A stretch of 64,000 nt of DNA from Paramagnetospirillum marisnigri (GTDB lineage Bacteria; Pseudomonadota; Alphaproteobacteria; Rhodospirillales; Magnetospirillaceae), in NCBI RefSeq assembly GCF_001650715.1, contig NZ_LWQT01000088.1, forward strand, positions 62,001 through 126,000. Reading direction: 5' to 3'. The first letter of the stretch is position 1; every line of letters starts with the position of its first letter. Shown here one piece after another: positions 1 through 64,000 of the stretch. The position numbers and the translations under genes are program-made. The notes beneath the pieces were generated by a model. That model ran no database searches. It had not been told where the DNA came from and worked only from the letters and a program-made list of their open reading frames with translations.

Positions 1-1622
1 TGCTGGCCTTCATCGGCATCGCCCTGCGCATGATCGATGTGTCGCTGTTCGACACCCGCCCGGCCAAGCCGACCGCGGCGCCCAGCGCCCGTTCCGACGG
101 CCTGGAGATGGAACGGGCCGACATCTCGGATCGCAACGGCACCCTGCTGGCCTCGTCGCTGCCCACCATGTCGCTGTTCGCCGAGCCGGAAAAGCTGAAG
201 GCGGCCAAGGTCGATGTGGAAGGCGCCGCCGCCCAGTTGGTGGCGGTGTTGCCCGATCTCGATATCGAGGAAACCATCGAGAAACTGTCCTCGGCCCGCA
301 GCTTCGTCTACCTGAAGCGCAACCTGACGCCGCGCCAGCAATACGACGTCAACGCGCTGGGCATTCCCGGCCTGCAATTCGAGAAGGGCGAGCGCCGCAT
401 CTATCCCCACGGCAATCTGGTGTCCCATGTGGTCGGCATGACCGGCGTCGACAACAAGGGCCTCGCCGGGATCGAGAAGCGGTTCGAGAACGCCATCCGC
501 GAAAGCCGCGAGCCGCTGGGCCTGTCCATCGACATCCGGGTCCAGACCGTGGTGCGCAACGAACTGGCCCGCGCCGTCCAGGAATTCTCGGCGGTGGGCG
601 CCACCGGCATGGTGATGGACGTCCATACCGGTGAGATGCTGGCCATGGTCAGCCTGCCCGACTTCGATCCCAACGATCCGCCGCCGCCCACCGACCCGTC
701 CATGTTCAACCGCGCCACCAAGGGCGCCTACGAGATGGGCAGCACCTTCAAGCTGTTCAACACCGCCATGGCGCTGGATTCGGGGCGGATCAACCTCAAT
801 TCCAGCTTCGACGCCACCAAGCCGCTGGTGTTCGGCGGCCACACCATCCACGACGACCATGCCCAGAACCGCTGGATGACGGTGCCGGAAATCCTGATCC
901 ATTCCTCCAATATCGGTTCGGCCCGCATGGCGCTGGACGTGGGCACCGAGGGCCAGCGCGCCTTCATGGCCCGCATCGGCATGCTGGCGCCGCCCGCCCT
1001 GGAACTTCCCGAGGTGGGCGCTCCCATGGTTCCCAGCCCCTGGCGCGAGATCAATACCATCACCATCGCCTTCGGCCATGGCCTGTCGGTGACGCCCTTG
1101 CAGCTGGTGAGCGGGGTCGCCACCTTGGTCAATGGCGGCGAATACCACCCGCCAACCCTGCTGGCCCGTGCTCCCGACGAGAAGATCTCGGGCATCCGCA
1201 TCATCAAGCCGAAGACCTCGGACCAGATGCGCTCGCTGATGCGCATGGTGGTGACCGAGGGCACCGGCAAGAAGGCGGACGTGCCGGGTTACGAGGTGGG
1301 CGGCAAGACCGGCACCGCCGAAAAGGCGGGCCATGGCGGCTATCGCAAGAAGGCGGTGTTGTCGTCCTTCGTGGCGGCCTTCCCCATGGATGCGCCGCGC
1401 TACGCCATCCTGATCATGATCGACGAGCCCCAGGGCACCAAGGAGACCTATGGCTTCATCACGGCGGGCTGGACGGCGGCGCCGGTGGTCAGCCGGGTGG
1501 TGGCCCAGATCGCGCCCCTGATGGGGCTGATGCCCAAGACCGTGGTTCCGGCGGCCTCGCCGGTGGCCAAGTCCAATGTCAACACCTCCGGAAGGAGCCG
1601 GGAAGTTGCGGCGGTTGAGTGA
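1..1622 (+). CDS. ftsI: Peptidoglycan transpeptidase FtsI (PBP3), 5' end outside the window
   Basis: Class B penicillin-binding protein that cross-links septal peptidoglycan in the periplasm. The reading frame is already open at base 3 and encodes the end of a membrane segment (LAFIGIALRM) before the first ATG at base 30, so the true start lies upstream. Counting from that ATG, the PBP dimerisation domain spans about 25-165 and the transpeptidase about 185-500. The three active-site motifs are intact: STFK at 238-241 (catalytic Ser), SSN at 292-294 and KTGT at 426-429. It heads the visible part of the dcw operon and overlaps murE by 17 bases if murE starts at 1606. The tail after about 490 is low-complexity Pro/Ala/Val. 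FtsI rather than PBP2 is favoured by the dcw context. Confidence 0.95.
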   Translation, partial: LAFIGIALRMIDVSLFDTRPAKPTAAPSARSDGLEMERADISDRNGTLLASSLPTMSLFAEPEKLKAAKVDVEGAAAQLVAVLPDLDIEETIEKLSSARSFVYLKRNLTPRQQYDVNALGIPGLQFEKGERRIYPHGNLVSHVVGMTGVDNKGLAGIEKRFENAIRESREPLGLSIDIRVQTVVRNELARAVQEFSAVGATGMVMDVHTGEMLAMVSLPDFDPNDPPPPTDPSMFNRATKGAYEMGSTFKLFNTAMALDSGRINLNSSFDATKPLVFGGHTIHDDHAQNRWMTVPEILIHSSNIGSARMALDVGTEGQRAFMARIGMLAPPALELPEVGAPMVPSPWREINTITIAFGHGLSVTPLQLVSGVATLVNGGEYHPPTLLARAPDEKISGIRIIKPKTSDQMRSLMRMVVTEGTGKKADVPGYEVGGKTGTAEKAGHGGYRKKAVLSSFVAAFPMDAPRYAILIMIDEPQGTKETYGFITAGWTAAPVVSRVVAQIAPLMGLMPKTVVPAASPVAKSNVNTSGRSREVAAVE

Positions 1623-3060
1623 AATGATGGGAACGACGCTCGCCATGGACGTTGATATCGCCGGGATTACCGCCGATTCCCGTGCCGTCGCGCCCGGATT
1701 CCTGTTCGCCGCCCTGTTGGGGACCAAGGCCGATGGTCGCGACTTCGTGCCCGCCGCGCTGAAGGCGGGCGCCTCGGCGGTCTTGGCGCCGGAAGGTTCC
1801 GACCTCGACCTGCCGCCCGGTGTCGCCCAGATCACCGATGCCAATCCCCGGCGCCGTTTCGCCCAACTGGCCGCCGCCTTCCATGGCGACCAGCCCAAGA
1901 GCGTGGTGGCGGTCACCGGCACCAACGGCAAGACCTCCACTGCCGTGTTCTATGGCCGCCTGATGGAGGAATTGGGCCATCACGCCGCCGCCATCGGCAC
2001 GCTGGGCATCCTGGCGCGCGGTTGGGACAACCGGGGTGGCCTGACCACCCCCGATCCGGCGGCGCTGCACGACGCCCTGGCCCGTCTGGCCCACCTCGGC
2101 GTCAGTCATGCCTGCATCGAGGCCTCCAGCCACGGCCTCGACCAATACCGGCTGGACGGCGTGCGCCTGACCGCCGCCGCTTTCACCAATCTGACCCGCG
2201 ACCATCTCGACTATCACGGCGACATGGAGAGCTATGGCCGGGCCAAGCTGCGGCTGTTCACCGAACTGCTGCCGCCGGGCGCGGTGGCGGTGATCAACAT
2301 GGACAGCCCCGAGGCGCCGCGCTTCGCCGAAGCCGCCGCCGCCCATGGGCTGAAGGTTCTGGGCTATGGCCGGAACGGCGCCGAGCTGAGGCTGGTGGAG
2401 TCCTCGCCCCGTCCCTTCGGCCAGGAACTGCGCCTCGAGGTGTTGGGCCGCGCCGTCACCGTCGCGCTGCCCCTGGCGGGGGATTTCCAGGCCATGAACG
2501 CCCTGGCCGCCCTGGGCCTCGCCTTGGCCTCGGGGGCCGATGCCGAGGCCGCCACCGCCGCCCTGGAACGGCTGGACGGCGTGCCCGGCCGCCTGGAGCG
2601 GGTGGCGGAACGCGCCAATGGCGCCGCCATCTATGTGGACTACGCCCATACCCCCGACGCGCTGGAAACCGCCTTGCGCGCCCTGAAGCCCCATGCCCGG
2701 CGCCGTCTGGTGGTGGTGTTCGGCTGCGGCGGCGACCGCGACCCCGGCAAGCGGCCCCAGATGGGGGCGGTAGCCTGCCGTCTGGCCGACGCCATGATCG
2801 TCACCGACGACAATCCCCGCTCCGAGGACCCGGATGCCATCCGCGCCGCCATTCTGTCGGCTTGCTGCGGCGCCATCGAGATCGGCGACCGCCGCGAGGC
2901 CATCCGTATCGGCGTCGCCGGTTTGCAGAAGGGCGACGTGCTGCTGCTGGCGGGCAAGGGCCACGAGACCGGCCAGATCGTCGGTGCCAGCGTGATTCCC
3001 TTCGACGACCGCGAGGAAGCCCGCGCCGCCGTGCTTTGCGCCGATGGGAGGCTGTCATGA
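1606..3060 (+). CDS. murE: UDP-MurNAc-L-Ala-D-Glu:meso-diaminopimelate ligase MurE
   Basis: Cytoplasmic Mur ligase that adds the third peptide residue to UDP-MurNAc-L-Ala-D-Glu. I chose the TTG start at 1606 because GAAGGAG at 1591-1597 sits 8 bases upstream and it gives the usual family beginning (MRRLSEMM). An ATG at 1576 in the same frame would add ten residues and lengthen the ftsI overlap. The protein is 484 aa. The ATP-binding loop GTNGKT lies at about 105-110 and the DNPR motif at about 402-405, which in this family marks specificity for meso-diaminopimelate rather than lysine. The stop overlaps the murF start (ATGA), so translation is probably coupled. Confidence 0.96.
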   Translation: MRRLSEMMGTTLAMDVDIAGITADSRAVAPGFLFAALLGTKADGRDFVPAALKAGASAVLAPEGSDLDLPPGVAQITDANPRRRFAQLAAAFHGDQPKSVVAVTGTNGKTSTAVFYGRLMEELGHHAAAIGTLGILARGWDNRGGLTTPDPAALHDALARLAHLGVSHACIEASSHGLDQYRLDGVRLTAAAFTNLTRDHLDYHGDMESYGRAKLRLFTELLPPGAVAVINMDSPEAPRFAEAAAAHGLKVLGYGRNGAELRLVESSPRPFGQELRLEVLGRAVTVALPLAGDFQAMNALAALGLALASGADAEAATAALERLDGVPGRLERVAERANGAAIYVDYAHTPDALETALRALKPHARRRLVVVFGCGGDRDPGKRPQMGAVACRLADAMIVTDDNPRSEDPDAIRAAILSACCGAIEIGDRREAIRIGVAGLQKGDVLLLAGKGHETGQIVGASVIPFDDREEARAAVLCADGRLS

Positions 3061-4451
3061 GCGAGCACTCCCCGCTCTGGACCAGCGCCGAAGCCGCCGC
3101 CGCCGTGGGCGGGACTCCCTCCGGCCTCGCCTGGGAGGCCTCGGGCGTATCCATCGACAGCCGCACCGTCCAGCCCGGCGACCTGTTCATCGCCCTGGCG
3201 GGTCCCAATCATGACGGTCATGACCATGTGGCCGCCGCCCTGGCCCAGGGGGCGGCCTGCGCCCTGGTCCATCGCCTGCCCGCCGGTGTCGCCAGTGACG
3301 CGCCGCTGCTGCTGGTCAAGGACACCGTCGAGGCGTTGTACGTCCTGGCCGCCGCCGCCCGCGCCCGCTGCCCGGGAACCATCGCCGCTATCACCGGCAG
3401 CGTCGGCAAGACCGGCACCAAGGAGATGCTGCGCCTGGCCCTGTCGCAACAGGGCGCCACCCATGCCAGCACCGGCAATCTCAACAACCATCTCGGCGCG
3501 CCGCTGTCCCTGGCTCGCATGCCCAGCGACACCCGCTTCGGCATTTTCGAGCTGGGCATGAACCATGCGGGCGAGTTGACCCCGCTCAGCCGTCTGGTCC
3601 GCCCCCATGTGGCCGCCATCACCACGGTGGAAGCGGTGCATATGGAATTCTTCGGTTCCACCGAGGCCATCGCCGAGGCCAAGGCGGAAATCCTGGACGG
3701 GCTGGAAGACGGCGGCATCGCCGTGCTGCCCCGCGACAATCGTCATTTCCAACTTCTGGCCGATGCCGCCGGCGGCCATGGGGTGCGCAGCTTCGGCAGC
3801 CATATCGAGGCCACGGCCCGGCTGCTGGATTGCGGCATCGATCCGGCGTCCACCGCCGTCTTCGCCCTGGTGCGCGATCGCGCCCTGTCCTATCGCATCG
3901 GCATTTCCGGCCGCCAGTGGGCGATGAATTCCCTGGCGGTGCTGCTGGTGGTCGATGCCCTGGGCGCCGATATGGATGCCGCCGCCAAGTCCCTTTCCGC
4001 CATGACCGCCCCCAAGGGCCGCGGCGAACGCCGCAAGATCGCCCTGGCCGATGGCAGCGTCGAACTGATCGACGAAAGCTACAACGCCTCGCCGGTGTCC
4101 ATGCGCGCCGCCATCGCCACCCTGGCCTCGGCCAAGCCCGCCAAGGGCGCCCGGCGCATCGCCGTTTTGGGCGACATGCTGGAACTGGGCGAGACCGGCC
4201 CGGCCCTGCATGCCGGTCTGGCCGAAACCATCGACACCTGGACCATCGATCTGGTCTTTACCGCCGGTCCGCTGATGCGCCACCTGCACGACGCCCTGCC
4301 GGATTTCCGGCGCGGCACCCATGCCGAAACCTCCGACGCCCTGGCGCCCCTGGTGCGCCAGGCCATCCGCCCCGGCGACGTGGTGATGGTCAAGGGCTCG
4401 GCTGGCAGCCGCATGGGCCGGGTGGTCCAGGCCCTGGCAGAGGAGAAATAG
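3057..4451 (+). CDS. murF: UDP-MurNAc-tripeptide:D-Ala-D-Ala ligase MurF
   Basis: Adds the D-Ala-D-Ala dipeptide to UDP-MurNAc-tripeptide, the last cytoplasmic step of nucleotide precursor synthesis. The 464-aa length is typical. The N-terminal substrate domain includes SIDSRTVQPGDLF at about 32-44, the central domain has the P-loop GSVGKT at 114-119, and the C-terminal Mur ligase domain carries DESYNASP, a conserved MurF signature. The ATG overlaps the murE stop by four bases. The same frame stays open far upstream inside murE, but that stretch is the Arg/Pro-rich shadow of murE and is not coding. Six bases separate the stop from mraY. Confidence 0.96.
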   Translation: MSEHSPLWTSAEAAAAVGGTPSGLAWEASGVSIDSRTVQPGDLFIALAGPNHDGHDHVAAALAQGAACALVHRLPAGVASDAPLLLVKDTVEALYVLAAAARARCPGTIAAITGSVGKTGTKEMLRLALSQQGATHASTGNLNNHLGAPLSLARMPSDTRFGIFELGMNHAGELTPLSRLVRPHVAAITTVEAVHMEFFGSTEAIAEAKAEILDGLEDGGIAVLPRDNRHFQLLADAAGGHGVRSFGSHIEATARLLDCGIDPASTAVFALVRDRALSYRIGISGRQWAMNSLAVLLVVDALGADMDAAAKSLSAMTAPKGRGERRKIALADGSVELIDESYNASPVSMRAAIATLASAKPAKGARRIAVLGDMLELGETGPALHAGLAETIDTWTIDLVFTAGPLMRHLHDALPDFRRGTHAETSDALAPLVRQAIRPGDVVMVKGSAGSRMGRVVQALAEEK

Positions 4452-4457
4452 GAAGCA

Positions 4458-5546
4458 ATGCTCTACAACCTCCTCTTTCCGTTGGCCGACCAGATCCCGG
4501 TCTTCAACCTGTTCAAATACCTGACCTTCCGCACGGGTGGCGCGGTGCTGACCGCGCTGATCGTGTCGTTCCTGCTGGGTCCGACCATCATCAACTCCCT
4601 GCGCAAGTGGCAGAAGCAGGGCCAGCCCATCCGCGCCGACGGCCCGGAAAGCCATCTGCTGACCAAGAAGGGAACCCCCACCATGGGCGGTTTCCTGATC
4701 CTGATCGCGCTGGGCGTCTCCACCTTGCTGTGGGCCGATCTGCGCAACCAGTATGTCTGGATCGTGCTGCTGGTGACCCTGGGTTATGGCCTGATCGGCT
4801 TCCTCGACGACTATCTGAAGGTCTCGAAGAAGAACCCCAAGGGCATGCCCGGCAAGGCCAAGCTGGTGGGCGAGATCGCCATCGGCCTGGGCGCCGCCAT
4901 CTGGGTGATGGCCTTGCAGCGCGAGCCGCTGTCGGGCGCCCTGGCGGTGCCGTTCTTCAAGACCGTGCTGCTGCAGCTGTCCTGGTTCTACCTGCCCTTC
5001 GCGGTGTTCATCATCGTCGGCGCCGGCAATGCGGTGAACCTCACCGACGGGTTGGACGGGCTGGCCATCGTGCCGGTGATGATCGCGGCCGGCGTGTTCG
5101 CCATCATCTCCTATCTGGTGGGCCACGCCGTCTTCGCCAACTACCTGCAAATCCACTACGTCATCGGTTCGGGCGAGCTGGCGGTGTTCTGCGGCGCCCT
5201 GGTGGGGGCCGGGCTCGGCTTCCTGTGGTTCAACGCGCCGCCCGCCATGGTGTTCATGGGCGATACCGGCTCGCTGGCCCTGGGCGGGGCGCTCGGCGCC
5301 ATCAGCATCGTCACCAAGCATGAACTGGTGCTGGGCATCGTCGGCGGCCTGTTCGTGCTGGAAACCGTCTCGGTCATCGTCCAGGTGGCGTCGTTCAAGC
5401 TGACCGGCAAGCGGGTGTTCCGCATGGCGCCGCTGCATCACCACTACGAGAAGAAGGGATGGGCCGAGCCCACCGTGGTCATCCGCTTCTGGATCATCGC
5501 CACCATCCTGGCCCTGATCGGCCTGTCCACCCTGAAGCTGAGGTAG
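4458..5546 (+). CDS. mraY: Phospho-MurNAc-pentapeptide transferase MraY
   Basis: Integral membrane enzyme that transfers phospho-MurNAc-pentapeptide to undecaprenyl phosphate, giving lipid I. The protein is 362 aa with about ten hydrophobic segments. Family motifs are present: TMGGFLI near 75, FLDDYLKV near 115 (Asp pair for Mg binding), [13 protein letters not shown] near 192, and [11 protein letters not shown] near 268. The motif [13 protein letters not shown] near 325 is the HHH signature of MraY. GGAAGCA directly before the ATG gives weak ribosome binding; GAGGAG within the murF end probably serves as the main Shine-Dalgarno. Confidence 0.97.
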
Positions 5547-5553
5547 TCCGAGC

Positions 5554-6915
5554 ATGATTCCGGTCCCCTTCCTCAAGGGCAAGCGCGTCGCGGTGATGGG
5601 TCTCGGCAAGTCCGGGACCGCCACGGCGCGCGCGCTGCTGGCCTCGGGGGCCGGGGTGATGGCCTGGGACGACGACGAGGGCGCCCGGCGCCAGGGCGCG
5701 GAAAGCGCGCTGCCCATCGGCGATCCCATGGTCAAGGATTTCACCAAGGCCGATCTGGTGGTGTGGAGTCCCGGCATTCCCCATACCCATCCCAAGCCCC
5801 ATCCGGTGGCGGAGAAAGTGCGGGCGGCGGGCGTGCCGCTGGTCTGCGACGTGGAACTGCTGGCCCGCGCCTTGGCCGACCATCGCTTTCTGGGCGTGAC
5901 CGGCACCAACGGCAAATCCACCACCACCACCCTGCTGGCCCATGTGCTGGAACGATCCGGCGCGCCGGTGGCGGCGGGCGGCAATCTCGGCACCGCCGCC
6001 CTGGACCTGCCGGTGCTGCCCGGCGACGGCCGCTATGTGCTGGAACTGTCCTCCTATCAGCTGGAACTGGTGGACAGCCTGAAGCTGTCGGTGGGCATCC
6101 TGCTCAACATCACTCCCGACCATCTAGGGCGGCATGGCGGCATGGCGGGCTATGTGGCGGCCAAGCGCCGGATGTTCGACTTCCTGACTCCCGGCGGTGT
6201 CGCGGTGGTGGGCGTCGATGACGGCGCCTGCAAGTCCATGGCTGCCGAACTGGCCCGCCTCGGCGTCCGGGTGGTGCCGGTCTCGGTCAGGGAGGCCCTG
6301 GCCGATGGCGTGTCCGCCCCTGACGGCATCCTGCTGGACAATGGCAAGCCGGTCTGCGACCTGAAGTCCTTCCCCCGCCTGCCCGGCGCCCATAACTGGC
6401 AGAACGCCTGCGCCGTCTACGCCGCCGCCCGCGCCGACGGCATTGCCGCCAAGACCATCGTCGCCGCCTTCGAAAGCTATCCCGGCCTAGCCCACCGTCA
6501 GGAACTGGTGGCCGAGGTCGACGGCATCGCCTGGATCAACGATTCCAAGGCCACCAATGCCGACGCGGCCGAGAAGGCCCTGGTCTGCTACGACCATGTC
6601 TACTGGATCATCGGCGGCCAGGCCAAGGAAGGCGGCATCGCTTCGCTGGAACAGCATTTCGGCCGGATCGAGCACGCCTTCCTGATCGGCGAGGCCGCCG
6701 AGTCCTTCGCCGCCACCCTGGAGGGCAAGGTCCGCTTCACCCGCTGCGGCACCCTGGCGAAGGCGGTGGCCGCCGCCCGCAATCTGGCGGTGTCCGACGC
6801 CATCCCCGGCGCGGTGGTGCTGCTGTCGCCCGCCTGCGCCTCGTGGGACCAGTTCAAGTCGTTCGAGCATCGCGGCGACAGCTTCCGCGAGCTGGTCATG
6901 GAGTTCGCATCATGA
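5554..6915 (+). CDS. murD: UDP-MurNAc-L-Ala:D-Glu ligase MurD
   Basis: Adds D-glutamate to UDP-MurNAc-L-Ala in the cytoplasm. The 453-aa protein starts with an N-terminal Rossmann-like UDP-binding domain (VAVMGLGKSG near 12-21), then the ATP loop GTNGKST near 114-120, the LSSYQLE motif near 166 and a C-terminal ligase domain with NDSKATN near 325. It follows mraY after seven bases and ends in ATGA shared with ftsW. The order mraY-murD-ftsW-murG matches canonical dcw clusters. Confidence 0.96.
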   Translation: MIPVPFLKGKRVAVMGLGKSGTATARALLASGAGVMAWDDDEGARRQGAESALPIGDPMVKDFTKADLVVWSPGIPHTHPKPHPVAEKVRAAGVPLVCDVELLARALADHRFLGVTGTNGKSTTTTLLAHVLERSGAPVAAGGNLGTAALDLPVLPGDGRYVLELSSYQLELVDSLKLSVGILLNITPDHLGRHGGMAGYVAAKRRMFDFLTPGGVAVVGVDDGACKSMAAELARLGVRVVPVSVREALADGVSAPDGILLDNGKPVCDLKSFPRLPGAHNWQNACAVYAAARADGIAAKTIVAAFESYPGLAHRQELVAEVDGIAWINDSKATNADAAEKALVCYDHVYWIIGGQAKEGGIASLEQHFGRIEHAFLIGEAAESFAATLEGKVRFTRCGTLAKAVAAARNLAVSDAIPGAVVLLSPACASWDQFKSFEHRGDSFRELVMEFAS

Positions 6916-8045
6916 CCATCAGCTTCGGACGCACAGATACCTCGACCCTGGGCCGCTGGTGGTGGACGGTGGACCGCTGGACCATCGCCGCCCTGTTCCT
7001 GCTGGTGGGTGTCGGCCTGCTGCTGACCATGGCCGCCAGCCCGGCGGTGGCCGAGCGCATCAATGCCCAGAGCAGCTTCCACTTCGTGCGGCGCCAGTTC
7101 ATGTTCCTGGCCCCGGCCCTGGTGATCATGATCGGGGTGTCGCTGTTCAGCCCCAAGCAGATCCGCCGCATGGCGGTGATCGGCCTGTTGGGTTCCATCG
7201 TGCTGCTGGCGCTGGTGCCGCTGCTGGGCGCCGAGATCAAGGGCGCCAAGCGCTGGCTCAATCTGGGGCCGCTGTCCATCCAGCCGTCGGAATTCGTCAA
7301 GCCCATGTTCGCGGTGGTGTCGGGCTGGATGTTCGCCTCGGCGCGCATCGAGGAAGGTTTCCCCGGCCGTCTCATCGCCACCGGCCTGTTCGGATTGGTG
7401 GCGGTGCTGCTGCTGATCCAGCCCGATGTGGGCCAGACCGCCATCGTCACCGCCATCTGGGCCACCCAGTTCTTCCTGGCCGGGTTGTCCATCGGCTGGG
7501 TGATCGGACTGGGTCTGGCGGCGCCGCTGGGCGCGCTCGGCGCCTATTACGCCTTCCCCCATGTCCAGAACCGAGTCGCCAAGTTCCTCGATCCCGCCGG
7601 CAATGGCGGCTATCAGGTCGAGACCGCCATGAAGGCCTTCAAGAACGGCGGCCTGTTCGGCAAGGGGCCGGGCGAGGGCCGGGTCAAGTTGTCGCTGCCC
7701 GACGCCCATACCGATTTCATCCTGGCGGTGGGCGGCGAGGAATTCGGCGTGGTGCTGTGCCTGCTGGTGGTGGCGCTGTTCGCCTTCATCGTGCTGCGCG
7801 GCTTCTCGCGCGTGCTGAAGGAAGACAATCTCTTCGTGGTGCTGGCCACCGCCGGGCTGCTGGTGCAGTTCGGTCTGCAGGCCATGGTCAACATGGCCTC
7901 GACCCTGCGCATGATGCCGCCCAAGGGCATGACCCTGCCCTTCATCTCCTATGGCGGCTCGTCCATGGTGGCGCTGGCGCTCGGCATGGGCATGGTACTG
8001 GCGCTGACCCGAACCCGCTACGGCAGGGAGGGCCACGACGCATGA
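6912..8045 (+). CDS. ftsW: Septal peptidoglycan glycosyltransferase FtsW
   Basis: SEDS-family polytopic membrane protein that polymerises lipid II at the septum together with FtsI. The start is the ATG that overlaps the murD stop; the upstream extension in the same frame lies inside murD. The protein is 377 aa with about ten membrane segments. SEDS signatures are visible: GAKRWLNLGPLSIQPSEFVK around 102-121, KGPGEGRVKLSLPDAHTDF near 254-272, and FISYGGSSM near 345-353. It is FtsW rather than RodA by its position between murD and murG. Confidence 0.95.
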   Translation: MTISFGRTDTSTLGRWWWTVDRWTIAALFLLVGVGLLLTMAASPAVAERINAQSSFHFVRRQFMFLAPALVIMIGVSLFSPKQIRRMAVIGLLGSIVLLALVPLLGAEIKGAKRWLNLGPLSIQPSEFVKPMFAVVSGWMFASARIEEGFPGRLIATGLFGLVAVLLLIQPDVGQTAIVTAIWATQFFLAGLSIGWVIGLGLAAPLGALGAYYAFPHVQNRVAKFLDPAGNGGYQVETAMKAFKNGGLFGKGPGEGRVKLSLPDAHTDFILAVGGEEFGVVLCLLVVALFAFIVLRGFSRVLKEDNLFVVLATAGLLVQFGLQAMVNMASTLRMMPPKGMTLPFISYGGSSMVALALGMGMVLALTRTRYGREGHDA

Positions 8046-9151
8046 ACGCGCCCTTGATCGCCCTGGCGGCCGGTGGTACCGGCGGCCACGTCTTCCCGGC
8101 CGAGGCATTGGCCTCGACCTTGTTGGAGCGCGGCTATCGCCTGGCGCTGATCACCGATAAGCGCGGTGCCGCCTATGGCGGCACCCTGGGCAGCCTTGAG
8201 ACCCACCGCATCTCGGCGGGCGGCATCGCCGGGCGCGGGCGGCTGGCCAAGCTGCGCGCCATGGCGGAACTGACCATCGGCGTGTTCCAGGCCCACGGCC
8301 TGATCAAGCGCATCATGCCCGCCGCCGTGGTCGGCTTCGGCGGCTATGCCTCGGTGCCGGGCATGGTGGCCGCCGTGCTGGGCGGGGTTCCCACGGTGAT
8401 GCACGAACAGAACGCGGTGCTGGGCCGCGCCAACCGCCTGCTGGCGGGCAAGGTGGCGCGGATCGCCACCTCCTTCGCCGAGGTCGAGCACATCGACGCC
8501 CGGCTGGCGGCCAAGCTGGTCCATACCGGCATGCCGGTGCGCGCCGCCATCGACGCCCAGCGCCATGTCCCCTATGCCCCCATCACCGGTGACGGCCCCA
8601 TCCATCTGGTGGTGCTGGGCGGCAGCCAGGGGGCGCGGATTCTGTCCGAGGTGGTTCCGGCGGCGCTGATGCGGCTGCCCGAGAGCCTGCGGCGGCGTAT
8701 CCGCATCGCCCAGCAATGCCGCCCCGAGGATTTGGAGGCGGTGGGCAAGGCCTATGAGGGCAGCGGTATCGACGCCACTCTGCAAAGCTTCTTCTCTGAC
8801 GTGCCCGAACGGCTGGCCGGTGCCCATCTGGTGATCGCCCGGGCCGGTGCCTCGACGGTGGCGGAGCTGACCGCCCTGGGCCGCCCCGCCATCCTGGTGC
8901 CCTATCCCTTCGCCATCGACGACCACCAGACCGCCAATGCCCATGCGGTGGAGGACAGCGGCGGCGCCTGGCTGATCGGCCAGGACGCCTTCACCGCCGA
9001 AACCCTGTCGGCCCGCCTGGACTCGCTGCTGGGCCAGCCCGAGGCATTGACCCGTACCGCCGAATGCGCCGCCCGCGCCGGTCGCCCCGACGCTGCAGCC
9101 CGTCTCGCCGATCTGGTGATCGGTCTCATCCCCGCCGACAGGAGGCTCTGA
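8042..9151 (+). CDS. murG: UDP-GlcNAc:lipid I N-acetylglucosaminyltransferase MurG
   Basis: Peripheral membrane GT-B enzyme converting lipid I to lipid II on the cytoplasmic face. The 369-aa protein shows the N-terminal G-loop GGTGGHVFPA near 11-20, a second glycine-rich loop at GFGGYAS near 99-105, HEQNAVLGRANR near 120-131, and the C-terminal donor-site region with LGGSQGAR near 194 and RAGASTVAEL near 268. The ATG overlaps the ftsW stop by four bases. Three bases separate its stop from murC. Confidence 0.96.
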   Translation: MNAPLIALAAGGTGGHVFPAEALASTLLERGYRLALITDKRGAAYGGTLGSLETHRISAGGIAGRGRLAKLRAMAELTIGVFQAHGLIKRIMPAAVVGFGGYASVPGMVAAVLGGVPTVMHEQNAVLGRANRLLAGKVARIATSFAEVEHIDARLAAKLVHTGMPVRAAIDAQRHVPYAPITGDGPIHLVVLGGSQGARILSEVVPAALMRLPESLRRRIRIAQQCRPEDLEAVGKAYEGSGIDATLQSFFSDVPERLAGAHLVIARAGASTVAELTALGRPAILVPYPFAIDDHQTANAHAVEDSGGAWLIGQDAFTAETLSARLDSLLGQPEALTRTAECAARAGRPDAAARLADLVIGLIPADRRL

Positions 9152-9154
9152 CCC

Positions 9155-10573
9155 ATGCGCCACATGCCTCTCTCCATCGGCACCATCCACTTCGTCGGCA
9201 TCGGCGGCATCGGCATGTCCGGCATCGCCGAAATCCTGCACAACCTGGGCTACGCGGTCCAGGGCAGCGACATCGCCGACAACTACAACGTGGAGCGGCT
9301 GCGCAAGAAGGGCATTCCCGTCCATATCGGCCATGCCGCCGAGGCGCTGGGCGAGGCCCGCGTCGTGGTGGTGTCCTCGGCGGTCAAGCCCGACAATCCG
9401 GAAGTTCTGGCGGCCCGGGCCAAGCTGGTGCCGGTGGTGCGCCGCGCCGAGATGCTGGCCGAGCTGATGCGCCTGAAAGCCGCCATCGCCATCGGCGGCA
9501 CCCATGGCAAGACCACCACCACCTCCATGATCGCGGCCTTGCTCGACGCCGCCCATATGGACCCCACCGTGATCAACGGCGGCATCATCAACGCCTATGG
9601 CACCAATGCCCGGCTGGGGGCCTCGGACTGGATGGTGGTCGAGGCCGACGAGAGCGACGGCAGCTTCATCAAGCTGCCCAGCACCGCCGTGGTGGTGACC
9701 AATATCGACCCCGAGCACATGGATTATTACGGCAGCTTCGACCGGCTGCGCGACGCCTTCCGCACCTTCGTCGAGAACATCCCGTTCTATGGTTTCGCCG
9801 CCATGTGCATCGACCATCCGGAAGTGCAGGCGCTGATCGCCAAGGTGCCCGACCGCAAGATCGTTACCTATGGCTTCAGCCCCCAAGCGCTGGTGCGGGC
9901 CTGCAATCTGCGCACCGGTCCCGATGGCGCCCGCTACGACGTGATCATCACCGACCGGGTGACCGAGCGGGTGCGCTGCATCGAGGATATCCACCTGCCC
10001 ATGTTCGGCGAGCACAACGTGCTGAACTCGCTGGCCGCCGTGGTCTGCGCCGACCAGCTGGGCCTGCCCAACGACGTGGTCAAGAAGGCGCTGGGCGGCT
10101 TCGCCGGGGTCAAGCGCCGCTTCACCAAGACCGGCGAGGCCAAGGGCGTCACCGTGATCGACGATTACGGCCATCATCCGGTGGAGATCGCCGCCGTGCT
10201 CAAGGCGGCCCGCAGCGCCACCACCGGCAATGTGATCGCGGTGGTGCAGCCCCACCGCTACACCCGCCTGTCCAACCTGTTCGCTGAATTCTGCACCTGC
10301 TTCAACGACGCCGACACCGTGGTGGTAGCCGATGTCTACGCGGCGGGCGAGAGCCCGATCAAGGGCTTCGACAAGGCCGGGCTGGTCAAGGGATTGCAGG
10401 AACACGGCCACCGCCACGCCGTTCCCCTGGCCGGGCCGAAGGAACTGGCGCCGCTGGTCAACACCCTTGCCCGACCGGGCGACATGGTGGTCTGCCTGGG
10501 GGCGGGCAACATCACCGGCTGGGCCCATGCCCTGCCGGGCGAGCTGGCAATTCTTCCGGAGCCCGCTGAATGA
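9155..10573 (+). CDS. murC: UDP-MurNAc:L-alanine ligase MurC
   Basis: Cytoplasmic ligase that attaches the first peptide residue, L-Ala, to UDP-MurNAc. The 472-aa length fits the family. The N-terminal domain has the dinucleotide-like loop [14 protein letters not shown] near 13-26, the ATP loop [11 protein letters not shown] near 112-122, the DESDGSF motif near 163 and the C-terminal DDYGHHPVE signature near 334. An AGGAGG Shine-Dalgarno lies in the last codons of murG. Its stop overlaps the murB start (ATGA). Confidence 0.97.
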
Positions 10574-11493
10574 TGGTCAAGCGGCGCACCCATGACTGGC
10601 GCGACGGCCTGCCCCCGGTTCGGGGGCGGATCGGCTTCGACGCGCCCATGGCGCCCTATACCTGGTTCCGGGTGGGTGGACCGGCCGAGGTGCTGTTCCG
10701 CCCCGCCGACCTGGACGACCTGACCGCCTTCCTGGTGGACCTGCCGCCGGAGATACCGGTGACCACCATCGGGGTGGGCTCCAACTTGCTGGTGCGCGAC
10801 GGCGGTGTGCCCGGCGTGGTCATCCGCCTGACCGGCCCCTTCGCCGAGATCGCCGTCAGCCAGAATTCCATCACCGCCGGGGCGGGCGCCCTGGACCTGA
10901 CCGTGGCGCGAGTGGCGCAGGAAGAGGGCATTGCCGGGCTGGAATTCCTGTCGGGCATTCCCGGCACCATCGGCGGCGCGCTGCGCATGAATGCGGGCGC
11001 CTTCGGCACCGAGATGAAGGACGTCACCGCCAGCGCCGAGGCGCTGGACCGGTCCGGCCAACTGCACATCCTGACCCTGGACGATCTGGGCTTCACCTAT
11101 CGCCATTGCGCCCTGGACGACGCCTGGATCTTCCTGGCCGCCAGCCTGAAGGGCCGGGCGGGCAAACCCGCCGAGATCGCGGCCCGCATGAACGAGATCA
11201 AGGCGGGGCGCGAGGAGGCGCAGCCGACCCGGGCGCGTACCGGCGGTTCCACCTTCGCCAATCCGCCGGGTCATTCGGCCTGGAAGCTGATCGACGCCGC
11301 CGGATGCCGGGGGCTGGTGAAGGGCGGCGCGCAGGTCTCGGAGAAGCATTGCAATTTCCTGCTCAATCTCGGCGAAGCCACCGCCGCCGATATCGAGGAT
11401 CTGGGCGACGAGGTGCGGCGCCGAGTGATGGAAACCAGTGGCATCGAGCTTCGCTGGGAAATCCAGCGCATCGGCATGAGGAAAGAGTCATGA
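10570..11493 (+). CDS. murB: UDP-N-acetylenolpyruvoylglucosamine reductase MurB
   Basis: FAD- and NADPH-dependent enzyme reducing UDP-GlcNAc-enolpyruvate to UDP-MurNAc. The 307-aa protein starts MMVKRR, with a FAD-binding PCMH-type fold: [11 protein letters not shown] near 31-41, [12 protein letters not shown] near 66-77, and [21 protein letters not shown] near 119-139. The C-terminal substrate domain has [10 protein letters not shown] near 221. This organisation is the type I MurB seen in alphaproteobacteria. It overlaps murC at the start and ddl at the end by four bases each. Confidence 0.96.
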
Positions 11494-12410
11494 GCCAGGC
11501 AAAGCGCGTCACCGTCCTGATGGGGGGAGCCTCGGCCGAGCGCGACGTGTCCCTGCGGTCCGGCCAGGCCGCCGCCAAGGCGCTGGAGAAGGCGGGATAC
11601 GCAGTCACCCTGGTGGATGCCGGGCGCAATGTGCTGGAATTGGCCCGCGCCATCGAGGAAACCCGGCCCGATGTGGTGTTCAACGCCCTGCATGGCCGTT
11701 TCGGCGAGGATGGCTGCGTCCAGGGCGTGCTGAATCTGCTGGGCATTCCCTATACCCATTCCGGCCTGCTGGCCTCGGCCGCCGCCATGGACAAGGCCTT
11801 CGCCCGCTCCATGTTCGAAAGCGCCGGAATTCCGGTGGCCAAGGGCGTCGTGGTGCGCAAGGGCGATTCCTCGCCGCTGCCCCGTCCCCATGTGGTCAAG
11901 CCGCTGAACGAAGGCTCGTCAGTGGGGGTCTATATCCTGCAGGCGGGCGACAACCGCGATCCGCTGGCCGACTGGCCGTTCGAGGCCGATGTGGTGCTGG
12001 TGGAGGAATTCGTCCCCGGCCGCGAACTGACCGTGGCGGTCATGGGCGACAAGGCCCTGGGCGCGCTCGAGATCACCTCCGATCGCGGCTTCTACGACTA
12101 CGAGGCCAAGTATGCGCCGGGCGGCTCGCGCCATATCATGCCCGCCCCCATTCCGGCGGCGGATTATGCCGAGGCCTGCCGCCTGGCGGTGGAGGCCCAT
12201 CGGGTGCTGGGCTGCCGCGGCGTGTCGCGCACCGACCTGCGCTACGACGATACCGTGCCGGGCCGTCCGCCCCGGATGATCGTGCTGGAGGTCAATACCC
12301 AGCCGGGCATGACCGCCACCTCCCTGGTTCCGGAAATCGCCGCCCATGCGGGCATCGACTTTCCGGCCCTGGTGCGGTGGATGGTGGAGGAGGCGCGATG
12401 CGACGCATAA
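11490..12410 (+). CDS. ddl: D-alanine:D-alanine ligase
   Basis: ATP-grasp ligase making the D-Ala-D-Ala dipeptide used by MurF. At 306 aa it matches DdlB-type enzymes. Seen are [17 protein letters not shown] near 9-25, the conserved [10 protein letters not shown] near 67-76, [13 protein letters not shown] near 136-148 and the metal-binding end [14 protein letters not shown] near 266-279. GAGGAAAGAG lies just before the ATG. Its 3' end overlaps the ftsQ start by 13 bases in another frame. Confidence 0.96.
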
Positions 12411-13333
12411 GCGCCAGCGACATCGTCATCACCGCCGACGACCGGCTGCCGGGTTCCGCCCCGCCATCGCCGAAGCCGCCGCGCCAGCCCGCCGCCAAGC
12501 GTCAGCCCAAGCGCAAGACGGCGCGCTGGCGTCTGGACCTGTCGCCGTTGCAGAAATTCGCCGCGCTGGGCGTGGCGGTGACCGCCGTGCTGGTGACCGG
12601 CGCGGTGATCTGGCATTCGGGGCGGCCGCAACGCCTGGCGCGAGACACCGCCGCCGCCGCCCTGTCCCTCAGCGCCGATCTGGGGCTGCGCATCACCGAC
12701 ATCACCGTATCGGGTCGGCGGCGCACCCCCACCGATCAGGTGGTCACCGCCCTTGCCGCCCATCACGGCGATCCCATCCTGGGCCTGGACATCTTCGCCG
12801 CCCGTTCCCGGCTGGAGGCGCTGCCCAGCGTGCGCGCCGCCGCGGTGGAACGCCGTCTGCCCGGCGCGGTGCATGTCTCCATCGTCGAGCGCCAGCCGGT
12901 GGCCCTGTGGCAGACCGAGGGCCGCTTCGTGCTGGTGGACCGCGACGGCCACCGCATTCCCGGCGCCATCGAGGGCTTCGAGGACCTGCCGCTGATCGTC
13001 GGCGATGGCGCACCCCAGCGCACCGACGAGTTGTTCGCGCTGCTGGCCGCCGAGCCGGAACTGGCCGGGCGGGTCAAGGCCGCCATCCGGGTGGGCAACC
13101 GCCGCTGGACCGTCAAGCTGGACGATGTGGAGCGCGGCCTGGAAGTCCGCCTGCCCGAGCTGGATACCCCCCAGGCCTGGCGTCGGCTGGCCGAACTGGA
13201 GAAGAAGCGGGGCCTGAGCTCGAAGCAGGTCACCATGGTCGATCTGCGGGTACCCGAGCGCCTGATCCTGAAAAGCGATCCGCAGCAATCGGCCGAGCGC
13301 CGACCGGTCGCCGAGCCAGGGAAGGAGGACTGA
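12398..13333 (+). CDS. ftsQ: Cell division protein FtsQ
   Basis: Bitopic membrane protein of the divisome that links FtsA/FtsZ to the periplasmic machinery. I chose the ATG at 12398 because GGAGGAGG at 12386-12393 lies five bases upstream; an in-frame GTG at 12377 would add seven residues inside ddl. The 311-aa protein has a basic Pro/Lys-rich cytoplasmic tail (1-45), one membrane helix at about 51-67, a POTRA domain at about 88-160 (ITDITVSGRRRT) and a beta domain to about 285. The last 25 residues are charged and low-complexity. Confidence 0.93.
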   Translation: MRRISASDIVITADDRLPGSAPPSPKPPRQPAAKRQPKRKTARWRLDLSPLQKFAALGVAVTAVLVTGAVIWHSGRPQRLARDTAAAALSLSADLGLRITDITVSGRRRTPTDQVVTALAAHHGDPILGLDIFAARSRLEALPSVRAAAVERRLPGAVHVSIVERQPVALWQTEGRFVLVDRDGHRIPGAIEGFEDLPLIVGDGAPQRTDELFALLAAEPELAGRVKAAIRVGNRRWTVKLDDVERGLEVRLPELDTPQAWRRLAELEKKRGLSSKQVTMVDLRVPERLILKSDPQQSAERRPVAEPGKED

Positions 13334-13335
13334 CC

Positions 13336-14583
13336 ATGGCCCAGCGCAACGGTCTGATCGCCGCCCTCGACGTGGGAACCACCAAGGTCTGCTGCTTCAT
13401 CGCCCGGGTCCAGGACGACGGGGCGCCGCGCATTCTCGGCATCGGCCACCAACTGGCGCGCGGCATGCGCAACGGCGCCGTGGTGGACATGGAGGAGTTG
13501 GAAACCTCGATCCGCGCCTCGGTGGATGCCGCCGAGGAAATGGCGGGCGAGCGCATCCGCATGGTGGCGGTCAACATCTCGGGCGGCCATCCCGGCTCGG
13601 CCAATGTCAAGGTCGAGGTGGCCATGAACGGCCACGCCGTCAACGAGGCCGATATCCGCCGCATGCTGGAACACGGCCGCGCCCATCATGAGAGCCCCGA
13701 TCGGGAGCTGATCCACGCCATTCCGGTGGACTACACCATCGACGGCAACGAGGGCATCAAGGACCCGCGCGGCATGTTCGGCGACCGCCTGGGCGTCGCC
13801 ATCCATATCATCTCGGCGGGCAGCGGCCCGGTGCGCAATCTCGCCACCGTGGTCAACCGCTGCCATCTCGACCTGGAAGCCCGGGTGGTCAGCCCCTATG
13901 CCTCGGGTCTGGCCTGCCTGGTGGATGACGAGAAGGAACTGGGCGTCACCTGCATCGACATGGGCGGCGGCACTACCTCCATCGCCGTGTTCCTGGGCGG
14001 CCAACTGGTCCATACCGACGTCATTCCCGTGGGCGGTGCCCATGTCACCAGCGACATCGCCCGTGGCCTGTCGACGCCGCTGGTTCATGCCGAGCGCATG
14101 AAGACCCTGTATGGCAGCGCCATTCCCAGCCCCAGCGACGACCGCGAGATCCTTAAGGTGCCGCTGGTGGGCGAGGATGAGGACGGCGCCAGCAACCAGG
14201 TGCCGCGCAGCATGCTGATCCAGATCATCCAGCCCCGGCTGGAAGAGACGTTCGAACTGGTGCGCAACCATCTGGAACAGGGCGGCTTCGACAAGATGGC
14301 CGGGCGCCGGGTGGTGTTGACCGGCGGCGCCAGCCAGATGCAGGGCGTGCGCGAACTGGCGGGGCTGGTGCTCGACAAGCAGGTACGCCTCGGTCGGCCG
14401 GTGGGGCTGCAGGGACTGCCGGAAGCCACCAACGGCCCGGCCTTTTCCACCTGCGGCGGATTGATTCGCTACGCCCTGGCCCACGCCCCCGCGCCCGCGC
14501 GGGGCAAGCGTGCCGCCGGGGCGGGGGATGGCTCGGGCTCGGGCCTGGGCCGCTTGGGGTCCTGGTTGAAACGGAATTTTTGA
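13336..14583 (+). CDS. ftsA: Cell division protein FtsA
   Basis: Actin-like ATPase that tethers FtsZ filaments to the membrane. The 415-aa protein begins with the phosphate-1 loop LDVGTTKVCCFIA near 11-23, has the 1C domain after about 85, and shows the phosphate-2 motif IDMGGGTTSIAVF near 209-221. The adenosine loop is VLTGGASQMQG near 326-336. It ends with the amphipathic membrane-targeting helix (LGSWLKRNF). GAAGGAGG stands just upstream, within the ftsQ end. The long same-frame extension upstream is the shadow of ddl and ftsQ. Confidence 0.97.
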   Translation: MAQRNGLIAALDVGTTKVCCFIARVQDDGAPRILGIGHQLARGMRNGAVVDMEELETSIRASVDAAEEMAGERIRMVAVNISGGHPGSANVKVEVAMNGHAVNEADIRRMLEHGRAHHESPDRELIHAIPVDYTIDGNEGIKDPRGMFGDRLGVAIHIISAGSGPVRNLATVVNRCHLDLEARVVSPYASGLACLVDDEKELGVTCIDMGGGTTSIAVFLGGQLVHTDVIPVGGAHVTSDIARGLSTPLVHAERMKTLYGSAIPSPSDDREILKVPLVGEDEDGASNQVPRSMLIQIIQPRLEETFELVRNHLEQGGFDKMAGRRVVLTGGASQMQGVRELAGLVLDKQVRLGRPVGLQGLPEATNGPAFSTCGGLIRYALAHAPAPARGKRAAGAGDGSGSGLGRLGSWLKRNF

Positions 14584-14631
14584 GATCAACGGATGGCCGA
14601 CAACGAAACGGCCGAAACAGCGCGGAGGACT

Positions 14632-16350
14632 ATGACAATGCTGACTTTTCTTCCCGGGGCTCATCAAGAGCTCAAGCCACGTATCACGGTGATCGGCGTC
14701 GGTGGCGCCGGTGGCAACGCCGTCAACAACATGATCCTGTCCCGGCTTGAAGGCGTCGAATTCATCGTCGCCAACACCGACGCCCAGTCGCTGGGGCAAA
14801 GCCGCACCGAGCGGCGCATCCAGCTGGGCAATCAGGTCACCCAGGGCCTGGGCGCCGGATCGCGTCCCGATGTGGGCCGGGCGGCGGCCGAGGAAAGCCT
14901 GGAAGAGATCCTGGGCCAGATCAACGGCGCCAATATGGTGTTCATCACCGCCGGCATGGGCGGCGGTACCGGGTCCGGCGCCGCGCCGGTGATCGCCCGC
15001 GCCGCGCGCGAGCAGGGCATCCTGACCGTGGGCGTGGTGACCAAGCCCTTCCATTTCGAAGGCGCGCACCGCATGCGCACCGCCGAGGGCGCCATCGAGG
15101 AACTGCAGCAGTTCGTCGACACCCTGATCATCATTCCCAATCAGAATCTGTTCCGGGTCGCCACCGAGCGAACCACCTTCGCCGATGCCTTCAAGATGGC
15201 CGACGATGTGCTGTATTCCGGCGTGCGCGGCGTCACCGACCTGATGATGATGCCCGGCCTGATCAATCTGGACTTCGCCGATATCCGCACCGTCATGAGC
15301 GAGATGGGCAAGGCCATGATGGGCACCGGCGAGGCCGAGGGTGACAAGCGCGCCATCGACGCCGCCGAGGCCGCCATCTCCAATCCGCTGCTGGACGACA
15401 CCTCCATGAAGGGGGCCAAGGGCGTTCTGATCAACATCACCGGCGGCCAGGACATGACCCTGTTCGAGGTGGACGAGGCCGCCAACCGTATCCGCGACGA
15501 GGTCGACCCCGAGGCCAACATCATCTTCGGCGCCATCTTCGACGAGAAGCTGACCGGCAAGATGAGGGTGTCGGTGGTGGCCACCGGCATCGCCTGCGAA
15601 GCCGCGACCCAGCCCAAGCCCACGGTGATCTCGCTGGTGGGGCAGCCCCAGGCCGCCGCGCCCCTGGCCCGTCCGCCCATGCCGGCGGCTGCCCAGGTTC
15701 AGCCCCAGTTCCGGCCCCAGGCCGCCGCCAGCGTGGCTCCGCCCGCCGTCGCCTCGGCCCAGCCCCAGGTCCAGCCCCAGGTCGCGGCGGCGGTCGCCGC
15801 CGCCCAGGTCCATTCCCACCAGCCCAGCCACGGCCACACCGCCACCACCGCCACCGCCAGCGCGGCGGCCAGCGCGGCGGCGTTGCGGGCCCAGCGCGAG
15901 CCGGAACTGGACATCCGGGTTCCCGAACCGGCTCCCCGCCCCGAGCCCCAGATGCGCCCCGAGCCGCAGCTTCGGCCGGATTCGCATCTGCGTCTCGACC
16001 CCGAGATGCGCCCCGAGCCCAGCCTGGGCCGCCCGGCGGCCTATGCCTCCGAGCGCGAGCCGGACATGGGCGACATGCACAAGGTCCTCTCGGATATCAC
16101 CGATACCGGTCATCACCATGACGTGACCCCGCCCATGGCGCCGCATCCCCAGCCGGAAACCCGCCGGGTGGGCAGCCTGATCGACCGTCTGGTCAATCGC
16201 GGCCGTCAGGCGGTGTCGCCCGCTCCGGCCATGGCCCGGGCCCAGGAAGCGGCTCCGGCTCCGGCCCCTCGCATGGAGACCCGTCGCGAGGCGCCGCGCT
16301 CGGGCGAGGATCTGGACATTCCGGCCTTCCTGCGTCGCCAGGCCAACTGA
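14632..16350 (+). CDS. ftsZ: Tubulin-like division GTPase FtsZ with a long linker
   Basis: Forms the cytokinetic ring. The start is uncertain: ATGs at 14632 and 14638 follow GGAGG at 14624-14628, while an ATG at 14593 adds 13 non-conserved residues. I favour 14632 (572 aa). The GTPase core covers about 15-320, with [12 protein letters not shown] near 23, the tubulin signature GGGTGSG near 110 and the synergy loop NLDFADIR near 215. A Pro/Gln/Ala/His-rich linker of about 230 residues follows, much longer than in E. coli. The conserved tail [10 protein letters not shown] at the end binds FtsA and other partners. It is the canonical FtsZ, not a tail-less paralog. Confidence 0.97.
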
Positions 16351-16398
16351 CCGCTTGCGGTCCATGCGGGGTGACGCCCCGCCCGCGCTGAACTTTCA

Positions 16399-16433
16399 GG
16401 CCCGCTCCGGGAACTCCGGGCGGGCCTTTTTTT
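16399..16433 (+). terminator. Rho-independent terminator after ftsZ
   Basis: GGCCCGC at 16399-16405 pairs with GCGGGCC at 16420-16426, with an extra CGG/CCG pairing inside, followed by seven T at 16427-16433. It lies 49 bases after the ftsZ stop and closes the dcw operon. Confidence 0.88.
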
Positions 16434-16509
16434 CGCCCAGCCTTTGCGAGGCGCCGGGAATCGGCTATGACTCAAGGCTCCTCATTCCTGGTTGATAAGG
16501 ATCGCCTTC

Positions 16510-16884
16510 ATGACTCGTCGCCTGATCTCCTCCGGTTCGTCGTTCGAAGAAGTGGCCGGTTATTCCCGTGCCGTGCAGCAGGACCCCTGGGTCTTCGTCT
16601 CCGGCACCTCGGGCTTCAAGGACGGCCAGATCGCCGACGACGTTCTCGCCCAGGCCGAGCAGTGCATCGCCACCATCGCGGCGGCGCTGGAACAGGCGGG
16701 CTCGTCCCTGGCCGACGTGGTCCGGGTCAAGGCCTATATCACCGAGGCCTCGTTCTTCGAGACCATCGCGCCGGTGCTGGGCAAGGCCTTCAAGGGCATC
16801 CGCCCCGCCAACACCACCATCGTCTGCGGCCTGGTCGATCCCCGCATGAAGGTGGAAATCGAAGTCACCGCCCTGAAGCAGTAA
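16510..16884 (+). CDS. Rid/YjgF/YER057c family protein lacking the catalytic Arg
   Basis: Small trimeric-type protein of the Rid superfamily (124 aa). The ATG at 16510 follows AAGGA at 16497-16501. The fold signatures FVSGTSGF near 33 and VRVKAYITE near 72 are present. In RidA the enamine/imine deaminase needs an Arg in the segment before the last strand (PARS in E. coli); here the equivalent is PANTT near 101-105, so that Arg is Asn. This places it with Rid subfamilies whose activity is not settled, and deaminase function should not be assumed. It stands between the ftsZ terminator and a short-chain dehydrogenase 19 bases downstream. Confidence 0.85.
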   Translation: MTRRLISSGSSFEEVAGYSRAVQQDPWVFVSGTSGFKDGQIADDVLAQAEQCIATIAAALEQAGSSLADVVRVKAYITEASFFETIAPVLGKAFKGIRPANTTIVCGLVDPRMKVEIEVTALKQ

Positions 16885-16903
16885 GCCCGAAGGAGGCCCT
16901 GTC

Positions 16904-17572
16904 ATGCCGACCATCCTGATCCTGGGGGCCAGTCGGGGGCTGGGCCTGGAATTCGTCCGCCAATATGCCGCCGATGGCTGGCGGGTGCTGGCCACGGTGC
17001 GCGATCCCGCCAAGGGACGCGCGCCGTCCGAAGCGGGGGCGGAAATCTATGTCTGCGACGTGGGCGATGCCGCTTCCGTCCGCAGACTGGTCTCCGCCCT
17101 GGCCGGGGTGAAGCTGGACGTGGTGCTGCACAATGCCGGCATCTATGGCGAACATCAGGAGTTCGGCTCGGTCGATCCCGAGAGATTCCTGGAGGTGGTG
17201 CGCATCAACGCCCTGGCGCCGCTGAAGCTGGCCGAGGCGCTGGTGGACAATCTGGACGGACGCAAGATTTTCGCCGCCGTCTCGTCGCTGATGGGGTCGG
17301 TGGCCGAGAACAGCTCGGGCGGCTCCTACGCCTATCGCGCCGCCAAGGCGGCCCTCAACATGGTGATCAAGGGCCTCGCCATCGACCTCAAGGACCGGGG
17401 CGTCACCACGGTGGCGCTGTCTCCGGGCTGGGTGAAGACCGATATGGGCGGCCCCTCGGCGCCGCTGTCCCCGGCCGAGGCCATCGCCGGGATGAAGGCG
17501 GTGCTGGATGGGCTGAAACCTGCCGACAGCGGAGCGCTGATCCATTACGATGGCCGCAGGCTGCCCTGGTAG
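16904..17572 (+). CDS. Short-chain dehydrogenase/reductase family protein
   Basis: 222-aa NAD(P)-dependent SDR. The N-terminal cofactor loop is GASRGLG at 8-14, followed by the NAG motif (HNAGIYGE near 77), an SS catalytic serine region near 127 and the catalytic YRAAK near 145-149. After it comes the usual SPGWVKTDMGG segment. The arrangement is that of the C-factor/CsgA-like SDR group, whose substrates are mostly unknown. AAGGAGG precedes the ATG. It is probably co-transcribed with the Rid gene before it and the isomerase after it (10 bases). Confidence 0.86.
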   Translation: MPTILILGASRGLGLEFVRQYAADGWRVLATVRDPAKGRAPSEAGAEIYVCDVGDAASVRRLVSALAGVKLDVVLHNAGIYGEHQEFGSVDPERFLEVVRINALAPLKLAEALVDNLDGRKIFAAVSSLMGSVAENSSGGSYAYRAAKAALNMVIKGLAIDLKDRGVTTVALSPGWVKTDMGGPSAPLSPAEAIAGMKAVLDGLKPADSGALIHYDGRRLPW

Positions 17573-17582
17573 GGAGGACGTC

Positions 17583-18185
17583 ATGGGTTCCACCATCGCC
17601 TTCTATTTTGATTTCTCGTCGCCCTATGGCTATTTCGCGGCGGTGCAGGCCGACGAGTTGGAACGGCGCACGGGGCGCGCGGTGGAGTGGAAGGCCATCA
17701 TGGTGGGCTCGGCCTTCAAGGCCTCGGGCAACAAGCCGCTGGTGGACCAACCGCTGAAGGGCGCCTATTCCCGCCACGACTGGGAGCGGATGGGCCGCCT
17801 GTTGCAGGTGCCCTATCGCTTGCCCGACCGTTTCCCCATCCCGACCCTGGCGCCGTCGCGGGCCTTCTGGTGGCTGGCCGATGGCGATCCGGTCCAGGCC
17901 AAGGCCTATGCCAAGGCGGTCTACCACGCCTATTTCGCCGATGGACGCGATATTTCCGATCCGGGCGTCGCCGCCGAGATCGGCCGAGAGATCGGTGTCG
18001 ATGCCGATGTGCTGGCATTGGCGATCCAGGACGAGACCTGGAAGCAGCGGTTGCGCGCCGAGACCGAGACCGCCATCGCCGCCGGGGTGTTCGGCTCGCC
18101 CTATTTCCTGGTGGATGGCGAGGGTTTCTGGGGCGCCGATCGCATGGCCATGGTCGAGGACTGGGTCAAGCGCGGCGGCTGGTAG
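17583..18185 (+). CDS. DsbA-fold isomerase, 2-hydroxychromene-2-carboxylate isomerase family
   Basis: 200-aa thioredoxin/GST-kappa-like protein. The ATG at 17583 follows GGGAGG at 17573-17578. The start FYFDFSSPYGYFA near 6-18 carries the Ser that replaces the Cys of DsbA in this family, and GVFGSPYFLVDGEGFWGADRM near 165-185 is the typical C-terminal signature, which includes a cis-Pro-type loop. Characterised members isomerise 2-hydroxychromene-2-carboxylate in naphthalene breakdown using glutathione, but no aromatic degradation genes are nearby, so the real substrate is unknown. Confidence 0.85.
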   Translation: MGSTIAFYFDFSSPYGYFAAVQADELERRTGRAVEWKAIMVGSAFKASGNKPLVDQPLKGAYSRHDWERMGRLLQVPYRLPDRFPIPTLAPSRAFWWLADGDPVQAKAYAKAVYHAYFADGRDISDPGVAAEIGREIGVDADVLALAIQDETWKQRLRAETETAIAAGVFGSPYFLVDGEGFWGADRMAMVEDWVKRGGW

Positions 18186-18233
18186 TTGCCAGGGCGCCTC
18201 GCGCCCGATAAAACCAATGCGTGGGCCGACGCC

Positions 18234-18296
18234 TAGAGCGCGATGACTTCAGATCGGCGCGTTCAAGCGACGTTCTGAAGTCTGAATCGCCCTCTA
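18234..18296. repeat. Imperfect palindrome, copy 1 of a tandem pair
   Basis: TAGAGCGCGAT at 18234-18244 pairs with ATCGCCCTCTA at 18286-18296 (one mismatch), and the inner arm CTTCAGA pairs with TCTGAAG. The arms close over a loop of about 18 bases. Similar TAGAG...CTCTA palindromes are common intergenic elements in alphaproteobacteria. Confidence 0.7.
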
Positions 18297-18306
18297 ACCT
18301 ATTAAG

Positions 18307-18358
18307 TAGAGACGGATTCAGCTTTGAGGAGATAGCAACCTCAAAGCATCCGGCTCTA
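18307..18358. repeat. Imperfect palindrome, copy 2, touching the flbT ribosome-binding site
   Basis: TAGAGACGGAT at 18307-18317 pairs with ATCCGGCTCTA at 18348-18358 (one mismatch). Inside it GCTTTGAGG at 18321-18329 pairs perfectly with CCTCAAAGC at 18339-18347 over a nine-base loop; TCA at 18318-18320 is unpaired. It has the same design as copy 1. Its last base adjoins AGGGAG, the flbT Shine-Dalgarno, so an RNA form could affect flbT translation (inference). Confidence 0.7.
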
Positions 18359-18370
18359 GGGAGAATTGAC

Positions 18371-18781
18371 GTGCCTTTGCTGATCGATCTGAAGCCCGGC
18401 GAAAAGGTGATCGTGAACGGCGCCGTGGTGGAGAATGCCGGGCATTCCACCAAGCTGCGCGTGCTGAACGATTCCAACATCCTGCGGGAAAAGGACATCA
18501 TCGCCGACGGCGACAACATCACGCCGGCCGGGCGAGTCTATTTCTTCGTGCAGAACGCCTATATCTTCCCCGGCAGCCGCGCCAAGTATCTGGGGCTGTT
18601 CGAACGCTGCCTCAACGACTATGTGGCCTCGTGCCTCAGCGCCGCGCCCATCGGAGAGGAATTGCGGGCCGCCGTGGCCTCCAGCGAGTACTACAAGGCG
18701 CTGAAGCTGGCTCGCAAGCTCCTGAAGCACGAGGCGCAGGTGCTGGAAAGCTACGCCAAGAGCCCAGGCGCCAAGGCCTGA
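18371..18781 (+). CDS. flbT: Flagellin synthesis post-transcriptional regulator FlbT
   Basis: 136-aa FlbT. In Caulobacter FlbT binds the flagellin mRNA leader and represses its translation until the hook is complete. I chose GTG at 18371 because AGGGAG at 18358-18363 is seven bases upstream and it gives the family beginning (MPLLIDLKPGEKVIVNGAVV). The longer open frame from 18221 runs through palindromic repeats and is not supported. Conserved segments NILREKDI near 38 and AGRVYFFVQNAYI near 53 are present. Its 3' end overlaps the convergent TPR gene by 31 bases. Confidence 0.92.
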   Translation: MPLLIDLKPGEKVIVNGAVVENAGHSTKLRVLNDSNILREKDIIADGDNITPAGRVYFFVQNAYIFPGSRAKYLGLFERCLNDYVASCLSAAPIGEELRAAVASSEYYKALKLARKLLKHEAQVLESYAKSPGAKA

Positions 18782-20502
18782 TGCACCTCGGCGATGACGC
18801 CGCTCCAGTCTCCTGGGCTGGTCTGGCGGAACAGCCGTGCCGTTGGATACCACGGCGTATCGGTGCGCTGGCTCATCCACAGGAAAGCCGAGCTGGGATA
18901 GGGCAGTAAAATCCACACCGGCTTGCCGAGGGCGCCCGCCAGATGCGCCACCGCGGTATCGGCGGTGATGATCAGGTCCATGGCGGCGATAGCGGCGGCG
19001 GTGTCGGCGAAATCCTCCAGCCGGGGGCCGAGATCGACCATCAGGCCGTGGTCGAACAGGTCCGACGCGGTGGCGGCGACATCACCCTTCTGCAGGGAAT
19101 AGATGGGGGCGTCCACCAGATCCATCAGGTCGTGGGGGCGGAAGCTGCGGGGCTGGTTGTCGCGGCGCCCGGCGCTGCCACTCCACACCGCGCCGATCCG
19201 GGGGCCTGGACGATCGGCCAGATCGGCGAAGGAGGCGGCGCCCTTGGGCACCGACAGATAGGGCACCTTGGCCGGGATGGTTTCCAAGGTGGTGCCGAAA
19301 GCCAGCGGCAGCGACATCATGGGCAGGTGAAAGTCGCAACGGGGAAGTGGGCCGTCGCCCACCTCGATCACCGTCAGGTCGGGATGCAAGGTGGAGAACA
19401 GGCGTCCCAGTCCCTGGCGGCATTCCAGAGTGACCGCCGCCCCCTTGTCGAACAGCAGGGGGATGTAGCGGGCCATTTCCAGCGCGTCGCCGTATCCCTG
19501 TTCGGCATGGATCAGGATGGAACGGCCCTCCAGGGGCTCGCCCTGCCATTCCGGCTGGTGGAACTCGCGCACGAAGCGGGCGAAATGCGGCGTCTGCCAG
19601 CGCCATTCGTATTCCTGCCAGCCCTGGGAGTAGTCGCCCTTGGTCAACAGCACCAGCGCCAGGTTCCAATGCAGTTCGGGCTCGTCGGGGGCCAGGGCCA
19701 GGGCGGCGCGCACCGTCGCCTCGGCCTCGTCCAGCGCCCCCATGTCGCGCAGGACGGCGCCGAGATTGATATGGGCGTCGAGGAATTTCGGGTCGAGCGC
19801 CAGGCAGTCGCGATAGGCCTGGGCGGCTTCGGCCAGACGTCCGGCGCCGTAAAGGGCGCTGCCCAGATTGAGGCGCTTGATGGGGCCGTCGGACAGGGCG
19901 ATGGCGCGCCGATAGGCATCGACCGCCGGGTCGATCACCCCCAGCTTGATATAGGCATTGCCCAGATTCATCCAGGCCAGGGCATTCTCGGGGTCAATCA
20001 TGGAAGCCCTGATATAGGCCTCCACCGCCTCGCCGGGGCTGTCGAGCGCCAAGAGGGCATTGCCGAAATTGACGTGGGCATCGGCCATTTCCGGTTTGAT
20101 GATGATGGCCTGGACCGCCATGTCGGCGGCTTCGGCCGGACGGTTGGACTGGACCAGGGCATCGGACAGGTTGACATAGGCTTCGGGCGATTGCGGATTG
20201 AGGGTCACCGCCTTCTGGTAGGCATCCACTGCCTCGGCCGGACGGCCGAGCCCCATCAGGGCGTTGCCGAAATTAAGGTGGGACAGGAACCAGTCGCCCT
20301 GTTCGGCGATAGCGGTATAGGCCAGCGAGGCGGCGGTGTTGAAGTCGCCCAGGCTGGAGGCCACCACGCTCATGAGGTTGAGCGCGTCCACGTTGTTGGG
20401 CTCGGCGGACAGGACGGCCTTGTAATGTCCCACCGCCTGGGCCATGTCCCCGGCCTGTTGCCGTTCGATGCCCTGGCGCAGTTCAGACTCGATATCGATC
20501 AC
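18751..20502 (-). CDS. TPR-repeat protein with C-terminal GT9-like glycosyltransferase domain
   Basis: 583 aa. Residues about 5-320 are tandem tetratricopeptide repeats (about eight, each with the A-Y/G-A-A pattern, e.g. NLGNAYIKLGVIDPAVDAYR). From about 335 the protein looks like the heptosyltransferase/ADP-glycan GT-B domain often fused to TPRs: HAEQGYGDALEMARY near 342 and DTAVAHLAGALGKPVW near 525. It starts 10 bases after flgL, so it is the last gene of the flagellar operon, which suggests glycosylation or handling of a flagellar protein. No signal peptide is seen. The acceptor and sugar are unknown. Confidence 0.85.
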   Translation of the reverse strand: MIDIESELRQGIERQQAGDMAQAVGHYKAVLSAEPNNVDALNLMSVVASSLGDFNTAASLAYTAIAEQGDWFLSHLNFGNALMGLGRPAEAVDAYQKAVTLNPQSPEAYVNLSDALVQSNRPAEAADMAVQAIIIKPEMADAHVNFGNALLALDSPGEAVEAYIRASMIDPENALAWMNLGNAYIKLGVIDPAVDAYRRAIALSDGPIKRLNLGSALYGAGRLAEAAQAYRDCLALDPKFLDAHINLGAVLRDMGALDEAEATVRAALALAPDEPELHWNLALVLLTKGDYSQGWQEYEWRWQTPHFARFVREFHQPEWQGEPLEGRSILIHAEQGYGDALEMARYIPLLFDKGAAVTLECRQGLGRLFSTLHPDLTVIEVGDGPLPRCDFHLPMMSLPLAFGTTLETIPAKVPYLSVPKGAASFADLADRPGPRIGAVWSGSAGRRDNQPRSFRPHDLMDLVDAPIYSLQKGDVAATASDLFDHGLMVDLGPRLEDFADTAAAIAAMDLIITADTAVAHLAGALGKPVWILLPYPSSAFLWMSQRTDTPWYPTARLFRQTSPGDWSGVIAEVHQALAPGLLA

Positions 20503-20512
20503 GCGGTCAATC

Positions 20513-22669
20513 CTAGCTCAGATAGTTCAGGAGGCTCAGGGACTGGATCTTCGCCAGGGACTGATAGCTGGCCTGCAGCGCGTTGGTATCCGCAAGCAGG
20601 GCCGCCGCCGCCGAGGCGTCATCCACCACCTCGATCTGCGCGATGCGGGTGTCGAGGAAGCCCTTGAAGCTTTTCAGGCTTTGGGTCTTGGTGTTGATTT
20701 CGTAAGCGACGAAGCCCACGCGCTGCTGCACCATGGAGATGTCGCCGCGCAGTTCGGCGCCAAAGGGGGGCGTTCCCGCCGCCGGGGATTCGAGCGAATC
20801 GGTGATCAGGTAGCGAGCCTGGGAGATGCGGCCCTGATTCTGGTCCAGGCCGCCCGCGGTGCCGAACTTGCCCTGGGCGATCAGGCCCAGCGCCCGGAAG
20901 GCCTTCTCGAAGGCCGGGTCCGAGGCGTAGACACCCATGTCCACCTGACGGTCGTTGTCGACGCGATGCTGGATCTGCATGGTGTCGCCCTTGTACCAGG
21001 ACGACGCCTCGATATCGGCGGTGCTGACCGATTCGGTGGTCAGCAGGGTGCTTTCGACCTCGATGTAATTGCCGTTGTTGGCGGTTATCTTGTAGGTCCC
21101 GTCATTGACGCCGGTGGAACTGGACAGGTGGATGACCTGGCCCACCGCCGGATAGGGATTGCCCGAACCGTCCAGGAACGAGGTGGCGCCGCCCGAGGCG
21201 GTGATGCGCTCGCCGGTGGTGCCGGTGGGGCTGAAGGTCAGGGTCCCGTAGCCGGTATTGCCGCTGGTGCCGCCGCCAGCGATCAACTGGTCGTTGGTCT
21301 CGCCCGGACCCACGTCGAAATCAATGGTGACGTCATTGCGGCCGCTCTGGGGGATGAACTGGCTGACCCGCAGCGCGTCGGTATTGACATAGAAGCTGAC
21401 CGTGGTGGCGCTGGCCGAGGCCACGGTGAAGGTCCCGTTGTGATAGGAAGACCCTCCGATGGAGATGGTGTCGCCCGCGCTATAGGCGCCAAGATCATTA
21501 CCCGCCGAGGTGACGGTGACCAGGGTCGAACCGGTCAGGGCGGGCGGCGTCGCCTGGGGGGTGGCGGTGAAGGTAACCGTGCCGGTGGTCAGCGAGGTGG
21601 CGGCGCCATAGTTGCGCGACAGGCTGAGCGGTGCGGTGGCGCCGGTCTGCAGGATGCTTTCGGATTTGGCCTTGGTGGTGTCGGTTGCGATCTCGACCAC
21701 ACCGTTGGTGTTGCTGACCACCTTGAAGGCGCCGTCCCAGGCGTTGCCGGTCGAGCCGTTGATGGTGAAGGTGCTTCCCGCCGACAATGCCGACAGCGAG
21801 TTGGCGGTGGTCGGCGTGATCTTCAGGTTGCCATTGGCGGCGAAGGCGAAGTTCAGGTCGCCGGTGGCGGCGGGAAGGATCTGGGTCGGCGTGGCGCCAT
21901 AGCTGATGGTGGGCGAACCCGAGCCCGCGCCATTGGTTTCCGCCATGGCGGAACCACCCACATTCATGGCCGCGTGGCTGCGGATCTGGAAGGTCTGGTT
22001 GTTGGAGACGCTGTTGGTGATGGAGATGGATGCCGTGCTGGCCAGGGGGGCCAGGCTGTCGGCGTCGGCGGCCTGGATGGTGCCGCTGGTGGCGTTGAAA
22101 TACAGCTTGGTGGTGTCGGCGCGTCCGACGAAGCTGTCGAGCAACTGGGCCGCGCGCGTGGTCGGCCAGGTTCGGGTGCTGCCGTCGTAGGTGGTCTGGA
22201 ACTGGGTCAGCGTGGTGGCGCCCAACTGCACCGGATCGGTGGTGACGCGGCCACCGGCGAACAGATATTCGCCGTTGTTGCTTTCGCCCAGATAGGTCTG
22301 GATCGCCTGCATGGTCTGGAAGGCGAATTCCTGGATCTGTTCGACCCGCTTCTGGTCGGTGGTGTTGCCGGAATAGAAGTTGCTGAATTGGTCGCGAAAG
22401 TTTTTCAGGGACTTCTCGATGCCGGTCAACGAGATGTCGATGGTGTCCAGCTTGGTCTTGGCCGAAGTGTTGCTGGTCAGGAACTGATCCACCGTTGCCT
22501 TCTCGTTCTCGAAGTTGAGCAGCGAGTTGGTTTCGGTCGCGATGCCGGAATAGTACTGGCTCTTGATCTTCTCGGTGAACTGATACTGATCCTTCTGCAT
22601 CTGGACCTGAATGTCCAAGATGCGGTTCACATAGGCGGTATTGGCCCCAAGCGTGCCGATTCTCGTCAT
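20513..22669 (-). CDS. flgL: Flagellar hook-filament junction protein FlgL (HAP3), with a large insertion
   Basis: Structural junction protein between hook and filament, exported by the flagellar type III system. The conserved flagellin-like N-terminal helices (1-180, starting MTRIGTLG) and C-terminal helices (about 610-718, ending IQSLSLLNYLS) flank a Ser/Thr/Gly/Ala-rich middle of more than 400 residues; ordinary FlgL is about 300-400 aa in total. Within the middle I see three related modules at about 298-327, 399-429 and 509-538 with the pattern G-x-T-x-x-I...(N/D)GT(F/Y)(K/T)(V/I). It follows flgK by 11 bases. The call is made by position and by both termini. Confidence 0.9.
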   Translation of the reverse strand: MTRIGTLGANTAYVNRILDIQVQMQKDQYQFTEKIKSQYYSGIATETNSLLNFENEKATVDQFLTSNTSAKTKLDTIDISLTGIEKSLKNFRDQFSNFYSGNTTDQKRVEQIQEFAFQTMQAIQTYLGESNNGEYLFAGGRVTTDPVQLGATTLTQFQTTYDGSTRTWPTTRAAQLLDSFVGRADTTKLYFNATSGTIQAADADSLAPLASTASISITNSVSNNQTFQIRSHAAMNVGGSAMAETNGAGSGSPTISYGATPTQILPAATGDLNFAFAANGNLKITPTTANSLSALSAGSTFTINGSTGNAWDGAFKVVSNTNGVVEIATDTTKAKSESILQTGATAPLSLSRNYGAATSLTTGTVTFTATPQATPPALTGSTLVTVTSAGNDLGAYSAGDTISIGGSSYHNGTFTVASASATTVSFYVNTDALRVSQFIPQSGRNDVTIDFDVGPGETNDQLIAGGGTSGNTGYGTLTFSPTGTTGERITASGGATSFLDGSGNPYPAVGQVIHLSSSTGVNDGTYKITANNGNYIEVESTLLTTESVSTADIEASSWYKGDTMQIQHRVDNDRQVDMGVYASDPAFEKAFRALGLIAQGKFGTAGGLDQNQGRISQARYLITDSLESPAAGTPPFGAELRGDISMVQQRVGFVAYEINTKTQSLKSFKGFLDTRIAQIEVVDDASAAAALLADTNALQASYQSLAKIQSLSLLNYLS

Positions 22670-22680
22670 GATCGGCCTCC

Positions 22681-25293
22681 CTAACGAACGATGTTGACCA
22701 GTGTGTCGAGCATATCCTGCAACGTCGAGATGACCTTCGCCGAGGCGGAATAGGCCTGCTGGAAGGTGATCATGTTAGCAACTTCCTCATCCAGGTTCAC
22801 GCCGCTCAGCGAACTGTACTGATGCTCCAGGGCCTGGCCCAGGGTGGTCTGGTAGGTTCGCCGGTCCTCGGTATGAGCCGAATTGGAGGCTACCACGGAA
22901 ATGGTTGCAGAAGCGTATTCATCGAAGCTGTAATTGCCCGCGTAGATTTCACCTGCCGTGGCCATGGCGTTCTTGTTTCCCATGGTCTGGGCGATGGCGG
23001 TGGCCGTGGTGTTGTCACCCTCGGACAGGTAGTACTTGTCGAGATCGGCGTTATAGCGGACGGAGCCGCGCGCCATCAGGGACGGCGAGCCCTGGATATC
23101 GTCGCGGATGGTCAGGCTGGAGGCGGAACGGGTGGCCGCCGCATGCATCCCCAGATCGGTGAGGATGCTGCCGGGCGGGGTCTGGGTATCGGGGTCGGCG
23201 CCGATGAACAGTTCCTTGTCGCTGTTCTGACGGATGCGCAGGCGCTTGCCAGATCCATCGGGAATGACCGTGGCCTCGATCAGATTGGCCGAACGCATCC
23301 CGAGATAATTGTCCAGGCTGGCGGTGCCCACGGTGCCGCCACTGGCGGAAACCGTCAGCTCCACGCCCCGGCTGTCCCAGACCCGCAGCTGAAAGCTGTT
23401 GGGTGCGTTCTGCACCACCTTGGCCAGGATCGAGCCGCCCACATTGTTGATGGCGGCGGCGATGTCGTTGATGTTGTCGATGGTCGCGGCGGTCAAGGTG
23501 ATGGGGAAGCCGGTGATGTTGCCGTTGGAATCGGCCACCGTGAAGGTGGCATTGCCGGTCAGGGTCAGCGCCGCGCTGTTGAGGATGTTGGACTCGCTGG
23601 TCTGGCTCTTGGCATTGATGGTGGCGGCGATGGTTTCCAGATTCGATCCCGCCGGAACGGTGATGGAATTGCCGATCTGGCCCGACGGGTCGTAAAGCCG
23701 GAAGGTTCGGGTGTTATTCAGGGTGAACTTGCTGGGCAGGATGATGGATTCGCTGATGGAATTGGGCGATTCCATGGTGAAGAAGTCGTTCAGGCCGAAG
23801 AAATTGGAAAAGCCCTCCACCGTCTGGTCGGCATTGCCGTCGCCGTCCACGTCGAACTTGATGGTGGCGTCGCCCGCGGTCGCGCCCTTGGTGGTGGACA
23901 CCTGGTCGCGGAAGGACAGGGTCACCGCGGTATTGGCGGTATTCAGCTCGAACACGCCGTTGGCGACGCTGGCGGTGGCCGAACTGAGCTGGTTGTTCTG
24001 ATAGGACTGGGCCCGCATCCAATTCTGAATCTTGGCGGCGACATCGGTCAACTGCACGCCGGGCGTGGCGGCAGAGGACGAGATGTCGATGGAGGTGGCG
24101 GCTCCGGCGGCGTCATTATAGGCGGTGCTGCTCATGATGGTCTTGAGCGTCGTGCTGGCGATCTCGTCGCCATTGCTGTCGAACAGGGCGATGGTGGTGT
24201 CGCCGCTGCTCAGCCACATCTTCTGCGGATTCGCATCGATGGATGCCGGGATCAGGCCGCCGTTGACCGTGGGGTTGTTAGGGTCGATGAAATGGCGGGT
24301 GCCGGTCATCTCGGAGCGGGTGGTGGGAAAGCTGGTGCCCCGATTATGGACTTGGTTGACGTTGGTCTTGATCTTGGCCGCCAACTCGTCCATCTGCGAC
24401 TGCAGATTGGGCAGGACCTTGTCGCGCAGGTCGAGCAGGGCGCGGATCTTGCCGTCCTGGAGGTCGCCCGAGATATCGGTGTTGGGTTCGGCCGAGGTGG
24501 ACAGGGTGATGGCGTTGAAATTGCCGCCCGCCCGGGTCATCCAGGCGGCGGTGACGGTGGTGGCCACATGGGTCATGGTGGCGGGACCCTTGTCCACCAG
24601 GGTCTTGCCGGTCTTGGTATAGACGCCGATCGAGCCGTCGCCGCGCTCGAAATACTGGATGTCCATATATTTCGAGACTTCGGTCAGGGACAGGTCGCGC
24701 TTGTCGCGCAGGTCGCCGACATCGGCGCCGATGGCTGATCCGCGCACGATCTTCTGGTTAAGGTCGAAAATGTTCTCGATCTGCTGATTGACCTGGCTGA
24801 CGGTGTCCTGGATGGCGCGATCGGCTTCCAGGCGCAGATTCTGAATCTGCTCGGTGGTCTGGTTCAGCTTCTGGGCGGTGTCCATGGCGCTGGTCACCGC
24901 CGAAGTCTGCAACGACGAAACGCTGACACGGTCGGCCAGGGTTTCGAAGGAATTCTTCATGGTCATCAGCTGATGGGCGATGGAATCGTTGTTGGCCACC
25001 TGGCCGAACATGTCCTCGATGCGGGGATAATAGTCGTGCAGGCTGTCCAGCAGCCCTTGGGTCGAGGTCTGGCGGCGGATATCCTTCAGCAGGCCTTCGT
25101 CGACGGTCCGGGTGATCTCGCCGGTCTGCACGCCCGCGCCGACGCCGCCGACGGTGACCGATTCCGGGGTCATCACCTTGCGGACATAGCCCTTGGTGTT
25201 GACGTTGACGATGTTCTGGGAAATGACGTCCAGGCCCTTCTGGTTGGTCAGAAGTCCCGAAAGTGCTGTGGACAGGCCCAGGGTGATGCTCAT
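22681..25293 (-). CDS. flgK: Flagellar hook-associated protein 1 FlgK
   Basis: 870-aa junction protein, larger than the roughly 550 aa of enteric FlgK. The N-terminus (LSTALSGLLTNQKGLDVISQ, 7-26, then NIVNVNTKGYVRK) is the flagellar rod/hook signature. A helical HAP1 domain extends to about 320, and a beta-rich variable insertion covers about 330-770. The C-terminus GVNLDEEVANMITFQQAY with SASAKVISTLQDMLDTLV is the FlgK tail that packs in the junction. GGGGAGAA precedes the ATG. It lies between a flgN-like chaperone gene and flgL in one operon. Confidence 0.95.
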   Translation of the reverse strand: MSITLGLSTALSGLLTNQKGLDVISQNIVNVNTKGYVRKVMTPESVTVGGVGAGVQTGEITRTVDEGLLKDIRRQTSTQGLLDSLHDYYPRIEDMFGQVANNDSIAHQLMTMKNSFETLADRVSVSSLQTSAVTSAMDTAQKLNQTTEQIQNLRLEADRAIQDTVSQVNQQIENIFDLNQKIVRGSAIGADVGDLRDKRDLSLTEVSKYMDIQYFERGDGSIGVYTKTGKTLVDKGPATMTHVATTVTAAWMTRAGGNFNAITLSTSAEPNTDISGDLQDGKIRALLDLRDKVLPNLQSQMDELAAKIKTNVNQVHNRGTSFPTTRSEMTGTRHFIDPNNPTVNGGLIPASIDANPQKMWLSSGDTTIALFDSNGDEIASTTLKTIMSSTAYNDAAGAATSIDISSSAATPGVQLTDVAAKIQNWMRAQSYQNNQLSSATASVANGVFELNTANTAVTLSFRDQVSTTKGATAGDATIKFDVDGDGNADQTVEGFSNFFGLNDFFTMESPNSISESIILPSKFTLNNTRTFRLYDPSGQIGNSITVPAGSNLETIAATINAKSQTSESNILNSAALTLTGNATFTVADSNGNITGFPITLTAATIDNINDIAAAINNVGGSILAKVVQNAPNSFQLRVWDSRGVELTVSASGGTVGTASLDNYLGMRSANLIEATVIPDGSGKRLRIRQNSDKELFIGADPDTQTPPGSILTDLGMHAAATRSASSLTIRDDIQGSPSLMARGSVRYNADLDKYYLSEGDNTTATAIAQTMGNKNAMATAGEIYAGNYSFDEYASATISVVASNSAHTEDRRTYQTTLGQALEHQYSSLSGVNLDEEVANMITFQQAYSASAKVISTLQDMLDTLVNIVR

Positions 25294-25317
25294 GATGTTC
25301 TCCCCGCCATTCTGGCG

Positions 25318-25785
25318 TCAGAGCGACTTGTTGAAGGCGAGCGAGGCGCTGGTGGCGCCGCCGTCGTCGAAGGTTCCCGCCCGGCCATAGGTGGTGGCAC
25401 TGACCGTCCGTTGCTTGGCGCGGTCGGCCAGGATGTCCATCACCCGCTGATAGGACTCCATTTCCGCCTCCAGGCGCAGGGCATTGATCCGGGTCAGTTC
25501 CTTCAGCTTCAGGCCGATCTCCATCAACTGCTCGCGCTGTTCCGGTTCCAGGGTCTCGGCCAGTTCCGGGCTCTTGACCAGGGGCTCCATGGCCTGTTCG
25601 TACAGACGGGCCAGGGCCACCTTGTTCTCGGTCAGGATCTTGACCGTTTCCGCGTCATGGCTCACCAGGGCGTCGTTCTCGATCTCCAGCAGTTCGCACA
25701 GATTGGTGCAGGCGAACATCAGGTCGTCGAAGGCGATGATGGGCGAGGAGTCGGGGACGTGATCGTCGTGATCGTCGTGGGTCAT
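25318..25785 (-). CDS. flgN: FlgN-like chaperone for FlgK/FlgL
   Basis: 155-aa mainly helical protein placed directly upstream of flgK. FlgN-type chaperones hold FlgK and FlgL for export. Long amphipathic helices at about 17-70 and 75-125 (LLEIENDALVSHDAETVKIL; EREQLMEIGLKLKELTRINA-like) fit the family. The first ten residues are unusually rich in His and Asp (MTHDDHDDH), which could bind metal but may be incidental. A perfect AGGAGGTG lies upstream of the ATG. Sequence similarity in this family is low, so the call rests on context plus helices. Confidence 0.75.
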   Translation of the reverse strand: MTHDDHDDHVPDSSPIIAFDDLMFACTNLCELLEIENDALVSHDAETVKILTENKVALARLYEQAMEPLVKSPELAETLEPEQREQLMEIGLKLKELTRINALRLEAEMESYQRVMDILADRAKQRTVSATTYGRAGTFDDGGATSASLAFNKSL

Positions 25786-25786
25786 G

Positions 25787-26128
25787 TCACTGCACCTCCT
25801 GGTGCTTCAGCAGCATCTTCTGGACGGCGGAGCCGATCCCGAAGCCGCTGCCATTTCCGTTCGAACCGCCGCGATTGGCGACCATTTTAGCGTATTCGTC
25901 GATCAGCAGGGACCGGAACATCTCCTCGCCCGAGCCGCCGCCGAACAGGCCGTCGGTCTTGATGCCCGCGAACATGTGCTGAAACATCTGCGACACGAAC
26001 TGGGTCTCGAACTGGCGGCCGACCTTGGCGGCGGTGCTCTTGCTGGCGGTCTGGGCCATGTTGGGTGCCTTGGGAGCGGCCTGGTAGGCGTCGTAGGCGT
26101 TGGCGGCGGCGGCGGCGATGGCGGTCAT
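25787..26128 (-). CDS. Rod-binding protein, FlgJ N-terminal domain/CheL-like
   Basis: 113-aa protein consisting only of the rod-binding domain found at the N-terminus of FlgJ: RQFETQFVSQMFQHMFAGIK near 37-56, then the short segment FRSLLIDEYAKMVAN. There is no muramidase domain, as is usual for alphaproteobacteria, where the gene is called cheL or flgJ. It probably caps and assembles the rod in the periplasm. GGAGGTGATG precedes the ATG, within the end of flgI. The next gene is flgN-like, one base downstream. Confidence 0.85.
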   Translation of the reverse strand: MTAIAAAAANAYDAYQAAPKAPNMAQTASKSTAAKVGRQFETQFVSQMFQHMFAGIKTDGLFGGGSGEEMFRSLLIDEYAKMVANRGGSNGNGSGFGIGSAVQKMLLKHQEVQ

Positions 26129-26129
26129 G

Positions 26130-27305
26130 TCACATCACCTCCAGCTCGGCCTGCAGGGCGCCGGCGGCCTTGATGGCCTGCAAGATGGTGATCAGGTCGC
26201 GCGGGCCGATGCCAAGGCTGTTCAGGCCTTCCACCAGTTCCTGCAGCGTCACCTTGTGGGGGACCACGGCCAGCTTGTTGCCCGCGCCTTCGTCCACCTG
26301 GATGTCGGTGCGCTGCACGGTGGTGGTGGTGCCCGCGTCGGAGAAGGGCGAGGGCTGCGATACCTGCGGCGTCTCGGTGATGCGGATGGTCAACTGGCCC
26401 TGGGCGATGGCCACGGTGCTGATGCGCACATTCTCGCCCATGACGATGGTGCCGGACACTTCGTCGATGATGACGCGGGCCACCTGGTCGGGCTCGACCC
26501 GAAGCTGTTCGACATCGGTCAGCAGGCCAACCACGTTGCCGCGGTAATTGGGGGGGACCACGATCTGGACGGTGCCGGGATCGACCGGACGGGCCATGTC
26601 GCCGCCCAGATAGGAATTGACCGCCTGGGCGATGCGCCGCGAGGTGGTGAAATCGGGATTGCGCAAGCTGATCTTCACCGCTTCAAGGTGAGCCATCTCG
26701 AAGGGCAGCTCACGCTCGACGATGGCCCCGTTGGCGATGCGCCCGGCGGTGGGGACGCCCTTGACCACCGAAGTGCCCGAAGCGCCCGAGGCGGAGAAGC
26801 CGCCGGTGGCGACCTGGCCCTGGCCCACGGCATAGACTTCGCCATCGGCGCCGATCAGCGGAGTCACCAGAAGCGTTCCGCCGCGCAGGTCCTTGGCGTC
26901 GCCCATGGCGGAAATCTGCGCGTCGATGCGCGATCCCTGGCGCGAGAAGGGCGGCAGTACGGCGGTGACCATGACGGCGGCAACGTTCTTGGGGCTGACC
27001 GAGGTGATGGCGCCGCTGGAATCGCGGATGTTGACGCCGAGCCGTTCCAGCATGCCGACCAGGCTTTCCTTGGTGAAGGGGGCGTTGGTCAGCGAGTCGC
27101 CGGTTCCGTTCAGGCCGACCACCAGGCCATATCCCACCAGCATGTTGTCGCGCACGCCCTCGAAATCGGCGATGTCCTTGATGCGCGAGGCGCCGAAGGC
27201 GTCGGACGGCATCAGGCCCAGCGTGGCGGCCACCAGCGATGCGGCCAGCAGGAAGGCGCGAACGGGGGCGGCGAAGGTGGCTTTGGTGACGTCGATGCGG
27301 CTCAT
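26130..27305 (-). CDS. flgI: Flagellar P-ring protein FlgI
   Basis: 391-aa periplasmic ring protein around the rod. I chose the ATG at 27305, which gives a Sec signal peptide (basic start, hydrophobic core about 18-32, cleavage after about 38 in DAFG/ASR). The mature protein begins RIKDIADFEGVRDNMLVGYG, the family signature, and the C-terminus GIGPRDLITILQAIKAAGAL with AELEVM is also typical. An open frame upstream to 27392 would hide the signal peptide and runs over the sigma-54 promoter. First gene of the operon that continues to 18751. Confidence 0.95.
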   Translation of the reverse strand: MSRIDVTKATFAAPVRAFLLAASLVAATLGLMPSDAFGASRIKDIADFEGVRDNMLVGYGLVVGLNGTGDSLTNAPFTKESLVGMLERLGVNIRDSSGAITSVSPKNVAAVMVTAVLPPFSRQGSRIDAQISAMGDAKDLRGGTLLVTPLIGADGEVYAVGQGQVATGGFSASGASGTSVVKGVPTAGRIANGAIVERELPFEMAHLEAVKISLRNPDFTTSRRIAQAVNSYLGGDMARPVDPGTVQIVVPPNYRGNVVGLLTDVEQLRVEPDQVARVIIDEVSGTIVMGENVRISTVAIAQGQLTIRITETPQVSQPSPFSDAGTTTTVQRTDIQVDEGAGNKLAVVPHKVTLQELVEGLNSLGIGPRDLITILQAIKAAGALQAELEVM

Positions 27306-27353
27306 GGTACTTTCACCCTGGTCAAGCGGGTCATGGTCGTGCGCCAAACTCGT

Positions 27354-27369
27354 TGCGAAAGTCATGCCA
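27354..27369 (-). promoter_or_regulatory. Sigma-54 promoter for the flgI operon
   Basis: On the minus strand the sequence is TGGCATGACTTTCGCA, matching the TGGCACG-N4-TTGCA consensus with the GG and GC in exact register and two mismatches. The GC element is about 50 bases before the flgI start. Middle flagellar genes of alphaproteobacteria are commonly sigma-54 dependent. Confidence 0.65.
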
Positions 27370-27555
27370 GGCGGCAATTGGCGGATTTCCAAGGGTTTTC
27401 GGCTCCGTGGCCGGTAAAGTTCGCCCCCCGGGGGCAGTTCCGTCCCCTTGCCCCCGGCAATTCCTGCCCAGTTGACCGGAAGGCCCGGCTCTGGCGAAAT
27501 AGCCTCCGGCGCGCGGGACTAGGTTCCGGGCGGTGATTTAGGGTATCGTGGACCC

Positions 27556-27984
27556 ATGAAGATTTCCGGAGTCGGTCCCAAGGGGGGCGCCACAGGCCCC
27601 CGTAAGACCGAAAAGACCCAGGGCAAGGGCGAGTTTCGCCAGGCGCTCATCGAGTCCATGGACTCGATGGAGGAGGCGCATGCCGTCGAGGCACCCATCG
27701 GCGTCACCCGGGTCGATGCCCTGTTGATGGTGCAGCAGATGGACGACGCCACCGAGCGCGAGGCCCGCCGTCGTCTGGTGAAGCGGGGCGAGCAACTGCT
27801 GGACGGGCTCGAGGAATTGCGTCACGGGCTGTTGATGGGCGAAATCCCCAAGGACAAGATGACCGTATTGGCGCAAAGCGTCCGCGCCCGGCGCGAGAAT
27901 TGCGGCGACCCCCGCCTGGCCGCCCTGCTCGACGAGATTGAGCTGCGGGTCGAGGTGGAATTGGCCAAGCTGTCGCGGGCTTAG
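27556..27984 (+). CDS. fliX: Flagellar assembly regulator FliX
   Basis: 142-aa FliX. In Caulobacter FliX links assembly of the early basal body to the activity of the sigma-54 activator FlbD. The N-terminus MKISGVGPKGG with a Gly/Pro/Lys-rich 1-25 and the C-terminal helical part (RRRLVKRGEQLLDGLEELRH near 70-89; DPRLAALLDEIELRVEVELAK near 117-137) are characteristic. It is divergent from flgI with 250 bases between the two starts. That context fits its known role with class II and III flagellar operons. Confidence 0.9.
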   Translation: MKISGVGPKGGATGPRKTEKTQGKGEFRQALIESMDSMEEAHAVEAPIGVTRVDALLMVQQMDDATEREARRRLVKRGEQLLDGLEELRHGLLMGEIPKDKMTVLAQSVRARRENCGDPRLAALLDEIELRVEVELAKLSRA

Positions 27985-28219
27985 CTTTTTATTCCCGAAG
28001 ATGGTGGCGTAAGTGATCCGGCGCGATTGCGCTTGCGGGGGTGCTGCCCTATCCATATATTGCGTCGCGACCGGGTGGTCCGATCCAGAGGCTTGGTTCC
28101 CCAAGCGTCTGGTGAAACGGCCCCCAACTGATTGAATTGTGGTAAAAATATATGATTTGCCCAGCAAGGCGGATCTTGGATTTTTGCCACAAGCCCGACC
28201 GTGACATCGAGGGATGTGG

Positions 28220-28636
28220 ATGACCGTCACGCTGCCGCCGGATTATCGTCCTGCCGACGACGAAATCTTCATGAACGAAAACATGAAGGAGTATTTCCGC
28301 CAGAAGCTGTTGCGCTGGCGGGCCGAGCTGCTGCGGGAATCCGACGAGACCTTGCAGCACCTCCAGGAAGGCGGGATGCAGGAACCCGATATCGCCGACC
28401 GCGCCTCGGCCGAGGCCGACCGGGCGTTGGAACTGCGCACCCGCGACCGCGAACGCAAACTGATTTCCAAGATCGACGCCGCCATGCAGCGCATCGACGA
28501 CGGCAGCTACGGCTATTGCGAGGAAACAGGCGAGCCCATCAGCATCCGTCGGCTGGAGGCCCGGCCCATCGCCACCTTGTCCATCGAGGCGCAGGAGCGC
28601 CACGAACGGTTGGAACGGACCCACCGCGAGGATTGA
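28220..28636 (+). CDS. dksA: DksA-type RNA polymerase-binding transcription factor, Cys-poor zinc finger
   Basis: 138-aa TraR/DksA family protein; with ppGpp it modifies RNA polymerase during the stringent response. I chose the ATG at 28220 (GAGGG at 28209-28213, six bases upstream); an ATG at 28214 is in frame. A coiled-coil hairpin covers about 20-90, with the DIADRASAEAD tip that in DksA enters the secondary channel. The C-terminal globular part keeps GYCEETGEPI with ARPIATLSIEAQERHE, but only one of the four zinc Cys remains (others are Thr, Ser, Ala). This is common in alphaproteobacterial DksA. Confidence 0.92.
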   Translation: MTVTLPPDYRPADDEIFMNENMKEYFRQKLLRWRAELLRESDETLQHLQEGGMQEPDIADRASAEADRALELRTRDRERKLISKIDAAMQRIDDGSYGYCEETGEPISIRRLEARPIATLSIEAQERHERLERTHRED

Positions 28637-28649
28637 TCAACCCGTCGTG

Positions 28650-30470
28650 ATGGAAGGACGCGCCTTGGCCGGTTCCCTTGACGCCGAGCGCACTCTTCAC
28701 GCCGCCGTGATCGCCGGTTGGATCGAGGACCAGGCCCCCGAACCCCTGCAAGCCGCCCTGTTCGACCTGCTGGACACCTGGCAGGCCGATGGCACGCGGC
28801 CCATTCCCGACCTGTGGAGCACCGTCGCCGCCCTGCTGCGGGAGCAAGGCTGCCGCGACGCCGAGTTGGCCTGTTGGCGTGCCCTGTCCGGGCTGCTTCC
28901 CTCCGAGCCGTCCATACGGGTGCGGCTGGCCGAAATCCATCAGTTGCGTGGCGAGGATGCCGAGGCCCGCGCTCTCCTGGCCGATATTCCCCCCGGCCAT
29001 CCCGCCCGGCCGTCGGCGCTGCTGCTGCGGCTGGACCTGGCCGCGACCCCGACCGACGAGGTGGAGGCCTGCATCGCCGAACTTCTTCCCATCCTGGCGG
29101 CAGCTCCGGCCTGGCAGGGTACCCATCACCGGCTGATCCGCGCCCTGGTGGCTCGGGGCCGGACTGACGCCGCCCGCGCCTTTCTGGCCGACTGGGTCAC
29201 AGCCCATCCCGCCGACCAGGGCGGCCTGCTGCTGGAATTGGGCTGGCTGGCCATGCATGCGGGTGACGCCGCCCTGGCGCGGTCCCAGTTCAAACGCCTG
29301 TGGGCCAAGGATGATCCCGACATCCGGGCGGTGGCCGGGCGCTTCGATGGCACGGTGCCGCCCTATACTCCCGAGATGGAGCAGGCCATCCGGGCACGCA
29401 TAGACGCCGCCTTCGCTTTGCCGGACGCCGATCTGGCCCGGCTCAACCTGCCCCAGGCGCCGCTGCCGAGCCAAAGGGTGCTGTTCGTCGGTTTCGACCG
29501 CCTGACCTTCCCCAATGATCTGGCGGAACATGTCCGCCGTTCGGCCGATGCGGCCGGAGTGGCCCTGGATCTCTATCTCGATTCCGCCATCGTCTATCCC
29601 GCCGAGACCCGCTGCGACGACGATACGGTGCGGCGACGGGTGGAGGCGTTCGAGGCCGAGGTGGAGCGGCGACGGCCCGAGGTGGTGGCGCTGGATTGCG
29701 CCTATATGCCGACCTTACGCGGCCTCGCCCCCGCCCGCATGCGGGACCTGGCCGACCGGCTGGGCTTCCGTCTGGTCTGCATGATGCGTGACGCCATGGA
29801 GCCGACCTTGGCCTTCCTGGAAGCCTGGGGCGCCGTGGCCGACACAATGGTGATCTTCGATCCCGGCTCGGCGGTGCTGCGGCCGGAACACTCCCATCTG
29901 CATGCCAGGATCGTGGTGGCGGTATTGCCAGCCCAGCATCTGGAAAGGGGGGAGGGCGAACGTGACCTGGGGCTGCTGTTCCTGGGCAGTAATACCTATG
30001 GCGTGCGCAACATGCTGCTGTCGGTGCTGCTGACCGAAGACATTCCCTTCACCGCCATTACCGGCGAGGTCCGCGCCGCCCAGGTGCCCGATCTGGACGC
30101 CTATGCCGGGCTGCTGCGCCGGGCCCGCGCCGTGCTCAATGTCGCCGCCCATTCCCGCACCGAATTCCTGATCACCGGCCGGGTGTTCGAGGCCATGGCC
30201 TGCGGCGCGGTGCTGATCGAGCAGGACAATGCGGCGACGGCGGCGCTGTTCACTCCCTGGCGGCATTACCTGCCCTGGACCAATGTGGACGACATCGTCC
30301 AGCTTTGCCGCTTCGTCGAACGCAATCCGGATGTGGCGCGGCGCATGGCCGCCGAGGCGCGGTCCTGGCTGGACCGGCACTATGATTGCCGTCGGTTCTG
30401 GTCGGCGGTGCTGAACCAAAGCCCCCTCCCCAACCCTCCCCCGGCAGAGCCGGGGGAGGGGGAAAGATAA
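28650..30470 (+). CDS. CgeB-like glycosyltransferase with helical N-terminal half (paralog A)
   Basis: About 606 aa. Residues 1-240 are helical repeat-like; from about 275 there is a GT-B type domain (VLFVGFDRLTFPNDLAEHVR, near 275-294) with the C-terminal glycosyltransferase signature of CgeB-like enzymes: RARAVLNVAAHSRTEF, then GRVFEAMACGAVLIEQDN near 510-527. It is a paralog of the gene at 33064, with the same HYLPW and DDIV motifs in the same order. The start is uncertain: ATG 28650 has no clear Shine-Dalgarno, while TTG 28665 follows GGAAGGA. The last 15 or so residues (Pro/Glu/Gly-rich) are encoded by a palindromic repeat. Position beside pse genes suggests transfer of a nonulosonate sugar, perhaps to flagellin (inference). 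Confidence 0.8.
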   Translation: MEGRALAGSLDAERTLHAAVIAGWIEDQAPEPLQAALFDLLDTWQADGTRPIPDLWSTVAALLREQGCRDAELACWRALSGLLPSEPSIRVRLAEIHQLRGEDAEARALLADIPPGHPARPSALLLRLDLAATPTDEVEACIAELLPILAAAPAWQGTHHRLIRALVARGRTDAARAFLADWVTAHPADQGGLLLELGWLAMHAGDAALARSQFKRLWAKDDPDIRAVAGRFDGTVPPYTPEMEQAIRARIDAAFALPDADLARLNLPQAPLPSQRVLFVGFDRLTFPNDLAEHVRRSADAAGVALDLYLDSAIVYPAETRCDDDTVRRRVEAFEAEVERRRPEVVALDCAYMPTLRGLAPARMRDLADRLGFRLVCMMRDAMEPTLAFLEAWGAVADTMVIFDPGSAVLRPEHSHLHARIVVAVLPAQHLERGEGERDLGLLFLGSNTYGVRNMLLSVLLTEDIPFTAITGEVRAAQVPDLDAYAGLLRRARAVLNVAAHSRTEFLITGRVFEAMACGAVLIEQDNAATAALFTPWRHYLPWTNVDDIVQLCRFVERNPDVARRMAAEARSWLDRHYDCRRFWSAVLNQSPLPNPPPAEPGEGER

Positions 30471-30511
30471 GGAATCTCCCCTGGCAGAGCCGGGGGGAGG
30501 TGGGGAGGAGG
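30421..30511. repeat. CCCTCCCCCGGC palindromic repeat overlapping a gene end
   Basis: CCCTCCCCCGGC at 30434-30445 pairs perfectly with GCCGGGGGAGGG at 30449-30460 over the loop AGA. A second, degenerate copy in 30476-30511 repeats GGCAGAGCCGGGGG. The first copy supplies the last codons and stop region of the upstream glycosyltransferase gene. The same 12-bp stem occurs at 47522-47548. Confidence 0.8.
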
Positions 30512-30514
30512 GCG

Positions 30515-31564
30515 TCAGGACTCGATCATGTCCCAGCCTAGGGGCGTGCCGCGTCCCAGCGCCCGCGAGGCCCGCCGTCCGATGATCTCTGGCAGGTATT
30601 TGGGGGCCAGCCCGAAGCCGGGGCGGATTGAGCGGAGATTGGCGGCGGTGAACGCCTCGCCCGCCGCCATGTCGGCCACCACGTAGAGCGAGCGGCGGAA
30701 CTGGAGATTGCCGCTTTCCGATGGCTTCAGGTCGTAGGACACCCGGCCTAGGGCGGCCCAGGCGGTGCGGGCGCCGCTGACCAGTTCGGCCAGTTCGCTT
30801 GGTTCCAGCGAGAAGGCGGCATCGGGGCCGCCATCGGCGCGGGCCAGGGTGAAGTGCTTCTCGATGAAGGTGGCGCCCAGGGCCACGGCGGCCACCGAGA
30901 CGGCGGTGCCCATGGTGTGGTCCGACAGTCCCGCCTGTACCCCGAAGGCCTCGGCCAGATGGGGGATGGTGCGCAGATTGGCGTCCTCGGGGGCGGTGGG
31001 ATAGCCCGAGACGCAATGCAGCAGGATCATTTCCCGGCATCCGGCATCGCGGGCGCAGGCGACCGCGTCCTGGATCTCGCCCAGATGGGCCAGCCCGGTG
31101 GACATGATCATGGGCTTGCCGGTGGCGGCGATGCGGCGGATCAGCGGCAGGTCCACCAGTTCGAACGAGGCCACCTTGTAGGCGGGGGCGTCCAGGCTTT
31201 CCAGCAGATCCACCGCCGTCGCGTCGAAGGGCGACGAGAATACGCCGAGGCCGAGGGCGCGGGCACGCTCGAACAGCGGCTTGTGCCAGTCCCACGGGGT
31301 GTGGGCTTCGGCGTATAATTCGTGCAGCTTGCGCCCCGCCCACAATCCACCTTCGATGACGAAGCCCGGCCCGTCATGGTCGATAGTGATGGTGTCGGCG
31401 GTGTAGGTCTGCAGCTTGACCGCATCGGCCCCGGCGGCCTTGGCCGCTTCCAGCAGCGCGAAGGCGCGGGAAAGGTCGCCGTTGTGGTTGCCCGACATCT
31501 CGGCGACCACATAGGGGGGGTGGCCAGGTCCGATGGCGCGGCCGTCGATCATGATGCTGTCCAT
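30515..31564 (-). CDS. pseI: Pseudaminic acid synthase (NeuB family)
   Basis: 349-aa cytoplasmic synthase condensing 2,4-diacetamido-2,4,6-trideoxy-L-altrose with phosphoenolpyruvate. The TIM barrel starts YVVAEMSGNHNGDLSRA near 18-34, has DAVKLQTYTADTIT near 48-61, SSPFDATAVDLLE near 110-122, and GLSDHTMG near 219. The C-terminal antifreeze/SAF-like domain covers about 285-345 (SLYVVADMAAGEAFT). The segment EMSGNHNG is more like PseI than NeuB (which has EIGINHNG). It is divergent from the pseG fusion gene with 60 bases between starts. Confidence 0.9.
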   Translation of the reverse strand: MDSIMIDGRAIGPGHPPYVVAEMSGNHNGDLSRAFALLEAAKAAGADAVKLQTYTADTITIDHDGPGFVIEGGLWAGRKLHELYAEAHTPWDWHKPLFERARALGLGVFSSPFDATAVDLLESLDAPAYKVASFELVDLPLIRRIAATGKPMIMSTGLAHLGEIQDAVACARDAGCREMILLHCVSGYPTAPEDANLRTIPHLAEAFGVQAGLSDHTMGTAVSVAAVALGATFIEKHFTLARADGGPDAAFSLEPSELAELVSGARTAWAALGRVSYDLKPSESGNLQFRRSLYVVADMAAGEAFTAANLRSIRPGFGLAPKYLPEIIGRRASRALGRGTPLGWDMIES

Positions 31565-31624
31565 GGGGCAAGCTTACGATATCGCGGCGTTGATCGCATC
31601 AGGCTTTGCGGCGATGATCGGGTC

Positions 31625-33067
31625 ATGCCGAGCGAGCCGAGAACCGTTCTTTTCCGCGCCGACGCTTCCCCTGCCCTGGGGATCGGCCATGCCATGCGTT
31701 GCCTGACCCTGGCCGGGGAACTGGCCGGGCGCGGCTGGTCGTGCCGCCTCGCCTGCGCCGCCGGGACCCGTGCCGCCGCCCGTGCCCTGGAGAACTGGCC
31801 GGGAGAGGTGATCGAGCTTCCCCCAGGCCGCGAGACCGACCCCGCCGCCCTGCTGGAGATGCCCGCGCCCCATTGGCTGGTGGTGGACCATTACGGACTC
31901 GACGCCGCCTATGAACGGGCGCTGGCCGCCTGGGCCGGGCGCATCCTGGTGATCGACGATCTCGCCGACCGCCCCCATGAATGCGACCTGCTGCTGGACC
32001 AAACGGTAGGGCGGCAGGCCTCCGACTATGACGGGCGGGTGGGCAGCGCCACCCTGGCGCTGGCCGGTCCGCGCTTCGCTTTGCTGCGGCCGGGCTTCAC
32101 CGGCGCTGATCCCGGCCGCGAGTTGGGGCGTATCCTGGTCTCCCTGGGCGGCACCGACCCCGCCGACGCCACCGGTCTGGCGCTGGACGCCTTGGCCAAG
32201 GCCGGGCTGGGCCTGCCGGTGGATGTGGTGCTGGGTGGGGCGGCGCCGCATCTCGACAGCGTCAAGGACCGCGCCGCCCGGCTTGTGCCCCCCGCCCGGG
32301 TGTTGACCGATGTGGCCGACATGGCCGGGGTGATGGCGGCTTGCGGTCTGGCGGTGGGAGCGGCGGGAACCTCGGCGCTGGAACGCGCCCGCATGGCCCT
32401 GCCCACCGTCACGGTGGTGATCGCCGATAATCAACGCCAGGTGGCGGCGGGGCTGGAGCGGGCGGGAGCGGCGCGGCTGGTGGCCCTGGACGCCGACGCC
32501 ATTGCCGAAGCCCTGGCCGATCTTGCCCGCGACGACGAGGCCCGGCGGCGGATGGCGCGCAAGGCCTGCGCCCTGTGCGATGGCAACGGCGCCGCCCGGC
32601 TGGCCGATCTGATGGCGGTGGAGCTGCGCCCCGCCACCCTGGCCGATGGCGAGGACCTGCTGGCCTGGCGCAACGATCCGCTGACCCGCGAGAATTCCCT
32701 GGAAACCGGGCAGGTGGCGCGCGATGGCCATTTCGCCTGGCTGGCCGGTGTCCTGGCCGATCCCCAGCGCCTGATCCTGGTGGGCGAGCGGGGCGAGGGC
32801 AAGGTGGGCATGGTCCGCTTCGACACCATGGGCGAACGGGAATGGCGGGTGTCCATCTCGGTGGCGCCGGAAGCGCGCGGTCGCGGCCTGGGCCGGGTTC
32901 TGCTGGCCTTCGCGGTGGGACGGATCGAACGGCTGCGGGGGCCGGGCGCCATGGTCGCCGAAATCCGCGAATCCAACGCCGCCAGCCAGTCCATCTTCAC
33001 CGCTTGCGGTTTCCGCCAGTCCGATGCCGCCGATGGCGTCCTCTATTTCCGCAGGCCGCCGCCATGA
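31625..33067 (+). CDS. pseG: Fusion of PseG-type UDP-sugar hydrolase and GNAT acetyltransferase (PseH-like)
   Basis: 480 aa. Residues about 5-335 match PseG, which removes UDP from UDP-2,4-diacetamido-2,4,6-trideoxy-altropyranose: DASPALGIGHAMRCLTLA near 11-28 holds the G-x-G-H-x-x-R-C motif, and GAAGTSALERARMALP near 240 is the donor-site loop. From about 340 (ELRPATLADGEDLLAWRND) a GNAT acetyltransferase follows, with the acetyl-CoA loop VAPEARGRGLGRVLL near 417-431. PseH N-acetylates the 4-amino sugar earlier in the pathway, so the fusion joins steps 3 and 4. The start ATG at 31625 lies in the 60-base pseI/pseG gap. The stop overlaps the next gene. Confidence 0.88.
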   Translation: MPSEPRTVLFRADASPALGIGHAMRCLTLAGELAGRGWSCRLACAAGTRAAARALENWPGEVIELPPGRETDPAALLEMPAPHWLVVDHYGLDAAYERALAAWAGRILVIDDLADRPHECDLLLDQTVGRQASDYDGRVGSATLALAGPRFALLRPGFTGADPGRELGRILVSLGGTDPADATGLALDALAKAGLGLPVDVVLGGAAPHLDSVKDRAARLVPPARVLTDVADMAGVMAACGLAVGAAGTSALERARMALPTVTVVIADNQRQVAAGLERAGAARLVALDADAIAEALADLARDDEARRRMARKACALCDGNGAARLADLMAVELRPATLADGEDLLAWRNDPLTRENSLETGQVARDGHFAWLAGVLADPQRLILVGERGEGKVGMVRFDTMGEREWRVSISVAPEARGRGLGRVLLAFAVGRIERLRGPGAMVAEIRESNAASQSIFTACGFRQSDAADGVLYFRRPPP

Positions 33068-34875
33068 CCCCGGCCGAGATGCAGACCATGGCGGCGGTGG
33101 CCACCGGCTGGATTCTGGACGAGGTGCCGGACCTGCTCCAGGACGGGCTGCTGCGCCGGGTGGGGCAGTGGCGCGATCACGGCCATCTGCCGCTGGGCGG
33201 GCTGTGGCATCCCATCGCCGAGACTCTGTCCAATTGCGGCTTCTATGATCTGGAACTGGCCGCCTGTGAGATGATGATCTCGCTGGAGCCGTTGCAGCCC
33301 AGCTTTCGCCTGCGGCTTGGCCGCTGCCTGATCCGGGTGCGGCGGCCGGACGAGGCCCGCCTCGCCCTGGACGGGCTGGTGGGCTTGGCCGCCATCCGCT
33401 CCGAGGCGCTGCTGTTGCTGCTGGCGGAGTTGGCCGATAGCCGTGCCGCTGTGATCGACGAATTGGAAGGCCTGCTGCTGGAGGATGGCGGCTGGGGTGG
33501 CCTTCACAAGGGCTTCGTCAAGGCCCTGCTCGCCCACGATATGACGGCGCGCGCCGAGGCCTTCCTGACCGCCTGGACCGGGCGCTGGTCCATCGGTGCC
33601 GCCCAGATCATGGATATGGGTGAAATGGCCATGCTGCTGGGGCGTCCGGCCCAGGCCTGCGCCCTGTTCGAGCCGCTGTGGCAAGCGGGCGGCGAGGACC
33701 AGGAACGCATGCTGGGCAAGTTTCACGGCGCCGTCGCCTCGTATGACGATGGGGCCGAGGCGCGACTGCTGGACCGGATCGACGCCGCCTTCCGCCTGCC
33801 GGAATCGGAGCTGCCCCGGGTGGCGCTGCCCGATTTCGGTCCGGATGCGCTGGGCAAGCGGGTGGTGTTCCTGACCTTCGGCGATCGCGCCCTGGTCAAC
33901 GACTTCGCCGTCCACTATGGCGAGACGGCCCGGCTGGCCGGGGTGGACATTCACCTTTATGCCGATTCCGCCCTGACCCTGCCGCGGGAGTTCCGGGGTT
34001 CCGATGCCGAGGTGGAACGGCGCATCCGGGCGTTCGAGGCCGAGATGGCGCGGCTTCGCCCCGACGTGCTGGTGGTGGACTGTGTTTCGCCCCTGATCAT
34101 GCGCGGCATCAATCCCGCCATGATCTTCGACCTGAAGCGGCGCCTGGGGTTCCGCGTCCTGTGCCTGATGCGCGATTCCCATCCCTATGCCATGCCGCTG
34201 GTGCGTGCCTGGCTGCCCGCCTGCGACACGCTGGTGGCCGACATCCTGTCGCCCATCCATGCCGAGGAGACGGGGGCCAAGACCCTGCCGCTGGTGGTGC
34301 CGGTGCAGCACGGCCCGTTCCTTCAGCCTTCGCCCCAAGGCGATGGGCTGGTGTTCATCGGCAGCGTCAATTTCCTCGCCCGCCATGCCCTGCTGTCGGT
34401 GCTGATGACCGAGGATATCCGCTTTCGCGCCATCTATGGCGAGGCCCGCCGCCATCTGGCGCCCGACATGGCATCCTATGCCCGGGTGCTGGGAGAGGCG
34501 CGCGGCGTGCTCAACATCTCGCTGCACACCCCCAAGGACCATCTGGTCACCGGCCGGGTGTGGGAGACCCTGGCGGTGGGCTCGGTGCTGGTGGAGCAGG
34601 ACAATCCCGGCACGGCGGCCTATCTCGCGCCCTGGCGCCATTACCTGCCCTGGGGCAGCCTCGACGACATCGTCCATCTGGCCAAGCTGATGGAACGCCA
34701 CCCCGATCTGGCGGCCCGCATCGCCGCCGAGGGCCATGCCTGGGCCTTGCGGCACTACCATCCCAGGGCGGTGTGGGGCGCCATGCTGGGCCATGCCGCC
34801 CGGCCAAGGCCCGAGGCCGATCTGGATGCCGAGGGCGCCGCCGCCCATGACTGGGCCCAGGTGACGTTTGGCTGA
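33064..34875 (+). CDS. CgeB-like glycosyltransferase with helical N-terminal half (paralog B)
   Basis: 603 aa. The layout is the same as the gene at 28650: helical repeat-like 1-240, then a GT domain from about 275 (RVVFLTFGDRALVNDFAVHY) and the CgeB-like end (EARGVLNISLHTPKDHLVTG, then GRVWETLAVGSVLVEQDN and HYLPWGSLDDIVHLAKL). Shared motifs in the same order (RIDAAFRLPESEL; RLGFRVLCLMRDS; LLSVLMTEDI) show it is a paralog. The ATG overlaps the pseG fusion stop by four bases, so it is translationally coupled to pseudaminic acid synthesis and is a good candidate for the transferase, possibly acting on flagellin in the cytoplasm. Confidence 0.82.
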   Translation: MTPAEMQTMAAVATGWILDEVPDLLQDGLLRRVGQWRDHGHLPLGGLWHPIAETLSNCGFYDLELAACEMMISLEPLQPSFRLRLGRCLIRVRRPDEARLALDGLVGLAAIRSEALLLLLAELADSRAAVIDELEGLLLEDGGWGGLHKGFVKALLAHDMTARAEAFLTAWTGRWSIGAAQIMDMGEMAMLLGRPAQACALFEPLWQAGGEDQERMLGKFHGAVASYDDGAEARLLDRIDAAFRLPESELPRVALPDFGPDALGKRVVFLTFGDRALVNDFAVHYGETARLAGVDIHLYADSALTLPREFRGSDAEVERRIRAFEAEMARLRPDVLVVDCVSPLIMRGINPAMIFDLKRRLGFRVLCLMRDSHPYAMPLVRAWLPACDTLVADILSPIHAEETGAKTLPLVVPVQHGPFLQPSPQGDGLVFIGSVNFLARHALLSVLMTEDIRFRAIYGEARRHLAPDMASYARVLGEARGVLNISLHTPKDHLVTGRVWETLAVGSVLVEQDNPGTAAYLAPWRHYLPWGSLDDIVHLAKLMERHPDLAARIAAEGHAWALRHYHPRAVWGAMLGHAARPRPEADLDAEGAAAHDWAQVTFG

Positions 34876-34959
34876 CCCGCAATGGGTCGCCGGAAGCATT
34901 ATCTTAACCATTTGACGCCACCCTGATGGGTGCGATTTCTTGCCAAGGAAGCCCTGATC

Positions 34960-35991
34960 GTGACCCTTCTCAATACCTTTCGGCGTGAAGACATCCGCGA
35001 CAAGCTGGCGGGCAAGTCCATCCTGGTGACCGGCGGCACCGGATCGTTCGGCAAGCAGTTCATCCGCACCGTGCTGGGGCTGGATTGCGTCAAGCGGCTC
35101 ATCGTGTTTTCCCGCGACGAGCAAAAGCATTTCGACATGCAGCACGAATTTAACGACACCCGCTACCCCGCCATCCGCTATTTCCTGGGCGATGTCCGCG
35201 ACCTGGAGCGGTTGCAGATGGCCTTCCGCGGCGTCGATATCGTCATCCACGCCGCCGCCCAGAAGCATGTGTCGCTGGCCGAGTACAACCCCACCGAATG
35301 CCTGCGCACCAATGTCTGGGGCGCCGAGAACGTGGTGCGCGCCGCCATCGACAATGGGGTGGGCACAGTGATGGCCTTGTCCACCGACAAGGCGGTCAGC
35401 CCGGTCAATCTCTACGGCGCCTCCAAGCTGGCGGCCGAGAAGGTGTTCATCGCCGCCAACAATCTGTCGGGCAAGTCCGCCACCCGCTTCGGCGCCGTGC
35501 GCTATGGCAATGTGGTGGGATCGCGCGGTTCGGTGGTGCCGTTCTTCCGCGACCTGATCCGCAAGAACGCCGAGTTCCTGCCCATCACCGACGAGCGCAT
35601 GACCCGGTTCTGGATCACGCTGCAGCAAGGCGTCGATTTCGTGCTGTCCTCCATGTGCATGATGCGGGGCGGCGAAATCTTCATCCCCAAGATTCCCAGC
35701 ATGAAGATGACCGATCTGGCCAAGACCATGGCGCCCGACATTCCCATCAAGGTGGTGGGTATCCGCCCCGGCGAGAAGCTGCACGAGGTCATGGTCAACG
35801 AGGAGGAGGCCCGCACCACCCGCGAACTGGCCGACCGCTACGTCATCCATCCCATGCTCTCCTTCTGGTCCAAGGACCAGGACAGCGAGGGTGAACCGGT
35901 GCCCGAGGAGTTCCGCTATGCCAGCAACACCAATACCTGGTGGCTGAGCGAGCACGAACTGCTGGGCATGATCTCTCGGCTGGAGCTATGA
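34960..35991 (+). CDS. pseB: UDP-GlcNAc 4,6-dehydratase (inverting) PseB
   Basis: First enzyme of pseudaminic acid synthesis: 4,6-dehydration and C5 epimerisation of UDP-GlcNAc with bound NADP. I chose GTG at 34960 (AAGGA at 34945-34949 upstream), giving 343 aa; a GTG at 34930 is in frame. The N-terminal Rossmann loop is GGTGSFG at 25-31, followed by GDVRDLERL near 76, AAAQKHVSLAEYNP near 97, and the active-site stretch STDKAVSPVNLYGASK near 136-151. The C-terminus holds IRPGEKLHE near 268, diagnostic of this SDR subgroup. Confidence 0.93.
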   Translation: MTLLNTFRREDIRDKLAGKSILVTGGTGSFGKQFIRTVLGLDCVKRLIVFSRDEQKHFDMQHEFNDTRYPAIRYFLGDVRDLERLQMAFRGVDIVIHAAAQKHVSLAEYNPTECLRTNVWGAENVVRAAIDNGVGTVMALSTDKAVSPVNLYGASKLAAEKVFIAANNLSGKSATRFGAVRYGNVVGSRGSVVPFFRDLIRKNAEFLPITDERMTRFWITLQQGVDFVLSSMCMMRGGEIFIPKIPSMKMTDLAKTMAPDIPIKVVGIRPGEKLHEVMVNEEEARTTRELADRYVIHPMLSFWSKDQDSEGEPVPEEFRYASNTNTWWLSEHELLGMISRLEL

Positions 35992-36018
35992 CCGGGGGCG
36001 GCGCTGCCTATCCCGGGC

Positions 36019-36050
36019 TGTCATCCCGAGGCGGAGCCGAGGGATCTCCG
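36019..36050. repeat. GTCATCCCGAG-type intergenic palindrome
   Basis: Between pseB and pseC the sequence reads ATCCCGAGGCGGAGCC then GAGGGAT, an inverted repeat (ATCCC/GGGAT, GGC/GCC). It resembles widespread alphaproteobacterial intergenic repeats starting GTCATCC. It separates pseB from pseC by 109 bases in an otherwise overlapping gene run. Confidence 0.5.
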
Positions 36051-36100
36051 CTTGGGGCGATCGTGCCACGTCCGATCCGGTGTGTTAATCGGGGGAGATC

Positions 36101-37288
36101 ATGACCCGCGCGCTGCCCTATGGACGCCAACTCATCGAGGACGACGACATCGCCGCCGTGGTGGCGGTGCTGCGCTCCGACGCCCTGACCGGCGGCCCCG
36201 CCGTCACCGGCTTCGAGACCGCGCTGCGCTCCGTCACCGGCGCGCGCCACGCGGTGGCCTGTTCCTCGGGTACCGCCGCCCTGCATCTGGCGGCCATGGC
36301 CCTGGAGTTGGGGCCGGGCGACGCGGTGATCGTGCCCTCGGTGACCTTCGTGGCCACCGCCAACGCGGCGCGCTATGTGGGGGCCGAGGTGGTGTTCGCC
36401 GATGTTGATCCCGCCACCGGCCTGATGGAGCCCCAGCATCTGGAGGCGGCGCTGAAGCGCTGCGGGACTGCCCGGCCACGGGCGGTGTTTCCCGTTCATC
36501 TCAATGGCCAATGCGTCGGCATGGCGGAACTGGGCGAACTGGCCCGCCGCCGCGGCCTGTTCGTGGTGGAGGATGCCTGTCACGCCCTGGGCAGCGTCCA
36601 GGGCGGACGGTTGACCGGGGCCTGTTCGTCCTCGGATATGGCGGTGTTCTCGTTCCACCCGGTCAAGACCGTGGCCATGGGCGAGGGCGGTGCCGTCACC
36701 ACCGCCGACGACCGGCTGGCGGAGCGGCTGCGGCTGTATCGCAGCCATGGCATCACCCGCGAGGCCGCCGATTTCTTGCAGCCCGCCGAGGCCTTCGATG
36801 CCGGCGGGCAGCCCAATCCCTGGTATTACGAGATGGCGCGGCCCGGCTTCAACTACCGCGCCTCCGACATCAATTGCGCCCTGGGGACCAGCCAACTGGC
36901 CAAGCTGGCCCGCTTCAAGACCCGGCGCACCGAGCTGGTCGAGGCCTACGGCGCCGCCCTGGCACCGCTGGCGCCGCTGGTCCAGCCGGTGGGGCGCCGT
37001 CCCGACTGCGTCCCCTCCTGGCATATCCAGGTGGTGCGCATCGACTTCGCCGCCGCCGGAACCAATCGGGCCAAGGTGATGCGCGCCCTGGCCGAGCGCG
37101 GCATTTCCACCCAGGTGCATTATCTGCCGGTGCATCGCCAGCCCTATTACCGCGCCCTTTATTCCGACACCGCCCTGCCCGGCGCCGATGCCTATTACGA
37201 CCGCTGCCTGACTCTGCCGCTGTTCGTGGGCATGGAAAATGCCGAGGTGGAACGGGTGGTCGCGGCGCTGAAGGCGGTGCTGTCATGA
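36101..37288 (+). CDS. pseC: UDP-4-amino-4,6-dideoxy-N-acetyl-altrosamine transaminase PseC
   Basis: 395-aa PLP-dependent sugar aminotransferase (DegT/DnrJ/EryC1/StrS family), second step of pseudaminic acid synthesis. Signatures: YGRQLIEDDDIAAV near 7-20, CSSGTAALHLAA near 54-65, VVEDACHALGS near 155-165 (Asp contacting PLP nitrogen) and the PLP lysine K189 in SFHPVKTVAMGEGG. The late segment QVHYLPVHRQPYY is typical for this branch. The stop overlaps the downstream oxidoreductase gene by four bases. Confidence 0.92.
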   Translation: MTRALPYGRQLIEDDDIAAVVAVLRSDALTGGPAVTGFETALRSVTGARHAVACSSGTAALHLAAMALELGPGDAVIVPSVTFVATANAARYVGAEVVFADVDPATGLMEPQHLEAALKRCGTARPRAVFPVHLNGQCVGMAELGELARRRGLFVVEDACHALGSVQGGRLTGACSSSDMAVFSFHPVKTVAMGEGGAVTTADDRLAERLRLYRSHGITREAADFLQPAEAFDAGGQPNPWYYEMARPGFNYRASDINCALGTSQLAKLARFKTRRTELVEAYGAALAPLAPLVQPVGRRPDCVPSWHIQVVRIDFAAAGTNRAKVMRALAERGISTQVHYLPVHRQPYYRALYSDTALPGADAYYDRCLTLPLFVGMENAEVERVVAALKAVLS

Positions 37289-38238
37289 TCGCCGTGCTCG
37301 GCCTGGGCAGCATCGGCCTGCGCCATGCCCGCAACGTCATGGATCTGGGCGAGACGGTGATAGGCTTCGACCCCTCGCCCCAGCGCCGTGCCCTGCTGGA
37401 GGCGGCGGGTGGCGCGGTCACCGACAACCGCGAGGAGGCCCTGGCCAAGTGCAAGGCGGTGGTCATCGCCAGCCCCTCGGATCGGCACGAGGACGATCTG
37501 GCCGCCGCCATCGAGGCCGGGCGCCATGCCTTGGTGGAAAAGCCGCTGGGCCATCGTCTCGGCCGCCTTCCCGAACTGCTGGACAAGGCCGAGTCCGCCG
37601 GGCTGGTGGTGGCCGCCGCCCTCAATCTGCGGGTCCATCCCTGCGTCCAGATGACCCGCATGGCCCTGGCCGAAGGCGTGATTGGCAAGGTGCTGTGGGG
37701 CCGCTTCCTCGCCGCCCTCTATCTGCCCGACTGGCGGCCCGGTCAGGACTGGCGCCAGGGCTATGCCAACGACCCCCGCACCGGCGGCGCCATTTTCGAC
37801 TATATCCACGAATTCGACCTGGCCGCCCATCTGCTGGGCCAGTTCCGGCCGCTGGCCTGCATCGCCGGGCAAAGCGGCAGTCTGGGCCTCGAGTCCGAGG
37901 ACATGGCCGACGCCTTCCTGCACCACGAGACCGGCGTGACCTCCACCGTGCATGTGGACTATGTCACCCGGCCGCGCCTGCGCGGCTTCCATCTGGTGGG
38001 GACGGGGGGACAGATCCATGTGGACCTGGACCGCCGCCAGTTCCGCCATGTGGATGCCTTGGGCGAGAACCGGGTGGACCGTACCCTGCTCGGCAGCTAT
38101 GCCGATGACTATGTCACCGAAATGTCCGCCTTCCTGGCCTCGGTCAAGGGCGCCCCGCCGGTCTGCTCCGGGCGCGAGGCCCTGGCCGTGCTGGACAGCG
38201 TCATCAAGGCCCGCACCCTAGCCGGATTACCGTCATGA
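37285..38238 (+). CDS. Gfo/Idh/MocA family oxidoreductase
   Basis: 317-aa NAD(P)-dependent sugar oxidoreductase. The N-terminal Rossmann fold shows VLGLGSIGLRHARN near 4-17, and the conserved EKPLG motif near 85-89 carries the active-site Lys. The C-terminal alpha/beta domain includes GGAIFDYIHEFDLAAHLLG near 171-189, with Asp and His in the position of the catalytic His of the family. It is coupled by ATGA overlaps to pseC upstream and the fusion gene downstream, so it probably modifies a sugar in the same pathway; it is not a standard pseudaminic acid enzyme. Confidence 0.85.
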   Translation: MIAVLGLGSIGLRHARNVMDLGETVIGFDPSPQRRALLEAAGGAVTDNREEALAKCKAVVIASPSDRHEDDLAAAIEAGRHALVEKPLGHRLGRLPELLDKAESAGLVVAAALNLRVHPCVQMTRMALAEGVIGKVLWGRFLAALYLPDWRPGQDWRQGYANDPRTGGAIFDYIHEFDLAAHLLGQFRPLACIAGQSGSLGLESEDMADAFLHHETGVTSTVHVDYVTRPRLRGFHLVGTGGQIHVDLDRRQFRHVDALGENRVDRTLLGSYADDYVTEMSAFLASVKGAPPVCSGREALAVLDSVIKARTLAGLPS

Positions 38239-40271
38239 AAGCCGTCGCCGTCATCCAGGCCCGCCTGTCTTCCACCCGTCTGCCCGGCAAGGTGCTGCTG
38301 CCGCTGCGGGGCCGCCCGGTGCTCGACTGGGTGGTCGATGCCGCCCGCGCCATTCCCGGCAGCGATTCGGTGGTGGTCGCCACTTCGGACCAGCCCGACG
38401 ACGATGCCGTCGAGGCCTGGGCCAAGGGCGCCGGGGTGGCCTGCCATCGTGGCGCGCTGGACGACGTGCTGGACCGCTTCGTCGGCGCGGCCCGCGCCCA
38501 GGACGCCGATCTGGTGATGCGGCTGACCGCCGATTGCCCGCTGCTGGACTCCCAGGTCTGCGGCGAGGTGCTGGCGCTGTTGAAGCGCTCCAAGCTGGCC
38601 TATGCCTCCAATGCCAGCCCCGCCAGTTGGCCCGACGGGCTGGACTGCGAGGCCTTCACCATGGACGCCCTGGAGGCCGCCGCGCGCGAGGCCACCCGCC
38701 CCGCCGACCGCGAGCATGTCACCGTCTTCATCCGCGACCGTCGCCACCGGTTCCCGCAGGCCTCGCTGGTCTGCCCGCTGCCCGGCCTGCATGCCGAGCG
38801 CTGGACCCTGGACGAGCCCGCCGACCTGGACTTCCTGGAGGCGGTCACCGCGAAACTGGGCCAGCGGCGCTCCTATCTCGACGTGCTGGCGGTGCTGGAC
38901 GCCGAGCCAGAACTGCGCCGGATCAACGCCCGCATCACCCGCAACGAGGGCTTCGCCAAGTCCCTGGCCAAGGAGGCGCTGCCCCCCTGGAACGGCGCAG
39001 CCACCAGCAAGGCCCTGCTGGAACGCGCCGAGGCGGTGATCCCGCTGGGCAGCCAGACCTTCTCGAAAAGCCGCATCCAGTATCCCGAGGACTCGCCCAT
39101 GTTCCTCACCCACGGCCTGGGCGGCCGGGTATGGGACGTGGACGGCAATTCCTATGTGGATATGGTCTGCGGCCTGCTGCCGGTGGTGCTGGGCTATCAG
39201 GACCCCGATGTGGATGCCGCCATTCGCGCCCAGTTGACCAACGGCATCTCCTTCAGCCTCGCCACCGAGTTGGAGACCCAACTGGCCGAGCGGCTGGTGG
39301 AGCTGATCCCCTGCGCCGAATCGGTGCGTTTCGGCAAGAACGGCACCGACGCCACCAGCGCCGCCATCCGCCTCGCCCGCGCCTTCACGGGACGCGATCG
39401 GGTGGCGGTGTGCGGCTATCATGGCTGGCAGGACTGGTATATCGGCTCGACCACCCGCAACAAGGGGGTGCCCAAGGCGGTGCAGGGCCTCACCCACACC
39501 TTCGCCTACAACAATCTCGATTCGGCGCGGCAGCTATTCATCGACCATCCCGGCGAGATGGCCGCCCTGATCCTGGAACCCATGAACGCCGTCGACCCGG
39601 CGCCCGGCTTCCTGGAGGGGCTGAAGGAACTGGCCCATGCCCATGGCGCCCTGTTGATCTTCGACGAGGTCATCACCGGCTTCCGCTACCATCTCGGCGG
39701 GGCGCAGACCCTGTTCGGGGTGACGCCCGACCTGGCCTCGTTCGGCAAGTCCATGGGCAACGGCATGCCCATCTCGGCGGTGATGGGCCGCGCCGACATC
39801 ATGCGCGAGATGGAGGAGGTGTTCATCTCCGGCACTTTCGGCGGCGAGGCGCTGTCGCTGGCCGCCTCCATCGCGGTGATCGACAAGATGAAGCGCGAGC
39901 CGGTGATCGAGGGCCTTTGGCGCACCGGCACCATCCTGGCCGACGAGGTGGGCAAGCTGACCGCCGCCCACGGCCTTTCCGATGTCTTTTCGCTGGTGGG
40001 TCGGGCGCCGTGGAAGATCCTGGCGGTGCAGGACCACGCCAAGGCCCGCAAGGAAGCCATCAAGACCCTGTTTGCCCGCGAGATGCTGCGGGCCGGGGTG
40101 CTGTTCCTGGCCAGCCATAACGTCTGCTACGCCCATGACGCCGCCGACATCAACCGGGTGCTGACCGCCTGGGACGTGGCCCTGGCCAAGGTAGAAGCGG
40201 AACTGGCGACGGGCAGGCTGGAGGAACGGCTGCCCTGCCCGGCGGTGATGCCGGTTTTCAAGGTGAGATAA
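38235..40271 (+). CDS. Fusion of SpsF-type cytidylyltransferase and class III aminotransferase
   Basis: 678 aa. Residues about 1-240 resemble SpsF/CMP-KDO synthetase nucleotidyltransferases: AVIQARLSSTRLPGKVLLPL near 5-24 holds the R-x-x-S/T-R-L-P-G-K motif and RLTADCPLLD near 96-105 the metal Asp. From about 255 to 670 the protein matches class III PLP aminotransferases of the glutamate-1-semialdehyde aminomutase type: LIFDEVITGFRYH near 476 and PLP lysine K505 in SFGKSMGNGMP. No separate PseF is visible, so the N-terminal half may activate the nonulosonate with CTP, while the aminotransferase may amino-modify the sugar. Both roles are inference. Confidence 0.82.
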   Translation: MKAVAVIQARLSSTRLPGKVLLPLRGRPVLDWVVDAARAIPGSDSVVVATSDQPDDDAVEAWAKGAGVACHRGALDDVLDRFVGAARAQDADLVMRLTADCPLLDSQVCGEVLALLKRSKLAYASNASPASWPDGLDCEAFTMDALEAAAREATRPADREHVTVFIRDRRHRFPQASLVCPLPGLHAERWTLDEPADLDFLEAVTAKLGQRRSYLDVLAVLDAEPELRRINARITRNEGFAKSLAKEALPPWNGAATSKALLERAEAVIPLGSQTFSKSRIQYPEDSPMFLTHGLGGRVWDVDGNSYVDMVCGLLPVVLGYQDPDVDAAIRAQLTNGISFSLATELETQLAERLVELIPCAESVRFGKNGTDATSAAIRLARAFTGRDRVAVCGYHGWQDWYIGSTTRNKGVPKAVQGLTHTFAYNNLDSARQLFIDHPGEMAALILEPMNAVDPAPGFLEGLKELAHAHGALLIFDEVITGFRYHLGGAQTLFGVTPDLASFGKSMGNGMPISAVMGRADIMREMEEVFISGTFGGEALSLAASIAVIDKMKREPVIEGLWRTGTILADEVGKLTAAHGLSDVFSLVGRAPWKILAVQDHAKARKEAIKTLFAREMLRAGVLFLASHNVCYAHDAADINRVLTAWDVALAKVEAELATGRLEERLPCPAVMPVFKVR

Positions 40272-40276
40272 GGAGC

Positions 40277-40314
40277 GCGGGAGGGGGCGCCGGAGCGCTG
40301 CCCCTCTCGCCCGC
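40277..40314. terminator. GC-rich hairpin between convergent genes
   Basis: GCGGG at 40277-40281 pairs with CCCGC at 40310-40314 and GGGGC at 40284-40288 with GCCCC at 40300-40304, with small bulges. No T run follows on either side. It lies between the convergent fusion gene and chemoreceptor gene and may end both transcripts. Confidence 0.35.
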
Positions 40315-40320
40315 ATTCCC

Positions 40321-41631
40321 TTATCCCTTCTTGATGCCCGAGCAGACCCGCGAGACGAAGGCGTCGATATCGTCGTTCATGGCAACGGTGCGGGCGGCCA
40401 GGTCGCCCGCCGCGATCAGCACCTGACCGGCGGCATCGGTGGCGGTTCCGGCGGTGGAGGCCACATCGCCGATAGTGTCGGCCACGGTCTGGACATCGGC
40501 GGCCACATTGCGGATGGAGCGGCTCATATCGGCCACGGCGGCGCTTTGCTGCTCGGTGGCCGCCGCGATGCCGGTGGCGTTGTCGTTGATGTCCCTGATC
40601 TTGCCCGCGATGTTGCGCACCGCGTCCACCGCGTGGTGGGTGGCGCTGCGCATGGATTCGATCTGGCTGGAAATCTCGTCGGTGGCGCGCGCCGTCTGGT
40701 TGGCCAGATGCTTGACCTCGTTGGCGACCACGGCGAAGCCCTTGCCCGCCTCGCCGGCGCGGGCCGCCTCGATGGTGGCGTTGAGCGCGAGAAGATTGGT
40801 CTGGCTGGCGATCTCGGTGATCAGGTTGACCACCTCGCCGATCTTCTGGGCAGCCTGATTGAGGCCGTTGATGGCCACGTCGGTCTCGGTGGCCACCCGC
40901 ACGGTTTCCTGGGCCATGGTGGCGGAATACTGGATGCGCTCGGCCACCTCGCGGATGCCCGCCGCCACCTGCTCGGCGGCGGCGGCCACGGTCTCCACAT
41001 GGGTGGAGGCGTCATTGGCGGCGTCGGCCACCCGGGTCGAGGTGTCGCTGGTCTGGTTGGCGATCTCCGACATTTGCCGCGCCGTGGCTTCCAGCTCGGT
41101 GGCGGTGGCGGCGACCACGCCGGTGACGTGCTTGATGGTCTCGCCGACGCCGGTGGCCTCGCTGGTGAAGGCCTTGGCGCGGTTTTCCATCTCGGTCAGG
41201 GCGCGGTTGATCAGGCGGGCATGGTCGGCGAACTCACCCACCAGGCCATCGGTCAGGATGTGACGGAAGTAGCGGCCCTCGGAGGTCAGGGCCATGGCGG
41301 CGTCGGCCTCCTTGGTGAAGACCTCGGTCAGGTCGAGCAGGCGGTTGATGGTGTGCTCCAACTGCCCCAGCACCCCGGCCTCGGTGATGCCGACGATGCG
41401 GGCGTCCAGCCGCCCCGAGGCGGCCTCGCCCAGCACGGTGCAGGCCCGGTGCACGGCGGTGCGGGCCTGATGGATGCAATAGAGCGCCACCAGGGCGCTG
41501 ACGGCGGCGGTGGCAATGGCGGCGGCGTCCAGGGCTGCGCCACGGGTCAGGGTGATCACCGCGCCGATCAGGCACAGACCGGCGGCGACCAGGCAGGCGA
41601 TCAGGGCCTTAGAGAGAGAAGACGAATTCAT
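40321..41631 (-). CDS. Methyl-accepting chemotaxis protein without a periplasmic sensor domain
   Basis: 436 aa. Two hydrophobic segments near 8-27 and 33-50 are separated by only a few residues, so there is no periplasmic domain. A HAMP-like linker follows, and the signalling hairpin tip sits at [20 protein letters not shown] near 284-303, followed by [16 protein letters not shown] chose the ATG at 41631; the longer open frame upstream is out of register with the PAS gene and is its shadow. The start overlaps the end of the PAS gene by 23 bases. The PAS protein probably supplies the sensory input, as in a split Aer-type receptor. Confidence 0.9.
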
Positions 41632-42133
41632 CGTAAGGCACTCCGGCGGTCTGCAATGTTGCGACAACGGCCTGGAAGGCCGCGTCCATCCCTGCCTTGC
41701 GGTCGGGGTTGCCCTGCTCGATGGCCAGCAGTTGCTTGTAAAGGCCCTCGGCCTTGGCGACGGCCTCGGGCCGGGGAGAGCGGCGGTTGGAGTGGTAGCT
41801 GACGATGGAGCCGTTCTTGTCGAAGGTGGGTGTGACGTGGGCCAGGACCCAGTAGTGGTCACCGTTCTTGGATCGGTTCTTCACATAGGCGAAGATTTCC
41901 TTGCCCGCCGAGATGGTGTCCCACAGCAGCTTGAAGACGCAACGCGGCATGTCGGGGTGGCGGATGATGCTGTGCGGCTGGTTCAGGATTTCCGCTTCGG
42001 AATACCCGGCCAAACGCAGAAACACCTCATTGGCATAGATGATCCGGCCCTTGGTGTCGGTCTTGCTGACAATGATTTCGTCGGAACCGAATGTCCGCTC
42101 CACGCCGCTAAGGTATATGCCCGATGTCTTCAT
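41609..42133 (-). CDS. Aer-like PAS domain sensor protein
   Basis: 174-aa soluble protein with one PAS domain at about 15-120: [20 protein letters not shown], then [22 protein letters not shown] and the [16 protein letters not shown] strand. This is the Aer PAS type, which in E. coli binds FAD and senses redox state. The ATG at 42133 has GGGGAGAG just upstream; a GTG at 42145 is a weaker choice. It ends inside the start of the chemoreceptor gene, so the two are translationally coupled. Whether it binds FAD or heme cannot be told from sequence. Confidence 0.88.
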
Positions 42134-42440
42134 GTCTCTCCCCACAGAGAGGATAGCAAATGGGTGGCTACCCGAAAGGATAGTGCTAATACAAATTCGA
42201 TGGTACGCGAAAACATATTAATGAGCGATGAAAATTGCCAAGGTCAAAAAATGTCAACCTTTGACGGAAATACAAAGAATTTCGTCTTAATGTGTCCGCT
42301 GGGATGTCACGCAAATTAGACTTCTTAAAAAATCATCCAGATAGAATGTCTATACATGGAGGGCAACCCTGGGGAAAACTGGTGGCGTTGCCATCCCGCC
42401 GCCTACTCACTAAGGTGCGGGCAGCCACGGACGAGGACGC
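42134..42440. other. AT-rich gap between divergent PAS and rlmJ genes
   Basis: About 307 bases, clearly more AT-rich than the flanks at 42170-42360, as expected for divergent promoters. A 32-codon open frame at 42221-42319 (three Cys, no clear Shine-Dalgarno) is present but not convincing. I cannot assign -10/-35 boxes with confidence. Confidence 0.5.
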
Positions 42441-43286
42441 ATGAACTACCGCCACGCCTACCATGCCGGAAATTTCGCCGATGTGATGAAGCATGCCGCC
42501 ATCGCCCTGGTGGTCGAGTCGCTGTGCCGCAAGGACAAGCCGTTCTTCGTCCTGGATACCCATGCCGGAATCGGCGCCTATGACCTGGCCTCGGTGGCGG
42601 CGGAAAAGACGGGTGAATTCCTGGGCGGCATCGCCCCGGTGCTGGCCCAGCCCAGCGCGCCGCCCTCGCTCGATTCCTATCTCCGCATGGTCCGTGCCTT
42701 CAATCCCGATGGGACCCTGCGCTGGTATCCCGGCTCTCCGGAGGTGGTGCGCCAGATGATGCGCGACGACGATCGTCTGGCCCTGGTGGAATTGCATCCC
42801 GAGGACGCCGACATGCTGCGGCGGCGTTTCGCCGCCGATCGCCGGGTCGGGGTTCACCACATGGATGGCCACATGGCGGCCAAGGGGCTGCTGCCGCCCC
42901 ACGAGCGCCGGGGCCTCGTGCTGATCGACCCGCCCTTCGAGGTCAAGGATGAGTTGGAGCGTCTGCGCGTCACGCTGCGGCGAATCCGTCGCCTGTGGCC
43001 CACCGGGATCGTGGTGGCGTGGTATCCCATCAAGGGCCGCGAGACGGTGCGGCGCTTCCATCAGGCCGTCCGCGACGAGGGCGGTGCCAAGACGCTGGCG
43101 GCGGAACTGTTGCTGCGCTCCGACGACGACCCTTTCCGGCTGAATGGCAGCGGCCTGGTGATCATCAATCCCCCCTGGCGGCTGGAGGAGTCTCTGGCCG
43201 AGATGCTGCCCTGGCTGGCCGGGCTGCTGGCCCCCCAAAGCGGCAGGGGAACCGTCGAGTGGCTGATCGCCGAGGAGGGGGGCTAG
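42441..43286 (+). CDS. rlmJ: 23S rRNA (adenine(2030)-N6)-methyltransferase RlmJ
   Basis: 281-aa SAM-dependent methyltransferase that modifies A2030 of 23S rRNA. The N-terminus MNYRHAYHAGNFADVMKHA is the diagnostic start of the family, followed by the SAM site FVLDTHAGIGAYDL near 36-49 and the catalytic DPPFE near 161-165. ACGAGGAC precedes the ATG. The stop lies in a hairpin (GGGCTA 43280-43285 with TAGCCC 43292-43297) followed by a T-rich stretch, a weak terminator candidate. Confidence 0.93.
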   Translation: MNYRHAYHAGNFADVMKHAAIALVVESLCRKDKPFFVLDTHAGIGAYDLASVAAEKTGEFLGGIAPVLAQPSAPPSLDSYLRMVRAFNPDGTLRWYPGSPEVVRQMMRDDDRLALVELHPEDADMLRRRFAADRRVGVHHMDGHMAAKGLLPPHERRGLVLIDPPFEVKDELERLRVTLRRIRRLWPTGIVVAWYPIKGRETVRRFHQAVRDEGGAKTLAAELLLRSDDDPFRLNGSGLVIINPPWRLEESLAEMLPWLAGLLAPQSGRGTVEWLIAEEGG

Positions 43287-43388
43287 GGTGGTAGCCCTAA
43301 TTCTCTTGTAGGTATCCCTTTGCTCGTCTGCCCTTTTTTTGCGCCGCAATGCAAATTGCGAAGCGTGGAAGGCAGGGAGTGGGTTGGC

Positions 43389-43781
43389 ATGATCGCCATT
43401 TGGGATAATCGCTTGTCGGTGGGTGATGCCGGCATCGATGCCGAGCACCGGCTGGTGCTGAATCTTCTTAACGAGCTGGACGTGGTGTTCGCCGTCGCCG
43501 CGCCGCGGGTGGTGGTGGAAAAGGCGTTGGAAGCCCTGGTCAGGGCGGTGTCGCGCCACTTCGCCCGCGACGCATCCGCCGATGGTCCGGTCCGGACTCA
43601 CATGGCCTATCAGGCGCGGGTGGAGCGGCTGCTGCGCGACTGGCATTCCGGCGAGTTGCCGGTGATCGACCGCTCGACGCTGCTGTCGCTGGGGCGTGGC
43701 TGGATCGACCATATCGGTCGCCGCGAAGCCTATGGCCAGGCCTTGCCTCCGGACGCCAGCGCGAACCGCCTCGCGGTCTGA
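43389..43781 (+). CDS. Divergent hemerythrin-like protein
   Basis: 130 aa from the ATG at 43389 (GGGAGTGGG upstream). Start pattern WDNRLSVGDAGIDAEHRLVLNLLNEL is that of bacteriohemerythrins, which bind O2 at a di-iron centre. Mapped onto the classic ligand set, H20, H57, H71 and H108 are kept, but the HxxxE Glu is Asp (D61), the second His of HxxxH is Gln (Q75), and the final Asp is Glu (E113). The iron site is therefore probably altered or lost. An open frame upstream to 43320 has no support. The gene abuts the convergent histidine kinase gene with no gap. Confidence 0.78.
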   Translation: MIAIWDNRLSVGDAGIDAEHRLVLNLLNELDVVFAVAAPRVVVEKALEALVRAVSRHFARDASADGPVRTHMAYQARVERLLRDWHSGELPVIDRSTLLSLGRGWIDHIGRREAYGQALPPDASANRLAV

Positions 43782-45494
43782 TCAGTTCCCTGACACCAGC
43801 GGCAGGTCCAGGGTCGCGGTGGTGCCCTGACCCTTGACGCTGGTCAGTATCAGGCTGCCGCCATGCATTTCCGCCAGTCGGCGGGACAGCGGCAGGCCCA
43901 GGCCGGTTCCCGCCTCGGCGCGGGCAATGTCGGAGATGTTCTGGCCGAACGGGGTCATGGCGACGACGATTTCGTCCGTGGTCATGCCGATGCCGGTGTC
44001 GCTGACCGACAGCGAGGCCCTCTCGGGGAAGAACGACAGGGTCAGTGTCACGCTGCCGCCGAGCGGGGTGAATTTCACCGCGTTGGACAGAAGGTTCAAG
44101 ACGATCTGGCGGATTCTCCGGGGATCGGCCGAGATGGTTCGGGGCTGATCCAATCCGTGATGGATCACGGAGATCTGGTTCTCCTCGATCTTGGGGCGCA
44201 GCAGCCAGATGCAGTCCTGGACGGTCTCTCCCAGGGACATGTCCTCACGCTCCAGTTCGGCTTTGCCGACCTCGATCTTGGACAGATCCAGAATATCGTT
44301 GACCAGTGCCAGCAGATGTCGGCCAGAGCTTTGGATATGGCCGAGGTAATCGGTGCAGCGCGGGAGGCAGGCATGGCCGGGGATGCCGCCGAGCAGAGCG
44401 TCGGAAAATCCCAGGATGGCGTTGAGCGGGGTGCGGAATTCATGGCTCATATTGGCGAGAAAAGCCGATTTGGCCTGATTGGCGGTATCTGCCACCGCCT
44501 GGGCCTCCGCCAGGTCGGCCAGGGTGCGCTCCACTCGTGTTAGTTGGCGCAGCAACCCGGCCACCAATAGCGCCCCCACAAGATTGATCAGCACGGTGAC
44601 GGCCACCAGGGTGAGGCTTTGGGTCTGCCAATCCCGCAGCACCGTGGCCATATCGCGGGATACCACCGCGATCATGGGGAACTGCTGCCCCTTGGCGCTG
44701 CCGAATAACCGCTCTCGATTGTCCAGTGGCGAGGTGACCTGCCCACTGAAGACCGGCTTGTCGCGACTGTCCTGGAATGCCGGCATATCGGCGATGGAGC
44801 GTCCAACGAACAGGTGATGATCGGGGACGCGGGCGATGATGCTCCCTTCCTCGTCCACCAGAACGGCGGTATCGCCGGGATTGGGGGTGGCGATGGCGAG
44901 CGCGATGGCCAATTGCCGCAGATCGATGGTCGCGGCCACCACGCCGCCGAAGCTGCCATCGTGATTGGTCAGGGGGCGGCTGATGGCGATGATCCAGGCG
45001 CTGTCATTGCGGCTGACGGAGGGTTGGCCCAGATAGGGGCGCGAAGGTCCTGGCCGCATATGCGCGGCATGGTAAGGCCGGTCGGACAGATCCACCGCCT
45101 GGAACGGGTCGGTCAGATTGGTGGCATAGCGGGTCATGCCGTTTGGGCCGGTCACCAGGATGGCCCGTGCTCCCGGGACCAATCTGGCCTGACGGCGGAG
45201 GAAGTCGAGGATGGCCGGATTGGCCCAGCGATCAGGTTCCGGATGGAAGGTCAGTACTTCCGCCGTCCCCACCAGGATCTTGTCGATGGCCCCCAATTCG
45301 GCCTCGATCACCGAGGACAACAGGCGGGCGGTATTGACCGTTGAGCCGGTGGCGATGGTAATGGCCTCGTTGCGTTCGGTGACCACCCAGGTGGCGGTGC
45401 CGCAATCCAGCAGGATCAAAAATGCCGCCGCCAGCAGCGTCAGGCGCTTGCGGATGGTCCTGGAGCCGCCTTGCCGAAAGGGGGGCGCCGTCAT
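43782..45494 (-). CDS. Membrane sensor histidine kinase with periplasmic Cache-like domain
   Basis: 570 aa from the ATG at 45494, which overlaps the ParA-type gene stop; an upstream GTG at 45524 is less likely. TM1 is at about 15-35 and TM2 at about 300-320. The periplasmic part (about 36-295) looks like a double-Cache/PDC sensor (YLGQPSVSRNDSAWIIAISR region). The kinase core has the H box NMSHEFRTPLNAILGF, N box NLLSNAVKFT, G1 DTGIGM and G2 GTGLGL. There is no receiver domain and no response regulator next to it, so it is an orphan kinase. The ligand is unknown. Confidence 0.9.
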   Translation of the reverse strand: MTAPPFRQGGSRTIRKRLTLLAAAFLILLDCGTATWVVTERNEAITIATGSTVNTARLLSSVIEAELGAIDKILVGTAEVLTFHPEPDRWANPAILDFLRRQARLVPGARAILVTGPNGMTRYATNLTDPFQAVDLSDRPYHAAHMRPGPSRPYLGQPSVSRNDSAWIIAISRPLTNHDGSFGGVVAATIDLRQLAIALAIATPNPGDTAVLVDEEGSIIARVPDHHLFVGRSIADMPAFQDSRDKPVFSGQVTSPLDNRERLFGSAKGQQFPMIAVVSRDMATVLRDWQTQSLTLVAVTVLINLVGALLVAGLLRQLTRVERTLADLAEAQAVADTANQAKSAFLANMSHEFRTPLNAILGFSDALLGGIPGHACLPRCTDYLGHIQSSGRHLLALVNDILDLSKIEVGKAELEREDMSLGETVQDCIWLLRPKIEENQISVIHHGLDQPRTISADPRRIRQIVLNLLSNAVKFTPLGGSVTLTLSFFPERASLSVSDTGIGMTTDEIVVAMTPFGQNISDIARAEAGTGLGLPLSRRLAEMHGGSLILTSVKGQGTTATLDLPLVSGN

Positions 45495-46111
45495 CGCTCC
45501 AGCAACTCCAGCAGTGGTTCCCATTCGACGGCGTAGGACCGCGCCCGGCGGTCGGTTCCTTCCAGCACGGTGGCCCCCTGGGCAGCGACCGTGGGATAGA
45601 TCTGGCTGTCGCGCAGGCGAGCCACCACCGGAAACCCAAGCCCGCCAAAAAATCCATCCAGATGATCGCTGGCACGGGTGCCGGGCCGCAGGCGGTTGCC
45701 GACCACGGCGACGATCCGCTTGTTCTTGCGCACGGCCTTGACCTTGGCGAGCCGTTCCAGGAAATGGGCGGTGGCGTCCTCGTCGAAGGCGCCGGGCAGC
45801 ACCGGCACCACCACGATTTCGCTGATGTCGATCAGGTCTTCCACATCCTTGTGATGCATGGCGGCAGGAGCGTCGATCACCAGCCGGTCAAGCCCCTTGG
45901 GCGGCGAGCCCACATCCTTGGACCAGTCGAGACCGGTGATGGAGGGCAGGGATTCCGGGCGGCGGCGAAGCCAGTTGAGGCTGGAGCGTTGGCGGTCGCA
46001 ATCACCGATGGCGGTGGCATGTCCCTGGGCGGCGAAGGCGCCGGCGATATGGGTGGCCAGGGTGGTCTTGCCACAGCCGCCCTTGATATTGCCCACCAGA
46101 ACCGTCTTCAT
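45491..46111 (-). CDS. ParA/MinD-type ATPase
   Basis: 206-aa deviant Walker A ATPase. The motif is KGGCGKTT at 10-17 with the signature lysine K10, then DCDRQRSSLNW near 38-48 (A' region) and LVIDAPAAMHHKD near 77 (Walker B). Family members position plasmids, chemoreceptor clusters, carboxysomes and other cargo by ATP-dependent dimer cycling on DNA or membrane. There is no ParB gene beside it. Its stop codon overlaps the start of a histidine kinase gene by four bases, so the two are made together. No MinD-type C-terminal membrane helix is evident. Confidence 0.85.
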   Translation of the reverse strand: MKTVLVGNIKGGCGKTTLATHIAGAFAAQGHATAIGDCDRQRSSLNWLRRRPESLPSITGLDWSKDVGSPPKGLDRLVIDAPAAMHHKDVEDLIDISEIVVVPVLPGAFDEDATAHFLERLAKVKAVRKNKRIVAVVGNRLRPGTRASDHLDGFFGGLGFPVVARLRDSQIYPTVAAQGATVLEGTDRRARSYAVEWEPLLELLER

Positions 46112-46156
46112 CCGCCGTCTCCCGCCTGACCGTTTTCTTGGCCGGATGGTATCATC

Positions 46157-47482
46157 TCAAAGCGGCAGCCGCACCCGCACTCTCAGGCCTCCCAGCGGAG
46201 AATCCTCCAGCAGCACGTCGCCACCATGGGTCCGCACGATATCGCGGGCGATGGTCAGGCCGAGGCCGACGCCACCGGTGCCGGTGTTGCGGGATTCCTC
46301 CAGCCGGGTGAAGGGCTTGAACACTTCTTCCCGGCTGGCCTCGGGGATGCCGGGACCGTCGTCGTCGATCAGCACCTCGGCCGCGTCGGTCCGCTGTCCC
46401 ACCCGCACCCAGACATGGCCGCCATAGCGGATGGCGTTGCCGATCAAATTGCCCAGCGCCCGGGACAGGGCGTCGGGGCGCAGCGCCAGCACCAGCTTGC
46501 CCTCGCTGTGCAGGTCGATGGTGGATCCCTGGCGGCGGAAGCGGCCCACCACCTCGTCCACCAGATCGGGCAGCGAGGCCGGTATGGGTTTTTCACTGCC
46601 CTCGCCCCGGGCGAAGGCGAGATAGCCCTCGACCATGCGTTCCATCTCGGCCACGTCTTCTTCCAGATCTGCGCGGCCCTCGGCATCACCCATCATGGCC
46701 AACTGCAATTTCATCCGGGTCAGCGGCGTGCGCAGATCATGGGAAACGCCGGCCAGCATCTCGGTGCGCTGCTGGATCTGACGCTGGATGCGGCCCTTCA
46801 TGATATTGAAGGCCTGGGCGGCCTGGCGCACCTCGGTGGCGCCCTCGGGCTTGAAATTGGCCACGTCCAGGCCCTTGCCGAAGCGGTCGGCGGCCACCGC
46901 CAGCTTGCGCACGCTGCGGACCTGGTTGCGCATGAACACGGTGGCGACGCCGAACAGCAGCATGGCGGTGCCCAGCATCCACAGGATGAAGACGGTGGTG
47001 GTGGAACTGAACAGCCGTTTCTTGGGGGCGTAGATTTCCAGAAGTCCGTCGGAAAGCTGGACCTTGATCACCACCTCGCGCTCGAAGGCGTCGGCATCCA
47101 GGCGATAGGGGCGCTGGACCCGCTCATCCATGGCCTCGGCCATGGCCCGCTCCAGGAAGCTGGACGGCGGCGGTGGCGGTTCGTTGGGCAGGATGCCGCC
47201 CGGCACGAACCGGATGTCCAGTTCCATCTTGGCCGCCGCGATGGCCAGGGTCACGGCCTGGGCCTCGGGGTCGGGGAAGGCGCGGGTGGCCTCGATCACG
47301 GCGCCGATATCCCCGGCCAGTCCCTTGGCCAGCCGCTTGGCCACGGTCTCCCAATGGGCGCCGTAGAACACATAGATGGACACCATCTGCAGCATCACCA
47401 GCGGCATGATGATGATCAGCAGCGACCGGCCCAGCAGTCCCTGGGGCAGCAGCCGCTTCAACCACTGGCTGGGCGAGATCAT
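46157..47482 (-). CDS. EnvZ-like sensor histidine kinase
   Basis: 441 aa from the ATG at 47482; the open frame further upstream passes through a palindromic repeat and is not coding. TM1 is about 17-40 and TM2 about 165-185, with a short periplasmic domain containing NEPPPPPSS. A HAMP domain follows (VRSVRKLAVAADRFGKGLDV), then the H box GVSHDLRTPLTRMKLQL, N box GNLIGNAIRYGG, G1 DDGPGIP and G2 GVGLGL. The partner is the OmpR-type regulator just upstream at 47589. It is EnvZ-like by domain order, but the signal need not be osmolarity. Confidence 0.9.
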   Translation of the reverse strand: MISPSQWLKRLLPQGLLGRSLLIIIMPLVMLQMVSIYVFYGAHWETVAKRLAKGLAGDIGAVIEATRAFPDPEAQAVTLAIAAAKMELDIRFVPGGILPNEPPPPPSSFLERAMAEAMDERVQRPYRLDADAFEREVVIKVQLSDGLLEIYAPKKRLFSSTTTVFILWMLGTAMLLFGVATVFMRNQVRSVRKLAVAADRFGKGLDVANFKPEGATEVRQAAQAFNIMKGRIQRQIQQRTEMLAGVSHDLRTPLTRMKLQLAMMGDAEGRADLEEDVAEMERMVEGYLAFARGEGSEKPIPASLPDLVDEVVGRFRRQGSTIDLHSEGKLVLALRPDALSRALGNLIGNAIRYGGHVWVRVGQRTDAAEVLIDDDGPGIPEASREEVFKPFTRLEESRNTGTGGVGLGLTIARDIVRTHGGDVLLEDSPLGGLRVRVRLPL

Positions 47483-47508
47483 GATGGCTCGGTTCCCTCG
47501 TGCCCCGT

Positions 47509-47577
47509 GCCCCCACCCCAACCCTCCCCCGGCCAAGCCGGGGGAGGGAGGGACCCGCGAAGCGGGAGGGAGGGGGC
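47509..47577. repeat. CCCTCCCCCGGC palindromic repeat between regulator and kinase genes
   Basis: CCCTCCCCCGGC at 47522-47533 pairs perfectly with GCCGGGGGAGGG at 47537-47548 over the loop CAA; GACCCGC/GCGGGA follows. The 12-bp stem is identical to that at 30434-30460. It sits between two co-directional genes of one two-component system. Confidence 0.8.
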
Positions 47578-47588
47578 AAAATTCCCTG

Positions 47589-48281
47589 TCAATCCGGCCG
47601 CAGCATGTAGCCGATGCCACGCACGGTCTGAAGATAGCGCGGCAGCTTGGGATCGTCCTCGATCTTCTTGCGCAGGCGGGTGACCTGCACATCCACGGTG
47701 CGGGGATTGGCCGAATTGCCGGTGCGGGCCGCCAGATCATCGCGCGAGACGCCCTGGCCCGCCACCTCGGCCAGCACCGCCAACAGGTCGCGCTCGGCCT
47801 GGGTCAGGTGGACCGGTGTCTCGCCCAGGCGCAATTCGGCGCGTTCCAGGTCCCAGGTGAAGGCTCCCAGCCCCATCTCGCGCTTCGGCTTCGGCTCGTC
47901 CCGCGGGGCTCGGCGCAGGATCGAGCCCAGGCGCAGCAGCAACTCGCGCGGTTCGAACGGTTTGGACAGATAGTCGTCGGCCCCGGCCTCCAGGCCGGTG
48001 ATGCGGTCGTCCACCTCGCCCCGGGCGGTCAGCAGCAGGATGGGCACCCGGTTGCCCTCGGCCCGCAAGGATCGGGTCAGCGCCATGCCGTCCTCGCCCG
48101 GCATCATCACGTCCAGCACGATCAGATCGAAAGACAGCCCCGCCATGCGTGATCGCGCCTCGGCGGCATCGGCGGCGGTGGCCACCAGATAGCCGTTATC
48201 GGCCAGGTATTTGCGCAGCAGCTCGCGCAGCCTGCGATCGTCGTCCACCACCAGGATATGGGCGTCGTCCACCGTCGTCAT
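47589..48281 (-). CDS. OmpR-family response regulator (PetR-like)
   Basis: 230 aa. Receiver domain 7-120 with the acidic pair DDD at 13-15, phospho-acceptor D57 in LIVLDVMMPG, T85-type switch in LLLTARGE and K107-type lysine in YLSKPFEP. The C-terminal winged helix (about 135-228) ends VQVTRLRKKIEDDPKLPRYL with TVRGIGYML. The start overlaps the stop of a MarR-family gene by four bases. That MarR-OmpR pair matches petP-petR of Rhodobacter, where PetR is needed for cytochrome bc1 expression; here a kinase gene follows as well. Confidence 0.92.
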   Translation of the reverse strand: MTTVDDAHILVVDDDRRLRELLRKYLADNGYLVATAADAAEARSRMAGLSFDLIVLDVMMPGEDGMALTRSLRAEGNRVPILLLTARGEVDDRITGLEAGADDYLSKPFEPRELLLRLGSILRRAPRDEPKPKREMGLGAFTWDLERAELRLGETPVHLTQAERDLLAVLAEVAGQGVSRDDLAARTGNSANPRTVDVQVTRLRKKIEDDPKLPRYLQTVRGIGYMLRPD

Positions 48282-48781
48282 CCCCCGCGACGATGGGGCG
48301 AACGCGACGGGAAACGGGCGCGGTCGGCTTCTTCCACCAGTCCCAGCAGCACCTTGCGAAAGCCGTCCACCGCCTCGGCCCCGGCCTCGCGATAGGCCCG
48401 GGCGATGCGGGCGCGCTGGCGCTCGGTCAATTGGCGCTCCAACTCGATGCCTTTTTCCGTGAGCTCCAGCAGGCGCTGGCGGCGGTCGCGCAGGCCCGGG
48501 CGCTGGGTGATGAACTTTTCCATCACCAACTGGCCGAGCACCCGCGACAGGCTTTGCTTGGTGATCCGCAGGATTTCCAGCAGGTCGCTGACGGTGATGC
48601 CCGGGTGGCGCCCGACGAAATAGATCACCCGGTGATGGGCGCGACCGAATCCGTAATCGGCCAGGATGGCATCCGGTTCGGCCGTGAAGTCGCGATAGGC
48701 GAAGAACAGCAGTTCGATGCCCTGGCGGAGTTCCTCCTCACGGAGGAAGAGGGGATTGAATCCGGTTTTTACGTCAGTCAT
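48278..48781 (-). CDS. MarR-family transcription factor (PetP-like)
   Basis: 167-aa winged-helix regulator. The DNA-binding part is about 55-110: HPGITVSDLLEILRITKQSL near 59-78 and the wing RPGLRDRRQRLLELTEKG near 94-111. It is coupled to the OmpR-type regulator by overlap. PetP in Rhodobacter capsulatus is the corresponding MarR protein; the effector is unknown. The start (ATG 48781) lies 116 bases from ilvE on the other strand, a gap containing CATATATG and a TTGACA at 48783-48788 that may serve ilvE. Confidence 0.9.
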   Translation of the reverse strand: MTDVKTGFNPLFLREEELRQGIELLFFAYRDFTAEPDAILADYGFGRAHHRVIYFVGRHPGITVSDLLEILRITKQSLSRVLGQLVMEKFITQRPGLRDRRQRLLELTEKGIELERQLTERQRARIARAYREAGAEAVDGFRKVLLGLVEEADRARFPSRSPHRRGG

Positions 48782-48897
48782 GTTGACATATATGACCTTA
48801 AAATGTTACGTCTTGCAAGTGCGAACGGTAATTTTCAGTCGCGCTTTCCTCTTCGCCGCCCCGCCGGGGCCCCTATCTTCTCAGGACGGATACTCCC

Positions 48898-49770
48898 ATG
48901 GCAGTTCTCCCCTTCGACGACCGTGACGGCTTCATCTGGTTCGACGGCAAGCTGGTTGAATGGCGCTCGGCCGGCATCCATGTGCTGACCCATGGCCTGC
49001 ATTACGGTTCGTGCGTATTCGAGGGTGAGCGCGTCTATAACGGCAAGGTGTTCAAGCTGCGCGAGCATTCGCAGCGCCTGATCGATTCGGGCCGCATCCT
49101 CGGCTTCGAGGTGCCCTTCACCGTCGAGGAGATCGACGAGGCCACCCTGGCCACCGTCAAGGCCAACAATATCGTCGACGGCTATGTCCGTCCGGTGGCC
49201 TGGCGCGGCTCCGAGATGATGGGCGTCGCCGCCCAGTCGTCGCGCATCCGCGTCGCCGTCGCTACCTGGACCTGGCCCAGCTATTGGAGCCCGGAGGCCC
49301 GCATGCGCGGCATTCGTCTCAACATGGCGGCCTGGAAGCGTCCCCATCCCGAAACCGCTCCCACCCAGTCCAAGGCGGCCGGTCTGTACATGATCGCCAC
49401 CATGAACAAGCACAAGGCCGAGGCGGATGGGTATGAGGACTCCCTAATGCTCGATTGGCGCGGCCAAGTCGCCGAGGCAACCGGCGCCAATATCTTCTTC
49501 GTATTCGGCAACGAGCTGCATACGCCGACTCCTGACTGTTTTCTCAACGGCATCACCCGGCAGACCGTGATCGATCTGGCCAAGAAGCGTGGTATTACGG
49601 TGGTGGAACGGGCGATTCTCCCCGAGGAGATGGGCAAGGCCAGCGAGTGCTTCCTGACCGGCACCGCCGCCGAGGTGACGCCGGTGCGCGAGATTGGCGC
49701 CTATTCCTTCACCCCGGGCGAAATAACCCGCCAATTGATCAGTGATTACGATTCCCTGGTGCGATCCTGA
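48898..49770 (+). CDS. ilvE: Branched-chain amino acid aminotransferase IlvE
   Basis: 290-aa fold-type IV PLP aminotransferase for the last step of Leu, Ile and Val synthesis. Features: IWFDGKLVEWRSAGIHVLTH near 13-32, YGSCVFEGERVY near 36-47, the PLP lysine K159 in TQSKAAGLYM, and GITRQTVIDLAKKRGI near 223-238. The C-terminal ECFLTGTAAEVTPVREIG near 251 closes the active site. TTGACA at 48783-48788 could be a -35 element, but no good -10 is seen. Confidence 0.93.
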   Translation: MAVLPFDDRDGFIWFDGKLVEWRSAGIHVLTHGLHYGSCVFEGERVYNGKVFKLREHSQRLIDSGRILGFEVPFTVEEIDEATLATVKANNIVDGYVRPVAWRGSEMMGVAAQSSRIRVAVATWTWPSYWSPEARMRGIRLNMAAWKRPHPETAPTQSKAAGLYMIATMNKHKAEADGYEDSLMLDWRGQVAEATGANIFFVFGNELHTPTPDCFLNGITRQTVIDLAKKRGITVVERAILPEEMGKASECFLTGTAAEVTPVREIGAYSFTPGEITRQLISDYDSLVRS

Positions 49771-49921
49771 CGAATTAAAAAGCGCGGCACCCAAGGGATT
49801 TCCTTGCCCGGCAATGATGGACGGTATTTTCTTTTTTATCCGTTCGTAATAGTCTGCCGATGGGGAGAGTCATTGGGCGCCGCGACTGGTCAGGGGCCGT
49901 CGCCTAGCGGGTGGAGTGTTC

Positions 49922-51628
49922 GTGTCGCACGTATGGCGTAATATGCGGCTGTCCAGCCGCTTCATGGTCATCGTCGGTCTTGGCGTCATCGCCCTTATCG
50001 CCAGTGTGGTTCTCACCATCGCCCGCTTCGAGCGGTCCGAGATGGAACGGCAGTTGCTGCAACTGTCGGCCAATGAGATGACCTCGCTGCATGCGCTGAT
50101 CCAGAATGTCATGGCCAAACGGCCCGAGGATGGCGACAACATCGGCATTGCCGTCTTCAACAACTGGTTCGACAGCCGCAACGTGCATTATCCCGGCAAG
50201 GTCTGGAGTGCCTGGGGGCCGCAGGTGGTTGCCTATATGAAGGAACTCGAGCCTAACCGAGCCCCCAAGCTGCCCATGGACGACATTGACCGCGAGGCCA
50301 TGGCCGCCAAGGTGCCGGTCAGCCGCTTTGAGAGCGGATTTTTCCGCTATTCCCTTCCCATCGTGCTGGGCGTCACCGAAGGGGCCAAGGACGAGGTCTG
50401 TCACGCCTGTCACGGTGCCATGGGGATGAAGGACGGCGATGTCATCGCCGTTCTGTCGTCGTCGCTGTCCACCGAGGAGTCCGAGGCCAAGCTTAAACGC
50501 ATCCTGACCTGGCTGACCCTGGGCGGCATCGCGGCCACCATCCTGGCTGTGCTGGGGGTGCGCTGGAGCCTCAAGGCCATCATCGCCGATCCGGTCCACG
50601 ACATGACCGGGCGCATGAACCAACTGGCGGCGGGCGACGTCTCCATCGAGGTTCCCGCGCTGGAGCGCCAGGACGAGATCGGCGACATCGCCCGGGCGGT
50701 GCAGGTGTTCAAGGACAATACCATCGCCAAGCACAAGATGGAGGACGAGGCCCGCGCCGCCGCCGCGGCGCGCGAGGCGCGCATGCATCGCCTGGAAGAC
50801 CTGATCGCCAATTTTGATCGCACCGTCACCGCCGTGCTGGATTCGGTGGCGTCGTCGTCGCAGCAGATGACGCTGACGGCGCGCAGCATGGTGGACTCCG
50901 CCGATCAGGCGCTGGAACGGGCCAATTCCGCCGCCGCCCAGGCCTCCGAGGCCAACGAGAATGTGCGCATGGTGGCCGCCGCCGCCGAGGATCTGACCTC
51001 GTCCATCAACGAGATCGCCCAGCAGGTGGGCATGTCCAATCAGGTGGCCGCCACCGCCACCCGCGAGGCCAACACCGTCAATACCCGCGTCCAGGGGCTG
51101 GCCGGGGCGGCCGAGAAGATCGGTGAGATCATCGAGATGATCACCGGCATCGCCGAACAGACCAATCTGCTGGCGCTCAACGCCACCGTCGAGGCCGCCC
51201 GGGCGGGCGAGGCGGGCAAGGGCTTCGCCGTGGTGGCCAGCGAGGTCAAGAATCTGGCCCGCCAGACCGTCGGCGCCACCGAGCAGATTTCCAATCAGGT
51301 CAACACCATCCAGGACGAGACCGACAAGACGGTGCGCGCCATCCGTGGCATCGGCACCACCATCTCGTCCATGGACGGCATCACCACCACCATCGCTTCC
51401 GCCATCGAGAAGCAGGGTTCGGCCACCCAGGAAATCGCGGCCAATATCGACAACGCCGCCTCGGGGACCAATTTCGTCTACGAGAACATTACCGGTGTGT
51501 CCAAGACCATCCACGAAACCGACCGCGCCGCCCGGCAGGTGCTGGACGCGGTGGAGGCGCTGCAGCAGCAGGCCGCCACGCTGCGGGCCGAGGTCGATCG
51601 CTTCCTGAACGGTATCCGCGAGGCGTGA
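49922..51628 (+). CDS. Chemoreceptor with a c-type heme motif in its periplasmic domain
   Basis: 568 aa from GTG 49922 (GGTGGAG about six bases upstream); GTG 49916 is in frame. TM1 is about 15-35, and TM2 about 187-207. The periplasmic domain contains CHACH at 160-164 (50399-50413), the CxxCH site for covalent heme c, in the setting of a DUF3365/Tll0287-like domain (FNNWFDSRNVHYPG; SGFFRYSLPIV). A HAMP domain follows, then the MCP signalling region with [20 protein letters not shown]. The protein probably senses redox, O2 or NO through heme and drives taxis. It is monocistronic, with a hairpin after the stop. Confidence 0.9.
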   Translation: MSHVWRNMRLSSRFMVIVGLGVIALIASVVLTIARFERSEMERQLLQLSANEMTSLHALIQNVMAKRPEDGDNIGIAVFNNWFDSRNVHYPGKVWSAWGPQVVAYMKELEPNRAPKLPMDDIDREAMAAKVPVSRFESGFFRYSLPIVLGVTEGAKDEVCHACHGAMGMKDGDVIAVLSSSLSTEESEAKLKRILTWLTLGGIAATILAVLGVRWSLKAIIADPVHDMTGRMNQLAAGDVSIEVPALERQDEIGDIARAVQVFKDNTIAKHKMEDEARAAAAAREARMHRLEDLIANFDRTVTAVLDSVASSSQQMTLTARSMVDSADQALERANSAAAQASEANENVRMVAAAAEDLTSSINEIAQQVGMSNQVAATATREANTVNTRVQGLAGAAEKIGEIIEMITGIAEQTNLLALNATVEAARAGEAGKGFAVVASEVKNLARQTVGATEQISNQVNTIQDETDKTVRAIRGIGTTISSMDGITTTIASAIEKQGSATQEIAANIDNAASGTNFVYENITGVSKTIHETDRAARQVLDAVEALQQQAATLRAEVDRFLNGIREA

Positions 51629-51650
51629 TGCCGTGACGATCCGGAACGAA

Positions 51651-51676
51651 AACGGCCGCCCCGAGGGGCGGCCGTT
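51651..51676 (-). terminator. Strong hairpin between convergent chemoreceptor and usp genes
   Basis: AACGGCCGCCCC at 51651-51662 pairs perfectly with GGGGCGGCCGTT at 51665-51676 over a two-base loop. On the minus strand it is followed by TTTTCGTT, so it best fits termination of the usp transcript and may also stop the chemoreceptor transcript. Confidence 0.75.
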
Positions 51677-51697
51677 GCCGTTGAAGCCGTGTTCCGT

Positions 51698-52507
51698 TCA
51701 GCAGGAGAACAGCACCGGCAGTCCCATATGGGCCAGGATGTGGCGGGTACCGGCCCCGGCCTTGCCGCGGAAGGACAGGATCTTGCCCATATGGCCGCCG
51801 ATCACCAGCAGGTCGGCATTGACGTCATAGGCGCGCGACAGCAGGGTATCCATCACGCCGAGCCCCTCGGTCATCACCCTTTCGCCGGTGGCGGGCAGGC
51901 CGTGGGCGATCAGGTGGTCGATGATGTTGACCGGCGGGGTCGAAGTGTCGCGGGCCACGAGATCGCGGCGGTAGACCACCAGCAATTCCCTGGCGCCACT
52001 GATCAGCGGCAGCGAATCGTGCAGGGCGCGTGACGCCTGCTTGCCCGAGCGCCAGCCGATCACCACCCGCTCACCGATGGGCTCGCCTTTGCCGACGGCC
52101 GGGGCCACCAGGATCGGGCGGCCGGAATCCAGGATCAACTGCTCCACCATGGTGGCCGGGACGTGGCCGGTATGCGGCACTGGCTGGGTCATCACCACCA
52201 TGTCCACATAGTGGCTGCAGAACACCACCTCGGCGACCATTTCGTCCTCGGCGCCGTGCTCGATCTGCCACCAGCGGGTTTCCAGGCCCTGGGCGGCCGT
52301 CTCGAAGATGTCGCGCGCCTTGGCCGCCTCGGCCAGCAGCGTATCGCTGGGGCGGTGCGCCACCATGGCCGCGCTATGGACCTCGCGCCGGGCGAACAGC
52401 CCGGTCAGGCGTGCCCCGAATCGCTTGGCCTGGGAAACAGCCAACGCCAAACCCGCCCGCGTGCTCTCGTCGCCATCGACGTGAACCAGAATGTCTTTGA
52501 TGCTCAT
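51698..52507 (-). CDS. Universal stress protein with two UspA domains
   Basis: 269 aa, twice the single-domain length. Domain 1 starts MSIKDILVHVDGDESTRAGL and covers about 1-140; domain 2 covers about 150-268, starting GERVVIGWRSGKQASRAL. The second domain ends with LLVIGGHMG and AGAGTRHILAHMGLPVL, close to the ATP-binding G-x2-G-x9-G pattern. I chose the ATG at 52507; an upstream GTG adds 15 unsupported residues. Cytoplasmic stress-related protein, often induced by starvation or low oxygen in related bacteria; the exact role is unknown. Confidence 0.88.
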   Translation of the reverse strand: MSIKDILVHVDGDESTRAGLALAVSQAKRFGARLTGLFARREVHSAAMVAHRPSDTLLAEAAKARDIFETAAQGLETRWWQIEHGAEDEMVAEVVFCSHYVDMVVMTQPVPHTGHVPATMVEQLILDSGRPILVAPAVGKGEPIGERVVIGWRSGKQASRALHDSLPLISGARELLVVYRRDLVARDTSTPPVNIIDHLIAHGLPATGERVMTEGLGVMDTLLSRAYDVNADLLVIGGHMGKILSFRGKAGAGTRHILAHMGLPVLFSC

Positions 52508-52656
52508 GAACGCCACCCTGCCCGGACTATTTTGTTTTGAACCGGTCAGCATAGTTCACCGCCGGACGGGTCCGGCGTCAAGCGAAATTACGTAATTCGG
52601 TAACGGATTGCGTAATTAGAGTCTGTCAGGCTTGGGTGGAAGCTTTCTCTCCACTC

Positions 52657-52716
52657 GTCATGGCCGGGCTAGACCCGGCCATCCATGGACCCTCGGGTCA
52701 AGCCCGAGGGTGACGA
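52657..52716. repeat. GTCATGGCCGGGCT-type palindromic repeat
   Basis: Two stem-loops in a row: GGCCGGG/CCCGGCC and CCCTCGGG/CCCGAGGG, bounded by GTCA and TGAC. It lies 24 bases after the rluA-like gene stop, between that gene and usp. It is the same architecture as the element at 56557-56633 and is a common alphaproteobacterial intergenic repeat. Confidence 0.8.
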
Positions 52717-52740
52717 AAGGCAATGCCGGCTCCACCAACC

Positions 52741-53436
52741 TCAGACAGTCTCCAAAGCATCCCAGCCGCAGGCCAGGAGGTAGCTTTGCATGTGCTCGGG
52801 CACCGGGGCGGTGGCGGCCACGGCAGGCTTGCCGGGATAAACGGGAAGGGAAATGCCGCGCGAATGCAGCAGCAGGCGGTCGCCCGCCAGGGTGCCAGTG
52901 CCGCGTCCATAGATGGGATCGCCCACCAGGGGATGGCCGATGGCGGCGCAATGGGCGCGAATCTGGTGGGTGCGGCCGGTCAGCGGCTGGCATTCCAGCC
53001 AGGATAGCCGTCCGTCGCTGCCCAGCAGTTTCCACTGGGTGACGGAAGGCAGGCCGGAGCGGTCCACCTCCATGCGCCAGCCATGGCTGCGCTCGCGCTT
53101 CTTCAGCGACAGGTCGATGACGCCCTCGGCCTCGCGCGGGCGGCCCACCACCACCGCCCAATAGGTCTTGTCCACCTGGCCCTTGGCGAACAGATCGCCC
53201 AGTTGGGCCAGCGCCTTGCGGGTGCGGCCCAGCACCAGGCAGCCCGAGGTCTCCTTGTCCAGGCGATGGGCCAGTTCGGGCGACGACTTCAGGCCGAAGC
53301 GCAGACCGTCCAGGTAATTGCCCAGATGGTCGCCGCCCTTGGGCCCGGCATGGACCATCAGCCCGGCGGGCTTGTCGATGATCAGCACCCCACCGTCGCG
53401 GTAAAGCACCCGGGCGGCCAACTCCTCCGGAGTCAT
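52741..53436 (-). CDS. RluA-family pseudouridine synthase
   Basis: 231 aa with the catalytic motif HRLDKETSGCLVLG at 57-70, where D60 is the nucleophile that isomerises uridine. Also seen are VLIIDKPAGLMVH near 17-29, the PLTGRTHQIRAH motif near 151-162 and HPLVGDPIYG near 168-177. There is no S4 domain, so it resembles the RluA/TruC branch; the target site is unknown. Its start overlaps the stop of the RND pump gene by four bases, so it rides in the efflux operon. Confidence 0.88.
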   Translation of the reverse strand: MTPEELAARVLYRDGGVLIIDKPAGLMVHAGPKGGDHLGNYLDGLRFGLKSSPELAHRLDKETSGCLVLGRTRKALAQLGDLFAKGQVDKTYWAVVVGRPREAEGVIDLSLKKRERSHGWRMEVDRSGLPSVTQWKLLGSDGRLSWLECQPLTGRTHQIRAHCAAIGHPLVGDPIYGRGTGTLAGDRLLLHSRGISLPVYPGKPAVAATAPVPEHMQSYLLACGWDALETV

Positions 53437-56400
53437 GCGGTTTCGGCCTCGGTGGCCGGTTGTGGGTGGGGCGCCTGTTCCTCGACCCGATGACGTTCGG
53501 TGGCGATGAAGGTGTAGATCACCGGCAGCACGAACAGGGTGAACAGCGTGCCGATGGTCATGCCCGCCACGATCACCACCGCGATGGAAAAGCGCGATGC
53601 CGCCCCGGCGCCACTGGCGAACAGCAGCGGCAGCAGGCCGGTGACCATGGCCGCCGTGGTCATCAGGATGGGGCGCAAGCGCAGCCCGGCGGCGATCCTG
53701 ACCGCCTCGGTGCGGTTCAGGCCGTCCTGCTCCTGGCGCTCGCGCGCCACCTCGCAGATCAGGATGCCGTGCTTGGTGATCAGGCCGATCAGGGTCACCA
53801 GCCCCACCTGGGTATAGATATTCATGCTGGCGACGCCGAGAGCCAGCGGGATCAGGGCGCCGCAGATGGACAGCGGCACCGAGACCATGATCACCAGCGG
53901 ATCGCGGAAGCTCTCGAACTGGGCCGCCAGCACCAGGAAGATGATGACCAGGGCGAAGACGAAGGTCAGCACCAGGGCGTTGCCTTCCTGGACGTATTGG
54001 CGCGACTGTCCGGCATGGTCGACGGTGGCGCCCTGGGGCAGCACTTCGCGGGCGATGCCCGCCAGCAGGTCCAGCGCCTGGCCCAGGGTGACGCCCGGCA
54101 TGGGGAAGGCCGAGATGGTCACCGAGTTCAACTGGTTGAACTGGTTGAGGGAATCGGGACGCACCCCGGGCTCCAGGCTGACCAGCGACGACAGCGGAAT
54201 GGCGGTGCCGTCGCTGACGCGCACATGGAAGCGGCCGAGATGGGCGGGCTCCAGGCGGAATTCCCGGCTGACCTGGGGAATGACCTGATAGGAGCGGCCC
54301 TGCAGATTGACCAGATTGACGTAATTGCCGCCGGTCATGGTGGCGAAGGCGTCGCCGATCTGCTGCATGGTGACGCCGTAGGCGGCGGCCTTGTCGCGGT
54401 CGATCACCACCCTTGTCTGGGGGCTTTCGAATTTCAGGTCGCCGTCGATGAAGGCGAACATGCCCGAGGTCTGGGCGCGGCGGATGATTTCGCCCTGCAA
54501 GTCCAGCAATTGCCGGTAGTCGGAGGTCGACGAGACCACGAACTGCACCGGCAGGCCATCGACGCCGGGCAGCGGCGGCGGCGGGAACACCGAAGCCTTC
54601 ACCCCCGACACCTCGTTCAGCGCCAGCTGGAAGGCGGCGGTCAGCTCCTTGGCGGCGCGCTTGCGTTCGTCCCAGCCGGTCAGCACGGTGCCGCCGAAAC
54701 CCTGGTTGATGCCGCCCATGCCGTTGATCAGGAAGCTGTCGCGGGTTTCGGGGAAGGCGCGCAGCTTGTGGTCGATCTGGTGGGAGAAGGCCTCCATGAA
54801 GTCGGTATTGGCCGAGGCCGGGCCAGTATAGGCGGTGAAGACCACGCCCTGGTCCTCTTCTGGTGCCAGTTCGGTGGGCACCGCCAGGAACAGGAAGGGC
54901 AGGCTGCCCATGACGATCAGGGCGAAGATCACCGTGGTGGGGCGGTCGGTCAGCGAGGCGGCCAGCCAGCGCTCGTAGCGGCTCCGCACCCTCTCGAAGG
55001 TGCGGTCGATCAGGGCGGGCAGCCCCTTCCTGTCGTCGTCGTGGTTAAGGATCTTCGAGCACATCATGGGCGACAGGGTCAGGGCGATGATGCCCGACAC
55101 GATCACCGACCCGGCCAGGGTCAGGGCGAATTCCTTGAACAGCGACCCGGTCAGGCCGCCCATGAAGGCGATGGGGGCATAGACGGCGGCCAGGGTGATG
55201 GTCATGGCGATGACCGGCCCGGCGATCTCGCGGGTGCCCAGCAGGGCGGCCTGGACAGGGGAATGGCCCTCCTCGATATGGCGGTGGATGTTTTCCACCA
55301 CCACGATGGCGTCGTCTACCACTAGGCCGATGGCCAGGACCATGGCCAGCAGGGTCAGCAGGTTGATGGAAAAGCCCAGCGCCAGCAGCAAGGTGGCGAC
55401 GCCCACCAGCGACAGCGGCACCGTCACCACCGGGATGGCGACACTGCGCACCGAGCCCATGAAGAAGAAGATCACCACCATGACGATGACCGCCGCTTCC
55501 AGGATGGTGACGATCACCTCGTGGATGGCGGCCTCGATGAACAAGGTGGAGTCATAGGCGACCTTGGCGGTCAGGCCGGGGGGAAGCTGGGCCTGCAGCG
55601 CGGGCAGGGCCTCCTCGCGCACCTGGCGGATCACCGTCAGGGGATTGGCTTCCGGCGTGGTGTAGATGCCGACGAAGATGGCGCGGTCGCCGCTGGCGAA
55701 CACGCTCATATCATCGTTCTCGGGGCCGAGCTTGACCTCGGCCACGTCGCCGAGCCGCACCAGCCGGGTGCCGTCATGCTTGATCACCAACTGGCGGAAC
55801 TCGTCCACCGATTTCAGGTCGGTGGCGGCCTGGGTATTGATGACGTCGAACGACCCCTTGGTGGAGCCCGAGGCCGAGGTGAAGTTGTTGGACATCAGGG
55901 CGGCGCGCAGGTCCTCGGCGCCCAATCCGTACTGGGCCAGCTTTTCCGGGTCGAGCCAGACTCGCATGGAGAATTTCTGGCCGCCGAACACTTCCGGGTT
56001 GGCGACGCCGGGCACGGCCGCCAGCTTGGGCTGGATCACCCGCATGACGTAGTCGGTGATCTGCTGCTGGCTCAGCCGGTCGGACGAGAAGGCGAGATAG
56101 GCCGAGGCGAAGCTCTGGCCGGTCTCCTTCTTGATGACCGGGTCGTTGATGCCCTTGGGCAGCACGGCGCGGACCTCGCCCGCCTTGCTCATGACCTCGG
56201 TCATGGCGGTCTCGGGGTCCTCGTTCAGCCGGACATAGGCCTTGATGATGGAAGCGCCCTGCAACGACTTCGATGTCAGGTAGTCGATGCCCTCGGCGGT
56301 GGCCACCGCCTTTTGCAGCGGCTGGGTGACGAAGCCCTGGATCAGGTCGGCGTCGGCGCCGGGAAAGGTGGTGGTGATGGTAATCACCGTATTGGTCATC

Positions 56401-56510
56401 TCGGGATACTGCCGCACCGGCAGGCTGGACAGCGCCCGCAGCCCGATGAACAGGATCAGCAGGCTGACCACCGAGGCCATCACCGGCCGCTTGATGAAGA
56501 TGTCGAACAT
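53433..56510 (-). CDS. RND multidrug efflux pump, inner membrane transporter (HAE1 family)
   Basis: 1025 aa. The start MFDIFIKRPVMASVVSLLIL and RQYPEMTNTVITITTTFPGA are typical of AcrB-type pumps. The paired Asp of the proton relay are in AIGLVVDDAIVVVENIHRHI near 395-414. Two sets of membrane helices with two large periplasmic loops are visible. I chose ATG 56510; the same frame continues into an intergenic repeat and would add spurious residues. It works with the membrane fusion protein encoded upstream; no outer membrane channel gene is here, so TolC-type protein must come from elsewhere. Confidence 0.93.
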   Translation of the reverse strand: MFDIFIKRPVMASVVSLLILFIGLRALSSLPVRQYPEMTNTVITITTTFPGADADLIQGFVTQPLQKAVATAEGIDYLTSKSLQGASIIKAYVRLNEDPETAMTEVMSKAGEVRAVLPKGINDPVIKKETGQSFASAYLAFSSDRLSQQQITDYVMRVIQPKLAAVPGVANPEVFGGQKFSMRVWLDPEKLAQYGLGAEDLRAALMSNNFTSASGSTKGSFDVINTQAATDLKSVDEFRQLVIKHDGTRLVRLGDVAEVKLGPENDDMSVFASGDRAIFVGIYTTPEANPLTVIRQVREEALPALQAQLPPGLTAKVAYDSTLFIEAAIHEVIVTILEAAVIVMVVIFFFMGSVRSVAIPVVTVPLSLVGVATLLLALGFSINLLTLLAMVLAIGLVVDDAIVVVENIHRHIEEGHSPVQAALLGTREIAGPVIAMTITLAAVYAPIAFMGGLTGSLFKEFALTLAGSVIVSGIIALTLSPMMCSKILNHDDDRKGLPALIDRTFERVRSRYERWLAASLTDRPTTVIFALIVMGSLPFLFLAVPTELAPEEDQGVVFTAYTGPASANTDFMEAFSHQIDHKLRAFPETRDSFLINGMGGINQGFGGTVLTGWDERKRAAKELTAAFQLALNEVSGVKASVFPPPPLPGVDGLPVQFVVSSTSDYRQLLDLQGEIIRRAQTSGMFAFIDGDLKFESPQTRVVIDRDKAAAYGVTMQQIGDAFATMTGGNYVNLVNLQGRSYQVIPQVSREFRLEPAHLGRFHVRVSDGTAIPLSSLVSLEPGVRPDSLNQFNQLNSVTISAFPMPGVTLGQALDLLAGIAREVLPQGATVDHAGQSRQYVQEGNALVLTFVFALVIIFLVLAAQFESFRDPLVIMVSVPLSICGALIPLALGVASMNIYTQVGLVTLIGLITKHGILICEVARERQEQDGLNRTEAVRIAAGLRLRPILMTTAAMVTGLLPLLFASGAGAASRFSIAVVIVAGMTIGTLFTLFVLPVIYTFIATERHRVEEQAPHPQPATEAETA

Positions 56511-56556
56511 ATCCCGATACTCCCGGGCGGCGGGGCCGCCCATTCCATTTTTCGCC

Positions 56557-56633
56557 GTCATGCCCGGACTTGATCCGGGCATCCATGCCGGATCGCGTCG
56601 GGTGGATCACCGGGTCAAGCCCGGTGATGACGG
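56557..56633. repeat. GTCATGCCCGGACT-type palindromic repeat inside the efflux operon
   Basis: Two stem-loops: GCCCGGA...TCCGGGC and CACCGGG...CCCGGTG, bounded by GTCA and TGAC as in the element at 52657. It lies between the fusion protein stop (56642) and the RND start (56510). Confidence 0.8.
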
Positions 56634-56641
56634 GAAAGGGG

Positions 56642-57754
56642 CTACTGCATCACCGTCTTGGCCGGGGGCTTCAGCGGGTCCTCGGCCGCGACCTGCACCA
56701 GGCTGCCGTTCTCCAGCTTGACCTGGCCCGAGGTCACCACCAGCTCCCCAGGCTTCACGCCCTGCAGCACGACCACCATGCCGTCCTTGCGCTCGCCCAA
56801 CTGCACTACGGCGCGCTCCACCGTCTTGGCGCCGTCGGCGCCGTCGCGGACCACGAACACCGCGTCGCCGTGCAGGTTGTAGGAGACCGCCGAGACCGGC
56901 ACCGTGACCACCTGCTCGGCACCCGCCTTGTCGATCTCGATCTTGGCGAACATGCCGGGGCGCAGGATGCGCTCGTCGTTGGGGAACTTGGCCTGGACCG
57001 TCACCATGCCGGTCCTGGCGTCCACCAGCGGCTCCAGCGCCGCCACCGTGCCGTCGAAGCTGCGGCCGGGATAGGCGTCGGTGCTCATGCGCACCGGCTG
57101 GCCCGGCACCACCGCCGCCAGATCCTTCTGCGACACGGTGAAGTCGCACAGCATCAGCGACAGGTCCTGGAGATTGACCATGACCTGGCCGGGCTGGACA
57201 TATTGGCCCAGGTCGATCTTGCGCACGCCCAGGGTGCCGTCGAAGGGGGCGGTGACCGACTTCTTGGCGATCTGGGCCTGCAGGCCGCCCACCTTGGCCT
57301 GACGCACCTTCAACTCGGCCTGGGTCTTTTCCAGGGCGGCGACGCTGACGGTATTGGAGCGCAGCAGGGCGGTGTTGCGGTCGTTGCTGGTGCGCGCCAG
57401 GGCCAGTTCGGCCTCGGCGCTGCGCAGGTCGCCCATCTCCACATCGGTGTCGAGCCGCACCAGCACATGACCGCGCTTGACCTCCTGGCCCGACTGGAAG
57501 GCGATGTCCTTGACCAGGCCCGAAACCGAGGCGGCGATGTCGACGCCGTTGACCGCCTGCAGGCTGCCCACCGCCGGAATGGCGCCGCGCCAGGTCTCCT
57601 GGCGGGCGGGGGCGACGGTCACCGCCACCACCGGCTTGGGCATGGTGGCGAAATACTGCTTGATCATGGCGTTCTTGAAGCTGACGAAGCCGAAGACGCC
57701 GCCGAAAATCACGGCGCTGGCCACCAGCATGATGATCATACGCTTGGCCTTCAC
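56642..57754 (-). CDS. RND efflux periplasmic adaptor (membrane fusion protein)
   Basis: 370 aa. An N-terminal membrane anchor (about 5-25) is followed by the lipoyl half-motif AASVSGLVKDIAFQSGQEVKRG near 74-95, a coiled-coil hairpin (about 105-165, ALARTSNDRNTALLR), and the second half-motif KKSVTAPFDGTLGVRKIDLG near 164-183. Beta-barrel and membrane-proximal domains follow. There is no lipobox Cys, so it is anchored by its TM helix. Its start overlaps the stop of tetR by four bases. Confidence 0.92.
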   Translation of the reverse strand: MKAKRMIIMLVASAVIFGGVFGFVSFKNAMIKQYFATMPKPVVAVTVAPARQETWRGAIPAVGSLQAVNGVDIAASVSGLVKDIAFQSGQEVKRGHVLVRLDTDVEMGDLRSAEAELALARTSNDRNTALLRSNTVSVAALEKTQAELKVRQAKVGGLQAQIAKKSVTAPFDGTLGVRKIDLGQYVQPGQVMVNLQDLSLMLCDFTVSQKDLAAVVPGQPVRMSTDAYPGRSFDGTVAALEPLVDARTGMVTVQAKFPNDERILRPGMFAKIEIDKAGAEQVVTVPVSAVSYNLHGDAVFVVRDGADGAKTVERAVVQLGERKDGMVVVLQGVKPGELVVTSGQVKLENGSLVQVAAEDPLKPPAKTVMQ

Positions 57755-58299
57755 GGGCGGCCTCCTTCGGTGTCGGTGAGCAAATTCAGGGCGTGGAGCT
57801 TCAGGCGCTCCTGTGCCGCCTCGTCTCCCAGCCGGATGCCCATCAGGCGCTGGAAGAACAATCCGTCCATGGCGCAGCAGATCAGGCCCGCCCGGGTAGG
57901 ATCGGGGCTGTCGCCCGCCAGACGGTCCTGCCAGCGAGCATACATGGCATGGATGGGTTCCATCAGCACCGGATTGACGGTGATGGCCGCCAGCAGGGCG
58001 CCCCCCACCGGGTCATTGGCCGGGCCGGTGGGATCGAAACAGGCTTTCACCAGGGTACGGGCCCAGCGATAGGGGCCTTCGGGTTCGCATTCGTAATAGG
58101 ACCGGTTCAACTGGTCGCACTGGTCGATCAGGCGCTGGACCATGCCGCGGATCAGGTCGTCCTTGCTCTTGAAATGGTACAGCACGCCGCCCTTGCTCAC
58201 CCCCGCCCGCTTGGCGGCGGCGTCCAGGGTCAGCCGGGCCACTCCGTCCTCGCGGACAATGGCCATGGCGGCGTCGATGATGTCTTCACTGGTGCCCAT
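57751..58299 (-). CDS. TetR-family regulator of the efflux operon
   Basis: 182 aa from ATG 58299. The N-terminal HTH is ARLTLDAAAKRAGVSKGGVL then YHFKSKDDLIRGM, near 21-54. The C-terminal helical ligand domain is of the AcrR-like kind. A same-frame extension upstream would run over the operator palindromes and is rejected. It is first in the tetR-mfp-RND-rluA operon, so it is probably an autorepressor that is released by a pump substrate. Confidence 0.9.
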   Translation of the reverse strand: MGTSEDIIDAAMAIVREDGVARLTLDAAAKRAGVSKGGVLYHFKSKDDLIRGMVQRLIDQCDQLNRSYYECEPEGPYRWARTLVKACFDPTGPANDPVGGALLAAITVNPVLMEPIHAMYARWQDRLAGDSPDPTRAGLICCAMDGLFFQRLMGIRLGDEAAQERLKLHALNLLTDTEGGRP

Positions 58300-58307
58300 G
58301 GGAGCTG

Positions 58308-58343
58308 TACCGTCCGGACGGTTGGTGTACCGGCTGGACGGTA
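58308..58343 (-). promoter_or_regulatory. Tandem operator palindromes before tetR
   Basis: ACCGTCCGGACGGT at 58309-58322 is a perfect palindrome. TACCGGCTGGACGGTA at 58328-58343 is an imperfect copy of TACCGTCCGGACGGT. Their centres are 20 bases apart, two helical turns, and end 8-10 bases before the tetR start. Confidence 0.75.
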
Positions 58344-58426
58344 TGATGAAGAGACTGACCGAGTCCACCCCCTACCGAAGCATGATGGCCCCGCGTCTGG
58401 CGCAAAGCCGCACATCGCGTGTGGAT

Positions 58427-59332
58427 TCATCCGACCATGGCGTGGGGCGGCAGCAAGGCGGAAACGGACCAGGGGCAGAGGCCATCGCGCAGCCAGGCAC
58501 AGCTCTGGCGCCAGAATCCGTCGCGATGGCGGTCATGGAACAGATCGAAATGGCCGATGGCGTTGAAGCCCAGGTCGGACGGCGCCAGCAGGACCTGCCG
58601 CCTTTGGCTGCCCCGATAATAGCCCAGCGCCCTGCGGATCGCCTGGGGGGTGCCGAACTCGTCGTCGGCCATGCCCACCGCCAGGATGGGGGCGCGCACC
58701 GCCGCGAAGCGATCCAGGAGGGCAGGGCGCTCGCGGTTGGGATAGCTGGCCTCCATGCGGGCGCGGCGAAAGCTCCATTCATGGGCGACACCGGCGGGAA
58801 GATCCTCCAGCCAGCCCAGCCTGCGCCCCGGGAAGTAGCCCAGCAGCGCGGTCAGGGCGGGCATGGCCAGATGCCATTTCAGCACCAGGCCCAGCCGCTT
58901 GCCCGGCGCGTAATCACGCCAATAGGCGTATTGCGCCCCCACGGTGAGCATGCGGTGGAGATGGCGGGAAGCGGGGGCAAATCCTGGCAGGAAGCCGCCG
59001 ATACTGTGGCCCACCACCATCAGATCGGCGTCGGGCAGACTGTGGCGGGTCCAGGTGACGGCGGCGTCGAAATCCAACTCGCCCCAGTCGCGCCAGCGAA
59101 ACCCGCTTCCGGCCATCCGCTCGGGCCGCGACAGGCCGATGCCGCGATAGTCATAGGTCAGGACGGCGAAGCCCTCTCCGCTCAGGAACCGGGCATAGCG
59201 GTGATAATAACGCGCCAGCACACCGGTGGCCGGATTGATGATGACCGCTGCTCTTGGCCGGTCGGCGGCCGGGTGCCAGACATGGCCATGCAGGTCGTAG
59301 CCGTCGCAGCAAGGGATGGTGATGGCTTCCAT
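58427..59332 (-). CDS. Alpha/beta hydrolase (serine aminopeptidase S33-like)
   Basis: 301 aa. The nucleophile elbow is GHSIGG with Ser110; the oxyanion region is IINPATGVLARYYHRYARF near 31-49, and the C-terminal His is in IGHFDLFHDRH near 275. The start GYDLHGHVWHP is shared by a set of uncharacterised alpha/beta hydrolases annotated as predicted acyltransferases or hydrolases. There is no signal peptide. It stands upstream of tetR on the same strand, 127 bases away with operators in between; whether it belongs to the efflux regulon is unknown. Confidence 0.85.
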   Translation of the reverse strand: MEAITIPCCDGYDLHGHVWHPAADRPRAAVIINPATGVLARYYHRYARFLSGEGFAVLTYDYRGIGLSRPERMAGSGFRWRDWGELDFDAAVTWTRHSLPDADLMVVGHSIGGFLPGFAPASRHLHRMLTVGAQYAYWRDYAPGKRLGLVLKWHLAMPALTALLGYFPGRRLGWLEDLPAGVAHEWSFRRARMEASYPNRERPALLDRFAAVRAPILAVGMADDEFGTPQAIRRALGYYRGSQRRQVLLAPSDLGFNAIGHFDLFHDRHRDGFWRQSCAWLRDGLCPWSVSALLPPHAMVG

Positions 59333-59699
59333 GATCTCACGCCGGAACCGGGAGGGGCGCGCCCATCAGGATCATCGGGCGATTGTTTCGCGGATTGTCC
59401 GTCATCTCGACCTCCATGGTGATGTCCCACAGTGGCGGGCCGAGGGATCGGCGACAAACGAGAAGCCCGTGGCGACGGGTGAGCGGAATTCATCCTTTAG
59501 CGGTTTCTGGGGAACTCAAGGGTGTTTGGCCAATGCGCGAGTCTTACACAATGTTTCAATTTAGAATTTGTCGTAGCTTGCCGGCCTGAACATCAGGACC
59601 TACAAATATAAATCCCTGTCTGCGGATATGGGTTTTCAAGGCGGGCTTTCTAGCCAAAAGCAGGGGGGCGGGCGTGCCCCGCTAGATTCGGAGGTGTGC
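59333..59699. other. Gap between divergent hydrolase and binding-protein genes
   Basis: About 367 bases. The part from 59520 to 59640 is AT-rich, as expected for promoters. A GGGGC/GCCCC hairpin lies at about 59668-59682, shortly before the GGAGG of the binding-protein gene. No riboswitch or gene is recognised. Confidence 0.4.
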
Positions 59700-60455
59700 A
59701 TGCCTTTTCGTGTCGTGGTTGGATGGCTGTGCTTGGTTTTGTTCTGGCCAGCCGTGGCCTCGGCCCGCGACCTCAAAATCATCTTTTCGTCCTACACGCC
59801 ACCCTATGTGTTTGAAAGTGGCGAAGGCATTGTCATCGACATCGTCAAGGCGGCGCTTAAGAGTTCCGGCCATACCGTCACTCCGGTTTACGTCCCGATT
59901 GGCAGGGGCTTCGAGATGTTCGCCGAGAAGCGTGTCGACGGCACCGCGATCATCCGCGAGAACTCGGGCCTGACCGCCAATTATTCCGCCGATTTCATGC
60001 AGTATCACAATTTCGCCTTCACCCTGAAGGAGCGGAACCTGCGCGTGCGGGGGGTGGAGGATCTCGGGGATAAGACGGTCGTCGCCTTTCAGAACGCCAG
60101 CAAGTATATCGGCGGGGCTTTCGGGACGGCCATGGTCAATAACCCGCACTACAAGGAAATCGCCAACCAGGAAACCCAGGCCCTGATGCTGTTGCTGGGC
60201 CGCATCGACGTGGCGGTGATGGACGAGGGCATCTTCCGGTTCTACCGTGAAAAGCTGGTGGCCGAGGGGCGGATCGATCGCAAGGTCGAGTACGAAGCCT
60301 TCAATCTGTTTGAGCCGACCCCTTACAAGACCGCTTTCGTCGATCCCAAGATGCGCGACGACTTCGATCGTGGCTTGGTCGCCATCCGCCAGGACGGCAC
60401 CTACGATGCCATTTACCGGCGCTATATTGATCGGTATTTCGAGATCAAGCGATGA
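59700..60455 (+). CDS. Periplasmic solute-binding protein, type 2 (SBP_bac_3-like)
   Basis: 251 aa. The ATG at 59700 follows GGAGGTG and gives a Sec signal peptide (hydrophobic 6-20, cleavage near ASA/RD at 22). The mature part matches amino-acid type binding proteins: YTPPYVFESGEGIVIDIVKA near 32-51 and the ending IRQDGTYDAIYRRYIDRYF. There is no transporter gene beside it. Its stop overlaps the start of a diguanylate cyclase gene (ATGA), so it probably senses a ligand for that enzyme rather than feeding an ABC importer (inference). Confidence 0.85.
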   Translation: MPFRVVVGWLCLVLFWPAVASARDLKIIFSSYTPPYVFESGEGIVIDIVKAALKSSGHTVTPVYVPIGRGFEMFAEKRVDGTAIIRENSGLTANYSADFMQYHNFAFTLKERNLRVRGVEDLGDKTVVAFQNASKYIGGAFGTAMVNNPHYKEIANQETQALMLLLGRIDVAVMDEGIFRFYREKLVAEGRIDRKVEYEAFNLFEPTPYKTAFVDPKMRDDFDRGLVAIRQDGTYDAIYRRYIDRYFEIKR

Positions 60456-61714
60456 TTAACAGGAAGAAGTTGTCCTGGCAGTTGCTGCGCTCGGTGTTAT
60501 CCATTTATTTCTCGATCACCGTACTGGTCACGCTGACCCAGATGGCCGTCGAATACGCCCATACCAGGACCATGGTGCAACAGGAACTGGAAGGGGCGGA
60601 GCGAACTTTTTATCCTGCCCTGGCAAGGGCTTTGTGGGAGCTGAACCGCGAGCAATTGGACGCCTTGATGCTGGGCGTCACTGATCTTCCGCTGATCTCA
60701 TCGGTCCGGGTCGCCGACAAGTCGGGGCGCGAGATCAGGCGTGGCCATGATACCGGGCTGATCGGGGCCACCATCGAACACGCCTTCAACGTGTCCTACC
60801 ACTTTTCGGGCGAAGACATTCATTTGGCCCGTGTCACGTTTTCTGCCGCCGACTCCGTTGTTCTTCAGCGTCTGAGGGTGGGGTTCCAGATGATCATGGT
60901 TAGCGCTGTGATCAAGAGTCTGGCGCTGACCACCCTGTTCATCTTGGCCTTCCGTCGCAGGCTGGGCCAGCCGCTGCGCGACTTGACCGGTTCCGTGGCG
61001 GCCATCGACCTGGATTCGCTGGGTCATCGGCGCGTCGACCTGCACCAGACCGAGGAAAACGAGCTGAGCAGGCTGCAAGACGCCTTCAACCGCATGCTGG
61101 AGACCCTGGACCGCGAAAGACGGACCCATGTCGCCGCCCTGCTCGAGGTCAACCAAAGCCTGGAGCTTCAGGTCCAGAACCGCACCCAGGCGTTGGAACA
61201 GGCCAATCGACGGCTGGAACAGCTGGCTCGCACCGACCCCTTGACCGGATTGGCGAACCGCCGCCATTTCATGGAGTGTCTGGCGGTTGAGATCCTGCGC
61301 TCCCAACGGACCGGCTCGCCCCTGTCTCTGCTGGCGGTGGATCTGGATCATTTCAAGCGGATCAACGATCGGTGGGGGCACGGCGCCGGCGACGATACCC
61401 TGGTCAATTTTGCGCGCACGACCCAAGGTCAGTTGCGCGCGTCGGATTTGCTGGCCCGGCTCGGTGGCGAGGAATTCCTCGTTTTGCTGCCTGACACGGC
61501 CTTGCCTCAGGCTGCCGAGGTGGCGACGCGCATTCTCGATGCGATCCGCAGCCAGGAAATCAGCACAGATCAGGGCGGGTTCAGCTATTCAGCCAGCGTC
61601 GGCGTGACGAGCCTGCGCCGCGACAGCGACGATTGCGACGTGCTGCTGGCCCGGGCCGATTGTGCCATGTACCGGGCCAAGGAAGCTGGGCGCGACAGGA
61701 TCGAGGCCGAATAG
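60452..61714 (+). CDS. Membrane diguanylate cyclase with HAMP and GGDEF domains
   Basis: 420 aa. TM1 is about 13-33, a periplasmic domain runs about 34-148, and TM2 is about 149-169, then HAMP (about 172-225), a coiled coil (about 226-262) and GGDEF (about 262-420). The active site is GGEEF at 338-342, and the inhibitory site RASD at 329-332 is five residues before it, so product feedback is likely. The signature start DPLTGLANRRHFME and DHFKRINDRWGHGAGDDTL are intact. No EAL domain. It is coupled to the binding protein gene upstream. Confidence 0.92.
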   Translation: MINRKKLSWQLLRSVLSIYFSITVLVTLTQMAVEYAHTRTMVQQELEGAERTFYPALARALWELNREQLDALMLGVTDLPLISSVRVADKSGREIRRGHDTGLIGATIEHAFNVSYHFSGEDIHLARVTFSAADSVVLQRLRVGFQMIMVSAVIKSLALTTLFILAFRRRLGQPLRDLTGSVAAIDLDSLGHRRVDLHQTEENELSRLQDAFNRMLETLDRERRTHVAALLEVNQSLELQVQNRTQALEQANRRLEQLARTDPLTGLANRRHFMECLAVEILRSQRTGSPLSLLAVDLDHFKRINDRWGHGAGDDTLVNFARTTQGQLRASDLLARLGGEEFLVLLPDTALPQAAEVATRILDAIRSQEISTDQGGFSYSASVGVTSLRRDSDDCDVLLARADCAMYRAKEAGRDRIEAE

Positions 61715-61849
61715 GGCGTCTTGCCCGAACGCAGGGACATGGCATCATTCCAGCCCTCGACCGCGCCCACACCGCTCGGCGGCTGTCGCAGTGTTCATCT
61801 AATAGGATCATGAACCGGGAAGCCCATTTGCTTGCCATCTCGGCGGGAA

Positions 61850-61900
61850 TGGCGCCTGCCGGAATCGAACCGGCACGCCCGAAGTTGAGCGATTTTAAGT
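61850..61900 (-). repeat. Decayed copy of the tRNA-Leu 3' part (candidate att site)
   Basis: 51 bases that match 63805-63855 at 48 positions in the same orientation. The copy covers the anticodon loop through the discriminator base. Mismatches at the acceptor stem and variable arm show it is no longer a functional tRNA. Confidence 0.85.
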
Positions 61901-62041
61901 TAACTGTGTTTATATAATACGTTGTCTTTGCAAGAGAAATTTGCGCAAAGATCAAGCTGTGTACGGTTCTGTGTTTGCACGGTCGTTGCTGCGTCGCGCT
62001 TTTTTGCGCCAGCGCGGGCCCCAACTTACATCACGTAAGTG

Positions 62042-62074
62042 GGTAATCCTCCCGTTCTTGACAGGGAGATTACC
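62042..62074 (-). terminator. Hairpin after the transporter gene
   Basis: GGTAAT-C-CTCCC pairs with GGGAG-ATTACC over a ten-base loop, just beyond the transporter stop. No T run follows, so function as terminator is uncertain. Confidence 0.35.
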
Positions 62075-62077
62075 GGC

Positions 62078-62989
62078 TCACAGACATTCTTCTTGGATTG
62101 GCTCGATCGGTGCGCGGGGTGCTGTCGGCGGGCTAGCCTGGGCGAAGGATCGGCTCTGGGTGATGGCTACGCCGGCGATGCAGATGACGGCGCCCACGAC
62201 GAGCGTTGGGGTCAGGGGTTCGTGCAGGAACACAACCCCAGCGACTACCGCGAAGACGGTCTGTAGCAGCGCGAAGGGCGCCATGCGCGTCATCGAGCAC
62301 CGGGCGATCAGCCAGAACCAAAGGCCCCAGCCGATCACCGCGCCGAATAAGACAGTGTAGGCGAAGGCCAGCCAAGCCGTCAGGCTGGCCGTATGGAGCG
62401 ATGCTAGCTGGCCATGCTCGATCACGAGGGAGGTCGCCATGACCTGGGGGACGGTGAAGAGCGACATCCAGGCCATCAGTTTCAGCGGTTCGAACGGGCC
62501 ATGCCGTTTCGTGAGCACGCTGCCGATCGCCCAGGCGAAGCCCGCGGCGATGACCAGCAAGGTCGGCACGATCATTACCGAGGCATTCGGCTCCGCCACG
62601 GTCAGCGCCACGCCTCCGAATGCCAGAGCAACGCCGATGATGACGCGCGTTGTGGGCCGCTCACCGAGAAGCGACCAGGCAAGCAGAACCGTGAAGGGTG
62701 TTGAGAGCTGGTGAGCGACGGCCGACACGCTGGCCAGTCCTTGCCCGAGCCCGACGAAGAACAGCGCGAAGTTCAGGCCGCCGAAGAAGACCGAGATGGC
62801 GATCATCGGCCCGAGTTCGCGCCGGGTCGGTCGCCCAACGAACGGCAGCAGAATCACCGCGACGGCGGCGAAGCGCAGACCCACGAAGAACAGGGGAGGA
62901 AACGCCGTCAGGCCGACTTTGATGACGACGAACTGCACGCCCCAAAACAGGGGCACGAGCACCGCGCAAGCGATTTGGGTCGGAGTCAT
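62078..62989 (-). CDS. EamA/DMT-family transporter
   Basis: 303 aa with about ten hydrophobic helices and two EamA repeats (about 5-140 and 150-285). The start MTPTQIACAVLVPLFWGVQF, FVVIKVGLTAFPPLFFVGLR and LAFGGVALT are typical. AAGGAA lies upstream of the ATG at 62989; the frame extends to 63196 only as a shadow of the tetR gene. Members export amino acids, metabolites or drugs; the substrate is unknown. An operator-like palindrome lies 15-33 bases before the start, and it probably belongs to the regulator encoded upstream. Confidence 0.88.
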   Translation of the reverse strand: MTPTQIACAVLVPLFWGVQFVVIKVGLTAFPPLFFVGLRFAAVAVILLPFVGRPTRRELGPMIAISVFFGGLNFALFFVGLGQGLASVSAVAHQLSTPFTVLLAWSLLGERPTTRVIIGVALAFGGVALTVAEPNASVMIVPTLLVIAAGFAWAIGSVLTKRHGPFEPLKLMAWMSLFTVPQVMATSLVIEHGQLASLHTASLTAWLAFAYTVLFGAVIGWGLWFWLIARCSMTRMAPFALLQTVFAVVAGVVFLHEPLTPTLVVGAVICIAGVAITQSRSFAQASPPTAPRAPIEPIQEECL

Positions 62990-63003
62990 GGGGATTCCTT
63001 TCG

Positions 63004-63022
63004 AGACCGATTGGTCCATATA
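63004..63022 (-). promoter_or_regulatory. Operator-like site before the EamA transporter gene
   Basis: AGACCGATTGGTCCATATA on the + strand, containing GACC-N4-GGTC. It matches 17 of 19 bases of the reverse complement of the site before tetR at 63681-63699. Confidence 0.7.
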
Positions 63023-63059
63023 TAGGCGTGCCCGAACAATGCTCTGGCCATGTGATGCG

Positions 63060-63674
63060 CTACTTCGCGAAGCGGTCGATGAGGGTCTTGACCACGGCTT
63101 GCGACGCCGCTCGGTCGGGATCTGTCTTGCCGACGACACGCATGCCTTCGACCAGGCAGAGCAGCAGGCGGGCGACGCTCGCGGGCTCGACGCCATCGGC
63201 CAGTTGTCCTGCTGCCTGCGCGCGCGCCAGTGCCCCTGTCAGCCGCGTCTCCATAGTCTTGAAGAACCGGCGAATTCGCTGCTCCACCTCGATGTCATGG
63301 GCGGCCAATTCCATGGCGGTTGCCACCACTAGGCATCCGCGCTTGCCGGCCACGCCGCTGGTGCGATCGACATAACCGGCCAAACAGGTTCGCACACCCG
63401 TCAAGGCATTGTCCCGTGGACCGAGTTCGCTATCGAGCCGCGCCAAAGCATCGTCAATATAGCGATCGAGGGCGCGCAAAAAGAGCCCGTGCTTGTCGCC
63501 AAAAGCGGCATAGAGACTCCCACGCGAGAGGTTCGTCGCCTCAAGCAAATCAGGAAGCGATGTGCCATGGTAGCCGCACGACCAGAATACGCCCATGGCG
63601 CGCTCGATAGCAGCGTCTGTATCGAACTCTCGGGGCCGGCCGCGCGGCATCCGCGGTGAGGTTTGCTGTGTCAT
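63060..63674 (-). CDS. TetR/AcrR-family regulator of the EamA transporter
   Basis: 204 aa from the ATG at 63674. HTH: ERAMGVFWSCGYHGTSLPDL then LEATNLSRGSLYAAFGDKHG, near 24-64. The C-terminal domain contains a Cys (KRGCLVVATAMELA near 134) and GKTDPDRAASQAVVKTLID near the end, the usual TetR_C_16-like layout. The same-frame extension to 63746 covers the operator and is rejected. It is followed 70 bases downstream by the transporter gene, and both carry the same operator, which suggests joint repression. Confidence 0.9.
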   Translation of the reverse strand: MTQQTSPRMPRGRPREFDTDAAIERAMGVFWSCGYHGTSLPDLLEATNLSRGSLYAAFGDKHGLFLRALDRYIDDALARLDSELGPRDNALTGVRTCLAGYVDRTSGVAGKRGCLVVATAMELAAHDIEVEQRIRRFFKTMETRLTGALARAQAAGQLADGVEPASVARLLLCLVEGMRVVGKTDPDRAASQAVVKTLIDRFAK

Positions 63675-63680
63675 GCTCAA

Positions 63681-63699
63681 TATATGGACCAAATGGTCT
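63681..63699 (-). promoter_or_regulatory. Operator-like site before tetR
   Basis: TATATGGACCAAATGGTCT on the + strand, a GACC-N4-GGTC palindrome seven bases before the start codon. It is nearly the same as the site before the transporter. Confidence 0.7.
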
Positions 63700-63801
63700 T
63701 TAATATCAAGCCCGCTCACCGGACAGTGGATCGGCTTGATGTTCACGGAGAGCGTGGGAAATAGAGGCAGAGTCTATTTTCCGCATGTCATCCCGTGCGG
63801 A

Positions 63802-63886
63802 TGGTGGCCCCTGCCGGAATCGAACCGGCACGCCCGAAGGCGAGCGATTTTAAGTCGCTTGCGTCTACCAGTTCCGCCAAGGGGCC
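63802..63886 (-). tRNA. tRNA-Leu (anticodon UAA)
   Basis: Read on the minus strand: acceptor GGCCCCU pairs with AGGGGCC, D stem GCG/CGC, anticodon stem AGCGA/UCGCU with loop CUUAAAA, a long variable arm GCC/GGC as in class II tRNA, T arm GCCGG-UUCGAUU-CCGGC, discriminator A and encoded CCA at 63802-63804. A translated frame across it is spurious. Confidence 0.97.
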
Positions 63887-64000
63887 GGGGGCTGGGAAGC
63901 GCCCTCTTATACCCCAGCCAGGCCCACTCCCCAAGCCTTGCGCTTCAACTCAGCCCTCGGATCTGGCGCCGATACCAATTACATAAGTTTTTTATTGATT

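Follow-up and report, generated by a model that had tools for sequence, protein, structure and literature searches.

The locus and its fused gene

The window, a stretch of 64,000 nucleotides from Paramagnetospirillum marisnigri, carries a pseudaminic acid (Pse) locus in which a cytidylyltransferase and an aminotransferase are encoded as one protein (Table 1). The equivalogs PseB, PseC, PseG and PseI all score above their NCBIfam cut-offs, in line with the gene set named in the sequence-only reading, and the GNAT domain fused to PseG reaches 27 bits with the PseH equivalog TIGR03585, below the cut-off of 93.1. The fusion lies behind pseB, pseC and the gene of a Gfo/Idh oxidoreductase, with pseI and the pseG-GNAT fusion upstream. 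Two further proteins resemble FlmG, a flagellin glycosyltransferase of about 596 aa with an N-terminal TPR and a C-terminal GT-B part (PMC7591256), in architecture only, TPR_19 being over its cut-off in one of the two.

Table 1. Genes and protein halves of the Pse locus, in window coordinates
Feature	Position	Strand	Details
Second TPR + GT-type protein, FlmG-like architecture	28647..30470	+	607 aa; PF13524 and PF14559 both above cut-off
pseI	30515..31564	-	TIGR03586 511 bits, cut-off 340.25
pseG fused to GNAT acetyltransferase (pseH-like)	31625..33067	+	TIGR03590 236 bits, cut-off 153.55
TPR + GT-type protein, FlmG-like architecture	33064..34875	+	603 aa; PF13524 above cut-off, PF14559 below
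pseB	34930..35991	+	TIGR03589 490 bits, cut-off 407.75
pseC	36101..37288	+	TIGR03588 483 bits, cut-off 423.5
Gfo/Idh/MocA oxidoreductase, proposed dehydrogenase partner	37285..38238	+	317 aa; PF01408 + PF22725
SpsF-type cytidylyltransferase + class III aminotransferase fusion	38235..40271	+	678 aa
Cytidylyltransferase half	38235..38939	+	PF02348, residues 4-174; motif QARLSSTRLPGK, Asp100, Asp193/Asp197
Class III PLP aminotransferase half	38985..40268	+	PF00202; Lys505, Asp477, conserved C-terminal F-x-V-R

The fused gene reads as a single stop-free frame, the start of which overlaps the stop of the Gfo/Idh gene in the sequence ATGA. CTP_transf_3 and Aminotran_3 (residues 288-633) both match far above cut-off, and the earlier claim of one frame holding a nucleotidyltransferase and a PLP aminotransferase with K505 is confirmed by the ORF, the Pfam domains and the motif residues. 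A chance or artefactual frame was ruled out, because both halves share one ORF in all 14 orthologous loci of the family. An internal start between 38901 and 39060 could only be the in-frame GTG at 39036, which has a GAGG two bases 5' of it, a spacing shorter than usual. In an alignment of 18 fused proteins (the window and 17 of the 19 fused loci described below, L189 and L190 being left out) the residues Q8, A9, R10, R15, K19, D100, D193, D197, D477 and K505 are invariant, where residue 8 is the first of QARLSSTRLPGK and Lys505 is the lysine within ASFGKSMGNG.

The class of the N-terminal half follows from PF02348, a QAR...TRLPGK-type nucleotide motif and the conserved Asp residues. It matches standalone SpsF-type proteins over the full length (46-48% identity, 160-167 bits) and is thus nearer to these than to LegF (46 bits) and KdsB (36 bits) of the same genome, whereas the PseF model TIGR03584 gives 25.9 bits, below its cut-off of 205.7. 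The standalone group is presumably the family of the SpsF of B. subtilis. The closest solved chain by sequence is 6oew, named 'Cytidylyltransferase'. The C-terminal half is assigned to the class III PLP aminotransferases by PF00202, by a fold match and by the catalytic Lys, which is invariant in 22 of 22 aligned rows together with the last Phe and the last Arg; in one alignment Lys505 pairs with the LGK-motif Lys of the solved glutamate-1-semialdehyde aminomutase 2cfb. Aminomutases of this kind, and not sugar enzymes, are the closest solved chains by E-value; of the 50 fold matches listed, FumI, named an aminopentol aminotransferase, ranks first by target-normalised TM-score (0.90). Both HemL (TIGR00713, the glutamate-1-semialdehyde aminomutase; 257.4 bits, cut-off 527.3) and PRK06209 (415.7 bits, cut-off 486) stay below their cut-offs on the fusion.

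PseF and the fusion within the family

No PseF over the cut-off is present in the source genome (131 contigs, 99.99% complete), and the genome-wide search thereby agrees with the earlier statement that the locus has no separate pseF. The best match to the PseF model, at 152 bits, is a NeuA-like protein on contig C66, encoded directly behind a NeuB-type gene. The same pattern holds more generally: PseF over the cut-off occurs in one of the 55 family genomes and in none of the 26 that have PseI, whereas SpsF-type matches (E <= 1e-20) occur in 25 of these 26 versus 8 of the 29 genomes that lack PseI (Fisher 1.6e-7, kinship ignored). Moreover, in both same-genus loci examined that are devoid of the Gfo and the aminotransferase (L068 and L069), a standalone SpsF, 46-48% identical, lies directly after pseC. 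The proposal that the N-terminal half stands in for PseF in CMP activation gains support from this co-occurrence and from the conserved motif residues, and, if correct, would explain the missing PseF in Pse loci such as the present one.

The fused frame was found in 14 of the 54 other family genomes, and in all 14 loci a Gfo/Idh relative adjoins it (gene contexts taken from tblastn). A dependence of the fusion on an adjacent PseC was refuted by seven loci (G021, G023, G024, G025, G028, G031 and G032) that consist of PseB, Gfo and the fusion only; in six of these cases PseC and PseG are paired at another place. A dependence on PseI is weakened in turn. PseI over the cut-off is absent from 4 of the 15 fused family genomes, three of which (G021, G025 and G032) have in common another gene of the NeuB type (86-92% identity), located next to genes like those of a histidine operon (gene names by eye); in the fourth, G031 (95% complete), the PseI model has no match at E <= 1e-60. 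A gene of 346-348 aa beside five of the PseB-Gfo-fusion loci was considered as the synthase and rejected, as it does not match PseI and appears by eye to encode a flagellar protein.

Recurrence of the gene set across phyla

A sample of 80 loci from many phyla, 58 of which span at least 15 kb, was picked by the aminotransferase alone and scored by HMM matches over 60 bits, weaker ones being left out; the models were built from alphaproteobacterial loci, at least two of which return in the sample, L141 as L194 and L058 as L159. In the long loci the aminotransferase is accompanied by a NeuB/PseI-type synthase in 53 of 58 and by SpsF or NeuA in 55 of 58, and the synthases are of both PseI and non-PseI types. 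The oxidoreductase is an aldo-keto reductase (AKR) in 33 and Gfo/Idh in 14 long loci, with neither over 60 bits in the remaining 11. The two never occur together in the long loci versus 8 co-occurrences expected (P 4e-7, kinship ignored), and L163 is the only one of all 80 loci with both. The module is also carried by L183, a MAG titled Flavobacteriales.

Fusions between the members also occur. SpsF and the aminotransferase are fused in 19 of the 80 loci, including a triple Gfo-SpsF-aminotransferase fusion of 1028 aa in L190, and Gfo is fused to the aminotransferase in L194. On the aminotransferase tree (111 of the 113 rows, near-copies among them, with L143 and L144 left out) the fused state needs at least 10 changes, 5 of which are forced by well-supported branches. 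These neighbourhoods and fusions favour the suggestion in the sequence-only reading that the aminotransferase and the Gfo/Idh protein form a nonulosonate-modifying pair.

Proposed product, alternatives and known systems

We infer the following reactions and their order. PseB, PseC, the PseH-like GNAT, PseG and PseI would make Pse from UDP-GlcNAc, after which the Gfo/Idh protein would oxidise a single Pse hydroxyl, most likely that at the exocyclic C8, the aminotransferase half would replace the resulting keto group by an amine, and the SpsF half would load the aminated product onto CMP. The aminotransferase half probably equips a flagellar sialic-acid-like sugar with one more amino group, and the product would be CMP-8-amino-8-deoxy-Pse, which the neighbouring TPR-GT proteins are predicted to use on flagellin. 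We give roughly even odds (about 50%) to this reading of the fusion as the last two steps of a Pse variant pathway. C8 is favoured because 8-amino-3,5,7,8,9-pentadeoxy-manno-nonulosonic acid has been reported from the O-antigen of Flexibacter (Tenacibaculum) maritimus (PMC3210612). The fold match with FumI also speaks for the pathway; the aminomutases as nearest solved chains, the fused genomes lacking PseI over the cut-off, the 11 long loci devoid of both oxidoreductases and the presence of both in L163 speak against it.

The same conserved linkage would arise if the SpsF half were the Pse cytidylyltransferase and the other two enzymes acted elsewhere on the nonulosonate, at C4, or served as deaminase and reductase that swap an amine for a hydroxyl. 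The exchange of Gfo/Idh for AKR fits a reduction as well as an oxidation. In addition, the sg6/sg12 cluster of Legionella pneumophila lists PseG, glutamate-1-semialdehyde aminomutase, cytidylyltransferase, aldo/keto reductase, DegT, CapD and NeuB (PMC3694923), whereas the reported polymer of the non-1 serogroups is a homopolymer of 4-epi-legionaminic acid, which has no 8-amino group (PMC3210612); this pairing, in which the genes are likened by name only, counts against amination at C8. Nevertheless, we consider this alternative unlikely, given the natural 8-amino nonulosonate that has been reported and given that Pse carries both amines once PseB to PseI have made it, so that taking one away would seem less economical.

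A separate role of the oxidoreductase and the aminotransferase, namely to form an acyl group that bears an amine, or an amine on a UDP-sugar, for another part of the glycan, with the fusion to SpsF only matching expression, would suit the mostly amino-acid-type names of the solved class III relatives and the weak likeness of the Gfo/Idh protein to the NCBIfam UDP-GlcNAc 3-dehydrogenase (54.6 bits, cut-off 450). We regard it as improbable, as the SpsF-aminotransferase fusions in several lineages and the triple fusion point to consecutive reactions of a single molecule, and the module sits with NeuB-type synthases of both kinds. It is highly improbable that the NeuA-like protein of C66 serves PseI while the SpsF half is inactive or acts as a glycosyltransferase. 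In favour of this, the NeuA-like protein exists and a plasmid record names an SpsF-type protein 'glycosyltransferase family protein'. Against it, the gene of the C66 protein lies directly behind NeuC-like and NeuB genes of its own (named by eye), two genomes with PseI and the fusion (G024, 99% complete, and G028, 94%) have no PseF-like match at 1e-20, the motif residues of the SpsF half are invariant, and B. subtilis lacking spsF still accumulates legionaminic acid but does not deliver it to the spore surface, with the caveat that complementation of this mutant failed (PMC7439481).

Returning to 8-amination, the product of this gene set, which many unrelated bacteria share, may be a rare amino sugar that lacks a worked-out pathway. 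More broadly, and somewhat short of even odds, Gfo/Idh or AKR, the class III aminotransferase and SpsF/NeuA could constitute one exchangeable and repeatedly fused module of many bacterial phyla and some archaea, making CMP-8-amino-8-deoxy-Pse and relatives: a largely unrecognised class of triamino sugars akin to sialic acids, borne by flagella and surface polysaccharides, and in the literature examined reported only from the O-antigen of one fish pathogen. If so, this orphan amino-nonulosonic acid would gain a biosynthetic route, and many carriers of the module, including Aeromonas, Bacillus-type and alphaproteobacterial ones, would have triamino sugars, possibly filed as 'pseudaminic acid derivatives'. 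The predicted residue masses, 315.14 for the amine and 357.15 for its N-acetylated form versus 316.13 Da for plain Pse5Ac7Ac, can be checked in existing spectra.

A comparable logic is known from the Kdo8N pathway of Shewanella (KdnA/KdnB), where a 2-keto-3-deoxy sugar acid is oxidised and aminated at C8 and then CMP-activated, albeit on an eight-carbon sugar and by other enzyme families. The structure of 8-amino-8-deoxy-Kdo is named in a reference title of PMC9912281. In the sps pathway of B. subtilis SpsF likewise activates the sugar at the end of a UDP-based route to legionaminic acid; there, however, it is a separate gene, and the set described (SpsM, C, D, G, E and F) includes no class III aminotransferase or Gfo/Idh (PMC7439481). 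The nab cluster of Vibrio B9-25K2 encodes, after PseC, a bifunctional protein with an SpsF domain that its authors suggest takes over from an absent NeuA, but the fusion partner is an aldo-keto reductase instead of an aminotransferase (PMC7371886). The Tenacibaculum sugar itself is of the type expected if the proposed reactions acted on a Pse-type acid (manno configuration), although it is found on O-antigen and not on flagellin, and its C8 configuration was left undetermined in that source (PMC3210612); its genes were not found in the parts of the literature searched.

A close parallel is formed by the polar flagella glycosylation islands of Aeromonas, subgroups IA-IE, which share the order pseB, pseC, reductase, 'pseF', class III aminotransferase, (pseG), pseI and the flagellin locus, but have no fusion, and where the account cited assigns no role to the reductase and the aminotransferase (PMC7874193). 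Together with the Tenacibaculum sugar they show that the earlier description of the modified nonulosonate as not yet described was not quite right. For Aeromonas AH-1, a mass of 403 Da was reported with a nitrogen-free formula as the authors' first choice (PMC4691044); an odd value of this sort is expected with three nitrogens, but acetamidino derivatives would fit too. Our HMMs found AKR-SpsF-aminotransferase after pseC in the Aeromonas loci L188, L191, L193 and L199, with no match over the PseF cut-off in the L188 and L199 genomes, the SpsF-type gene of the latter scoring 33.7 bits with the PseF model. In L199 an aldo-keto reductase (PF00248) takes the place that Gfo/Idh has in the window, the cluster of which is a variant of these published unfused clusters.

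The fused protein and its locus

The fused gene is open throughout, and its product carries the cytidylyltransferase family domain PF02348 at residues 4-174 and the class III aminotransferase (AT) family domain PF00202 at residues 288-633 (Pfam). The nucleotide motif QARLSSTRLPGK starts at residue 8 and the lysine of the FGKSMGNG motif is residue 505. The sequence-only reading, one 678-aa frame that joins an N-terminal nucleotidyltransferase to a PLP-dependent AT with K505, was thus borne out. An AlphaFold2 model (mean pLDDT 88.3, pTM 0.84) is good in both halves except for residues 397-407.

The start of the fusion gene overlaps the stop of the adjoining Gfo/Idh-type oxidoreductase gene, which by its coordinates shares its first 4 bases with the end of pseC. 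PseB, PseC, PseG and PseI of the locus all exceed their curated cut-offs. The two TPR-glycosyltransferase (TPR-GT) proteins flank pseI and the gene in which pseG is fused to a pseH-like acetyltransferase domain (GNAT), and have an architecture like that of the flagellin glycosyltransferase FlmG of Caulobacter.

Features of the window and of other loci discussed in the text
Feature	Position	Strand	Remark
SpsF-type cytidylyltransferase-class III AT fusion	38235-40271	+	678 aa
pseB, TPR-GT gene, pseG-GNAT fusion	upstream of fusion gene
pseI	upstream of fusion gene	opposite to fusion
TPR-GT protein	28647-30470		607 aa
TPR-GT protein	33064-34875		603 aa
Methyl-accepting-chemotaxis-like gene	40321-41862	opposite to fusion	by eye; just 3' of fusion, outside sugar locus
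Short sensor-like gene	41609-42145	opposite to sugar locus	by eye; just 3' of and outside sugar locus
Legionaminic-type locus L009	G000 (window's genome) C66:228000-247999
Nonulosonate-type locus L011	G000 C43:45000-64999
NeuB-type synthase	L072:10485-11555		relatives in L073, L074
Gfo/Idh-SpsF-AT triple fusion	L190:8183-11269		1028 aa
PIG-L deacetylase	L137:12630-13304
Formyltransferase-like gene	L137:11959-12633

The missing PseF and the SpsF-type half

The proposal that the N-terminal half could replace PseF called for a search for pseF elsewhere in the genome. With the PseF model (TIGR03584, cut-off 205.7 bits) no gene of the window's genome passed; the best match, at 152 bits, lies on contig C66, where it directly follows NeuC-like and NeuB genes and precedes a PtmE-like gene (names by eye). 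This is the legionaminic-type locus L009, where NeuB, NeuC-like, NeuA and PtmE-like genes were named by eye and a KdsB-like gene lies close to one end. Another nonulosonate-type locus, on contig C43, has standalone SpsF-type, NeuB-type, DegT and asparagine-synthase-like genes (partly by eye).

Within the family PseF passes the cut-off in one of the 55 genomes and PseI in 26, and none of these 26 has a PseF over the cut-off. Of the 26 PseI genomes 25 have an SpsF-type match (E <= 1e-20), versus 8 of the 29 others (Fisher P = 1.6e-7, ignoring kinship). The sole PseI genome that lacks one is G006, where a PseF-like gene below the cut-off (191 bits) lies next to PseI. Moreover, in both loci of the same genus read that lack Gfo/Idh and AT genes (L068, L069), a standalone SpsF directly follows pseC; the window's SpsF half aligns with these two along its entire length at 46-48% identity, and its matches to LegF and KdsB are weak. 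The lack of PseF in the genome, the co-occurrence of PseI and SpsF in the family and the gene order of these two loci make it well supported, on genomic grounds, that the SpsF-type half stands in for PseF.

SpsF was proposed as a substitute for NeuA in a pseudaminic acid (Pse) cluster of Vibrio (PMC7371886), and legionaminic acid was reported to need spsF to reach the spore surface of B. subtilis, although the mutant could not be complemented (PMC7439481). The Caulobacter cytidylyltransferase FlmC is described as having no homology to PseF, and a six-enzyme set including FlmC, together with FlmG, supports flagellin modification in E. coli (PMC7591256).

Distribution and fusion of the module

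The fusion is found in 15 of the 55 family genomes, the window's included, and in all 15 a Gfo/Idh gene adjoins it. The layout PseB-PseC-Gfo-fusion occurs in eight (the window, G022, G027, G037, G038, G045, G047 and G048), and PseB-Gfo-fusion, lacking PseC, in seven (G021, G023, G024, G025, G028, G031 and G032). Five of the seven PseC-less loci adjoin a gene of flagellar look (by eye), and in six of the seven genomes PseC lies elsewhere, adjoining a PseG-like gene. PseI exceeds its cut-off in 11 of the 15. G021, G025 and G032 have no PseI over the cut-off but have in common a different NeuB-type gene (86-92% mutual identity), and G031 (95% complete) has no match to the PseI model at E <= 1e-60. 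Considering the two layouts and the varying PseI/NeuB, what stays constant is the Gfo-fusion unit, with room for variation in the synthase. The NeuB-type synthase of the three genomes (L072, with relatives in L073 and L074) has neighbours in L072 that look, by eye, like genes of a histidine operon.

Relatives of the AT half (E <= 1e-80) were found in 28 of 385 sampled alphaproteobacterial genomes, the window's included. Outside the window, 23 of 28 alphaproteobacterial AT loci have a PseI/NeuB-type match nearby and 25 of 28 an SpsF- or NeuA-type match. When named genomes were scanned with the AT alignment, at least 80 loci emerged. Among the 80 listed, which overlap the alphaproteobacterial sets (L194 and L141, or L159 and L058, are the same contigs), 42 are by record title Pseudomonadota other than 'Deltaproteobacteria'; the remainder include Bacillota, Actinomycetota, Bacteroidota, a Cyanobium, Acidobacteriota, Chloroflexota, Planctomycetota, a Leptospirales MAG and an Aenigmatarchaeota MAG. 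One locus titled Mesoflavibacter sp. (L209, CP051228.1) seems misnamed, because two genomes placed in the same GTDB family have AT matches that share contig number, near-identical coordinates and frame length with two of the alphaproteobacterial sample.

A CMP-transferase accompanies the AT in 70 of the 80 listed loci, a NeuB type in 62 and an oxidoreductase in 60; for the 58 of at least 15 kb the counts are 55, 53 and 47. The oxidoreductase in these long loci is an aldo-keto reductase (AKR) in 33, Gfo/Idh in 14 and both in none; among all 80 only L163 has both. On a haloarchaeal plasmid the Gfo/Idh, SpsF-type and AT genes adjoin, with NeuB, DegT and SDR genes close. As a control, five 20-kb stretches taken from the window's genome contained no such gene set: four had no match over 60 bits and one had PseB and a weak Gfo match. 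Genes for PIG-L deacetylases and formyltransferase-like proteins turn up repeatedly around the module (in 15 and 10, respectively, of the 80 listed loci), suggesting that N-acyl groups of the sugar may be exchanged.

SpsF and AT are fused in 19 of the 80 listed loci, one of which, from an Acidobacteriaceae MAG, is a triple fusion with Gfo/Idh (Pfam). Gfo and AT are fused on one contig (L141/L194; Pfam), and SpsF is fused to an AKR in a published Vibrio cluster (PMC7371886). The 18 fused proteins aligned do not vary at the motif residues of either half. The AT tree of 111 rows requires at least 10 changes of the fused state, of which well-supported branches force 5, and at least 13 of the oxidoreductase type, of which they force 7. 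Pairwise fusions that recur, and non-homologous oxidoreductases that replace each other, are the pattern that would be expected of consecutive steps, the order of which would be oxidation, amination and activation.

The carbon predicted to be modified, and known systems

The only free secondary hydroxyls of Pse outside ring closure are those at C4 and C8. Because neither is known from the pathway chemistry to be open to modification before PseI has acted, Pse or CMP-Pse would be the expected substrate of the oxidoreductase and AT, and this would suit the fusion of the AT to the activating enzyme. Hints, rather than proof, favour C8. The class III relatives of the AT half by sequence include C-6' aminotransferases, enzymes that target exocyclic positions in the sugars of antibiotics. 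Among the 50 fold matches listed, FumI has the top target-normalised TM-score (0.90), and the CH3-CH(NH2)- terminus on which this enzyme works resembles C8-C9; by E-value, glutamate-1-semialdehyde aminomutases come first. The third hint is that the O-antigen of Flexibacter (now Tenacibaculum) maritimus is reported to contain a nonulosonic acid of 8-amino-3,5,7,8,9-pentadeoxy-manno structure (PMC3210612).

Several observations bear against the proposed route to an 8-amino sugar. Legionella pneumophila sg6/sg12 have a cluster with like-named genes (PMC3694923), and a 4-epi-legionaminic acid homopolymer is reported for the non-1 serogroups (PMC3210612); should these genes be genuinely related, and should sg6/sg12 indeed carry that sugar, the oxidoreductase-AT pair may do something else. 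Neither Gfo nor AKR was matched by HMM over 60 bits in 11 of the 58 listed loci of at least 15 kb. On a Methylomagnum ishizawai plasmid (L244) the AT family gene lies beside a split transketolase pair, an SDR, an N-acetylneuraminate synthase family gene (NeuB), a HAD hydrolase and a 'glycosyltransferase family protein'; the 21 kb shown include no annotated pseB or pseC, perhaps reflecting a different sugar acid pathway. These 11 loci and the plasmid setting indicate that the AT family is not uniform.

The flagellin sugar of A. hydrophila AH-1 has a mass of 403 Da, for which C19H32O9 was the authors' top formula (PMC4691044). The mass is odd, as it must be for a sugar with three nitrogens. The calculated mass of 8-amino-Pse bearing two acetyls and one glyceroyl is 403.159, and acetamidino-Pse with glyceroyl and O-acetyl is, by arithmetic, isomeric with it. 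A single sugar, as on AH-1 flagellin, has been tied to Aeromonas island Groups I and III (PMC7874193).

Searches of open-licence papers brought up no description of an SpsF-AT fusion and no assignment of the module to an 8-amino nonulosonate; the module offers a testable link to this orphan sugar. The unfused cluster is known from Aeromonas islands IA-IE, where the available text assigns no role to the reductase and AT (PMC7874193); whereas the genes are separate in those islands, SpsF and AT are fused in the window.
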